Translations under genes and position numbers: made by a program
The notes under the pieces: model-generated
The model's database searches: none
Seen by the model: the letters and a program-made list of their open reading frames with translations, nothing else
Told to the model about the DNA's origin: nothing
Shown here: in pieces, positions 1-43,037 of the stretch
Position numbering within the stretch: the first letter of the stretch is position 1
Layout: each line of letters opens with the position of its first letter
DNA from: Gammaproteobacteria bacterium
Lineage (GTDB): Bacteria > Pseudomonadota > Gammaproteobacteria > Pseudomonadales > Azotimanducaceae
Direction: 5' to 3'
Length of the DNA: 43,037 nucleotides
NCBI GenBank assembly: GCA_026707045.1
Contig: JAPOXO010000092.1
Location: 1-43,037 of the forward strand

Positions 1-354
1 CCACATCCAATAGTTTTCGTTTCCGTCTTCGTCTATTTCTACCTCTGCGTCGATCAGGTCTCGAAGGTCGTCGTACTCTCCTTCTTTGTGCATTTCAAAG
101 AGCTGGTCCTCGACAGGCACGAAGTAAGTGCAATCCATTTCTAGCTGTTCGTCCAGCCATTCGTTGAGACCTTGTTCGGCCATATCCACGATTTGTTCGT
201 AGGTCATTCCAAACGTGGCGCGAGCAGCCAGACGTGAAGCATCTTCGAGCTCCTGTTGAGTCGGCTCAGCATGCACAAGTAGACCAACTAGCACCAATAT
301 GGCTGAAATTGACCAGGACCCTATCGTGAGACGGGTCAATCTCTGACAATTCAT
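1..354 (-). CDS. DUF1800 family secreted protein, N-terminal part only
   Basis: An open frame of 118 codons runs from an ATG at 354 to the window edge, so the C-terminal part is missing. The product starts with a signal peptide (a basic stretch, then a hydrophobic run of about 15 residues ending near VHAEP). The mature protein opens with SRLAARATFGMTYEQI and then GLNEWLDEQL. That arrangement of a R-x-ATFG motif followed by G-x-x-x-WLD-x-QL is typical of the start of DUF1800 proteins. These are secreted or periplasmic proteins of unknown biochemical role, often paired with a DUF1501 partner. The partner, if present, would lie outside the window. Family assignment rests on the N-terminus only. 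Confidence 0.75.
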   Translation of the reverse strand, partial: MNCQRLTRLTIGSWSISAILVLVGLLVHAEPTQQELEDASRLAARATFGMTYEQIVDMAEQGLNEWLDEQLEMDCTYFVPVEDQLFEMHKEGEYDDLRDLIDAEVEIDEDGNENYWMW

Positions 355-416
355 AGACCTTGTCCCTCCCAAAAGGTGATAAGCGACAAAAAAACTCTAT
401 GAAATTTATTGGGTCG

Positions 417-510
417 TGTGAACTACCCAAATTGGTAGTTTTTTCTTGCAGTGCTACGCATTTAATGGTTGCGAACAGACAAAATTGTCTGGGCCAAGTG
501 GTAGTTCACA
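417..510. promoter_or_regulatory. Inverted-repeat cluster between the DUF1800 and LuxR genes
   Basis: TGTGAACTACC at 417-427 has its exact reverse complement, GGTAGTTCACA, at 500-510. A third half-site, GGTAGTT, lies at 434-440 and is followed by six T residues. The first two elements could also fold into a 7-bp hairpin with a T tract. The cluster sits in the 387-bp gap between divergent genes, the usual position for regulator sites. Function is inferred; the repeats are seen directly. The rest of the 355-741 gap shows no credible gene. A TATACT at 691-696 could be a -10 box for the LuxR gene, but no good -35 box accompanies it. Confidence 0.45.
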
Positions 511-741
511 GAACCATCAGAACACTTCAATTTGCCGAATCAATCCTCAAGACATGTGTCTCAATGCGAAGGCTTCGATCAATCTGCCAATTGAGATCGG
601 CGGTAGGCATCAGATGGGGCGTGTGGATTGTTGAATATGTGGAGGAATATTTGGATTCTTCGCATCTGTTACGAATAGTTCAATTGGTCATATACTCTTA
701 AAGGGTGACCGATAGAAATTCCCTCGAGGTGGCTCGAGGTC

Positions 742-1893
742 ATGAGGCATCAAGAACGCATCGAAGGTGCAATAAATGCTCTGCGCGAAGCCCAGTTGGA
801 CGAAGCGCTTTGGCCAACTGCTTCTGCGTTATTCGACCATGCTTGCTGTCTGGCTGGCAATCACCTCTCAATTATTCAAGGAGACAGTCTCGAAAATGCG
901 AGGATGTTGTTTAGTCAGTTGCTCAAGCGAGGCGAGGCCGACGAAGAACTCGCAGATCTTTACCAACGAGAGTACATGGCAATCGACGAACGTCTACCGA
1001 GGCTTCTTCATCTCCCGAATGGCAAGTTGAGCCTATGTAGCGCATTGCTCACCGAGAGCGAAATCCTCAATTCGCCGACTTATAACGAGTACTTAGTACC
1101 TACGGGAGCTGGAAACTCTCTGAACGTTCGCCTGGATGGACTTAACGGTCTACACGTAGTCATGGCGCTTGTTTCTTCACGTAAGGATTCGCGCTGGACC
1201 AATCAACAAGAAGAGACGCTGCAGCAACTCTTGCCACACATCCAACATTTCGCGTGTGTTCGTCAGGCATTGACTGATGCTGGTACAAGTGCCATGACAA
1301 GCACGGCTGAGGCACTAAGCGCGAAGCGAATTGGAATAGTGCTACTAAATCGGAGTGGGCAGATCGTAGAAACAAATGACCATGCGCGTGTACTGCTTGG
1401 CAAGGGAATTGGTTTAACAGACTCCAAAGGGCACCTGTTCGCTAAACATGTGGATGACAACATTGCTCTCTCCAAATTGCTTGCTGAAGCTCTCGAAACA
1501 TCTGTTGTCGATGCACGTGGAGGCGTTATCTCCATCCGACGAGCCGATGAGGGCTTTTTCACACTCTATGTTTCACCATTCTCCAACAGCGATATGCACG
1601 CCTTCGGAGACTTCGGAGGTGTCGCGGTGATGGTCATGATCGTGGACCCCATGGATAAACCACAAGTAGACCCGATTCGATTAGCAACTGCTCTTAATCT
1701 AACGCCAGCACAGGCTCGAGTGGCTGCGGCGCTCGCTGCTGGAGCCACGGTTCAATCCATCGCCGCATCAACGTACCGATCAGAGGCGGTCGTGCGTTGG
1801 CATCTCAAGCAAATCATGTCACATCTTGGCATTTTCAGCCAAAGGGACCTAGTGCGTATAGTGCTAACCACTCCAGGAATCTTTAGGGACTAA
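742..1893 (+). CDS. LuxR-type helix-turn-helix transcriptional regulator
   Basis: A 383-aa protein with a C-terminal LuxR/GerE-type DNA-binding domain at about residues 318-375 (LNLTPAQARVAAALAAG at its start, then a helix-turn-helix, ending SHLGIFSQRDLVRIVL). The middle, about residues 194-300, looks like a PAS fold (GIVLLNRSGQIVETNDHA). The N-terminal 180 residues look like a GAF- or PAS-like sensory domain but match no family I recognise. No response-regulator receiver domain is present, so it probably senses a ligand directly or through its PAS-like domain. The ATG at 742 follows two GAGGT repeats, of which the one at 726-730 is the better-spaced ribosome site. It is divergent from the DUF1800 gene, so the inverted repeats between them could be its targets; that is inference. 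Confidence 0.8.
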   Translation: MRHQERIEGAINALREAQLDEALWPTASALFDHACCLAGNHLSIIQGDSLENARMLFSQLLKRGEADEELADLYQREYMAIDERLPRLLHLPNGKLSLCSALLTESEILNSPTYNEYLVPTGAGNSLNVRLDGLNGLHVVMALVSSRKDSRWTNQQEETLQQLLPHIQHFACVRQALTDAGTSAMTSTAEALSAKRIGIVLLNRSGQIVETNDHARVLLGKGIGLTDSKGHLFAKHVDDNIALSKLLAEALETSVVDARGGVISIRRADEGFFTLYVSPFSNSDMHAFGDFGGVAVMVMIVDPMDKPQVDPIRLATALNLTPAQARVAAALAAGATVQSIAASTYRSEAVVRWHLKQIMSHLGIFSQRDLVRIVLTTPGIFRD

Positions 1894-2350
1894 AGATTTC
1901 TCAACTAAGATGGTATTGCCATCAAGTGGAAATGCGAAATGTACTCCATCCTTGATCAATACAAGCATTTGCATCGAAAATCTGCGAGAACGTCAAAAAG
2001 CTCTTGGAGCGTCTAGCGGAAGAAGATGGAGCTCCATACGGAGATATGGTCTGTCCTCCGTCAATGAGACTGTAGTTGAACAAGCATCGTAATCAAAAAA
2101 GTTAGACAATAATTGAAAGTGACTATTTCATTTCAAACTGAACACGGATTACGATTTGAACATAGCACTAGTTAGTGCACATTGAATGAACACAGCACTT
2201 CGTTCAGTTAATCGACACTAGATCTAGATGCCATTGTTATCTAAACGGCGCAATGGAATCCTTCTAATACATCAATCGCTAATGCAGCAGCAACTAGCTT
2301 TTCTTTTGCTGAAATACACATTATGTCCCGCCCCAACGTCGTTAGAAATT
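1894..2350. other. Gene-poor stretch of 457 bp
   Basis: AT-rich sequence between the LuxR-type gene and the RelB-like gene, which converge on it. Short open frames exist, such as one at 1910-2092, but none has a ribosome site, a recognisable motif or plausible composition. No RelE/ParE-type toxin frame is present next to the antitoxin. I see no RNA gene, no insertion-sequence ends and no strong terminator. Confidence 0.5.
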
Positions 2351-2581
2351 TCAAGGGTCCACACCATGAGTTCTAATCAGATCGTCCAATGTGAGCGGCT
2401 TCACCTTGCCTGATCGCATTTCTCCCAGCCGGTTCTCGGAAATGTAGATGTCTTCCAGGTCGTCAAGGTGCCGACAGATGGCTTCATGCACGTAAAAGGT
2501 CTTCGTACGGCCAGTAAGCTTTGACAGGTTTTGTAGTCGTGTAGCAATTTCGTATGGTAGCCGAATGGATATAGAAGTCAT
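2351..2581 (-). CDS. RelB-like ribbon-helix-helix antitoxin without adjacent toxin
   Basis: A 76-aa protein starting MTSISIRLPYEIATRLQNL. The N-terminal strand SISIRLP followed by helices with TGRTKTFYVHEAI is the ribbon-helix-helix DNA-binding fold of RelB/DinJ-type antitoxins. The continuation HLDDLEDIYISENRL is the usual toxin-contact region of this family. Such antitoxins bind their own promoter and neutralise a RelE/ParE-type ribonuclease or gyrase toxin. The ATG at 2581 is preferred over a GTG at 2587 because GAGGTG lies just upstream at proper spacing. No toxin gene follows within 350 bp, so this looks like an orphan antitoxin or a relic pair. The antitoxin itself appears full length. 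A strong palindrome overlaps its presumed promoter. Confidence 0.75.
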   Translation of the reverse strand: MTSISIRLPYEIATRLQNLSKLTGRTKTFYVHEAICRHLDDLEDIYISENRLGEMRSGKVKPLTLDDLIRTHGVDP

Positions 2582-2601
2582 GCTCACCTCAGAATCTACT
2601 G

Positions 2602-2623
2602 TGTGCGATACAAGTATCGCACA
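2602..2623. promoter_or_regulatory. Operator palindrome of the RelB-like gene
   Basis: Perfect inverted repeat with 10-bp arms (TGTGCGATAC and GTATCGCACA) separated by AA. It lies 21 bp upstream of the antitoxin start, where the promoter should be. Ribbon-helix-helix antitoxins bind such palindromes as dimers of dimers to repress their own operon. The sequence symmetry is direct; the role is inferred from position and family. Confidence 0.65.
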
Positions 2624-2640
2624 GGTTTATTAACAATACT

Positions 2641-2669
2641 TGGATCTCAAATCGTCCAATTGAGATCCA
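2641..2669. repeat. 10-bp inverted repeat upstream of the permease gene
   Basis: TGGATCTCAA at 2641-2650 is the exact reverse complement of TTGAGATCCA at 2660-2669, with a 9-nt loop. No T tract follows on either strand, so it is not a standard intrinsic terminator. It lies 17 bp from the antitoxin operator and about 280 bp before the permease start. The remaining sequence to 2948 has an open frame at 2725-2952 but no features that would make it a convincing gene. Confidence 0.4.
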
Positions 2670-2948
2670 CAAAGAGAGACTGACTCAAAATAGCTGAATC
2701 CATGGCTTATCCAATATTCAACAATTGCTACAGACAGTCTTCAAAAAGTATCGCAACTGCAATGGCACCCTTCTTGCATGTTCATTGAAGACTGGGCAAA
2801 GGGCACGTCTTGAATTCAGTTCAGCATTCAATCGAAACGAATGTGGATTCCAGTTCAAGCCGTTCTGCTCAGTCGAGGGATTCGTGATGCTCATCGAACA
2901 CTATTTCTTGGGTGTTGCCGCTTGTAATCTTTACAAGGAACTACTTAG

Positions 2949-5900
2949 ATGAACGTTTCCAATTTACTGGCAATTGTCTCTGCGGAGATGCGATCCTGCC
3001 GAAGACTGATACGTACTTGGGTCTTTGTAGCAATAGCCTTCATCACTAGTGGTGTCATGTGGCTGTGGCTCTGCCTCGCGCATGGATTTACTTCTTATGT
3101 TTCCCCTTCCGCAGGCCTATTGGGACCCCACTTCGTAATTTCCAATATGGGTAGCGTGATCGTGTTTCTGTTCTCGATAGGCATCGTTTTTCTTGCATTT
3201 GATGTCAGATCGAGAGATATCAGAGATCGCATTCAAGAAGCAGTAGACACACGCCCAATGTCGAACTTCGAGCTGTTGTCCGGCAGACTGCTGGGAGTTG
3301 TGCTACTTCTTGCCATTCCTGCAGCCGCTCTAATCTTGACTGTGTCAGCTCTGGGATTCCTTGCAGAAGTAATCGGCTTTAGGTTTGGTGCGGGCAGCGA
3401 ACCCGCTAGTGTCATTGCTTTTTTAGTTTGGGACATCGTTCCCAATCTCCTTCTGTGGGGCTCGCTGACGGTGTTCGTATCCGTCGTTGTGCGCTTTCGG
3501 TTGATTGTCGTCGTGATTCTCGGTGGTTTGCTGTTTGGTTACTTCACTTTAAGCAACAGAATTCCATTTTTCCTTGCATCAGTGCTGTCGACGTTCAGTG
3601 GTAGCGATGCCTTCCCATCGGCACTAGCGCCCCAGTTGTTCAACCTGGACATCTTCCTCAATCGAACTTGCATTGCAATCTTCTCAGTAGGCTTGCTCTT
3701 GCTTACGTCCGCAATCCTGTCGCGTCAGAATCCTCAAGGGACGAAGACGTATGAGTTACTTGGAGGAGCTCTTGCCGTAGGGATTTCGCTACTAGGTGTC
3801 TACGGACTGGCTCAATTCAAAATGGGAGAGTTGCGCCAGACTGGGGATTGGGCCCAATACCACGCCGAATATCAATCGAATTCTCTGACAGACATCGATT
3901 CGATCAGTGGTACAGTGGAGATCCACCCGGGACGAAATATAAAGCTAGATCTGATTCTGAAATTCTCCTCTTCAACCCTACGAACAGGAGATGTGAGGTT
4001 GATAACGCTAAACCCGGGCTACCAGATTAAGAGTTTAGAGTTGGATGGTAGCTCGGTGAAAGAGTTTGAATTTGAGAGTGGCTTGCTCAAATTACCTGTA
4101 ACGAATGAAAGTGCCTCTTCAACGCAGTTACGGTTGATCGCCAAAGGAGTCCCCGATCCAAATTTCGCATATTTGGATAGTTCCCTCAAGTGGTCCGAAA
4201 TGGACTATTTGCAAGCTCGGGAGGCATTTCGTTTCGGGACACAGTCATACATATTTCATCCACAATTTGTAGCACTGACGCCAGGAGTTAGTTGGTTTCC
4301 TGCTTCCGGATCGGCATACGGTAGGTCGGACCTACGGAAACGACCTCAAGACTTCTTCAATCTTGACATCGAAGTCAGTGTTCCACGTGAGTGGATCGTG
4401 GCGGGACCAGGCACTCGAGACCTGTTAGATGAAGGCAAGCGAACCACTTTTCGATTCAATCCAAGAAATCCAATACCTGAATTGGCCTTAGTTGGATCGA
4501 AGTTCGAACGGCGCACGCTGAACTTGGAGGGCGTCGAGTTTGAGTTGCTGCTTAATAAAAAACACACTAAGAACTTGAAAATATTGGAGTTGGTTGTCCC
4601 AGCACTGAAAGAATGGCTCAGCGAATTGCTCGGAAAATCACGGGAATTGGGATTGGAATATCCATACGGGACACTATCCTTCGTGGAAGTCCCAGTCTCC
4701 ATGAGGGTTTACGGAGGAGGTTGGCAAATGGGGAGTGTATTTTCTCCTCCTGGCATCCAAATGATCAGAGAATCAGGCTTTCCTATTGCTCGATTTGACT
4801 ATCCAATTGACGGACAGCGCCAAAACTTCGAAGACGAATCGGATTTGTATGCAGAGTACGTACTTGGGCTTCTCAATGCATATTTTCAGAACGGCTACGA
4901 CGGAGGGAATCCTTTTCTGCACATGGGCAAAACGTTTATTGGTCATCAGACCTCACCAGAGGGTCCAGGTGCAGTAGCCGTGGACTTTCTTATCGACGAA
5001 CTCACCCAGAAATTACTCACAGAAGCCGAAGGATACTTTTCTATTCCAGCTCTATTTTCGGGCAACACCTTCAATCAAATCTCAACTACAACTTTCAACT
5101 CGGGCGGTGGATTCGGCTCAACTCCAACATACCAAAACCTAGATTGGCGTGGTCAATTCAGTCGCAAACCTTCAGTGTGGGAACTCATGATTGAATCACC
5201 TCTCGTTGGGTTGGATTTTGAAAGTAATCCCGTCGATGCATATCACGTTTTGCTACTCAAGATTGGCGAAGTTTCGGAACTAATTCTGGAATTTGGTGGT
5301 GAAGAAAAGGTTGGCGCACTCTTGCGTGAATTGGTCAGCCGTTACAAAGGCAAAAACTACGGCGAAGAAGCCTTTCTATCAACCGCGATGGAAGTGGATT
5401 TGGACTTGGAGTCCATACTTGGAGACTGGCTCCACGACTTGGAACTGCCAGGGTTCATCGCTTCAGATCCTATTGTTGAACGTTTGGCGGACACCACTGC
5501 TGGAGAGCCAGTGTATCAGTCAAGTTTTGAAATTCGCAATGATGAACCCGCACCGGGAGTGGTTGGAATTTCGTATGTAGACGACTTGGCTGGCCCTGAA
5601 GAACAGTATTTGGAGACTGTTAGGATTGATGGGCTTACATCGCTTCGCATTGCATTTCAAACCATTGTTCCACCAACACGGGTAGTCTTGGATCCCTATC
5701 TATCTCTAAACCGAGATCCGTTTCATCTCGACTCTCCAAGTCGTGACAGCATTGAGCGCTCTGATTCGCCAATCTTGCCTTTTGTGACGGATTCGGACTG
5801 GGACCCAATTGATGACAACGTAGTTACTGTTGATGATCTCGACGAAGGTTTCTCTTGGATTGGCGTAACGGACGAAAGTGCTGAGAGCTTGACAGATCCA

Positions 5901-6446
5901 ATGCTTCCCAGATGGATCACATTCTTATTCGCAAGGGATTCCACTCCAATTGAGATGGATCGAGGAATGCCCGAGCTAACTCACGCACTCAAAACTCTGT
6001 CGGACAACCCGTTAGAGTCTGGCCGGTGGTATCGCGAGACAGCACCTTTGAGTTTTGGCAAATATAGACATACTCATGCGATAAACATGTTGCGGTCGGA
6101 TTCAATCAGTGCAAAATTCACCGCAGACATACCTATCTCCGGGAGGTGGAAATTAGAATTCCATGTTCCAGCCGTGAACCGAAAGCAATATCAATCCTCC
6201 TATAGCCCTGGTCCCGGCACGATAATCTCTTGGTCGCGACCAACTACGTTAGGTGTGTATGAAATCGCTGTAAAAGGCGTTGGCAAGGAGTCAATCACTG
6301 ATCTGGACGCGTTCAATGCCCCGCACGGTTGGAACGATATAGGGAATTTCGACCTCGAAGCCGGAACGACCGAAGTAATTTCGACGCCGAAATCTAACGG
6401 TGCAAGTGTTGGTGATGCAATTAGGTGGACGCTTGTTGAAGAGTGA
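2949..6446 (+). CDS. ABC-2-type permease fused to a degenerate M1-peptidase-like domain
   Basis: A 1165-aa protein. The first 290 or so residues contain about seven hydrophobic membrane segments arranged as in ABC-2-type permeases of the ABC/M1-aminopeptidase fusion class. The rest is a large region of beta-sandwich and M1-like (gluzincin) layout predicted outside the membrane, including VPVSMRVYGGGWQMG and a later helical part. The M1 zinc signature HEXXH is nowhere in the protein; the corresponding stretch reads FLHMGKTFIGHQ near residue 660. The domain therefore looks catalytically dead, perhaps acting as a binding or sensing module. Relatives are usually encoded just after an ABC ATPase gene, but none precedes it here. 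Assignment is from architecture; the substrate is unknown. Confidence 0.65.
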   Translation: MNVSNLLAIVSAEMRSCRRLIRTWVFVAIAFITSGVMWLWLCLAHGFTSYVSPSAGLLGPHFVISNMGSVIVFLFSIGIVFLAFDVRSRDIRDRIQEAVDTRPMSNFELLSGRLLGVVLLLAIPAAALILTVSALGFLAEVIGFRFGAGSEPASVIAFLVWDIVPNLLLWGSLTVFVSVVVRFRLIVVVILGGLLFGYFTLSNRIPFFLASVLSTFSGSDAFPSALAPQLFNLDIFLNRTCIAIFSVGLLLLTSAILSRQNPQGTKTYELLGGALAVGISLLGVYGLAQFKMGELRQTGDWAQYHAEYQSNSLTDIDSISGTVEIHPGRNIKLDLILKFSSSTLRTGDVRLITLNPGYQIKSLELDGSSVKEFEFESGLLKLPVTNESASSTQLRLIAKGVPDPNFAYLDSSLKWSEMDYLQAREAFRFGTQSYIFHPQFVALTPGVSWFPASGSAYGRSDLRKRPQDFFNLDIEVSVPREWIVAGPGTRDLLDEGKRTTFRFNPRNPIPELALVGSKFERRTLNLEGVEFELLLNKKHTKNLKILELVVPALKEWLSELLGKSRELGLEYPYGTLSFVEVPVSMRVYGGGWQMGSVFSPPGIQMIRESGFPIARFDYPIDGQRQNFEDESDLYAEYVLGLLNAYFQNGYDGGNPFLHMGKTFIGHQTSPEGPGAVAVDFLIDELTQKLLTEAEGYFSIPALFSGNTFNQISTTTFNSGGGFGSTPTYQNLDWRGQFSRKPSVWELMIESPLVGLDFESNPVDAYHVLLLKIGEVSELILEFGGEEKVGALLRELVSRYKGKNYGEEAFLSTAMEVDLDLESILGDWLHDLELPGFIASDPIVERLADTTAGEPVYQSSFEIRNDEPAPGVVGISYVDDLAGPEEQYLETVRIDGLTSLRIAFQTIVPPTRVVLDPYLSLNRDPFHLDSPSRDSIERSDSPILPFVTDSDWDPIDDNVVTVDDLDEGFSWIGVTDESAESLTDPMLPRWITFLFARDSTPIEMDRGMPELTHALKTLSDNPLESGRWYRETAPLSFGKYRHTHAINMLRSDSISAKFTADIPISGRWKLEFHVPAVNRKQYQSSYSPGPGTIISWSRPTTLGVYEIAVKGVGKESITDLDAFNAPHGWNDIGNFDLEAGTTEVISTPKSNGASVGDAIRWTLVEE

Positions 6447-6486
6447 AGCAACGGACCAAATTCTCAATCTAGTTTGATTTGACAGC

Positions 6487-7653
6487 TTATTCCAATACTT
6501 CGCGTAGAAAGTGAAATAGTCCACACACTTCGACATCATTTCGAATCCTATAGGGTCTCTGGGACATGCAAACAACAATGCTTCTACGCGGCCTTATTGT
6601 GTCAATAGCCGAGTAGAAACCTCTGGAGGGGGGGCGCGACATTGATTGCTTGATCTCGATGGCCCAAAGATCGCCAGTTCGATGCCATTCAAGCAGCAAG
6701 TCTATTTCTGCGCCGTCGGCTGTGCGGTAGAACATGGGAGTGGCTCTGTCTCCAACTGCTCCAACAATTTGTTCGATTACAAATCCCTCCCAACTGAATC
6801 CGCACACCGGATGGCGAAATAGGTCATCGTTCGATTGCAGGTTTAGCATTGCATGGAGCAACCCGGTGTCACGAATATAGATTTTGGGTGCCTTTACAAG
6901 ACGTTTGCCGAGATTAGGACTGAAAGTGTTCAACTTCCGTACAAGAAGCAGATCTTCTAGAAATTCGATATATCTAGAAACCGTTGGTGAAGTCACTTCC
7001 AGAGATGAAGCTAGTCGGGCCGAATTCAGCATCGTGCCTTGATTGTGCGCAAGCATCGTCCATAGTCGAGCGATCAAGCCCGTCGGCAGGCGACTACTGA
7101 ACTGCGGCATGTCTCTCTCTACATATGTACGCACAAAGTTCTTGCGCCATACTATGCTGTCTTCTTCGCTTGAAGCAACAAAACTCAAGGGAAATCCGCC
7201 TCGTAACCATAGCCTTCCAATCTCTTCCTCGCCGACTTCGGTGCCACTTAGCGGTTCTAGACTCACATATTCAATTCTTCCAGCCAGAGATTCACTACTT
7301 TGCTTGATCAGATCCACCGATGCAGACCCTAGAATGAGAAATCTTCCCGCGAGCAGACCTTTGCGACGACCTTCATCAATCAATCCACGCAGCGCAGGAA
7401 AAAGTTCGGGAACTCGGTGAATTTCATCTAGTACCACGAGCGAATTTTCGAACTGGCGCAGGAAGAATGTGGGGTTTTCTAAGCTTTGACGGTCTTCAGG
7501 ATTTTCGAGGTCGATATATACATGCTCGTGACTCCGTGCGAGAGCAAGAGCCAATGTTGTCTTACCAACCTGACGAGGTCCAAGTAGACCAACAGCTGCC
7601 TGACGCCGCATGGCTGTCTCTAGGATTTTTGCTGAAAGTCGGGGTATTAACAC
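6487..7653 (-). CDS. AAA-family ATPase with DUF4143 domain
   Basis: A 388-aa protein with a Walker A motif GPRQVGKTT at residues 25-33 and Walker B LVVLDE at 72-77, matching the AAA_14 domain. The C-terminal half, from about residue 170, is the DUF4143 domain, with the nuclease-like pattern RTADGAEIDLLLE followed by AIEIKQS. This PD-(D/E)XK-like arrangement of D, E and K is common in the family. Members are widespread in mobile or variable gene pools and their role is not established. The start is a GTG at 7653 with no clear ribosome site, but the residues downstream of it match the usual family start. It converges with the permease gene, 40 bp apart. Confidence 0.85.
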   Translation of the reverse strand: MLIPRLSAKILETAMRRQAAVGLLGPRQVGKTTLALALARSHEHVYIDLENPEDRQSLENPTFFLRQFENSLVVLDEIHRVPELFPALRGLIDEGRRKGLLAGRFLILGSASVDLIKQSSESLAGRIEYVSLEPLSGTEVGEEEIGRLWLRGGFPLSFVASSEEDSIVWRKNFVRTYVERDMPQFSSRLPTGLIARLWTMLAHNQGTMLNSARLASSLEVTSPTVSRYIEFLEDLLLVRKLNTFSPNLGKRLVKAPKIYIRDTGLLHAMLNLQSNDDLFRHPVCGFSWEGFVIEQIVGAVGDRATPMFYRTADGAEIDLLLEWHRTGDLWAIEIKQSMSRPPSRGFYSAIDTIRPRRSIVVCMSQRPYRIRNDVEVCGLFHFLREVLE

Positions 7654-7694
7654 CGTAAATCTAAAATCACATTTTAAATATACGGTGAATTATA
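7651..7694 (-). promoter_or_regulatory. Promoter -10 box and inverted repeat over the start of the AAA gene
   Basis: On the minus strand a perfect TATAAT lies at 7694-7689. Just downstream, TACGGTG (7681-7687) and CACCGTA (7651-7657) form a 7-bp inverted repeat that spans the likely transcription start and the GTG start codon. The transcript would have a leader of about 30 nt without a Shine-Dalgarno sequence. No good -35 box is seen. The repeat could be an operator or a hairpin that controls translation. Confidence 0.4.
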
Positions 7695-7756
7695 CTAAAT
7701 TATGTATGATTCGGAGTATATCGAGCTGTGTAGCCAAGGTTTATTCTGACCAGAAT

Positions 7757-8812
7757 CTATGCCATGTTGTTGGATTGAAGGATCGACCACGCGAGTTCTG
7801 ATCGTTCTCGAGCAGCTCCGGCGTACTCCAAAGCAGTTTGAGAGCTAGCGTTGCCGTCCAGTCCACGTTTATATACGCCTTGTATGATTCCTGCAGATCG
7901 AAATAAATTGAATATCACGTAAAAGAGCCAATTCTCGATGCCGCTCAATCCGGCATGGTCACAATACACTTGGATGAGCTCAGATTCTGTCGGAATTCCA
8001 AGTGCTTCGAGATCGGCTCCCGCGATCATTCCTGGCTTTTTCGATGCCGGCGAATGGTATTCCTGACACCAATATCCTAAATCGGCCATTCCATCCCCAA
8101 GCGTACAAAGTTCCCAGTCGAGGACTGCAACTACTCTTGGTTCACTCTCGTCCAGTAGAACATTGCCCATTCTGTAGTCGCCGTGAACGATTCGAGGTGG
8201 TGTCTCGTCAGGCAGATTGTCCGGCAACCACTCCATCAGAGAATCCATCGCATCAATCGTCTCAGTCTGCGATGCTATGTATTGTCTGCTCCATCGAGCA
8301 ACCTGCCGACCAAAATAGTTGCCAGGGCGACCAAAATCCGAAAGACCAACCGAACTTGGATCCACAGCGTGGAGACTAGCCAGTATGCGTGCCATGTCAA
8401 GATAAACCGATTTTCGTTCATCTTTCGTGAGATCGGGAAGAGCTGTGGTAGTGTAGAGACGCCCGTCAACCATCTCCATTACATAGAACTTCGTACCAAT
8501 TACACCCGTGTCTTCGCACAGCGCATACATTTCTGGCACGGGAACGTCTGATGTGTTCAAGGCTTTCATTACGCGATGCTCTCGATCGACTTGATGTGCA
8601 GAAGGCAAGAGAATGCCTGGAGGTTGCTTTCTGAGAACGAATCGCTTGTCGGGGGACTCGATCAGAAAAGTTGGATTGCTTTGTCCTCCTTCGAATTGGA
8701 GAATGGAGATGGGTCGACGAAATCCTTCGACCTGACGTGACATGTAGTTTTCGAGCGCACTCAGATCAAACTCATGACCAGCTCGAATTGGTGTGAGGTT
8801 GACTTCACTCAC
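7757..8812 (-). CDS. Phosphotransferase family protein (APH/ACAD10-11 N-domain type)
   Basis: A 351-aa kinase-like protein of the aminoglycoside-phosphotransferase superfamily. The nucleotide-binding lobe contains FEGGQSNPTFLI and FVLRKQPPG (the ATP-contacting lysine K62). The catalytic loop is VHGDYRMGNVLLD at residues 209-221, with H210, D212 and N217, and the metal-binding LDWE follows at 231-234. The QSNPT and LRKQPPG motifs are those of the ACAD10/ACAD11-like branch, whose eukaryotic members phosphorylate 4-hydroxyacyl-CoA during breakdown of hydroxy fatty acids. A similar acyl-CoA role is possible here but unproven. Antibiotic resistance is unlikely. The GTG start overlaps the stop of the upstream small membrane protein gene (GTGA), implying coupled translation. 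Confidence 0.85.
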   Translation of the reverse strand: MSEVNLTPIRAGHEFDLSALENYMSRQVEGFRRPISILQFEGGQSNPTFLIESPDKRFVLRKQPPGILLPSAHQVDREHRVMKALNTSDVPVPEMYALCEDTGVIGTKFYVMEMVDGRLYTTTALPDLTKDERKSVYLDMARILASLHAVDPSSVGLSDFGRPGNYFGRQVARWSRQYIASQTETIDAMDSLMEWLPDNLPDETPPRIVHGDYRMGNVLLDESEPRVVAVLDWELCTLGDGMADLGYWCQEYHSPASKKPGMIAGADLEALGIPTESELIQVYCDHAGLSGIENWLFYVIFNLFRSAGIIQGVYKRGLDGNASSQTALEYAGAARERSELAWSILQSNNMA

Positions 8813-9060
8813 GAAATAGCTTGTGAGGTACTCTTTTTGTCAGACTTCAACGAGTCCTCAGTATCGCTACGGCCTTCTTGAATTTCGGCCGGAGGACTAT
8901 CGTTTGATTTATCACGCTTTTGCATAATGCTGATCCGAAGAATAAACAAGTGGATCACGATCAAGAGCAATGCAAGGTAGAAAATCGTTTTTTCCACACG
9001 TTTTCCCAGTCCGTAGGTACTGGGATTAGCCTCCAAGCGTAAAAAATTGTGGTCATTCAT
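8809..9060 (-). CDS. Small single-pass membrane protein, unknown function
   Basis: An 83-aa product starting MNDHNFLRLEANPSTYG. It has one strongly hydrophobic segment (TIFYLALLLIVIHLFIL) followed by a polar, charged tail rich in Ser, Asp and Lys. I recognise no family. The frame stays open upstream to a TTG at 9144, but the ATG at 9060 leaves a conventional short N-terminal segment before the membrane span. Its stop codon overlaps the GTG start of the phosphotransferase by 4 nt, the main reason to regard it as a real gene and as the first gene of a two-gene operon. Ribosome site evidence is weak. Confidence 0.5.
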   Translation of the reverse strand: MNDHNFLRLEANPSTYGLGKRVEKTIFYLALLLIVIHLFILRISIMQKRDKSNDSPPAEIQEGRSDTEDSLKSDKKSTSQAIS

Positions 9061-9176
9061 TTTAAGGAAACGACCTAGAACCGCTGGCTTACACCTCGAT
9101 AGTAATGAGTTGTGGATTGAAGAATGCTCTCGCTTTGTCTGCAATTACATGTAGTTAGGACTTAGGGTTAGCTACC

Positions 9177-10286
9177 GTGAAGATTACCGACATAACATTC
9201 ACACCTCTCAAGATCGGCAAGAGTTTGGTACGCGTTCAAACGGATGCAGGAGTGGAAGGCTGGGCGGAAGCACCGGGCGGTCGCCAAAAACGCTCAGGCA
9301 AGTCTTTCTCGGTGTTCGAGTCCTATCTTGAAACCCGGGTCAAACCAGCACTGATCGGAGAAGATCCTCGCCAGATTGAACGGCATTGGGACACTCTTGC
9401 ACTCGGCCGGAACGAGCACTTCTTCAAGCTTCCCGCAAGTGTCGTTGGTGTGATTGACATTGCGCTATGGGATTTGCTCGGCAAGGACTCCGGATTGCCA
9501 GTTCATGCATTGATGGGCGGTGCTGCTCGAAAGAACATTGATTTGTATTGGTCGGTTGGGTCTGGTTGGAAACTTCAGCCCGGTGAGATGCTCAAGCTTG
9601 TTGAACGGGGATGGAATGAAGGATTTCGAGCATTCAAGATTCGGATGGATTGGCGTGGCTGGCGTCAGGACTCGAATCCCTCGGCAGATCGCAAACACTT
9701 TGAGATCGTTCGTGATTTTCTTCCTTCGGACATATACCTCGGATTCGATGCGAACAATGGCTATTCGGTCTCGACTGCGATACAACAGGGTCGTTACTTT
9801 GAGGAACTTGGGATCGACCATTTCGAAGAGCCCATTTCGCACAACGATCTTCCAGGACTTCGACAAGTGGCCGATGCCTTAGACGTCGCTGTTTCTGCGG
9901 GCGAGCAAGATGCGTTTCGTTGGTGGTTTCAACATCTTGTCCTACTGGGAAATCCCGACATACTGCAGCCAGATATTCTCAACGCCGGTGGTCCCACTGA
10001 AGTAAAGCGAATTTATGACATGGCAACCACTCTGAACAAACCCGTCATGCCGCATTCTCCACAGGCCGGCATTAACAGCATTGCATCCCTACACGTCTAT
10101 TCGACAATTCAAAATGCTGTTCGGCCACATGAATATTCGATTGAGTTTTCGGGTCCAATTGACGACTTGGCTGACTTGTACGGCGAATCTGTACTTCCGA
10201 AAGACGGCTGTATCGAATTGTCAGACTCCCCTGGACTCGGAATAGAACTCAACGAAACTTCAGTTCAACGTTTAAAAGTCGAATGA
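9177..10286 (+). CDS. Mandelate racemase/muconate lactonizing enzyme family protein
   Basis: A 369-aa enolase-superfamily enzyme, likely cytosolic. Seen motifs: K154-x-R156 (FKIRMD) at the end of the second barrel strand, metal ligands D191 (GFDANNG), E217 (FEEP) and E243 (AGEQ), and H293 (PHSPQ), which would act as the base on the other side of the active site. That is the layout of the mandelate racemase subgroup, which abstracts a proton next to a carboxylate in acid-sugar dehydratases and racemases. The substrate cannot be read from sequence. The start is GTG. The gene is divergent from the small membrane protein/phosphotransferase operon and is followed by the rplM promoter. Confidence 0.88.
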   Translation: MKITDITFTPLKIGKSLVRVQTDAGVEGWAEAPGGRQKRSGKSFSVFESYLETRVKPALIGEDPRQIERHWDTLALGRNEHFFKLPASVVGVIDIALWDLLGKDSGLPVHALMGGAARKNIDLYWSVGSGWKLQPGEMLKLVERGWNEGFRAFKIRMDWRGWRQDSNPSADRKHFEIVRDFLPSDIYLGFDANNGYSVSTAIQQGRYFEELGIDHFEEPISHNDLPGLRQVADALDVAVSAGEQDAFRWWFQHLVLLGNPDILQPDILNAGGPTEVKRIYDMATTLNKPVMPHSPQAGINSIASLHVYSTIQNAVRPHEYSIEFSGPIDDLADLYGESVLPKDGCIELSDSPGLGIELNETSVQRLKVE

Positions 10287-10347
10287 TTCGTGCTCCGAAT
10301 ATAGGGGTCGCAACGCTGAAAAATGCACGTACTTTAGGCTTCTGCTA

Positions 10348-10376
10348 TTGAATATGCATTGATGAATCGCTATCAT
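10348..10376 (+). promoter_or_regulatory. Sigma-70 promoter for rplM-rpsI
   Basis: TTGAAT at 10348-10353 and TATCAT at 10371-10376 are separated by 17 bp, matching the consensus at 4/6 and 5/6 positions. The expected start near 10383 leaves a leader of about 30 nt before the rplM start. It lies in the 125-bp gap after the enolase-superfamily gene. Confidence 0.6.
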
Positions 10377-10411
10377 TCGCAACCGAATTCCCGTCCCGAA
10401 TTGGATTTGTC

Positions 10412-10840
10412 TTGAAGACACTTAGCACACGCCCGGCGGACGTAGTGCATGACTGGTATGTAGTCGATGCCTCGCGCTATACATTGGGTCGATTGGCTTC
10501 GGCAATTGCGCCCCGACTTAGGGGCAAACACAAACCCCAATACACACCGCACGTCGACACAGGAGACTACATCATTGTTGTCAATGCGGAAAAAGTTCGT
10601 GTTACCGGCAGGAAAGAAGAAGACAAGATCTACTATCGGCATACGGGATATCCTGGTGGGATCAAATCACAGACCTTGAAGGAAATGCGCGAAAAGCATC
10701 CTGAAAGGATTATTGAGATAGCTGTGAAGGGAATGCTCCCAAGAAACCCACTGGGCCGAGCAGTCGCTCGAAAATTAAAGGTCTACAAAGGCAGCGAACA
10801 CCCACACGGTGCGCAACAACCTCAGGAATTGAACGTCTGA
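10412..10840 (+). CDS. rplM: 50S ribosomal protein L13
   Basis: A 142-aa protein, the same length as E. coli L13. Recognised by [17 protein letters not shown] near the start, then [30 protein letters not shown] and the near-invariant [16 protein letters not shown]. It is an early-assembling protein of the large subunit. The start codon is TTG at 10412: the codons after it ([19 protein letters not shown]) line up with the E. coli N-terminus, and there is no in-frame ATG nearby. GGA at 10403-10405 is the only ribosome-site-like element. rpsI follows, as in nearly all bacteria, and the pair should be cotranscribed. Confidence 0.97.
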
Positions 10841-10898
10841 ATCCGTTGAGACTGTTGCACTACCTCGACATGAAGCAACTCATTTGGGAGAAACAAAG

Positions 10899-11291
10899 TT
10901 GGCGTTAGAAAACGGCTACGGAACCGGTCGTCGAAAGACTAGCACAGCTCGGGTATTTCTTGCGGCAGGAAATGGCAGGATCATTGTGAATGGTCAGCCC
11001 GTAGACGAGTACTTCGGTCGCGAGACGGCTCGAATGATCGTACGTCAGCCGTTGGATGTGACAAATACGAACGACCTAGTCAATCTGCGTGTGACGGTCA
11101 GAGGGGGAGGCAGTTCAGGCCAAGCAGGAGCCATCCGGCACGGAATCGCGAGGGCATTGCTTTCGTACAACGAGGAATTGAAAACCGACTTAAGAAGAGC
11201 GGGATTTCTTACCCGAGACGATCGAGAAGTAGAACGAAAGAAAGTCGGGTTGAGAAAAGCTCGTAAGCGTCCTCAATACTCGAAACGATAA
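10899..11291 (+). CDS. rpsI: 30S ribosomal protein S9
   Basis: 130 aa when started at TTG 10899, exactly the E. coli length. Hallmarks are [15 protein letters not shown] at the N-terminus, a central [19 protein letters not shown] and the C-terminal [17 protein letters not shown], whose tail reaches the P-site tRNA on the small subunit. A longer frame opens at TTG 10884, but GGGAGAAA at 10886-10893 is well spaced for 10899, and [13 protein letters not shown] matches the usual N-terminus. It follows rplM by 58 nt. No terminator is visible after it, so read-through into petABC is possible. Confidence 0.96.
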
Positions 11292-11386
11292 ATTGTTGCC
11301 GATCTGCACTTGTGCTTTTTACGACTGTCGTTCAGATTGCTCGAATTGGCCTTCAACTCGAAATTAGTCCAAAGGGAAGTTAGGAA

Positions 11387-11998
11387 TTGACTGACTCAAA
11401 ATCTAATCCAGTTACCCGTCGTTATCTTCTGTTGGCCACTTCGGGAGTTGCAGCTGTCGGAGTAGTAGGCGCGGCAGTTCCCTTTGTCCAATCATGGACT
11501 CCCAGCGCGAAAGCTCGCGCGCTCGGAGCTCCGATTAAAGTTGATATTTCGAGATTGAAACCGGGTGAAATGCTTCGTCCCACTCCTAAATGGCGTGGAC
11601 AAACCATCTTTGTATTTCATCGTAGTGAATCCGTGTTAGCTAGATTGGAAAAGGAAGCCGCCGATTTGGCCGATCCGTTATCGAAGAAGAGCATACAACC
11701 CGATTATGCCGCCAATACTTGGAGATCAATTCGACCGGAAATTGGTGTTTATATTGGTCTCTGTACTCATTTGGGGTGTGTTCCAACGTACGAACCCGAC
11801 GTTGGGTCGGAAAAATGGGACAGCAATTGGAGAGGAGGCTTTTTCTGTCCGTGCCACGGTTCAAAATTCGACTTGGCAGGAAGAATCGAGAAAAACCTTC
11901 CAGCTCCAACGAATTTGGTCGTTCCGCCTTACAGGTATGAAACTGAAACCATGATTGTCGTTGGCGAAGACATGGAAGACATGGAGGAGATCGCCTGA
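11387..11998 (+). CDS. petA: Ubiquinol-cytochrome c reductase iron-sulfur (Rieske) subunit
   Basis: 203 aa. The N-terminus has a twin-arginine-type start (TRRYLLLATSGVAAVG) that also forms the single membrane anchor, as in bacterial Rieske proteins. The 2Fe-2S cluster is held by C126-T-H128 in CTHLGC and by C154/H157 in CPCHGS, with the partner cysteines C131 and C156 able to form the stabilising disulfide. It moves electrons from ubiquinol to cytochrome c1 in complex III on the periplasmic side of the inner membrane. The start is TTG at 11387, preceded by GGGAAG at 11374. The stop overlaps the start of petB by one base. Confidence 0.96.
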   Translation: MTDSKSNPVTRRYLLLATSGVAAVGVVGAAVPFVQSWTPSAKARALGAPIKVDISRLKPGEMLRPTPKWRGQTIFVFHRSESVLARLEKEAADLADPLSKKSIQPDYAANTWRSIRPEIGVYIGLCTHLGCVPTYEPDVGSEKWDSNWRGGFFCPCHGSKFDLAGRIEKNLPAPTNLVVPPYRYETETMIVVGEDMEDMEEIA

Positions 11999-13260
11999 TG
12001 ACGGAGTCGACGAACCGACCAAGCTTCATCTCTCGATGCCAAAATTGGATTGACGCCAGATTCCCGTGGACTGATACCTTAAATCGACACGCCGCAAAGT
12101 ACTACGCGCCTCGCAATTTCAACTTCTGGTATGTGTTTGGAGCGTTGGCCTTTTTTGTACTGATTCTGCAGCTTGTGACGGGTGTCTGGTTGACCATGTC
12201 CTACGTGCCGACAAGCGAGGGAGCATTCGGATCAATCGAATACACCATGCGGGAGGTCAGTTTCGGTTGGCTTATCAGATACCTCCATTCAACTGGCGCA
12301 TCGGCATTCTTCGTTGTCGTCTACATCCATATGTTCCGAGGATTTGCATACGGATCCTACCGTAGCCCTCGAGAACTAATTTGGCTCATTGGGATGGGAA
12401 TCTATCTCGTTCTGATGGCGGAAGGTTTCTTCGGATACCTCCTTCCCTGGGGCAATATGTCCTATTGGGGAGCACAAGTCATCGTAAGCCTAGTGGGAGC
12501 CATTCCCTTCTTCGGACCCGATATGATGGAATGGGTTCGAGGTGATTTCGTTATGTCTGAGATTACTCTCAACCGCTTCTTTGCATTGCACGTATTTGCT
12601 CTGCCAGGTGCGCTTGTCGTTCTCGTATTCGTCCACATTGTGGCACTTCACCATGTGGGATCCAACAATCCAGACGGAATCGAAATCAAGGACAAGAAGG
12701 ACGAAAAAGGAGTTCCTCTGGACGGAATTCCGTTTCATCCTTACTACACCGTGCACGACTTCTTCGCAATCGTTGTTTTTCTCATCATCTTTTGTGCGGT
12801 CGTCTTCTATGCGCCGGAGATGTTCGGCTACTTCATTGAGAAGCCGAATTTTGAAATTGCAAATCCCATAAAGACACCTGAACATATCGCACCTGTTTGG
12901 TACTACACACCGTTTTACGCAATGTTGCGAGCGGCAACATTTCCGTTATTTGGGATCGATGCGAAATTCTGGGGTTTGGTCGTGATGGCCGGTGCAATCT
13001 TGATTCCGGCGGCTTTGCCATGGTTGGACAGGAGCCCTGTACGTTCCATCCGATACAAAGGGAGAATTTCCAAGCTTATGCTTGGAATGCTTGTCACAAG
13101 CTTCATCGTGTTGGGATATCTGGGCACTATTCCGCCGTCACCGTTCGCTACATTTACCGCTCAAGTGGGCACTATGATCTACTTTTCTTACTTCCTTTTG
13201 ATGCCCTGGTATACGCAGAGGGAAAAAACCAAAGCTGAGCCAGAACGAGTTACGGATTGA
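11998..13260 (+). CDS. petB: Cytochrome b of the bc1 complex
   Basis: 420 aa, typical for proteobacterial cytochrome b, with about eight membrane helices. The haem-ligating histidines sit in helix II (RYLHSTGASAFF and VYIHMFRG) and helix IV (FALHVFALPG and VFVHIVALHHVG). The quinol-oxidation site motif appears as PPSP-type loop residues and the LLPWGNMSYWGAQV segment. It holds both haems b and both quinone sites. Translation is coupled to petA (TGATG). The next gene begins one base after its stop. Confidence 0.97.
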   Translation: MTESTNRPSFISRCQNWIDARFPWTDTLNRHAAKYYAPRNFNFWYVFGALAFFVLILQLVTGVWLTMSYVPTSEGAFGSIEYTMREVSFGWLIRYLHSTGASAFFVVVYIHMFRGFAYGSYRSPRELIWLIGMGIYLVLMAEGFFGYLLPWGNMSYWGAQVIVSLVGAIPFFGPDMMEWVRGDFVMSEITLNRFFALHVFALPGALVVLVFVHIVALHHVGSNNPDGIEIKDKKDEKGVPLDGIPFHPYYTVHDFFAIVVFLIIFCAVVFYAPEMFGYFIEKPNFEIANPIKTPEHIAPVWYYTPFYAMLRAATFPLFGIDAKFWGLVVMAGAILIPAALPWLDRSPVRSIRYKGRISKLMLGMLVTSFIVLGYLGTIPPSPFATFTAQVGTMIYFSYFLLMPWYTQREKTKAEPERVTD

Positions 13261-13261
13261 C

Positions 13262-14125
13262 GTGAAAAAGATCTCTAAACGGATGAATCACGGTATGCAT
13301 TGGTTATGGGTTTCGGCGGTTTGCGTGTTGTCAGGCAGCGTTTTTGCCGCGTCGGATTCAACATGGGAAATGGAATCGATGAAACCCGATTTGAATGACG
13401 TTGATTCGCTGCAGAGGGGACTCGCGCTTTACGCGAATTTTTGCATCGGTTGCCACTCGCTGCAGTATCAGCGCTACGAGAGAACCGCCGACGATCTAGG
13501 CGAAATTCCTCACGATCTCGTTCTTGACAGCATCATTTTCACAGACCAACAGATCGGCGACTATATGACGACCTCCATGTCCGAGGAAGATGCGAAGAAC
13601 TGGTTTGGAGTGGCTCCTCCAGATCTCACAATGGTCACTCGTGTACGTAGCCCCAAATGGGTCTACAACTTTCTCAAGACGTTTTATGTAGATGAGTCGC
13701 GTCCTTACGGTGTTAACAACAAGGTGTTCCCGAATGTTGGCATGCCGCATGTATTGTTGCCATTGCAGGGAATTAGCGAGGAAGTGTGCTACGGCTACGC
13801 AACTATCGACGTGATTGAACGTCAGGGCACTTTTCATTCTGCTGCGGAGGAGGGTGTCACGGATTCGATAGATAGGCTTCAGGGACGTGAGTTGAATTGT
13901 CCCGAAGTCAGAACCATTCCGGGTTCAGGTCTCTACTCCGTGGAAGAATTTGATCAAGCAGCCTTTGATCTGGCAAATTTCTTGCACTATGTGAGCGATC
14001 CAAGCAGACAGCAACGCAAAGCGCTCGGAACTTGGGTTATCGGATTTCTGGTGATATTGCTTGTGCTCGCTTACTTTTTGAATCGAGAGTATTGGAAGGA
14101 CATTCACAACGACAAGCCCGACTAA
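13262..14125 (+). CDS. petC: Cytochrome c1
   Basis: 287 aa with a GTG start. A signal peptide ends near GSVFAA. The c-type haem site is C61-I-G-C64-H65 and the sixth ligand is most likely M161 in NVGMPHVLLP. A single C-terminal helix (TWVIGFLVILLVLAYFL) anchors it to the inner membrane, with the haem domain in the periplasm. It accepts electrons from the Rieske protein and passes them to soluble or membrane cytochrome c. It is the last gene of petABC and is followed by sspA after 31 nt, as in Pseudomonas. Confidence 0.96.
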   Translation: MKKISKRMNHGMHWLWVSAVCVLSGSVFAASDSTWEMESMKPDLNDVDSLQRGLALYANFCIGCHSLQYQRYERTADDLGEIPHDLVLDSIIFTDQQIGDYMTTSMSEEDAKNWFGVAPPDLTMVTRVRSPKWVYNFLKTFYVDESRPYGVNNKVFPNVGMPHVLLPLQGISEEVCYGYATIDVIERQGTFHSAAEEGVTDSIDRLQGRELNCPEVRTIPGSGLYSVEEFDQAAFDLANFLHYVSDPSRQQRKALGTWVIGFLVILLVLAYFLNREYWKDIHNDKPD

Positions 14126-14156
14126 TTACCAAATTGCACCAAGGATTCACTAAGCC

Positions 14157-14789
14157 ATGAGCATTTCCGACAATCGGATACCGATGGTGCTTTATTCGAC
14201 GGGCACCGACCAGTACAGTCATCGAGTACGTCTCGTTCTTGCTGAGAAAAAAATCTTGGTCAAAGACCATGCTCTCGACAAGGCGACTCTCGATGATGAA
14301 GTCATCGAGGACAATCCACCAGATCAGATACCCACTTTGATCGACCGGGATCTATACCTTTTCCACAGCATGGTGATCATGGAGTACCTGGATGAACGCT
14401 ATCCACATCCTCCACTGTTGCCCGTCTATCCCAGAGCACGGGCCGAATCTCGACTCATGATTCATCGAATTGAAAAGGAATGGTCGGGTCGTGTGGATCT
14501 GCTGACAGGAAAGGGAATTCGCAAGTCCCAGAGGGACCGTGCAAGAACCGAATTGCGCGAGAGCATCATTTCATTCGCGCACGGGCTTTCGGAGCAAAGA
14601 TTTCTGATGAGCAACGACTTCACAATCGTGGACTGTTGCGCAGCTCCCGTTCTCTGGCGATTGGATATGCTTGAAATTACTCTTCCTTCGCGACAGACTC
14701 GCAATCTACGGCGTTACATGAATACCGTGTTCTCCCGAGAGTCGTTTCGAATCAGTCTGAGCGAAGAGGAAGAGGAAATGCGGATGTGA
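14157..14789 (+). CDS. sspA: Stringent starvation protein A (glutathione S-transferase fold)
   Basis: 210 aa. The N-terminal thioredoxin-like half opens VLYSTGTDQYSHRVRLVLAEK and contains the conserved NPPDQIPTLIDRDLYLFHSMVIMEYLDERYPHPPLLP, followed by an all-helical C-terminal half. SspA binds RNA polymerase and alters transcription during starvation; it lacks glutathione transferase activity in E. coli. The position after petC and before sspB is the conserved gammaproteobacterial order. Its TGA overlaps the GTG of sspB. Confidence 0.93.
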   Translation: MSISDNRIPMVLYSTGTDQYSHRVRLVLAEKKILVKDHALDKATLDDEVIEDNPPDQIPTLIDRDLYLFHSMVIMEYLDERYPHPPLLPVYPRARAESRLMIHRIEKEWSGRVDLLTGKGIRKSQRDRARTELRESIISFAHGLSEQRFLMSNDFTIVDCCAAPVLWRLDMLEITLPSRQTRNLRRYMNTVFSRESFRISLSEEEEEMRM

Positions 14790-15178
14790 CCTCGTTTCGT
14801 TGGTACTTGGTCGACGCACTGATTCGCTGGTTGCTGGACAACGAGTGCACGCCTCACGTTGTGTTGCAAACCGATTTGCCTGGTGTTGAAGTTCCCGGCG
14901 AACATATCAAGAACAACCGTGTTGTGCTAAACGTGTCTCCGCAGGCCGTGCACAACTTTTCGCTCGGACCGAAAGGCATTGAATTCGATGCACGATTCGG
15001 TGGAGTTCCGATGCACGTTCGTGCACCTGCAGGAGCCATTGTCGGGGTACACGCCAAAGAAAGCGAAGTTGGATTTGAATTTGAAGCGGAAGAATCTTCT
15101 CCCGAGGAGATTTCTGAAATGAAGACACCACCAAGATCTTCAAAGAGTGGAAGGCCCCATCTTCGAATCGTAGAGTGA
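14786..15178 (+). CDS. sspB: ClpXP protease specificity-enhancing factor SspB
   Basis: 130 aa. The folded domain spans about residues 5-105 (YLVDALIRWLLDNECTPHVV, then NVSPQAVHNFSLG and FDARFGGVPMHVRAPAGAI). A flexible acidic linker follows and ends in RPHLRIVE, the ClpX-binding tail. SspB tethers ssrA-tagged proteins and delivers them to ClpXP. The GTG start at 14786 lies in the stop of sspA. It converges on dolP with 25 bp between them and no obvious terminator. Confidence 0.95.
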   Translation: MTSFRWYLVDALIRWLLDNECTPHVVLQTDLPGVEVPGEHIKNNRVVLNVSPQAVHNFSLGPKGIEFDARFGGVPMHVRAPAGAIVGVHAKESEVGFEFEAEESSPEEISEMKTPPRSSKSGRPHLRIVE

Positions 15179-15203
15179 ACGACGCCCCAAAACAGCTTTC
15201 AAA

Positions 15204-15770
15204 CTAATCCAAATAGTCGAAGACGGTCACGACTTTTTGAACGCCTCGTATGTAGCGGACTGCTTCTGCCGCCGCCCTGCCTTCGCTTCGAGTAACAATT
15301 CCGAGCAGGTAAATAGTCCCTTTGTCTACAACCATGGCTAGTCGGTCATTTGGAGCTTTTTCATCTTCCGCCAACTTAGATCGGGCCAGCATCGACAGCA
15401 CTGAATCCGATGTCCGGCCTATCACTGTTCGAACTGGTTCGGTTAAAACTTCGTTTTGAACAATCCTTACATTCTCGACCCGATATGCCGCTGTACTAAC
15501 CAATTGTTTTCGTTCAGACGTTGAAAGTTGTCCGGTAAGTAAAACGATTCTTTGGTAAACCGAAACTCTGATTCTTTCGTCTCGTAGTTGACCTAGTTCT
15601 TTGTAGATTTCGTTCTTGACTTTTCGCGTCAGCTCCTTGTCGTCTAGTCGCTCTCCTGGAGAACGAATATCGGATTGTGGCATGGCAGAAACGCAACCGT
15701 GCAGCACCAGCAAAACACAGAGCGTTGCGGCGCTAGAAAGAGCTCGAAGATACTGCGGTATAGCTGTCAC
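15204..15770 (-). CDS. dolP: Dual BON-domain outer membrane lipoprotein (DolP/YraP-like)
   Basis: 188 aa. A lipoprotein signal with lipobox VLHGC places the acylated cysteine at residue 26. Two BON domains follow, about residues 45-115 (KNEIYKELGQLRDERIRVSVY, LLTGQL) and 120-188 (SVLSMLARSKL, IYLLGIVTRSEG, VRYIRGVQKVVTVFDYLD). E. coli DolP binds phospholipid, localises to division sites and supports outer membrane integrity. The start overlaps the lpoA stop by 4 nt. In E. coli and Pseudomonas, yraN and diaA separate these two genes; here they are absent. Confidence 0.9.
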   Translation of the reverse strand: MTAIPQYLRALSSAATLCVLLVLHGCVSAMPQSDIRSPGERLDDKELTRKVKNEIYKELGQLRDERIRVSVYQRIVLLTGQLSTSERKQLVSTAAYRVENVRIVQNEVLTEPVRTVIGRTSDSVLSMLARSKLAEDEKAPNDRLAMVVDKGTIYLLGIVTRSEGRAAAEAVRYIRGVQKVVTVFDYLD

Positions 15771-17605
15771 TGCGGATTGCTCAACAGAGAAGAAGACTGA
15801 GATCGGCTTCTATACTGAATTACAGGCGCGGGCACGAGAGAATGTTGCGCGACCGTCCCCCAAATTGGCTGACGAGAAATCACACCGGATTCACGAATAG
15901 AGAAAACTCCTGTGTGTCCAAATAAGGAATCACCTCGAGCCAAGACTGGTATGTTTAAGGCTACTCGGTACGCATCCATTCCAAAAGCATAGAGCGGAAA
16001 CAACTCTCGCGCATCGGTAAACGATCCATGAACTTCCTGAATCAAAGAGTTGGGATAGAGAGTAGCGGGGATGCTTGTAAAGAGCGTGCCGTTCTCGTAT
16101 TCGACGCGTTGTTCTCTATCACGAAATGTCGGTTCCGCAACTACGATTGGAATATCTCCAGCAAAGTGATACTGCAGTGCTGCAGTAACGGATCCAAATT
16201 CTGCGTAGTCCACGAAGGCAACAATGGCATCGATGTCTTCACGTCTTCTTGCCCTGAATTCGACCTCGCCGATTAAGTCTTCTAGCCGCTCGTGTCGACT
16301 ATTGCTCTGTGCTACTAGAAGAACCTGCGAAACACTCTGGGTAATTTCACTCAAATCACTCAAAAGAGTTTCGTCAGCGATTCTGATTGCAGGTGACAGT
16401 GCTTCTTTGAGGGCAACGGATGCACGAGCACACCAAAAGTCTTGACCAATAAACAGCAGAATACGTTCTGCCCTCATATCTTGAAGCTTTCTAGCAATCG
16501 CCGAAACATCGTCCTCTACAACCATACTGAGTTGCAGCGAAGAAGAATTGGAAACTGCAGTTTCCGAGACTCTGTTGAGAGCCACAACTGGAACTGCCAA
16601 TGTGTCTCCTCGGACTAGAGCACGTACTCGGTCTTTGTCTAGCGGACCCACGACAATATCCACTCCGTCGGCAATAACTTGATCGATTAAAAGACTAATG
16701 TCGGATTCTTCCGTGTCGTACAACTCAACACTGATGCTTCGATTCCTTCCAACAACCGAAAGGTGTGCTGAAAGAAAACCGTTTCGAATTGCTCTCGCCG
16801 CGCTTGACAGTGAGCCTGCTTGAGGGAGCAAGAGTGCCAGGCGTTTTGGCTTCTCGTACTCAGTTATGTCGATTTGGAGGGGCGGATAGAGTGCAGCTAA
16901 GTGATTGGCATGCCCAAACTTCCACTGCTCGAATCGTTCGTATTGCTGTGTTGGTGTAATGGAACTCCCAATCAGTTGCGCGAGTTCCCACCAATCCTCG
17001 GCGCTAGATGTATGTTGAGGTTGGTCGTCTTGTCCACGATACATGCACCAGCTCGTAAGAACGTCCCATATCTTTCTTGACCAAGCTAGGCTGTCGGCGG
17101 CTCCTATGGGAGAAAATTTCGACAGGTCATCGACTGTGTTCTCACAGTCTTGTAGTACCCAATGCATGTGACCGAGAATCAGCGCTTTGATTCCGGACTC
17201 TGAATAATTCGAAGGCACGAGTCCCCCGGCAAGCAGCAACCCGACACTTGGATTGTCGGAAAATTCCTTTAAAGCGCGAAGCGCTAGTGAGTCAAAACTC
17301 GTGGTCGGTGAGTTTGTATTTGTTTGTAACGCATCTATCCATGACTCAAGATAATTTTTCGCCAGCGTGAATTGACCAAGTTCATTGAAAGTATCGAGGT
17401 TGTTGACGGTATCTGCTAGCCAGTGAGACCAAACGCTTTCGTCACTCGCTCGAGTTTGCTCTGAGTCCGTTCCGTTTAGCAAAGTATCTCCAATCGGAGC
17501 TTGATGTGATGTACTCTGACATCCGCTCCCCATACCTATAAGTACGACACAAATGCACAGAAAAGAAAATGCCAGTGGTCGGCTATACGTAGTTGCAGTA
17601 CACAT
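15767..17605 (-). CDS. lpoA: Penicillin-binding protein activator LpoA (LppC family lipoprotein)
   Basis: 612 aa from the ATG at 17605; a further in-frame ATG at 17644 would add 13 residues. The signal segment PLAFSFLCICVVLIGMGSGC ends at a likely lipidated cysteine, though the residues before it are not an ideal lipobox. An N-terminal helical (TPR-like) domain of about 200 residues is followed by a periplasmic-binding-protein fold from KRLALLLPQAGSLSSAARAIRNGF onward, including DIVVGPL and FGMDAYRVA. LpoA reaches from the outer membrane to activate PBP1A. Its 5' end overlaps that of rsmI, which runs the other way. Confidence 0.93.
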   Translation of the reverse strand: MCTATTYSRPLAFSFLCICVVLIGMGSGCQSTSHQAPIGDTLLNGTDSEQTRASDESVWSHWLADTVNNLDTFNELGQFTLAKNYLESWIDALQTNTNSPTTSFDSLALRALKEFSDNPSVGLLLAGGLVPSNYSESGIKALILGHMHWVLQDCENTVDDLSKFSPIGAADSLAWSRKIWDVLTSWCMYRGQDDQPQHTSSAEDWWELAQLIGSSITPTQQYERFEQWKFGHANHLAALYPPLQIDITEYEKPKRLALLLPQAGSLSSAARAIRNGFLSAHLSVVGRNRSISVELYDTEESDISLLIDQVIADGVDIVVGPLDKDRVRALVRGDTLAVPVVALNRVSETAVSNSSSLQLSMVVEDDVSAIARKLQDMRAERILLFIGQDFWCARASVALKEALSPAIRIADETLLSDLSEITQSVSQVLLVAQSNSRHERLEDLIGEVEFRARRREDIDAIVAFVDYAEFGSVTAALQYHFAGDIPIVVAEPTFRDREQRVEYENGTLFTSIPATLYPNSLIQEVHGSFTDARELFPLYAFGMDAYRVALNIPVLARGDSLFGHTGVFSIRESGVISRQPIWGTVAQHSLVPAPVIQYRSRSQSSSLLSNPQ

Positions 17606-18431
17606 CGGAAACGTTGAGGATTTATCGGTTCGAGCGGTTCGCATTCTTCAGACGGTAGATCGAATCGCCTGCGAAAGTGTTGCGCATACCAAGATACTAC
17701 TGGATAAGCTCGGCATTCCTTTCAATAGATCAATGCTCATTGTTCTCAACGATATAAACGAAAGCAAACAGAGCAAGCAGATCTTGGATCTTGTCAGTCA
17801 AGGCTCTGACGTTGCGATTGTCACGGATTCTGGAACGCCATTAATTTCCGACCCAGGTTTCACTGTGATAAGACGCGCATTTAAGCGAGGCCAAACAATA
17901 GTGCCGATTCCAGGTCCGAGTTCGTTAACCACAATCGCATCGGTTTGTCCGATTCCGCTGAACACGTTTCAGTTCATTGGATTCGTTCGGCCAAGCGGCC
18001 TGGAAAAAAGAAAACATCTCATGTCGATTGCTGAATCCACGGTTTCATCGATCTTCTTCGAGACGGCGAAAAGAATCCAATCCACTTTATCGACTCTGAT
18101 CGAGCTAGGATTCGGCGAACGAGAATTGTTTCTCGGCAGGGAACTCACCAAGATTCACGAGGAGCTGCTGCACGGCTCGGTAGATGAGCTCTATTCCCAA
18201 TTGAACTCGCGCACCACACAACTTGGAGAATTTGTTGGAGTTCTAGCCAAGAATGAAACCGTAAGTGCGAGGCTGGACTCGGACGGGTTGATTCGAGAAT
18301 TGCTTCCACATGTCAAGGCTTCGAAGGTCGCTGCCATAGTTTCAAGACTCACGCCAATGAAGCGAGAAGATGCCTACTCACGAACTGTCGAACTGCAGGA
18401 ACTACTGGATCGCACAAAGAAAGTTGATTGA
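17553..18431 (+). CDS. rsmI: 16S rRNA (cytidine-2'-O)-methyltransferase RsmI, divergent
   Basis: 292 aa of the tetrapyrrole-methylase fold. RsmI methylates C1402 of 16S rRNA using S-adenosylmethionine. The clearest matches are TDSGTPLISDPGF and PIPGPSSLTTIAS near residues 90-130. Several other signatures have drifted: the usual TPIGN near the start reads VHIGN (V16-H17), EDTRHT reads ESVAHT (41-46), and the ESPHR-type motif reads ETAKR. The fold and genome position (lpoA / rsmI / rnpB) support the name, but activity is less certain than usual. The ATG at 17553 is the only in-frame start before the conserved LYVVA strand, so the first 53 nt are also the 5' end of lpoA on the other strand. Confidence 0.88.
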   Translation: MHRKENASGRLYVVAVHIGNVEDLSVRAVRILQTVDRIACESVAHTKILLDKLGIPFNRSMLIVLNDINESKQSKQILDLVSQGSDVAIVTDSGTPLISDPGFTVIRRAFKRGQTIVPIPGPSSLTTIASVCPIPLNTFQFIGFVRPSGLEKRKHLMSIAESTVSSIFFETAKRIQSTLSTLIELGFGERELFLGRELTKIHEELLHGSVDELYSQLNSRTTQLGEFVGVLAKNETVSARLDSDGLIRELLPHVKASKVAAIVSRLTPMKREDAYSRTVELQELLDRTKKVD

Positions 18432-18520
18432 GCAATGCCCATCTTCAGAGCCGTATTCGACTTGAGTGGTGTCGCAACACCATTGATTGCAGATTTACTT
18501 AAAACAAATAGGAGGGAACA

Positions 18521-18550
18521 ATGTCTTACTTAAGGATAAAAATTTCCTAG
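18521..18550 (+). other. Nine-codon open frame with consensus ribosome site before rnpB
   Basis: AGGAGGG at 18510-18516 is followed after four bases by ATG, eight more codons (MSYLRIKIS) and TAG. It is the best Shine-Dalgarno match I noticed in the window, but it leads only to this tiny frame, which ends just before the RNase P RNA. It may be chance, or the remnant of a gene start disrupted before rnpB. Confidence 0.25.
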
Positions 18551-18558
18551 TATTAATT

Positions 18559-18911
18559 GGGAGACGGCTAGGCGATCGCCGGACCCTGCGTGGTTCGGAG
18601 GAAAGTCCGGGCTCCATAGGACAGAGCGCCAGGTAACACCTGGGGAGTGCGAACTCACGGAAAGTGCAACAGAAAATACACCGCTGCACGTTCACTAGTA
18701 GTAGCAGTAAGGGTGAAATGGTGCGGTAAGAGCGCACCGCGAGTTCTGGCAACAGAATCGGCTAGGTAAACCCCGCTCGGAGCAAGACCAAATAGGAATT
18801 GAATCACGTGGTCCGCGTGCAATTCGGGTAGGTTGCTTGAGACTCATGGCGACATGCGTCCCAGATGAATGGTCGCCCTCGACAGAACCCGGCTTACCGG
18901 CCGTCTCCTAT
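18559..18911 (+). ncRNA. rnpB: RNase P RNA (type A)
   Basis: About 353 nt. The ends pair: GAGACGG at 18561-18567 with CCGTCTC at 18901-18907 (helix P1). Universal conserved blocks are present: GAGGAAAGTCCGGGCTCC near 18598-18615, AGGGTGAAA at 18711-18719, GGTAAACCCC near 18766-18775, and ACAGAACCCGGCTTAC near 18881-18896. It is the catalytic RNA that trims the 5' ends of tRNA precursors. The position after rsmI is that found in Pseudomonas. The exact ends are estimated from the P1 pairing. A weak TAGTAT at 18548-18553 could be the -10 box. Confidence 0.95.
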
Positions 18912-18947
18912 TTGTGCGTCTTGAACGCCGTTCATCAACAACCACGA

Positions 18948-19331
18948 TCAGGGCCGTAGCTCGAAATATAAGTGATGGTGCAAACGGCATCCAGGATTGA
19001 AATGAGCTTTGCAGTGAGGACACTGATCTTTGCCATCCAAGTAGGTGTCAATGGATAGTCGTGTACCGCAGCTTCCGCAAATAATTGCTTTTTTCTTCCC
19101 TTCCGAAAATTGCCACATGACGGACTCGTGGTCAGTCAACTCTTCATGGCAAAAATAGCAAGAAAACCAATCTCCACAACACTTGAACCGAATGCCAACT
19201 ATGTCAAGGGGACCGTGGTAATGGACGCATCGAGTCTGAGCATCTATGCCTCTTCCATTGACGGTAACACCCCCAATACAAACCTGATTTTGTTGGGATG
19301 TTGTTTTCCGATCTTCCACTCGCCAGCTCAC
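18948..19331 (-). CDS. CHY-type zinc finger protein
   Basis: 127 aa rich in Cys and His. The order C-x-HYHGPLDIVGIRFKCCGDWFSCYFCHEE, then H-x(n)-WQF, then ICGSCG and CPHCKAHFNPGC-x-LHHHLYF, is that of the CHY zinc finger (named for its CHY residues, here C-V-HYHG), which binds three zinc ions. Bacterial members are small and of unknown function; in eukaryotes the domain occurs in ubiquitin ligases such as Pirh2 and in the mitochondrial protein Hot13. The start is GTG at 19331 with no strong ribosome site. It converges on rnpB and diverges from the prodomain-like gene, and is the first gene of the insert between rnpB and rsmH. Confidence 0.85.
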   Translation of the reverse strand: MSWRVEDRKTTSQQNQVCIGGVTVNGRGIDAQTRCVHYHGPLDIVGIRFKCCGDWFSCYFCHEELTDHESVMWQFSEGKKKAIICGSCGTRLSIDTYLDGKDQCPHCKAHFNPGCRLHHHLYFELRP

Positions 19332-19613
19332 ATTCCTGTATTCGAATTCAAACTTATTGCCATCTATTCCTCAATCATTTCAACACACGGTCATTCCACG
19401 AGACCGATTTAGCAATCTTGCATAGGAACGTATTTTCATAAATAGATCACGTTTAACTACAGTTGCGGGAGCGCTGACTTTCCCACGGTGTCTAAAGATG
19501 TGCCTTGTCAATTCGAAAAGTGCACGAGACTCTTTCGAAGACATTCGATTTTGTATCAAATAAACAGATAGAAACTAGATCTGGTGCAGAAAGCACTCCA
19601 CCGTCATCAAGCC
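19332..19613. other. Divergent intergenic region, 282 bp
   Basis: Lies between the divergent CHY-finger and prodomain-like genes and should hold both promoters. The stretch around 19418-19450 (TTGCAT, then an AT-rich run) looks promoter-like on the plus strand, but spacing to any -10 box is poor. I see no further gene. Confidence 0.35.
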
Positions 19614-20258
19614 ATGAAATTGATTCGCACTCGTACTGTGATTCTTGCGGTTTCGGTCGCTGTCTTGGCACTGGTCGCGCTGTTTTCCTTCTTTCTCTTC
19701 AATCAACAGCACTTTCAATCGCAATCGGAAAACGAGTCTGTGCAAGAGATTCAAACTGAGGTTGGAGCCAGTGGGTCAACTGCTGCTAGCAATCCTCAGA
19801 ATTCACGTGCTGACACGAACACGCACGAGGCATGGAGCGAAACCAATGTTGAAGACGTACAAGCGTCACTGGTTCCAAAATACAAGGAAGAAGTCGAAGG
19901 CGCATCGTTGGTTGAGCTAGCACAAGACATGCAGCTGTGGCGGCAAGATGACCAATTGCGAATTTCGGTACCGCAGACTCAAGAACAGTTTCTTGTAACT
20001 ATTGCAGAAGTCATTACCACGCTCGGCAACAACCGTTCCTACAAAGGCAAGATTGTGGACGGAGAGAGCTCATACTCGTTCTTGATTACGGTTGGGGAAC
20101 GGAACGTTTTCGCTAACTTCACAACCTCTGAAGGGAGCTTTGAACTGGTCGGCAATAACCAATACGCGTGGCTTATGCCGACTGAGAACATGGACCAGCA
20201 CGTCGACTACACAAAGGACGACTTTTTCATACCGGAAATTGAGCATGGATCTCTCTAA
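19614..20258 (+). CDS. Membrane-anchored protein resembling a metallopeptidase prodomain
   Basis: 214 aa from the ATG at 19614 (an upstream in-frame codon at 19584 is less likely). The N-terminus is basic followed by one membrane segment (VILAVSVAVLALVALFSFFLF), then a Ser/Gln/Asn-rich linker. The rest, about residues 95-205, runs LRISVPQTQEQFLVTIAEV, NRSYKGKIVDGESS, FLITVGERNVFANFTTSEGSFELVG and YAWLMPTEN. That pattern of short strands resembles the N-terminal prodomain found within many bacterial M12B-like (reprolysin-like) metallopeptidases. The resemblance is by eye and is inference. The gene ends 14 nt inside the next one, which encodes exactly such a peptidase without that region, suggesting a prodomain encoded as a separate, membrane-tethered protein. 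Confidence 0.55.
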   Translation: MKLIRTRTVILAVSVAVLALVALFSFFLFNQQHFQSQSENESVQEIQTEVGASGSTAASNPQNSRADTNTHEAWSETNVEDVQASLVPKYKEEVEGASLVELAQDMQLWRQDDQLRISVPQTQEQFLVTIAEVITTLGNNRSYKGKIVDGESSYSFLITVGERNVFANFTTSEGSFELVGNNQYAWLMPTENMDQHVDYTKDDFFIPEIEHGSL

Positions 20259-23200
20259 GCGGACACAAGTACTCGGCGCAATTGCGCTGATCGCAGTTGC
20301 AGCGTTGTCTCTCAGTGCGAACGACGAAAGAGCGTTTTTCGAATGTCCGTGCACTTTGGAATTCGATGGAGAGGAGTCCTTTAGCTTGACCGCCGGATTC
20401 CGCAATTATTCCAATATCGATCTCAAGAACATGAAGGTTCAAGTGCTGTTACAAAGTGACCGCTGGTTCTATAGCTACAGCAGGGTCCTAGCCACAATTG
20501 AGATTGATCAAACCCTGCCAAAGGGAGGCGTACTCGTCGAAGGTACGTTTGATCAGTCCACGAAACACCAGGTTTCTCTGGATGACGACTACTACGTGCT
20601 GTTGCGGCTTGAAGACAGAGGCCAAAACTGGGACGACTCGATTTACATGAAGGAAAAAATAAATCCTTCCAACGAATTCACGATTCACTTTCTCGATTTT
20701 CTAGCGGACTCCGACGACGATGGTGTGAGCGATCTAAATGAAGAATTGGAAGGTACCGATCCCGACAATCCTTTCTCGGTTCCACCCGACACAGTTATTG
20801 ATGTGGTCGCGTTGTATGGCAAGAACTTTGCAAAGGAATTTGACGGGGATGCGACCACCCGTATACAGCACGTCTTTGAACTTGCAAACCAATATCTGGA
20901 CGACAGCGATCTTCCCATGCAATGGCGGATCGTCGGTACCGTGGAAGTCGAAATGGACGACCAGACAACTAGGCTCGAGAATTTCGAAGATCTTTTCTTC
21001 GAAGGTGAACGACACGGATCGGATTTGGCCGTCTTGTTTGGACCATTTCCCGAAAAAGGCGGATACTGTGGCTTCGCTGGAATCTACGGCTGGGGCCGTC
21101 GCGGCGAATTGTCCCAAGTCAGTCTTGCCTATGCATTGGCAACGGTGGTGGGATCTTGTGGAGCTCGTACATTAGCTCATGAATTGGGACACCTGATGGG
21201 TTTGCACCACTCCGTATGGCAGCACTCCACGGGAGCATGGAGATGGTCCCGCGGACACTCAGTAACTGGTGATTTCTATACCTTGATGTCATACGGCGGC
21301 CAGGGAGGGTCCGCTCAGCATGTTTTCTCAGACCCCGACGCGGAATGCGGGACTCAGGACTCACCATGTGGCGACCCTCATGACATGGACACGGCGGCGG
21401 ATGCGGTGGCAACGCTGAACGCAGTTCGTTTTCAATACGCTCGAGCACGCGATTCATTTGAAGACAGCGATGGAGATGGCTTTGTCGATCCGGTGGATGA
21501 CTTTTCGAACGATTCATCAGAGTGGGTAGATACCGATGGCGATGGAGTGGGAAACAACGCTGATGAAGATGACGACGACGACGGCTATTTGGATATCGAA
21601 GACGCATTTCCCTTGGATTCATCGGAATATCTTGATAGTGACGATGATGGTATCGGAGACTTGACAGACGTCTTTCCCAATGACCCGACTGAATGGGAGG
21701 ATTCCGACGGCGACGGTGTAGGAGACAACTCCGACGACTTTCCGTTGGATTCGAGTGAATGGGCCGATACCGATGGCGACGGAAGGGGAGATCAAACCGA
21801 CTTATTCCCGGAAGATTCCACCGAATGGGCGGATAACGATGGAGACGGCATTGGGGACAATGCAGACAAGGATGACGATGGCGATTCAGTTCGCGACGTC
21901 GAAGATGCATATCCGTTTGATGAAAGCTTGACGGAATTCTTCTCCTACAAGTTCGTACTAGAGTCCGCAGGTGATAGTGCGACCAACGCCGTTGGATTTC
22001 GAATTTCGGAAGACGACTTCGCCGACACTCACCTTGTGATCGGAGTACCTCAATTGTCGAACGGTGGTATTAACACCGGAGGTGCCTATCTGTTGGCGCT
22101 AAACGAACTAGAGGAATTAGATCGCGCCGATGGAGCTACAGATCACGTTGTCAGCCTATCAAGCGTCGTTGATTCATCAATGTCATGGAAATTCATTGGA
22201 ACCGAAGATCTAGGCGCAGCAGGAGATTCCGTAAAGGTAGGTGATATTGACGGCGACGACAGCCCCGACGTGGTAATTGCTGTCTCCAAAGCGAACCACG
22301 GTGGAACCAGATCGGGTTCGTTGTACATCATTCCATTTGCACAGCTGGACGAGATTGACGACGACGACGATCGAGTCGTTTCACTGAGTATGTCTGACAT
22401 TGGAGACTTCGGATTGCGACTCGATGGGGCAGGACTTCAAGAGCTGGGGTCAGACAACCAAATCGTTGTTGGCGATGTCGATTCCGATGGCTACGACGAT
22501 CTTCTTGTTGGCACCCACCATCAAATCTTGGATGACGACGAGGAAATGCGCGCTGTGGCTTACTTCATTCCTGGAAGCAGGCTCGGCTCCATGGATGCTT
22601 CTGATGGTGAGCAAGATCGGATCATCGATATTTTTGGAGCGCTGGGACCAAACGACTCACGACTGTTTATTTCAACGGATGGTTCCCGTGAAAATCGGGC
22701 AAGCGTCGACCTGAGCACCAACAACGATGGTGACAATCAATTGGATTTGCTGATTGGTGCGACGTCATTTGGGGATGAATCCGAAGGTTCGGTGTTTGTA
22801 CTTTCGGGGTCTCGCTTGTTGGAAGCCGACAATGCCGATGGTCAACAGGATGGACGCATTGATCTAGCAAATGTCGCAGCTCAACAAGAATCGTGGCATA
22901 TCACGGGATCTAGGTATTCTTCGTTGGGCGGGTTTGTTGCAACTGTAAATGACTTTTCTGGAGATGGCAAATCCGACTACGGGCTATCGGGATGGTCGTC
23001 TCTTTCTGTTGTGGGATCTCAAGATCTCGAAACCCTCGATTCAAACGATGGAAATTTGGATGGCAATATTTCGTTGACTGACGGCCTTGATACAGGAAAT
23101 TCTTTTGGCGTACGCAACATAAATCCCGTTGGTCCAGTGGCGAGCAACGGCGAAACCTTTGTTTCGTCTTCTGGTACTGCTTACCCGATATTCGGTGTGT

Positions 23201-25989
23201 TTCAGCTAAATTCCGGCACTTTGCAAGTTCTCGCTAGTAACGCCGTCGGAGGTCAGGGTTCAAGTTACCCTGCCAGCGAGGAATTCAGATCAAATGCACA
23301 ACTGATCCTCCCTCACAGACCGCTCTTGTGGCTTGGGAGCAATGTGGAGTTCCTATCGACAATCGATGGCGATGAGTTCGAAGACATGCTACTCACGGCT
23401 CCTGGAGACGATAGGGACGAGAGCGCCGACAGCGCTGTGTACCTGGTCTCTTCGCGTGACCTCGCCGCCCTTGAGCAACGCGATCGGCACACCGTCAACC
23501 TCATGCGAATTGATGAAATGTGGGGTGATCACGACAAAGACGGAGTGAAAAACTTCTCCGATGCGGATGACGACAACGACTACTTCCACGATTTTGAAGA
23601 TGCCTTTCACTTAGACGATTCAGAGTGGGAGGACTCGGATCGCGACGGATTTGGCGACAACATTGACGCTTTTCCGAGTAAATCATGGGAATACATCGAT
23701 ACGGATGCAGATGGACTTGGTGATTCCTTGGAAGATGATGACGACGACAACGATGGCATCCGCGATGCAGATGATGAGTATCCATTGGACACGGACAATG
23801 ACGGCATAGACAACGCCGTGGATACGGACGACGATAACGATGGCGTTCTCGACGACGACGATGCATTTCCCCTCGATTCGGATGAGACATCGGATTCAGA
23901 CCTTGATGGACTCGGTGACAATGCTGACACGGATGCAGACAACGACGGCATTGAAGACGATCTCGATGCTTTTCCACTTGATCCCTTGGAAACTACAGAT
24001 TCCGATGCCGACGGCGTTGGCGACAACAGTGATGCCTTTCCGAACAATTCTGATGAATGGGCTGATACTGACGGCGACGGTACGGGCAACAATGCAGACA
24101 CAGACGATGATGGAGATGGTGTCTTGGATGTTGACGATCAGTTCCCACTGGATCCGGCCAGATCCCTGGACTCCGACAACGATGGAGTTGCGGACGAGGA
24201 GGATGCCTTTCCAAACGATTCGAGCGAGTGGAGCGATCTCGACGAAGACGGAATTGGAGACAATTTCGATCCTGATGTTGACGGCGACGGAGCGATAAAC
24301 GAGGAGGACGAGTTTCCTTTGGATGGAACTCGATTCGACCTGCGTTCAGTGAGGTTTGTTGCTTGGAACGTACTAGCGGAAATAGGTGCCCAGGCGGGAA
24401 CTTCGGGTGACTCCGACGGCGATAGTTGGCACGACTTACTGCTGTCTGGTCAAACTGCTGACGAAAGGCACGACATCTATCTCATTTCTAGCGCGTCGTT
24501 GGTTTCAGCTGACGCAATTGATGGCGTGCGCGACGGAATCATCAATGCCAGATTTGTCACTGACTTTGTTAACTCGTGGAAGATTGAGGTTCCTGAAGAG
24601 GACGATGGAGGAATAGTTCAGCTGCATCGAGTGGGAGCGATTACCGACGAATTTAGAGATTCGTTTCTGGTGTCGACTTCAGCAGGAATTTACACCGATG
24701 CTTATGTGATCGCTCCGGCCGACATTGAAGCCCTGGATGAAGAAGACAACAATGCCAATAGCGAGATCAACCTTCAAGATCTTATAGCGTACGAGAATAC
24801 TTGGAGACTTGTCGGGGGCTGGGCTCACAGTTTGGGAAGCTCGACAACTTTTATCGCCGATGTTGACGGCGACGAAAAACCGGACATTTGCATTGGGGCA
24901 CCTGGAGCTGGCGCTGGAGGACGTCCAGGAAGCGTATTCATAGCTTCCTCTAGTGCATTGCAGTCGATTGACGCTTTGGATGGCTCAGACGGACTAATTC
25001 GGCTCACGAATGCAGTGAACAACTACTCCACTTTGGACGAGAAGGATCGAGTGTGGAGTTTCACAGGTGAGAACGCAAGGGATCAGGCGGGGTCCGCAGT
25101 GGCCACCGGAGACTTTGATCATGATGGTCTTTCGGACATTGTGATCGGTGCACCCAGTCACGATTCCAACGACAGGGATGATGGTGCGATCTACTTGGTA
25201 GGTAGCAGCGACTGGACAAACACAGACGAAGCGGACGGTCGCACAGACCGCCAAATCGACTTGAAATTTGCAGCCACGCAGCCAAGTTCGTGGAAATTTA
25301 TTGGAGATGGACCAAGAATTCAGTTGGGAACCAGTGTTGCGGTAGCGGATTTGAACCAAGACAGAATTGAGGAATTGATCGTAATTCAACCGGGATCGGT
25401 CGACGTGATTGATGAGACTGACTTCGCCTCTCTGGACGAAGCCGATGGAATTGCAGATGGGATCATCGTGGTTCGCGACTTATCCGCTACGGAGAATTCT
25501 TGGCGCTTTAGTTGTCCGACAAACTGGAACAGCTGTAGCGTTGCCGTCGTCGACGGACCGTCATCCGCAAGCGGTCGCTCCATCATCATAGGCAAAATAG
25601 GCGGTTCGACAGAGGCCACAATTGCCTACTTAATCTCTCGAGATGACTTCGAAAGCTTGGACGAATCGGATGGTACGGTGGATCGGCTACTTGATTTGTC
25701 AAATGCCCACGAGCTTCCTCATTCTTTCAAGTTTGAGAGTAGCGAGTTCGAGCGTTCATCCGTAGTTACTGATTTCGTCGACGCGGGTGACGTTGATGGC
25801 GACCGTAGATCGGACTTGCTTCTCACGATTCGCGATAGCAATTGGAATTCATCGGTTGCGACGGTTACATTTGTCATTTCTTCGGCCGAACTCGACTATA
25901 TGGATGGAATGGACGGGAAGTCTGATGGTGCAATATCACTCGAACGCATGACATCTCGCATACGCAGAATTATTGAGCTTGAGGAATGA
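20245..25989 (+). CDS. Secreted reprolysin-like zinc metallopeptidase with TSP3 and FG-GAP repeats
   Basis: 1914 aa from the ATG at 20245, the start followed at once by a signal peptide (ending near LSLSA). Order: beta-sandwich-like region (about 30-150), one Asp-rich repeat (about 155-177), and a metallopeptidase domain (about 185-400) with the zinc signature HELGHLMGLHH at 312-322 and a Met-turn TLMSYG with M348. Then come a first run of thrombospondin type 3-like calcium-binding repeats (about 408-558), a first FG-GAP/integrin-alpha-like region (about 566-1089), a second repeat run (about 1093-1359) and a second FG-GAP region (about 1366-1914). No C-terminal sorting signal is evident. Probably exported and calcium-stabilised, acting on extracellular protein or in adhesion. 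It overlaps the upstream gene by 14 nt. Confidence 0.85.
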   Translation: MDLSKRTQVLGAIALIAVAALSLSANDERAFFECPCTLEFDGEESFSLTAGFRNYSNIDLKNMKVQVLLQSDRWFYSYSRVLATIEIDQTLPKGGVLVEGTFDQSTKHQVSLDDDYYVLLRLEDRGQNWDDSIYMKEKINPSNEFTIHFLDFLADSDDDGVSDLNEELEGTDPDNPFSVPPDTVIDVVALYGKNFAKEFDGDATTRIQHVFELANQYLDDSDLPMQWRIVGTVEVEMDDQTTRLENFEDLFFEGERHGSDLAVLFGPFPEKGGYCGFAGIYGWGRRGELSQVSLAYALATVVGSCGARTLAHELGHLMGLHHSVWQHSTGAWRWSRGHSVTGDFYTLMSYGGQGGSAQHVFSDPDAECGTQDSPCGDPHDMDTAADAVATLNAVRFQYARARDSFEDSDGDGFVDPVDDFSNDSSEWVDTDGDGVGNNADEDDDDDGYLDIEDAFPLDSSEYLDSDDDGIGDLTDVFPNDPTEWEDSDGDGVGDNSDDFPLDSSEWADTDGDGRGDQTDLFPEDSTEWADNDGDGIGDNADKDDDGDSVRDVEDAYPFDESLTEFFSYKFVLESAGDSATNAVGFRISEDDFADTHLVIGVPQLSNGGINTGGAYLLALNELEELDRADGATDHVVSLSSVVDSSMSWKFIGTEDLGAAGDSVKVGDIDGDDSPDVVIAVSKANHGGTRSGSLYIIPFAQLDEIDDDDDRVVSLSMSDIGDFGLRLDGAGLQELGSDNQIVVGDVDSDGYDDLLVGTHHQILDDDEEMRAVAYFIPGSRLGSMDASDGEQDRIIDIFGALGPNDSRLFISTDGSRENRASVDLSTNNDGDNQLDLLIGATSFGDESEGSVFVLSGSRLLEADNADGQQDGRIDLANVAAQQESWHITGSRYSSLGGFVATVNDFSGDGKSDYGLSGWSSLSVVGSQDLETLDSNDGNLDGNISLTDGLDTGNSFGVRNINPVGPVASNGETFVSSSGTAYPIFGVFQLNSGTLQVLASNAVGGQGSSYPASEEFRSNAQLILPHRPLLWLGSNVEFLSTIDGDEFEDMLLTAPGDDRDESADSAVYLVSSRDLAALEQRDRHTVNLMRIDEMWGDHDKDGVKNFSDADDDNDYFHDFEDAFHLDDSEWEDSDRDGFGDNIDAFPSKSWEYIDTDADGLGDSLEDDDDDNDGIRDADDEYPLDTDNDGIDNAVDTDDDNDGVLDDDDAFPLDSDETSDSDLDGLGDNADTDADNDGIEDDLDAFPLDPLETTDSDADGVGDNSDAFPNNSDEWADTDGDGTGNNADTDDDGDGVLDVDDQFPLDPARSLDSDNDGVADEEDAFPNDSSEWSDLDEDGIGDNFDPDVDGDGAINEEDEFPLDGTRFDLRSVRFVAWNVLAEIGAQAGTSGDSDGDSWHDLLLSGQTADERHDIYLISSASLVSADAIDGVRDGIINARFVTDFVNSWKIEVPEEDDGGIVQLHRVGAITDEFRDSFLVSTSAGIYTDAYVIAPADIEALDEEDNNANSEINLQDLIAYENTWRLVGGWAHSLGSSTTFIADVDGDEKPDICIGAPGAGAGGRPGSVFIASSSALQSIDALDGSDGLIRLTNAVNNYSTLDEKDRVWSFTGENARDQAGSAVATGDFDHDGLSDIVIGAPSHDSNDRDDGAIYLVGSSDWTNTDEADGRTDRQIDLKFAATQPSSWKFIGDGPRIQLGTSVAVADLNQDRIEELIVIQPGSVDVIDETDFASLDEADGIADGIIVVRDLSATENSWRFSCPTNWNSCSVAVVDGPSSASGRSIIIGKIGGSTEATIAYLISRDDFESLDESDGTVDRLLDLSNAHELPHSFKFESSEFERSSVVTDFVDAGDVDGDRRSDLLLTIRDSNWNSSVATVTFVISSAELDYMDGMDGKSDGAISLERMTSRIRRIIELEE
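21466..21918 (+). repeat. First thrombospondin type 3-like repeat block
   Basis: Within the metallopeptidase gene. Successive units of roughly 23 residues read D-x-DGDG-x-x-D, then D-x-FP-x-D-x-x-EW-x-D (for example DTDGDGVGNNADEDDDDDG and DDFPLDSSEWADTDGDG). The Asp spacing is that of calcium-binding TSP3 repeats. DNA identity between units is partial, so the repeats are old rather than recent. Confidence 0.8.
23521..24320 (+). repeat. Second thrombospondin type 3-like repeat block
   Basis: A second, longer run of the same Asp-rich units, about 265 residues, separating the two FG-GAP regions. Units include DDDNDGIRDADDEYPLDTD, DDAFPLDSDETSDSDLDG and DAFPNNSDEWADTDGDG. Strong GA/TC codon repetition (GAC/GAT) makes the opposite strand open in several frames; those frames are artefacts. 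Confidence 0.8.
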
Positions 25990-26163
25990 CAATTCCCGCT
26001 GACTTGATCGATTTATAGCTTAGAACCGATCTATTCTGGAATTTCGACCCGAAACATAGACAACGGCGGCTCAAATATCGTTGCCGGCACCCCAGAAATT
26101 CGTTTTATGTGTGCAACCCATTGGCGTCGGTTTACGTGTCACAAATTGTTGCTACTGCAATAG

Positions 26164-26192
26164 TTGTACAAAACTCAATCATTGAGTAATAT
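26164..26192 (+). promoter_or_regulatory. Candidate dcw promoter with palindrome in its spacer
   Basis: TTGTAC at 26164-26169 and TAATAT at 26187-26192 are 17 bp apart, a weak but correctly spaced sigma-70 pair. The spacer is almost filled by ACTCAATCATTGAGT (26173-26187), a palindrome with 7-bp arms around one base, a good place for a repressor. The transcript would start near 26199 with a leader of about 130 nt. Confidence 0.4.
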
Positions 26193-26245
26193 TTGACTAT
26201 CGGCGTGTGGATTCACGGAATGATGAAGGCGCCGATTCACTGAAG

Positions 26246-26287
26246 ACGTGAAATCGATTGAATGGAGGCAACGTGCGAATTTCACGT
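26246..26287 (+). promoter_or_regulatory. Leader hairpin upstream of rsmH
   Basis: ACGTGAAAT (26246-26254) pairs with ATTTCACGT (26279-26287), nine perfect base pairs around a 24-nt loop. The loop contains GGAGG (26264-26268) and a GTG (26273) that opens a 22-codon frame running into rsmH. A regulatory role is inferred. Confidence 0.4.
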
Positions 26288-26341
26288 ATAGCTCTCTTCG
26301 CCCATTCGCTTTTCTGCGATGCGGATGAGCTATGCCGGTAA
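26273..26341 (+). CDS. Possible 22-aa leader peptide overlapping rsmH
   Basis: GTG at 26273 has a GGAGG ribosome site four bases upstream, a better one than rsmH itself has. The frame encodes MRISRIALFAHSLFCDADEL followed by CR and ends with TAA at 26339-26341, overlapping the rsmH ATG at 26332 by 10 nt. Stop-start overlap suggests translational coupling into rsmH. The peptide matches nothing I recognise and shows no MraZ similarity. It may be chance. Confidence 0.3.
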   Translation: MRISRIALFAHSLFCDADELCR

Positions 26342-27243
26342 CCCATACCCCTGTTCTCGTCGAAGAGACCGTAGAAGCGCTAGTGGTCAAGCCTAATGGC
26401 ACCTTTTTCGACGCCACCTTCGGTGGTGGCGGCCACACGCGGTGCCTGCTGGACAAACTAGACGCAAAGGCCCAGTTGCTGGTGGCAGATCGTGACCCTT
26501 CAGCAATTGAGGGGGCGAAATCCCTCGCGCTCGAGGACGAACGCGTGAAAGTCGTCCATGGCCGCTTTAGCGATGCAAAGAAATTGGCGCACGAGAACGA
26601 ATTTCAAGTGTTCGATGGAATATTGATGGATCTTGGCTTGTCGTCCACTCAGTTGGATGAGGCGGAGCGAGGATTTAGTTTCTTGCGCGACGGTCCACTC
26701 GACATGCGCATGGATCCCACAGCCGGATTTACAGCTTCCGAGTGGTTGAACAGGGTCTCTGTTGGCGAACTTACAACTGTATTCAAGCGTTACGGTGAGG
26801 AACGAAATTCAAGGCCGATAGCACAAGCCATAGTGGCTGCTCGACCCTTGGAAACCACATTTCAGTTGGTTGATGTCATAAGTCGAGCTTCAAGAAAAGT
26901 CGATAGCAGAAAGCACGTTGCCACTCGTGTATTCCAAGCCATACGCATTCATATAAACGATGAAATTAATGAGTTGAGAAAAGGGCTCAGACAGGTATTC
27001 GATCTGCTTGGGGTCAATGCACGTCTAGCGGTGATTTCGTTCCACAGTTTTGAGCACCAAGTAGTACGGCGTCAGTTCTCTGAATGGTCGAAAGACCCCA
27101 TTCCCCGCAGAGCACCTGTTCGTGGAAAACACACGGGACCATTCAAGGTTGTAGTCCGGGAAAGACGTCCCTCTCGAGCAGAGATCGAAAGCAACATACG
27201 AGCTCGATCGGCGAAATTGCAGGTGGTGGAACGTGTTCGCTGA
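26332..27243 (+). CDS. rsmH: 16S rRNA (cytosine(1402)-N(4))-methyltransferase
   Basis: 303 aa. Starts HTPVLVEETVEALVVKPNG, followed by the SAM-binding FFDATFGGGGHT at about residues 22-34, DRDPSAI, then GILMDLGLSSTQLDEAERGFSF and the late VISFHSFEHQVVRRQF. It methylates N4 of C1402, the same nucleotide whose ribose is methylated by RsmI, encoded upstream. It is normally the second gene of the dcw cluster after mraZ, here the first. Its stop lies 11 nt inside ftsL. Confidence 0.96.
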   Translation: MPVTHTPVLVEETVEALVVKPNGTFFDATFGGGGHTRCLLDKLDAKAQLLVADRDPSAIEGAKSLALEDERVKVVHGRFSDAKKLAHENEFQVFDGILMDLGLSSTQLDEAERGFSFLRDGPLDMRMDPTAGFTASEWLNRVSVGELTTVFKRYGEERNSRPIAQAIVAARPLETTFQLVDVISRASRKVDSRKHVATRVFQAIRIHINDEINELRKGLRQVFDLLGVNARLAVISFHSFEHQVVRRQFSEWSKDPIPRRAPVRGKHTGPFKVVVRERRPSRAEIESNIRARSAKLQVVERVR

Positions 27244-27556
27244 GAAATCTCCCAAGGTTCATGCTCCTCGCTGGATTCCATCACCGATGTGGTGGTTTCT
27301 TTGGGTGTTTCTCGTCGTCGCTGTACTCGCAACGGGCTTTCAAACGCTAGAGCAAGTTCGCTCATGGCACGTGAAATACAACCAAGTTCTTGAATTGAGA
27401 GCTCAACAGGAAGAATTGCTTTCAGAACATACTCGTCTTCAGATCGAACGAGGCAGTGAGAATTCGTTCGATCGAGTGGTAAATGTCGCTCGCGAAGACA
27501 TGGGAATGAAATTCCCAGAAAACGTAGTAACTGTTGAAGTTGGCGACTCGGAATGA
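27233..27556 (+). CDS. ftsL: Cell division protein FtsL
   Basis: 107 aa, GTG start. A short cytoplasmic N-terminus precedes one membrane helix (MWWFLWVFLVVAVLATGF), then a periplasmic coiled coil (EQVRSWHVKYNQVLELRAQQEELLSEHTRLQIERG) and a conserved late segment VVNVAREDMGMKFPENVVTV. FtsL forms the FtsQLB complex that activates FtsWI. Sequence is poorly conserved in this family, and the call also rests on its position between rsmH and ftsI. It overlaps both neighbours (11 and 4 nt). Confidence 0.92.
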   Translation: MFAEKSPKVHAPRWIPSPMWWFLWVFLVVAVLATGFQTLEQVRSWHVKYNQVLELRAQQEELLSEHTRLQIERGSENSFDRVVNVAREDMGMKFPENVVTVEVGDSE

Positions 27557-29232
27557 TGAGTAAACGACTTCGATTCGCAGTCATCGCCTTTCTTTGCGTT
27601 GCGTTGGCAATGTTGGCTCGTATGTTCATTCTTGCCACCTACGACAGAGATTTCCTGCAGGAGCAAGGGGATAGGGTGGCGCAACGTGCAGAGTCGGTGC
27701 CGACTACACGCGGAATCATCTACGACCGGGCGGGACAGCCACTTGCCATAAGTACCCCCGTTCAGACCATTTGGACTGATCCTGGAATCGACACCATTCC
27801 AACTAAATCCCACGAAGCGCTTGCTCAAGCGCTCCAGATCTCTCAGGAACAGCTTAGCAACACACTTTGGGAAGCGAAAGACAGGCGCTTTGTATATCTG
27901 CGGAAACGCGTGTCGCACGAAGTCGCGGAGGCTGTGGGTCAACTTGGAATCTCCGGCGTCAGATTCTCAACTGAATTTAGACGTTACTATCCGGCTGGCG
28001 AGGTTGCTGCGCATGTAGTAGGACTCACCAAAAACGATGGGAAAGGTGCTGAAGGCCTCGAACTTTCTCTTGATAGTGAACTCACCGGTGCGTCGGGGCA
28101 GCGACGCGTACTCCGTGCAAGAGATGGTCGCCGCCTTCGAGACATAGGACTCGAAGACGCCCCCGAATTTGGCGAGGATGTCACGACGACAATTGATTTG
28201 GGGCTTCAATACTTGGCCTTCCGTCAATTGCGCCAGACAGTATCGGAACACAACGCAAAATCCGCAACTCTGGTTCTAATCGATGTTCTGAGTGGTGAAA
28301 TTCTCTCCCTCGCAAGCTATCCGTCGTACAACCCCAATGACGGCGGCGACCGGGCGTTCAGTCGCATGCGAAATCGGGCAGTGACCGATACCTATGAGCC
28401 TGGCTCCACGATCAAAGTGTTTGCAATTCTGGCTGCGCTCGAGAGTGGCAAGTACTTTCCCGAAACGGAAATCGACACTTCTCCTGGATATTTTGGAGTC
28501 GGGCGGCACCTAGTAGAAGATCCCCGAAATTACGGCACACTCACGCTCCAAGGTGTGCTTGTCAAGTCGAGCCAGGTTGGAATATCAAAGATCGCACTAA
28601 ACCTTGACCCGTACGCAGTATTCAGCGCGTTGAACCGGGCGGGTCTTGCGGACGAGCCGCAATCTGGATTGCCCTATGAAGCAACAGGGCATGTAAACAC
28701 TGATGACCTGAAGCGCGAAATTGGCCGAGCGACGATGGCATATGGCTATGGACTACGGGTTACCCCGTTGCAACTGGCGGTCGGATATTTGACGATCGCA
28801 ACGGGTGGCATACGACGCTCTATTTCCATCGTACGAGACCCCGCCGTGGCGAAATTGCCGGACCAGCGTGTCTTTGAACGAGAACACACCAAGGCCTTGA
28901 TCGAAATGCTGGAAGGAGTGGTTTCGCCAATCGGTACCGCGCCGAAAGCAAATCTAGAAGGATTCTCCGTGGCGGGCAAGACGGGAACCGTTAGAAAGAT
29001 TTCGGATGGCTCGTATGACGAGAGCAAGCATATCGCTTGGTTCGTTGGAATCGCACCGTCGACAAGCCCAAGAATCGTCTGTGTCGTTGTGGTCGACGAA
29101 CCTCAAGGCGACACGGTATCGGGCGGCGGTGTAGCGAGTCCGGTATTTGCGGAGGTGGCCCGTCACGCGTTGCAGTTGATGGGGTTGAGTGGAACACCGA
29201 AGAGGTTGATTACCGATGGGAATGCAGCTTAG
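27553..29232 (+). CDS. ftsI: Septal peptidoglycan transpeptidase FtsI (PBP3), with altered SxN motif
   Basis: 559 aa. An N-terminal membrane anchor (RFAVIAFLCVALAMLARMFIL) is followed by the pedestal domain with RGIIYDRAGQPLA and then the transpeptidase domain. The catalytic serine motif is S285-T-I-K288 (YEPGSTIK), and K476-T-G is present (AGKTGTVRK). The second motif, normally S-x-N, reads S339-S-Q341 (KSSQVGISK); the CAG codon at 28573-28575 is unambiguous in the given sequence. The enzyme cross-links septal peptidoglycan with FtsW. The start overlaps ftsL, and its end overlaps murE by 17 nt. Confidence 0.96.
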   Translation: MMSKRLRFAVIAFLCVALAMLARMFILATYDRDFLQEQGDRVAQRAESVPTTRGIIYDRAGQPLAISTPVQTIWTDPGIDTIPTKSHEALAQALQISQEQLSNTLWEAKDRRFVYLRKRVSHEVAEAVGQLGISGVRFSTEFRRYYPAGEVAAHVVGLTKNDGKGAEGLELSLDSELTGASGQRRVLRARDGRRLRDIGLEDAPEFGEDVTTTIDLGLQYLAFRQLRQTVSEHNAKSATLVLIDVLSGEILSLASYPSYNPNDGGDRAFSRMRNRAVTDTYEPGSTIKVFAILAALESGKYFPETEIDTSPGYFGVGRHLVEDPRNYGTLTLQGVLVKSSQVGISKIALNLDPYAVFSALNRAGLADEPQSGLPYEATGHVNTDDLKREIGRATMAYGYGLRVTPLQLAVGYLTIATGGIRRSISIVRDPAVAKLPDQRVFEREHTKALIEMLEGVVSPIGTAPKANLEGFSVAGKTGTVRKISDGSYDESKHIAWFVGIAPSTSPRIVCVVVVDEPQGDTVSGGGVASPVFAEVARHALQLMGLSGTPKRLITDGNAA

Positions 29233-30652
29233 AGAATTGCTGAGCCGGGACGATGTTCCCTCCATCGTTGTTGGGGGAATCTCGAGTGACTCTCGGTCCA
29301 TTCGACCGGGCGACCTTTTTGTTGCCTATAGAGGCGGGGAGTTTGATGGCCACGACTTCGTGGACGAGGCAGTGAAACGAGGCGCGGTGGCAGTTTGTGC
29401 AGAGCGGGCAGAACAAAACGGCTGCAGTATCCCTTGGATCCAAATAAAAGACGTAGAGCGTACCCGTGGATCTCTAGCCGCGAAGTTCTACGGTTATCCA
29501 GCTCGTAGCATGCATGTAGCTGGAGTAACGGGAACCAATGGCAAGTCCTCGGTTGCTTATGGTTCCGCTTGTCTGTTGGATAGCACGGCATGTATTGGAA
29601 CTATTGGTTGGGGTAAACCGCCGGGCTTGTGTCCATCGGCACTAACAACACTGGATCCCATTGCTTTGCAGGCAAATTTTCGTGCGCTGGTGAAGCGTGG
29701 AATCGGTCAGGCAGTTATGGAAGTAAGTTCGCACGCGCTAGACCAAGACCGGGTGAATGACATCGCTATTTCGTGTGCAGTTTTTACGAATTTGACTCGT
29801 GACCACCTGGACTACCACCAAAGCATGCAGGAATACTCCGACGCAAAGTTCAAACTGTTCGAGAGATCAGAGCTCAAATGCGGGATTGTCAACGTAGATG
29901 ATCCCCTCGGTCGAAGGATCGCAAGGCACCTGACCCAACAAGACACAAGATGTTTGAAGTACGGGCTGGCAAGCGATGCCGATTTGCGTTGGACGAACGT
30001 TGAATACAAGTCCAATGGCATTCGCGGCACTTGGTTGAGTCCGTGGGGTCGGAAAGACTTTTTCATCCCATACGTCGGTGAGATGTACATAGCCAACGCG
30101 GCGGCCATGTTGCTAGTTGCCAGCTACTTCGGTATGGATTTTCAAGAAGCTGTCGAGAAGATGGAAACAGCTCCCCAGATTCCAGGTCGGATGGAGTTCT
30201 TCTTCGAATCTGGATTGCCGTCGACGGTGCTGGATTACGCACACACGCCCGATGCATTGCGCTCGGCGCTAGAGGCTGTTCGTTCACATACCACAGACCG
30301 AATCGTTTGCGTGTTTGGATGTGGTGGAGACCGCGACAAAGGCAAACGACCGGAAATGGCGCGAATAGCGCAGGAACTAGCTGATTTCGTGGTAGTTACT
30401 TCCGACAATCCGAGGAATGAACCGCCGATGGACATCATCAGCGACATTTGTGAGGGATTTGAAGAACCCGCCCAGTTCTTCGTCGAACCGGATCGAGCCA
30501 AAGCGATCGAGTTCGCAGTGAGTCACGCGCAATCCGGCGATACGGTGCTTGTGGCCGGAAAGGGTCACGAACGCTATCAGGAGGTGGGCAACCTCCGAAT
30601 GCCTTACAGCGATCGCGCCGCGATACAAAAAGTCATAGGAGTCAGAATCTGA
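29216..30652 (+). CDS. murE: UDP-MurNAc-L-Ala-D-Glu:meso-diaminopimelate ligase
   Basis: 478 aa. ATP-binding GTNGKSS at residues 106-112, the domain-2 [13 protein letters not shown] and [13 protein letters not shown], and the DNPRNEPP motif, which in MurE contacts diaminopimelate rather than lysine. It adds meso-DAP to the growing peptidoglycan precursor in the cytoplasm. In most gammaproteobacteria murF follows at once, yet here the stop (TGA) overlaps the ATG of mraY by one base, so murF is not in the cluster. The length is normal for MurE alone, which rules out a MurE-MurF fusion. Confidence 0.96.
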
Positions 30653-31728
30653 TGCTGCTCTGGCTCACCCAGTACCTGTCTGAGTATTACTCCGTTTTCA
30701 ACGTCTTTGAGTACATCACGTTTCGCACGATCGTCAGCGCTATTACCGCTCTGGTCATTGCACTGATAGTGGGGCCGGTGGTCATTCGTCGGTTCGCTCA
30801 AAGCAACATCGGCGAAACAATTCGAGACGACGGACCATCCTCCCACGAATCGAAACGGGGTACCCCGACGATGGGAGGCATGCTCATTGTCGTTTCGATA
30901 GTGATCTCAACCTTGCTCTGGGGCGATTTAACCAGCAAGCAAGTTTGGATAGTCGTTGGGGTGATTCTTGGATTTGGTCTCATCGGTTTTGCCGATGACT
31001 ACAAGAAACTTCGCCATGGAAAGGGAACGTCCATCAAATGGAAGTACTTCTCCCAATCCGCAGTTGGACTAACCGCAGCGATCGTCATGTTTACCACAGC
31101 GACGACACCGGCTGAAACGGAACTAATCATCCCATTGTTCAAGCAAGTTGCGATTCCCTTGGGGTTTGGGTTCATTTTTCTCACCTACCTCATGATCGTT
31201 GGCATGAGCAATTCGGTGAATTTCACGGACGGTCTCGATGGACTGGCGATCATGCCCACCGTCATGGTGGGAGCTGCTTTGGGGCTGATTGCCTATCTGG
31301 TGGGACATATCGAATTCGCCGATTACTTGCAGATTCCCTACATTCCGGGCATGGGAGAAGTTGCGATCATCTGTGGTTGCATTGTCGGTGCTGGCTTGGG
31401 TTTCCTTTGGTACAACACCTATCCAGCCCAGATGTTCATGGGGGACGTGGGCGCATTGTCCCTTGGAGCCGCGCTAGGAACGATTGGCGTTCTGGTTCGA
31501 CACGAGATTGTGCTTTTGATCATGGGCGGAATTTTTGTGTTGGAGACCGCGTCGGTGATCGTGCAGGTCCTGAGCTACAAACTCACTGGGCGCCGAGTGT
31601 TTCAAATGGCGCCCCTTCACCACCACTTTGAACTCAAAGAGTGGCCCGAACCTCGAATTGTCGTGCGATTCTGGATTATTGCCTTCATGCTGGTTCTGGT
31701 CGGACTGTCGATGTTGAAACTGCGATGA
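30652..31728 (+). CDS. mraY: Phospho-N-acetylmuramoyl-pentapeptide-transferase
   Basis: 358 aa integral membrane enzyme with about ten helices. Diagnostic motifs are the cytoplasmic [43 protein letters not shown] and [10 protein letters not shown]; the Asp pairs bind Mg2+ and catalyse transfer of the MurNAc-pentapeptide to undecaprenyl phosphate, giving lipid I. The glycosyltransferase that would turn lipid I into lipid II (MurG) is not in this cluster. The end overlaps murD by 4 nt. Confidence 0.97.
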
Positions 31729-33032
31729 ACATATCCCCAACAATGGTTGTTGGTCTCGGTGATACCGGGGTTTCCGTAATCAGGCACCTGAGATTGAAGG
31801 ATCGTGCGGTGGCTGTTTGCGACTCTCGTCTGGGCAAACGCACCAGGGAGATTCCGCACTTATTGAAGGTTCGGAGAGACTACCCCGATGTCTCTGTGAT
31901 TCCGCCCCGCCAATTTGCGCGAGCGGTTGCAAGGTCCAAGAGAGTCGTTGCAAGTCCGGGAATAGCTATCGACGACACGTTGCTCAAGTTTGCAACCATC
32001 GAACGAGTTCCTATCGTTGGTGACATCGACCTTTTCATGGAAGAAGTCGATGTACCGGTCGTCGGAATTACGGGAACAAACGGAAAGAGCACCACCGCAA
32101 TGCTGGTTGGCGCGATGTTGCAAGACCGTGAGTTCAAAGTTTGCGGAAACATTGGTCTACCGGTACTTGACGCACTGGATTCAGGAGCGAAAGGATTCGT
32201 TGTCGAGCTATCGAGTTTTCAGCTTGAACGACTTCAAAATGCAAGATTTGACGTTGCGGCGATCACCAACATTGCAGAGGATCATCTTGATCGACACAAA
32301 TCGTTAGATGAGTACGTCTCCAGCAAACGTCGGGTGTACGACAACTGCAAATTCGCCGTTTTCAATGGTTTGGACAACAACACAAGACCCGAGAGCGCTA
32401 CAGCTTCCATAGCAATCAACGGAAGTTCAGACTGGTGCGTAGAGCCCGACGGCGTTGTTGTTAACGGCTCGCATATTTCGGCGGAACAAATTGCGCTACA
32501 AGGACGCCACAACTACTTCAACTTAGTGATGGCAGCCGCAATCGCATCACGATTCGGAGCAACCGATGAAGTGATTCGTGAAGTAGCTTCCACGTTCACT
32601 GGATTGCAACATCGGACTCAGTTTGTTGCTCAGGTAAATGGAGCAGATTATTTCAACGACTCCAAGGCTACCAACGTTGCTGCTTCGATTGCATCCATCT
32701 CCAGCATGTCTGCTGACTCCAGCAAACTGATTCTTATTGCAGGAGGCGATGGCAAGAGTGTGGATTTTCAGCAATTGGGTGCGACTATCGACAAATGTGT
32801 CTCGCATCTCGTGCTCATTGGCCAGGATGCTGAAGCCATTGCAAATTGCACAAAGCTCGTGAGCTGCTCGTTTGCATCGAGTATGGACGAAGCGGTGCGC
32901 ATCGCTCAAGATCATGCAAGTGCGGGAGATCGAGTATTGCTGTCTCCTGCTTGCGCTAGTTTCGATATGTTTCGAAATTTTGAGCACAGAGGAGATGCAT
33001 TTGCCAAGGCAGTGGTGGAGCTTCAGTCGTGA
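31725..33032 (+). CDS. murD: UDP-MurNAc-L-alanine:D-glutamate ligase
   Basis: 435 aa from the ATG at 31725, which overlaps the mraY stop (ATGA) and gives the expected N-terminal Rossmann strand ([17 protein letters not shown]). A longer frame opens at 31641 inside mraY and is not used. ATP-binding [11 protein letters not shown], then [21 protein letters not shown], and the C-terminal domain with [11 protein letters not shown] and [12 protein letters not shown] are typical. It adds D-glutamate in the cytoplasm. The next gene starts in its stop (GTGA). Confidence 0.96.
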
Positions 33033-34129
33033 TCGCTCGCATCGACACAACGTCGGCATGCGTTTGGATGCTGTTGATGGCCTTGGGACTCATTGCGGTA
33101 TCCAGCGCGACATTGCATTTGGCCAACACCCAACTCAATCCCTACGTGCTCAAGCACGTCTTTTTCATGATTGTGGCGGTGGCGGTCTTCATTGCAATGC
33201 TTCAGATACCGCTGTCTGTCGTGAATCGGTTTCACAAGATCTTTTTTCTACTGATCTTGTTGTTGTCCATTCTGGTCCTCATACCCTGGATCGGACTTGA
33301 AGCGGGCGGAGGAAGACGATGGATTGATCTGAAGTTCGCCACATTGCAAGTGTCAGAATTTGCACGACTGCTGATTCCGCTGTTCGTGGCGGGACACATT
33401 GCTGCCAACAAAGATGCTTTGACTACTCGCACCGGAGCGGTGATCAAGCTCGTCTTTCTCGTTGGGATCGTGCTCGGACTGATCTTCTTGCAGCCTGATT
33501 TTGGCTCCGTCGTACTAATCGGACTGGTCACGATCGGAATGCTTTTTCTTGCGGGTGCCCGAATGAGGGACTTGATCCTGATCGGAATTCTTGCTTTGCC
33601 AGCTTTTGGTTATTTCCTCTATGAACGTCGTAATCGTCTTGCTGCGTATTTGGATACCTGGTCACATGCATCCGATGAGGGATATCAGCTATCTCAGTCT
33701 CTCATTGCCTTCGGACGAGGCGAATTCACAGGTCAGGGACTTGGTGATGGAGTTCAAAAGGTTCTCTACCTGCCTACGCCTCACAACGACTTCATTTTTG
33801 CCGTGATCGTCGAAGAAGTTGGATTTGTGGGAGGGGCATTCATCCTGGCAGTCCTTCTCGGATTGGTATTTCGATGCATTTGGATCGGAAAGAAAGCTTT
33901 GGAATCCGAGCATCACTTTGCCGGATATGTGTGCTACGGAGCAGGACTGATGCTCGGGCTGCAGTCCTTCATTCACATCGGCGTGGCGATGGGGGCATTG
34001 CCCACCAAAGGCTTGACTCTGCCGTTTCTGAGTTACGGCGGAAACAGTCTCATCGTTTCGAGTGCTCTGGTCGCATTGGTCTGTCGTGCTCACCTGGAAA
34101 TTACAAAACCCAAGGTGCCCAATGTCTGA
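33029..34129 (+). CDS. ftsW: Septal peptidoglycan glycosyltransferase FtsW (SEDS family)
   Basis: 366 aa, about ten membrane helices, GTG start. Conserved SEDS features are GGGRRWIDL, VSEFARLL (the usual QPSEFxK segment), FLQPDFGS, the catalytic-loop PTPHNDFIFAVIVEEVGF and LPFLSYGGNSLI near the end. FtsW polymerises lipid II at the septum together with FtsI. The family usually has K where this protein has R in the SEF-A-R segment. In Pseudomonas murG comes next; here murC begins 8 nt before the ftsW stop. Confidence 0.95.
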   Translation: MIARIDTTSACVWMLLMALGLIAVSSATLHLANTQLNPYVLKHVFFMIVAVAVFIAMLQIPLSVVNRFHKIFFLLILLLSILVLIPWIGLEAGGGRRWIDLKFATLQVSEFARLLIPLFVAGHIAANKDALTTRTGAVIKLVFLVGIVLGLIFLQPDFGSVVLIGLVTIGMLFLAGARMRDLILIGILALPAFGYFLYERRNRLAAYLDTWSHASDEGYQLSQSLIAFGRGEFTGQGLGDGVQKVLYLPTPHNDFIFAVIVEEVGFVGGAFILAVLLGLVFRCIWIGKKALESEHHFAGYVCYGAGLMLGLQSFIHIGVAMGALPTKGLTLPFLSYGGNSLIVSSALVALVCRAHLEITKPKVPNV

Positions 34130-35567
34130 CTCATTCGTTGTAGGAACTGCCGACTTTGTGCCGCAAATGCCTCCCATGCGCAGGGTCAAGTTTGTACACC
34201 TCATCGGAATTGGCGGGGCTGGTATGTGCGGCATCGCCGAGGTTCTGAAACATCAGGGCTTCATAGTCAGTGGTTCCGACTTGGTTTCGTCGAGTGTTAC
34301 GGATCGCCTCAAGCGACTGGGGATTAACGTTCAGATCGGTCACAGAGCAAGCCAGGTTTGCGATGCGGATGTTGTTGTTGTTTCGACCGCGATCAGCGAA
34401 GACAACGTGGAGGTAGTCGAGGCTCATCGACAACGTATTCCTGTTGTATCCAGAGCAGAAATGTTGGGTGAACTCATGCGCAATCGGTACGGCATTGCCG
34501 TAGCCGGCTCCCACGGAAAAACAACGGCGACCAGTCTCATTGCGAGCATTTTTCAGGTCGCGCGACTGGATCCAACCTACGTGATTGGAGGGCTGCTAAA
34601 GAGCGAAAGGAGCAATGCACGTTTGGGGCAAAGTCGCTATTTCGTTGCCGAAGCCGATGAAAGCGACGCTTCGTTCTTGTACCTGAATCCGATGGCCGCG
34701 GTCGTAACCAACATCGATCGGGATCACTTGGGAACCTACTCACACAAATTCGAGAATTTGCTGGATGCTTTCAAGGAGTTTGTTCAGAGATTGCCGATTG
34801 ACGGGCTTGTCGTCGCTTGCATAGATGATCAAGGGATTCGATCAATCATCGACGATCTTGGTCGACCGATCTTGACTTACGGATTAGCCGCCGAGGCCGA
34901 CTACCGCGCAGAGAACATTACACATAAAGGACCTACTTGCAGCTTCCGCGTACAGCGTCCAAATGGACTTGGTTCACTGGACGTTGAAATCCAATTGCCC
35001 GGAGTGGAAAACGTCCGGAATGTCCTTGCCGCTATTGCGATTGCATCGGACGAAGGCATCGCTGACGATCTCATTGTTCGAGGTCTACGAGACTTTGGTG
35101 GCATCGACCGGCGGTTTGAAATCCACGCAGTGGAGATCGATGGTTGTCGCTCAACTCTTATTGACGACTACGGGCACCACCCAACCGAAGTCTTGCATGT
35201 CATCGAGACGGTGAGAGACATCTATCCAAATCGTCGGCTAGTGATGGTTTATCAACCGCATCGCTATACCAGAACCAGAGACCTATTGCACGAGTTTGTG
35301 GAAGTCCTGGTGATGGTCGATTCACTTGTTTTGGTCGACACATACGCAGCCAGCGAAGATCCCATTCCAGGAGCTCATGGCTCGGACTTGGCAAGAGAAG
35401 TTGAATCAACCGGAAAGGTACCCATAGCGTTTGCGAGTACAGCTGCAGATGCGACAAAGATTGTTAGGGGCCTGATTGAGCAGGACGATGTCTTGGCGAT
35501 TCAAGGTGCTGGAAATATCGATTTGGTTTCAGAAGAGTTCAAGGAGACGACGGCATGTCTGCAATAG
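34122..35567 (+). CDS. murC: UDP-N-acetylmuramate:L-alanine ligase
   Basis: 481 aa from the ATG at 34122, 8 nt inside ftsW; a longer frame from 34062 lies inside ftsW and is unlikely. VKFVHLIGIGGAGMCGIAEVL is the N-terminal UDP-binding loop, GSHGKTTATSL the ATP loop, followed by EADESDASFL, TNIDRDHLGTY and the C-terminal DDYGHHPTEV and YQPHRYTRTRDL. It adds the first amino acid of the precursor stem. The usual next genes murB and ddl are absent, and ftsQ begins 13 nt before its stop. Confidence 0.96.
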   Translation: MSDSFVVGTADFVPQMPPMRRVKFVHLIGIGGAGMCGIAEVLKHQGFIVSGSDLVSSSVTDRLKRLGINVQIGHRASQVCDADVVVVSTAISEDNVEVVEAHRQRIPVVSRAEMLGELMRNRYGIAVAGSHGKTTATSLIASIFQVARLDPTYVIGGLLKSERSNARLGQSRYFVAEADESDASFLYLNPMAAVVTNIDRDHLGTYSHKFENLLDAFKEFVQRLPIDGLVVACIDDQGIRSIIDDLGRPILTYGLAAEADYRAENITHKGPTCSFRVQRPNGLGSLDVEIQLPGVENVRNVLAAIAIASDEGIADDLIVRGLRDFGGIDRRFEIHAVEIDGCRSTLIDDYGHHPTEVLHVIETVRDIYPNRRLVMVYQPHRYTRTRDLLHEFVEVLVMVDSLVLVDTYAASEDPIPGAHGSDLAREVESTGKVPIAFASTAADATKIVRGLIEQDDVLAIQGAGNIDLVSEEFKETTACLQ

Positions 35568-36271
35568 GTCGATTCTTGGCAGGATTGCTGATCGGTATTG
35601 CACTACCTCTAAGTGTCGCTCTGCTGTGGACAAAAGTGAGCGGAATCGATCCGATAGTTGTTGTGCACGGGGACATGACTCAAGAGCAGGAAGCGATCAT
35701 CAGTTCGAGAGTTGAAGACTTGATCGACGAATTGGGGGTTGGGCTATCTCCCAACCATGTCGAAAGCGAAGTGGGAAGAATTAGTTGGGTTGAGGAAGCA
35801 GATGTCTGGCGCACCTTGACCAACAGATTGCACATCGAGATTTCGAGCAAAACGGTTGAAATTGCAACCAAAAACTCGAAAGAATCTCAAATGGATCCTG
35901 CAATCGCTCATGAAAAGGCGGATATCAACACCGACTTGGAATTGGATGCATCGACGATAGTGCGCATTGGAGACAGAGTGCGTGAACAAGGCGATGTGTT
36001 AGAAAATGCAATTCGTACGAGCGAAGGATTGAAAATCGTATTAGAATCTGGTACAAGCGTCTTGTTAGGCAACCGTGATCTGCACGAACGACTGGATCGC
36101 TTCCTGGCTGTGTACCGTGAATTGGAAGCGGAAACGGATTTGTCTCGTGTGGTCGCAGACGCTCGATACGACCAAGGAGTTGCTGTGGTCGTGATGGGCG
36201 AGGGGGACGACTCTACATTTGACAATGATGGCGAAATCGCATCCGGTCCGTTAGTTATTACTCATGAGTGA
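35555..36271 (+). CDS. ftsQ: Cell division protein FtsQ
   Basis: 238 aa. One N-terminal membrane helix (FLAGLLIGIALPLSVALLW), a POTRA-like region near residues 35-100 with ISWVEEADVWRTLTNRLHIEI (compare the PWV-x-x-x-x-V-x-R-x-W-P motif of the family), and a beta domain ending RVVADARYDQGVAVVVMG. It scaffolds the FtsQLB complex. The protein is divergent: the usual POTRA arginines are only partly kept and the cytoplasmic tail is very short. The call leans on position between murC and ftsA. It shares a GTGA overlap with ftsA. Confidence 0.88.
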   Translation: MSAIGRFLAGLLIGIALPLSVALLWTKVSGIDPIVVVHGDMTQEQEAIISSRVEDLIDELGVGLSPNHVESEVGRISWVEEADVWRTLTNRLHIEISSKTVEIATKNSKESQMDPAIAHEKADINTDLELDASTIVRIGDRVREQGDVLENAIRTSEGLKIVLESGTSVLLGNRDLHERLDRFLAVYRELEAETDLSRVVADARYDQGVAVVVMGEGDDSTFDNDGEIASGPLVITHE

Positions 36272-37521
36272 CAAAAGTGGCCAATAACGGAACAGTATTA
36301 GTCGGATTGGACGTTGGCACGACCAAGGTTGCCGTGTGCATTGGTGAATCCAATGGTGATGGTGCGGTTGAAGTAACCGGAATCGGCACTCATACGTCGA
36401 CAGGGGTCCGACAGGGAATGATCGTCAATATCGATGCAACCGTCGAGGCGATCAAGTCGGCCTTGAGCCAGGCTCAGACCATGGCCGGAAAGAGCGTTTC
36501 ATCGGCCTATGTGTCAATTGGGGGCGAACACGTAAAAGGTGTGAATTCTCAAGGAAATGTGGCGATTCGAACCGGGGAGGTGGGAACGGAAGAGCTCGAT
36601 TTGGCTCTTGAATCTGCCCGGGCCGTGCCCTTGAGCAATGACGAGAAGGTCATGGATGTAATTCCCCAGGAATATGTGATCGATAGGCAAGACGGCATTC
36701 GCGAGCCCAAAGGGATGTCCGGCACTCGAATGGACGCAAACGTCCATGTTGTCACCTGTGCCAAGAACGCGGTTCGCAACATCACAAAATGCGTAAGTCT
36801 GTGCGGGATAGGCATCGACGGCATAGTGGTAGAGCCCATTGCGTCCGCGTCTTCTGTACTTGCAGACGACGAACGAGAACTCGGAGTTTGTTTGCTGGAT
36901 ATTGGAGGAGGCACAACCGACGTTGCTGTGTATACGGACGGTGCAATTCGACATACAGAAGTCGTCCCAATGGCAGGCGACTCGGTTACCAAAGACATCG
37001 CAATGACGTTGCGCACACCGGCACAGCATGCCGAGGAATTGAAGATTCGCTATGCGTGTGCCTTGCAGGATTTGACGCACGAAAAAGAATCAATAAGAGT
37101 GCCGGGCGTTGCAGACCGACCCGACTCGAAACTCTCCCGTCAAACTCTGGCGGCAGTAGTGGAATCTCGCTACCGAGAGCTAATCGGTATCGTCCGCGAA
37201 GCTCTCGACAAATCGGGCATTCCCTCGACAAAACTTGGTTCTGGCGTCGTACTCACGGGAGGCGCAGCAAACATGGAAGGAGTAACCGAACTCGCAGAGG
37301 AAGTCTTTAATCTGCCAGTATCCCTAGGACGCCCAAGAAACCTACACGGTCTTGAAGGCATTCTTCAGAATCCGGCCTATGCGACTTGTAGTGGGTTGTT
37401 GTCCTACGCAAGCAGGCAGAAGCAAGAAGGTCGATCCCATAACCATCAAAAACGTAGCGCGATGCAGAAAACCATGCACACACTTGGTTCATGGATGCGC
37501 AAGACGTACGACAGTATTTGA
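36268..37521 (+). CDS. ftsA: Cell division protein FtsA (actin-like)
   Basis: 417 aa, GTG start. Actin-fold nucleotide motifs include VGLDVGTTKVAVCIGE near the start, CLLDIGGGTTDVAVYTDG in the middle and GVVLTGGAANMEGV toward the end, with the FtsA-specific 1C domain between (SSAYVSIGGEHVKGVNSQG). The C-terminus MQKTMHTLGSWMRKTYDSI is an amphipathic membrane-targeting helix. FtsA anchors FtsZ filaments to the inner membrane. ftsZ follows after 13 nt. Confidence 0.96.
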   Translation: MTKVANNGTVLVGLDVGTTKVAVCIGESNGDGAVEVTGIGTHTSTGVRQGMIVNIDATVEAIKSALSQAQTMAGKSVSSAYVSIGGEHVKGVNSQGNVAIRTGEVGTEELDLALESARAVPLSNDEKVMDVIPQEYVIDRQDGIREPKGMSGTRMDANVHVVTCAKNAVRNITKCVSLCGIGIDGIVVEPIASASSVLADDERELGVCLLDIGGGTTDVAVYTDGAIRHTEVVPMAGDSVTKDIAMTLRTPAQHAEELKIRYACALQDLTHEKESIRVPGVADRPDSKLSRQTLAAVVESRYRELIGIVREALDKSGIPSTKLGSGVVLTGGAANMEGVTELAEEVFNLPVSLGRPRNLHGLEGILQNPAYATCSGLLSYASRQKQEGRSHNHQKRSAMQKTMHTLGSWMRKTYDSI

Positions 37522-37534
37522 CAAGGATGTAATC

Positions 37535-38773
37535 ATGGATGGAAGCAAAGAGGATAAACAGTCTTTCACGTACAAGATCGCGCCCGACTCGGATGGTCCG
37601 AGTGCCAACGGGGCCAAGATCAAAGTAATCGGCGTAGGTGGAGGTGGCGGCAACGTCATCGACTACATTGCGCGACAGGGCTTGGACGGAGTCGAGCTCA
37701 TCGCCGCCAACACGGACATTCAGGATCTCAACACAGTTCCGGACACAGTTGAAAAAGTTCAGCTCGGAGCGATGAGGACGCGAGGTCTAGGGGCGGGAAT
37801 GGACCCCGATGTGGGTTGTGCTGCCGCACAGGAGAGTGTGGGTGATCTAGAAGATCGCCTTCGTGGTGCCGATATGGTGTTTCTGATTTCCTGCATGGGT
37901 GGCGGTACCGGGACGGGAGCGTCGCCGGTTATTGCTGAAATTGCCCAGGAGATGGGGAGCTTGACGGTTGGAGTGGTGACTCGTCCGTTCAGTAACGAGC
38001 AAGAAACTCGCACCAACGTAGCACAGGCAGGGATTCGAAAGCTGCACGGTTGTGTCGATGCGCTCATCACAATTCCCAACGACAAACTCACCAATATTCT
38101 CGGAGGAGAAGTGCTCTTCTGGGAAGCTTTCAACCACATCAACGCCTACCTAGCAGAAACGGTACGCGGAATTGCCAACATCGTTAACGAACAAGGCGTC
38201 ATGAACCTCGACTTTGCAGATGTGAAGAGCGTTCTCTCCTCGAACGGCAATGGTGTCACGGTCATTGGCACAGGATCGGCAAACGGACAGAACCGAGCCG
38301 AAGAGGCCACACTGCAAGCACTCAAGAGTCCCCTGCTTGACGACGTCGACCTAAAGGGATCCCGCAATGCCTTGTTCAATGTCAAGACGGGCAAACTGAC
38401 CTTGGACGAATTCAACACGATCTCCAGAGTTTTCAGCGAAATGATGCACGCCAACGGTCGAGTCTTTTCAGGTGTGGTGGTTGAACCCTCGATGGAAGAA
38501 GAGATCGAGGTTACAGTTCTTGTAACCGGAGTCGAAGACACGTTTGGCATTCGAGACGAGTCAATTTCCCAGATGCCACGAAGGCACTTTCAGCAAAACG
38601 AGCAACGCGCGACTGCTGGCGAGAGATTTGTCCATCGTGAAGAAGGCACCCAAGAAGCGGCCGAAAGTGAATCTAAGACAGCCGGAATACGAGAGCGAAG
38701 TCAGGAACGAGGAAGGGGTCGACGAATAAGTGCGAGCGACATTCCAGCATTGTTTCGAGATCAAGCGGACTAG
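37535..38773 (+). CDS. ftsZ: Cell division protein FtsZ (tubulin-like GTPase)
   Basis: 412 aa from the ATG at 37535, preceded by AAGGATG. GTP-binding signature GGGTGTG at residues 122-128, IKVIGVGGGGGN at 29-40, AANTD, and the catalytic T7 loop VMNLDFADVKSVL. The C-terminal peptide DIPALFRDQAD is the site that FtsA and ZipA bind. One variation: the usual GLGAGxNPxxGR reads GLGAGMDPDVGC (residues 85-96), so the Asn and the following Arg are changed. It forms the division ring. A frame open from 37352 lies inside ftsA and is not used. Confidence 0.97.
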   Translation: MDGSKEDKQSFTYKIAPDSDGPSANGAKIKVIGVGGGGGNVIDYIARQGLDGVELIAANTDIQDLNTVPDTVEKVQLGAMRTRGLGAGMDPDVGCAAAQESVGDLEDRLRGADMVFLISCMGGGTGTGASPVIAEIAQEMGSLTVGVVTRPFSNEQETRTNVAQAGIRKLHGCVDALITIPNDKLTNILGGEVLFWEAFNHINAYLAETVRGIANIVNEQGVMNLDFADVKSVLSSNGNGVTVIGTGSANGQNRAEEATLQALKSPLLDDVDLKGSRNALFNVKTGKLTLDEFNTISRVFSEMMHANGRVFSGVVVEPSMEEEIEVTVLVTGVEDTFGIRDESISQMPRRHFQQNEQRATAGERFVHREEGTQEAAESESKTAGIRERSQERGRGRRISASDIPALFRDQAD

Positions 38774-38804
38774 TGGCGCAACGGCACGAACGAGTCTGTA
38801 GACG

Positions 38805-39770
38805 TTGATCAATCAAAAAACATTGCGGAATGAAATCCGCGCAAGCGGGATTGGCTTGCATACTGGATTCAATGCTCAAATCTCGATACAACCTGCACCT
38901 CCGAATACCGGAATATCCTTTGTACGCAAGGATTTAGATTCCGTTCTGGAGATTTCAGCATCGGTGGAGTCCGTCGTGGACACCACACTCTCGACAACCA
39001 TCGGTCACGGGGATGTCGCGATTTCTACGATCGAACATCTAATGGCCGCATTTGCCGGCTTGGGAGTGGACAACGCTCTGGTAGAGGTGAATGGTCCAGA
39101 AATTCCCATCATGGATGGATCCTCGGCTCCATTTGTATTTCTCATTCAATCAGCTGGATTGGTCGAACAATCCAGCGCTAAGAAATTTATCAAGATTAGT
39201 GACGAAGTGGGAGTTCAAAGCGCCGGCAGCGACACTCATGCCGGACTACTGCCCAGCGACGATTTTTCATTGAGATTTCGTATCGAATACGACCATCCAG
39301 CGTTCTACGATCAATCTGATTACGCAGCAATGGATTTCTCTCAAACGGCTTTCATAAAGAACGTAAGTCGAGCTCGAACGTTTGGATTCCTCGCTGACTA
39401 CGAGAGACTGAAATCGATGAATCTGGCTCGAGGAGGAAGTTTCGACAACACGTTGGTCATAGGCGAAAGCTCAGTCATAAACGAGGAAGGGCTTCGGTTA
39501 AAGGACGAGTTTGTAAAGCACAAAATGCTTGATGCAATTGGGGACCTGTTTTTGCTTGGACACAATGTGATTGGGACGTTCGTTGGACACAGATCGGGGC
39601 ATCGCACAAACTATCAGCTAGCCAAATCGCTGATTGACGCTCCCCAGGCGTGGGAGTACGTTACGTTTGAAAACAGGTCTGAGTTGCCGGTTTGTTACAG
39701 AGACTTCTACGACGAAGTTCCAGCTTCAGTGGCGGAGGAGGCACTCGAGCCTGTAGCTGTCGCAGCTTAA
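38805..39770 (+). CDS. lpxC: UDP-3-O-acyl-N-acetylglucosamine deacetylase
   Basis: 321 aa. MINQKTLRNEIRASGIGLHTG aligns with the E. coli start, so the TTG at 38805 is the start codon. Zinc ligands are H78 (STIEHL), H239 and D243 (HKMLDAIGD); E77 and H266 are the expected catalytic acid-base pair. It carries out the committed step of lipid A synthesis. The C-terminus is Ala/Val-rich, which in E. coli is where FtsH degradation signals lie. The gap from ftsZ is only 31 nt and holds no terminator, so cotranscription is possible. Confidence 0.96.
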   Translation: MINQKTLRNEIRASGIGLHTGFNAQISIQPAPPNTGISFVRKDLDSVLEISASVESVVDTTLSTTIGHGDVAISTIEHLMAAFAGLGVDNALVEVNGPEIPIMDGSSAPFVFLIQSAGLVEQSSAKKFIKISDEVGVQSAGSDTHAGLLPSDDFSLRFRIEYDHPAFYDQSDYAAMDFSQTAFIKNVSRARTFGFLADYERLKSMNLARGGSFDNTLVIGESSVINEEGLRLKDEFVKHKMLDAIGDLFLLGHNVIGTFVGHRSGHRTNYQLAKSLIDAPQAWEYVTFENRSELPVCYRDFYDEVPASVAEEALEPVAVAA

Positions 39771-39782
39771 GTGGTCTACGTA

Positions 39783-40115
39783 TTAATGCTTCGGCGTTGA
39801 ACGTCCAGCTGTGGCGTTGGTCTGGACAATCGCCTTCTGAACCTTGGCGAATTGCTCCACGTGATGGAGTCCTTCCACCAAGTTCTTGGATTGAAAGCGC
39901 AGGCGACTTGCCCAGGATGCCGAGTCTGCGAGAATCACCAGGGTAGAGCCTTTAACTGATGCTCCGATGCAATGTGCCGCTTCACGAGGTGGAAGCTGAG
40001 ATCGAACAATTTCAAGGGTGTTTTGTTCGTTCGCAACCCGATCCATGAGGCGCGACAGACGATTTCGTCTATTAGTGCTTGGATAAAGCACGTCTTTTAG
40101 CCGATACATGGACAC
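39783..40115 (-). CDS. dciA: DciA-like DUF721 protein (helicase loader candidate)
   Basis: 110 aa from GTG 40115 (an ATG at 40109 is equally possible). The core LVILADSASWASRLRFQSKNLVEGL is the DUF721/DciA domain, similar to the KH-like fold of DnaA and DnaX N-domains. DciA recruits the replicative helicase DnaB in bacteria that lack DnaC. DUF721 genes often sit beside lpxC or secA in gammaproteobacteria, which supports the call. The 3' end converges on lpxC with 12 bp between them, and the 5' end is divergent from secA across a shared promoter region. Confidence 0.88.
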   Translation of the reverse strand: MSMYRLKDVLYPSTNRRNRLSRLMDRVANEQNTLEIVRSQLPPREAAHCIGASVKGSTLVILADSASWASRLRFQSKNLVEGLHHVEQFAKVQKAIVQTNATAGRSTPKH

Positions 40116-40136
40116 AAGATTTTCCGTCTAATCAAC

Positions 40137-40165
40137 TTGCAATCCGCCTAAACCGTACCTATAAG
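40137..40165 (+). promoter_or_regulatory. Sigma-70 promoter for secA
   Basis: TTGCAA at 40137-40142 and TATAAG at 40160-40165, 17 bp apart, match the consensus at 4/6 and 5/6 positions. The transcript would start near 40172, about 42 nt before the secA ATG. No SecM-like gene precedes secA. Confidence 0.55.
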
Positions 40166-40213
40166 AACATGGACGACAAGTAAAATGGATGGCGCGAATA
40201 GCCCATCGATTAT

Positions 40214-42958
40214 ATGTTAGACAACTTTCTGAAGTCGTTCTTCGGAAGCAAAAACGCTCGTGAACTCAAGCGTATGGAAGGTCTGGTTCGCACCATCAAC
40301 AGCCATACGGATTCCACCAGCCAGCTAACCGACGAGCAGCTGTTAAAAAAGACCACCGAATTCAGAGATCGCCACAAAAAGGGTGAAACTCTCGATCAGC
40401 TGCTGCCTGAAGTCTTTGCCTGCGTACGCGAAGCGGGCGAACGAGCCAACCAGACTCGACACTTCGATGTACAGCTGATAGGCGGCATCGCGCTCCATGA
40501 AGGCAAGATAGCGGAAATGCGCACTGGGGAAGGCAAGACCCTGGTTGCGACCTTGGCCGCCTATCTAAATTCCCTTTCGGGCAAGGGTGTACACATTGTC
40601 ACAGTAAACGACTACTTGGCTCGTCGAGATGCCGATTGGATGGGGCCAATCTATAGAGCTTTAGGTGCGAGCGTAGGAGTTGTTCAGTCGACGCAACGCG
40701 ATCAAGAAGAAAAACGAATTGCGTATCAGGCCGACATAACGTACGGGACAAATAACGAACTTGGATGGGACTACCTGCGCGACAACATGGCCATTAGTAA
40801 GGAGTCTCAATTTCAAAGAGGACTAAATTTCGCCATAGTCGACGAAGTTGATTCCATTTTGATCGACGAAGCGCGGACACCTTTGATTATCTCGGGTGCA
40901 GTCGAAGAAACTACCGAACTTTACAGGCAAATCAACAAAATTGCGCCGCGACTTGAGCAGCAGGAGTATGTGGAGGACGCTCTTCCTGCAGTTCTGGGTG
41001 GCGAGACTCCGGAGGATACCGGAGACTTCTTCATCGACGAAAAGAATCGTTCCGTCGAGCTTACGGAGAGAGGACATCAACGCGTTGAGGAGCATTTGGT
41101 CAAAGCTGGCTTGTTGTCCGAAGGCGACAGCCTTTACTCTTCGGGAAACCTCGGACTGCTGCACCACGTAAGCGTGGCGCTAAAAGCTCACTTTTTGTTC
41201 AAACGTGATGTCGAGTACATGGTGACCAACGGAGAGGTCGTCATTATTGACGAGCACACTGGTCGAGCCATGCCAGGTCGAAGATGGTCGGACGGAATTC
41301 ACCAAGCGGTCGAAGCCAAGGAAGGAGTTTCCATACGGCAGGAGTCACAGACTTTTGCGTCAACGACATTCCAAAACTACTTCCGTTTGTATTCGAAGTT
41401 GGCGGGAATGACTGGTACCGCCGATACAGAAGCCTTTGAATTCAAACAGATATATCAATTGGAAGTGGTCGTCATCCCAACTCACCTTCCTATGATCCGA
41501 GACGACCGCAATGACTTGATCTACATGACGGAAGATGAGAAGTACGACGCCATTGTTCAAGATATCAATGAATGTACTGCTTCGTCGCAACCCGTGCTCG
41601 TTGGGACCACATCGATTGACTCCTCGGAGCGTCTGTCCAAGGAATTGAAGAGACGCAAAATCCAGCACAGCGTTCTTAATGCGAAGCATCATGAACGCGA
41701 AGCCGAAATCGTCGCCCAAGCCGGACGACCAGGCAATGTGACTATCGCGACCAATATGGCGGGACGGGGAACAGACATTGTCTTGGGCGGCAATTACAAC
41801 GCTGAAATCGCAGCGTTAGGAGACGAACCGGATTCGAAAAAGGTCTCCGCCATCATGGAAAGCTGGGACGAACGGCACAAGCAAGTCATCGACGCTGGCG
41901 GACTGCATATCGTGGGTACAGAACGTCACGAATCTCGACGCATTGACAATCAGTTGCGAGGACGATCGGGTCGTCAAGGTGATCCGGGATCATCCCGTTT
42001 CTACCTATCGATGGAAGATAACCTGATGCGACTGTTCGCATCGGAGCGTTGGAACAACATGATTCAATCGTTGGGCATTCAGCAAGGCGAGGCGATTGAG
42101 GCGAAGATGGTCAATAACGCCATCGAAAGAGCTCAACGGCGTGTTGAAGGTCGAAACTTCGATGTACGTAAGAACTTGCTTGAATTTGATGATGTATCCA
42201 ATGATCAAAGACTGGTTATTTACCAGAATCGGAATGAATTCCTTGATCAGGGAAGCGTGAGCGAGACCATCGAAGGAATGCGCTCACAAGTGATAGACGA
42301 ACTGACTACCTTGTACATCCCTCCAAATTCTGTTCCTGAAGAATGGGATGTTGGAGGATTCGAGCGAGTTCTAACTTCGGACTTTGGCATGCAACTTCCC
42401 GTCGCGCAATGGATGGAAGACGGAACTGTGAAGGACAGGGAGTCTGTTCGAGACAAAGTGTTCAACGAGCTTATGTCGTCCTATCAAATCAAACGAGAAT
42501 CGTGGGCCAGTCTTGGGTTGGATGCAGAAGCAATTGAAAAGCGACTAATGCTTTCAATCCTCGATCAAAAGTGGAAAGATCACTTGCAGGCCATGGAGCA
42601 ACTGAGGCAAGGCATTCACTTACGCGGTTATGCCCAGAAGCAGCCGAAACAGGAGTACAAGCGAGAATCATTCTTTTTGTTTGAAGAAATGCTCGCCAAC
42701 ATCAATCATGAGACCGTACGAATGCTGTCTCGGGTTGAAGTACAACAAAATCTTGACCGACGCGCTGAAGAACTGCGTCGGCAGCAAGAAGCATTGCAGC
42801 GCTTGAGGTACCAACACGAGGGCTCCGAGAGCGATGGCGGGCGGGAAACCCCAGCCGCTAGGACATTCAAACGTGAGCAGCCTAAAGTAGGACGCAACGC
42901 ACCGTGTCCATGCGGGTCCGGCAAGAAGTACAAACAATGTTGCGGTCGCGCTGCTTAG
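40214..42958 (+). CDS. secA: Preprotein translocase ATPase SecA
   Basis: 914 aa, full length. Walker A is [13 protein letters not shown] at residues 102-114, followed by the [19 protein letters not shown] segment, GTADTEA, and the second ATPase lobe with [14 protein letters not shown] and [24 protein letters not shown]. The C-terminus ends in the zinc-binding SEC-C motif [13 protein letters not shown], which contacts SecB and lipids. SecA drives export through SecYEG, the route for the signal-peptide proteins in this window. No Shine-Dalgarno sequence is evident just before the ATG. It is followed by argJ, as in Pseudomonas. Confidence 0.98.
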
Positions 42959-42987
42959 AGAATTAGAACCCACAACTCTATAGCTCC

Positions 42988-43037
42988 ATGCCGGTCAACC
43001 TTCCCGAAACCTTGTCTTTACGCCCAATCGACGGTGT
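42988..43037 (+). CDS. argJ: Start of a probable ArgJ (glutamate N-acetyltransferase), cut by window edge
   Basis: ATG at 42988 opens MPVNLPETLSLRPIDG, which runs off the window after 16 complete codons. The short N-terminal pattern (L-x-P-I/V-x-G) and the position just after secA fit ArgJ of Pseudomonas and relatives, which recycles the acetyl group in arginine synthesis. The call depends mainly on gene order. Confidence 0.5.
   Translation, partial: MPVNLPETLSLRPIDG

Follow-up and report, generated by a model that had tools for sequence, protein, structure and literature searches.

The window (the whole stretch of DNA that was analysed, 43,037 nucleotides) carries on its forward strand two overlapping genes, which encode a small protein of 214 aa and, immediately downstream, a peptidase of 1914 aa (Table 1). 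An earlier sequence-only reading described them as a split metallopeptidase with a 14-nt gene overlap, a membrane anchor on the small protein, and a zinc motif and separate signal peptide on the peptidase. The ORF coordinates, the hydropathy and modelled helix of the small protein, the zinc residues of the peptidase and its hydrophobic, signal-peptide-like N-terminus all agree with this anatomy.

Table 1. Positions of the gene pair and its features in the window
Feature	Position	Strand	Basis
Gene of 214-aa membrane-anchored prodomain-like chaperone/inhibitor (BamI/CpaB-like)	19614..20258	+	ORF, ATG 19614 to stop 20258; BamI and CpaB profiles; CpaB fold match
N-terminal membrane helix, residues 2-37	19617..19724	+	hydropathy; modelled helix; hydrophobic N-terminus across rows of alignment A1, by eye
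Prodomain-fold domain, residues 70-196	19821..20201	+	
C-terminal tail, residues 197-214, with conserved D198 and D203	20202..20255	+	conservation counts
D203 codon, candidate zinc switch	20220-20222	+	conservation; zinc role putative
Overlap of the two reading frames, 14 nt, ATGGATCTCTCTAA	20245..20258	+	ORF coordinates
Gene of 1914-aa metzincin with hydrophobic (signal-peptide-like) N-terminus	20245..25989	+	ATG 20245, stop 25989; Reprolysin_5, FG-GAP and Mep72 profiles
N-terminal beta domain, residues 30-148, not prodomain-like by profile	20332..20688	+	secondary structure; hhalign to small family E 0.23
Metzincin catalytic domain, residues 179-404	20779..21456	+	
Zinc motif HELGHLMGLHH, residues 312-322	21178..21210	+	sequence; alignment A2
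First Asp-rich thrombospondin-type-3-like repeat block, residues 407-546	21463..21882	+	DxDxDG-type motifs starting 407-541
Second Asp-rich repeat block, residues 1095-1349	23527..24291	+	DxDxDG-type motifs starting 1095-1344

For both proteins, the choice between signal peptide and anchor was made from hydropathy and the model. In the small protein, mean hydropathy is 1.65-2.88 over 13 overlapping 19-residue windows that start at residues 2-14, and the structure model consists of a helix (residues 2-37) and, beyond a linker of low confidence (about residues 38-69), a beta domain with block-mean pLDDT of 90-98 across residues 71-190. It thus has the single N-terminal membrane helix of the CpaB/BamI kind in the wide sense. 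In the peptidase, the hydrophobic N-terminus shows in four 19-residue windows starting at residues 6-9.

The peptidase is a metzincin of the M12B (adamalysin-like) type, with a HEXXHxxGxxH motif, a Met-turn motif starting at residue 346 and the catalytic fold; H312, E313, H316 and H322 are invariant and M348 is nearly so in alignment A2 (25 sequences including that of the window). Pfam matches were found to Reprolysin_5 (E 1.2e-9) and FG-GAP (E 7.5e-14), and the Mep72 equivalog (NCBIfam NF052434) matches residues 184-415 only, with 122.7 bits (E 1.7e-35) against a cut-off of 645 bits. Past the catalytic domain come the Asp-rich TSP3-like and the FG-GAP repeats. The entire protein holds 28 DxDxDG-type motifs, and these Asp-rich motifs suggest that the enzyme may be calcium-dependent; a TSP_3 match remained under its cut-off (E 0.0019), and a DNA repeat (21686-21848) lies within the first Asp-rich block.

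Promoter and terminator scans gave no signal exceeding shuffles. Upstream, the reverse strand (18948-19331) encodes a CHY zinc-finger protein of 127 aa (PF05495, E 8.7e-12). Downstream, a gap of 342 nt (25990-26331), into which an ordinary mraZ would not fit, separates the peptidase gene from rsmH/mraW (26332; PF01795), which is followed by a penicillin-binding protein gene. Elsewhere in the window, ORFs of 383 and 1165 aa (742-1893 and 2949-6446) have no Pfam match at E 1e-5, and the LppC ORF (15767-17644, reverse strand) and a tetrapyrrole-methylase-type ORF (17553-18431, forward strand) overlap head-to-head by 92 nt; their true starts may be further in.

Relationship of the small protein to metzincin prodomains

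The small protein matches the BamI equivalog (NCBIfam NF052435; 36.7 bits, E 3.8e-9) and, more weakly, the CpaB equivalog (NCBIfam NF033512; 17.8 bits, E 0.0025), each below its curated cut-off (180 and 90 bits, respectively). At E 0.01, the CpaB profile also matches 16 of 35 relatives (best 3.4e-9), and by fold comparison the periplasmic domain has the CpaB fold. Two other candidates were rejected: Pfam DUF5411 was under its cut-off (21.8 of 30 bits, E 0.00019; 2/35 relatives), and TIGR04526 (20.2 of 150 bits; 2/35 relatives) covers only the anchor and linker (residues 5-92).

The sequence-only reading had likened the small protein to the prodomain of such peptidases and called for a profile and structure comparison, which found the two related. 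Sequence profiles connect the small family with the fused prodomains of single-chain enzymes, the reversed-profile controls being far weaker, and the fold search returned exclusively metzincin zymogens in rows 2-17; homology to a single-chain prodomain is thus found by sequence and also, more weakly, by fold. When the N-terminal regions of other single-chain peptidases (13 and 11) were compared by profile, no link to the small family emerged. It might be argued that the likeness reflects a generic beta-barrel shape, the small protein being instead an export adaptor unrelated to prodomains, such as an SRPBCC-type chaperone, as proposed for CpaB in 2016 (PMC4713064; this and the other articles are cited here from excerpts). 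We hold this to be highly improbable, as the sequence link largely rules it out and the fold hits of rows 2-17 consist of metzincin zymogens alone.

Once fragments and duplicates had been removed, the position of D203 in the tail was found to be Asp in 33 of 37 small proteins and in 4/5 fused prodomains, and that of D198 in 33/37 and 1/5, respectively. Since fragilysin is kept latent by an aspartate switch (PMC9950733, PMC9848320), D203 is, by analogy, the candidate zinc ligand of the tail.

Occurrence of the pair and of unlinked copies

BLAST searches for both proteins covered 58 genomes (the own genome and relatives) and located the small protein at 36 places in 25 of them and the peptidase in 29, as 55 rows. 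The adjacent pair that the sequence-only reading suggested seeking in other genomes was indeed found there: 25 of the 36 small-protein matches adjoin a peptidase match of the same orientation, 24 of them lying upstream of it and one downstream. Because it recurs in related genomes, the pair is more than a chance neighbourhood, and the window pair shows the gene-beside-its-metzincin arrangement of the CpaB/BamI kind in the wide sense. G006 is the one relative that shares the 14-nt overlap (its matched stretches overlap by the same 10 nt), the others having a different spacing. A profile search added five adjacent or divergent small genes missed by BLAST (L058, L062, L064, L099, L180). In G032 (L057:664-3834) the order is reversed, with the small gene after the peptidase gene as in cpaAB, and in G035 (L099:4626-7935) the two genes are divergent. 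Of the 11 small genes that are not adjacent to a peptidase, ten are orphans within the genus; the eleventh, in G036 (C137, L096:6738-7413), is a broken copy split across two frames, with no HEXXH ORF listed in the 13 kb around it.

Seven extra ~1800-aa peptidase copies (L075-L081) have no small gene visible alongside, the contigs of L078 and L081 ending too early to judge; their genomes also hold a paired copy. One gene of this type, in G009 (C27, L080:4407-9796), is read in two ORFs (632 + 1181 aa) and is therefore apparently interrupted in the assembly.

A narrower alignment of ten sequences retrieved 10 loci in relatives, all labelled 'MAG: Gammaproteobacteria bacterium', whose bins we take to come from sponge metagenomes. 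Across 369 genomes of the class, the BamI profile hit nothing beyond the own genome except for one weak match (profile positions 5-81). Alignment A1 revealed no clear stand-alone small protein outside the own genome, only a 148-aa fragment in G155 that adjoins a peptidase fragment near a contig end. Matches in G111 and G260 were discarded, as they covered only the anchor and linker (columns 3-71 and 6-63). Either the split form is rare outside the family/order sample or the profiles used are too narrow.

The own genome (G000) contains three peptidases (on contigs C80, that of the window, C4 and C23) and three small genes (C80, C4 and C42). C80 and C4 hold adjacent pairs, while the C23 peptidase (a 1317-aa ORF) and the C42 small gene each stand alone. 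The latter (L005:6213-6998, 261 aa) overlaps an ORF starting at 6979, presumably glycosyltransferase-like from its sequence, and the search of the own genome gave no peptidase match on this contig. The ~1300-aa peptidase genes (C23, L067:6411-10361, and L068-L074) adjoin what we take, from their sequences, to be ABC peptide-permease-like genes and an ArsP-like permease, with presumed rnc-era-recO nearby in several relatives.

These ~1300-aa enzymes bear on whether the peptidase retains a prodomain of its own, namely the beta domain ahead of its catalytic domain, the small protein then being an accessory: they too have this N-terminal domain, yet no adjacent small gene. We give this explanation very little credence. 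The beta domain does not match the small family by profile (Table 1), in line with the earlier view that the peptidase lacks the prodomain region; six paired peptidases of other genera begin almost at the catalytic domain (HEXXH 154-188 residues after the first Met); and all eight genomes with a ~1300-aa peptidase carry an unlinked small gene. Among the 18 genomes of the genus, eight have both, two the orphan only, none the ~1300-aa peptidase only and eight neither (Fisher p 0.001, uncorrected for shared descent).

Among the peptidases, the ~1300-aa clade branches as sister to the C80 type (95/88); the small-protein tree does not resolve whether the orphans sit next to the C80 type. Mean distances place both closer to the C80 type (0.72 for the ~1300-aa clade, 0.60 for the orphans) than to the C4 type (0.80 and 0.67, respectively). 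Both trees separate (G014,(G006,G000)) from G010 and the rest, within which the order is weak or discordant. Small-protein and peptidase distances correlate (r 0.99 across the 8 unlinked genes, r 0.94 across the 25 paired ones), which counts as support but falls short of proof, because any two vertically inherited genes correlate within a genus.

In G002 and G011, the ~1300-aa peptidase is missing without remnant and its flanking genes are in place. The orphan core is 77.5 and 66.5 % identical to that of G013 in the two genomes without this peptidase, against 87.9-91.1 % in three that keep it. The corresponding values are 83.3 and 70.4 % against 83.3-86.3 % for the adjacent glycosyltransferase fragment, 93.4 and 88.4 % against 94.7-95.0 % for era, 92.4 and 85.8 % against 87.6-88.1 % for rnc, and 85.9 and 83.9 % against 91.2-91.6 % for the ArsP-like permease. 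The orphan is less conserved once the peptidase is gone and the control genes are mixed, a hint only of faster change, because n=2 and G002 diverged throughout.

Proposed mechanism and comparison with known systems

We consider it very probable that the pair is a split zymogen, that is, an M12-type (adamalysin-like) metzincin whose prodomain is a separate inner-membrane-anchored protein that silences the enzyme and aids its folding; the split-metallopeptidase idea was right in substance. Observed support comprises the gene anatomy, the fused-prodomain homology, the predicted fold, the adjacency in relatives, the correlated distances and a T2SS secretin gene: the GspD profile, the only T2SS component searched for, scores 418.5 bits in the own genome (cut-off 351.35). 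In the course of binding, inhibition, zinc ligation, secretion and release that we infer for the window pair, both proteins would reach the periplasm via Sec, and the anchored prodomain would bind the catalytic domain as it folds. The C-terminal tail would lie over the active site, with D203 proposed to ligate zinc, so that the prodomain would hold the enzyme silent and assist folding. The type II secretion system would then take over the peptidase and release it, the anchor remaining behind.

Parts of this scheme have precedents. CpaB is anchored in the membrane, its periplasmic domain binds CpaA 1:1 and its tail blocks the catalytic site; when the anchor is removed, the CpaA/CpaB complex is secreted as a whole (PMC7542363). 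CpaA secretion is lost without CpaB (PMC4713064). Unpaired Mep72 is toxic to E. coli, and BamI binds it and relieves this toxicity, by a mode of action that the article leaves open (PMC4334185). BamI was named an inhibitor, and in the passages cited partner-dependent export is shown for CpaA only (PMC4713064), so the small protein could be solely a periplasmic inhibitor or self-protection factor (AprI-like) with no role in folding or export. We find this unlikely: its predicted fold is that of CpaB, which is needed for secretion, and a hydrophobic N-terminal anchor runs throughout the aligned family (A1, by eye).

The window pair suggests that chaperones of the CpaB/BamI type are detached prodomains. 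In a broader reading, towards which we lean modestly, the whole class would consist of ADAM/fragilysin-type prodomains detached by gene fission and acting in trans through a switch based on an aspartate of the tail; within the genus, one copy would have moved away from its ~1300-aa client, been co-inherited with it and evolved faster after client loss. In the excerpts of the literature cited, a prodomain origin of CpaB/BamI is stated nowhere except in a remark that the tail is 'similar to zymogens' (PMC7542363), and the main CpaA/CpaB papers (JBC 2017, 2019) may discuss it. The split-zymogen reading links a puzzling class of secretion chaperones, in which the mode of BamI is open and CpaB was guessed to be SRPBCC, to the well-understood zymogen prodomain. 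It predicts the position of the tail, the residue in contact with zinc, the reason for the anchor (a safety catch kept behind) and why single-chain relatives need no small gene.

CpaA/CpaB of Acinetobacter (PDB 6O38) is a T2SS glycoprotease with a membrane-bound chaperone. It differs from the window pair in that cpaB lies downstream of cpaA, whereas here the small gene is upstream with an overlap; the structural alignments give 11-21 % identity, the curated CpaB cut-off is not reached, and the window enzyme has 1914 aa with TSP3-like and FG-GAP repeats. The pair resembles Mep72/BamI (Pseudomonas aeruginosa PA2783/PA2782), in which the inhibitor gene is cotranscribed with its metzincin and export is by T2SS, and both window proteins match the respective profiles, albeit under the curated cut-offs; however, Mep72 has 599 aa and two carbohydrate-binding domains, whereas the window enzyme is three times longer with an extra N-terminal domain. 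ADAM17 and profragilysin carry the prodomain within the enzyme chain itself (cleaved off in fragilysin), unlike the separate membrane-anchored protein of the window. Lipase-specific foldases (Lif/LipB) are not known to be related to the window pair in fold or client. They resemble the small protein as membrane-anchored, client-specific T2SS steric chaperones, and Table 1 of PMC4713064 lists one LipB whose lipase, LipC, is unlinked. The window pair belongs to the CpaA/CpaB-Mep72/BamI kind as a divergent member whose enzyme is unusually large.
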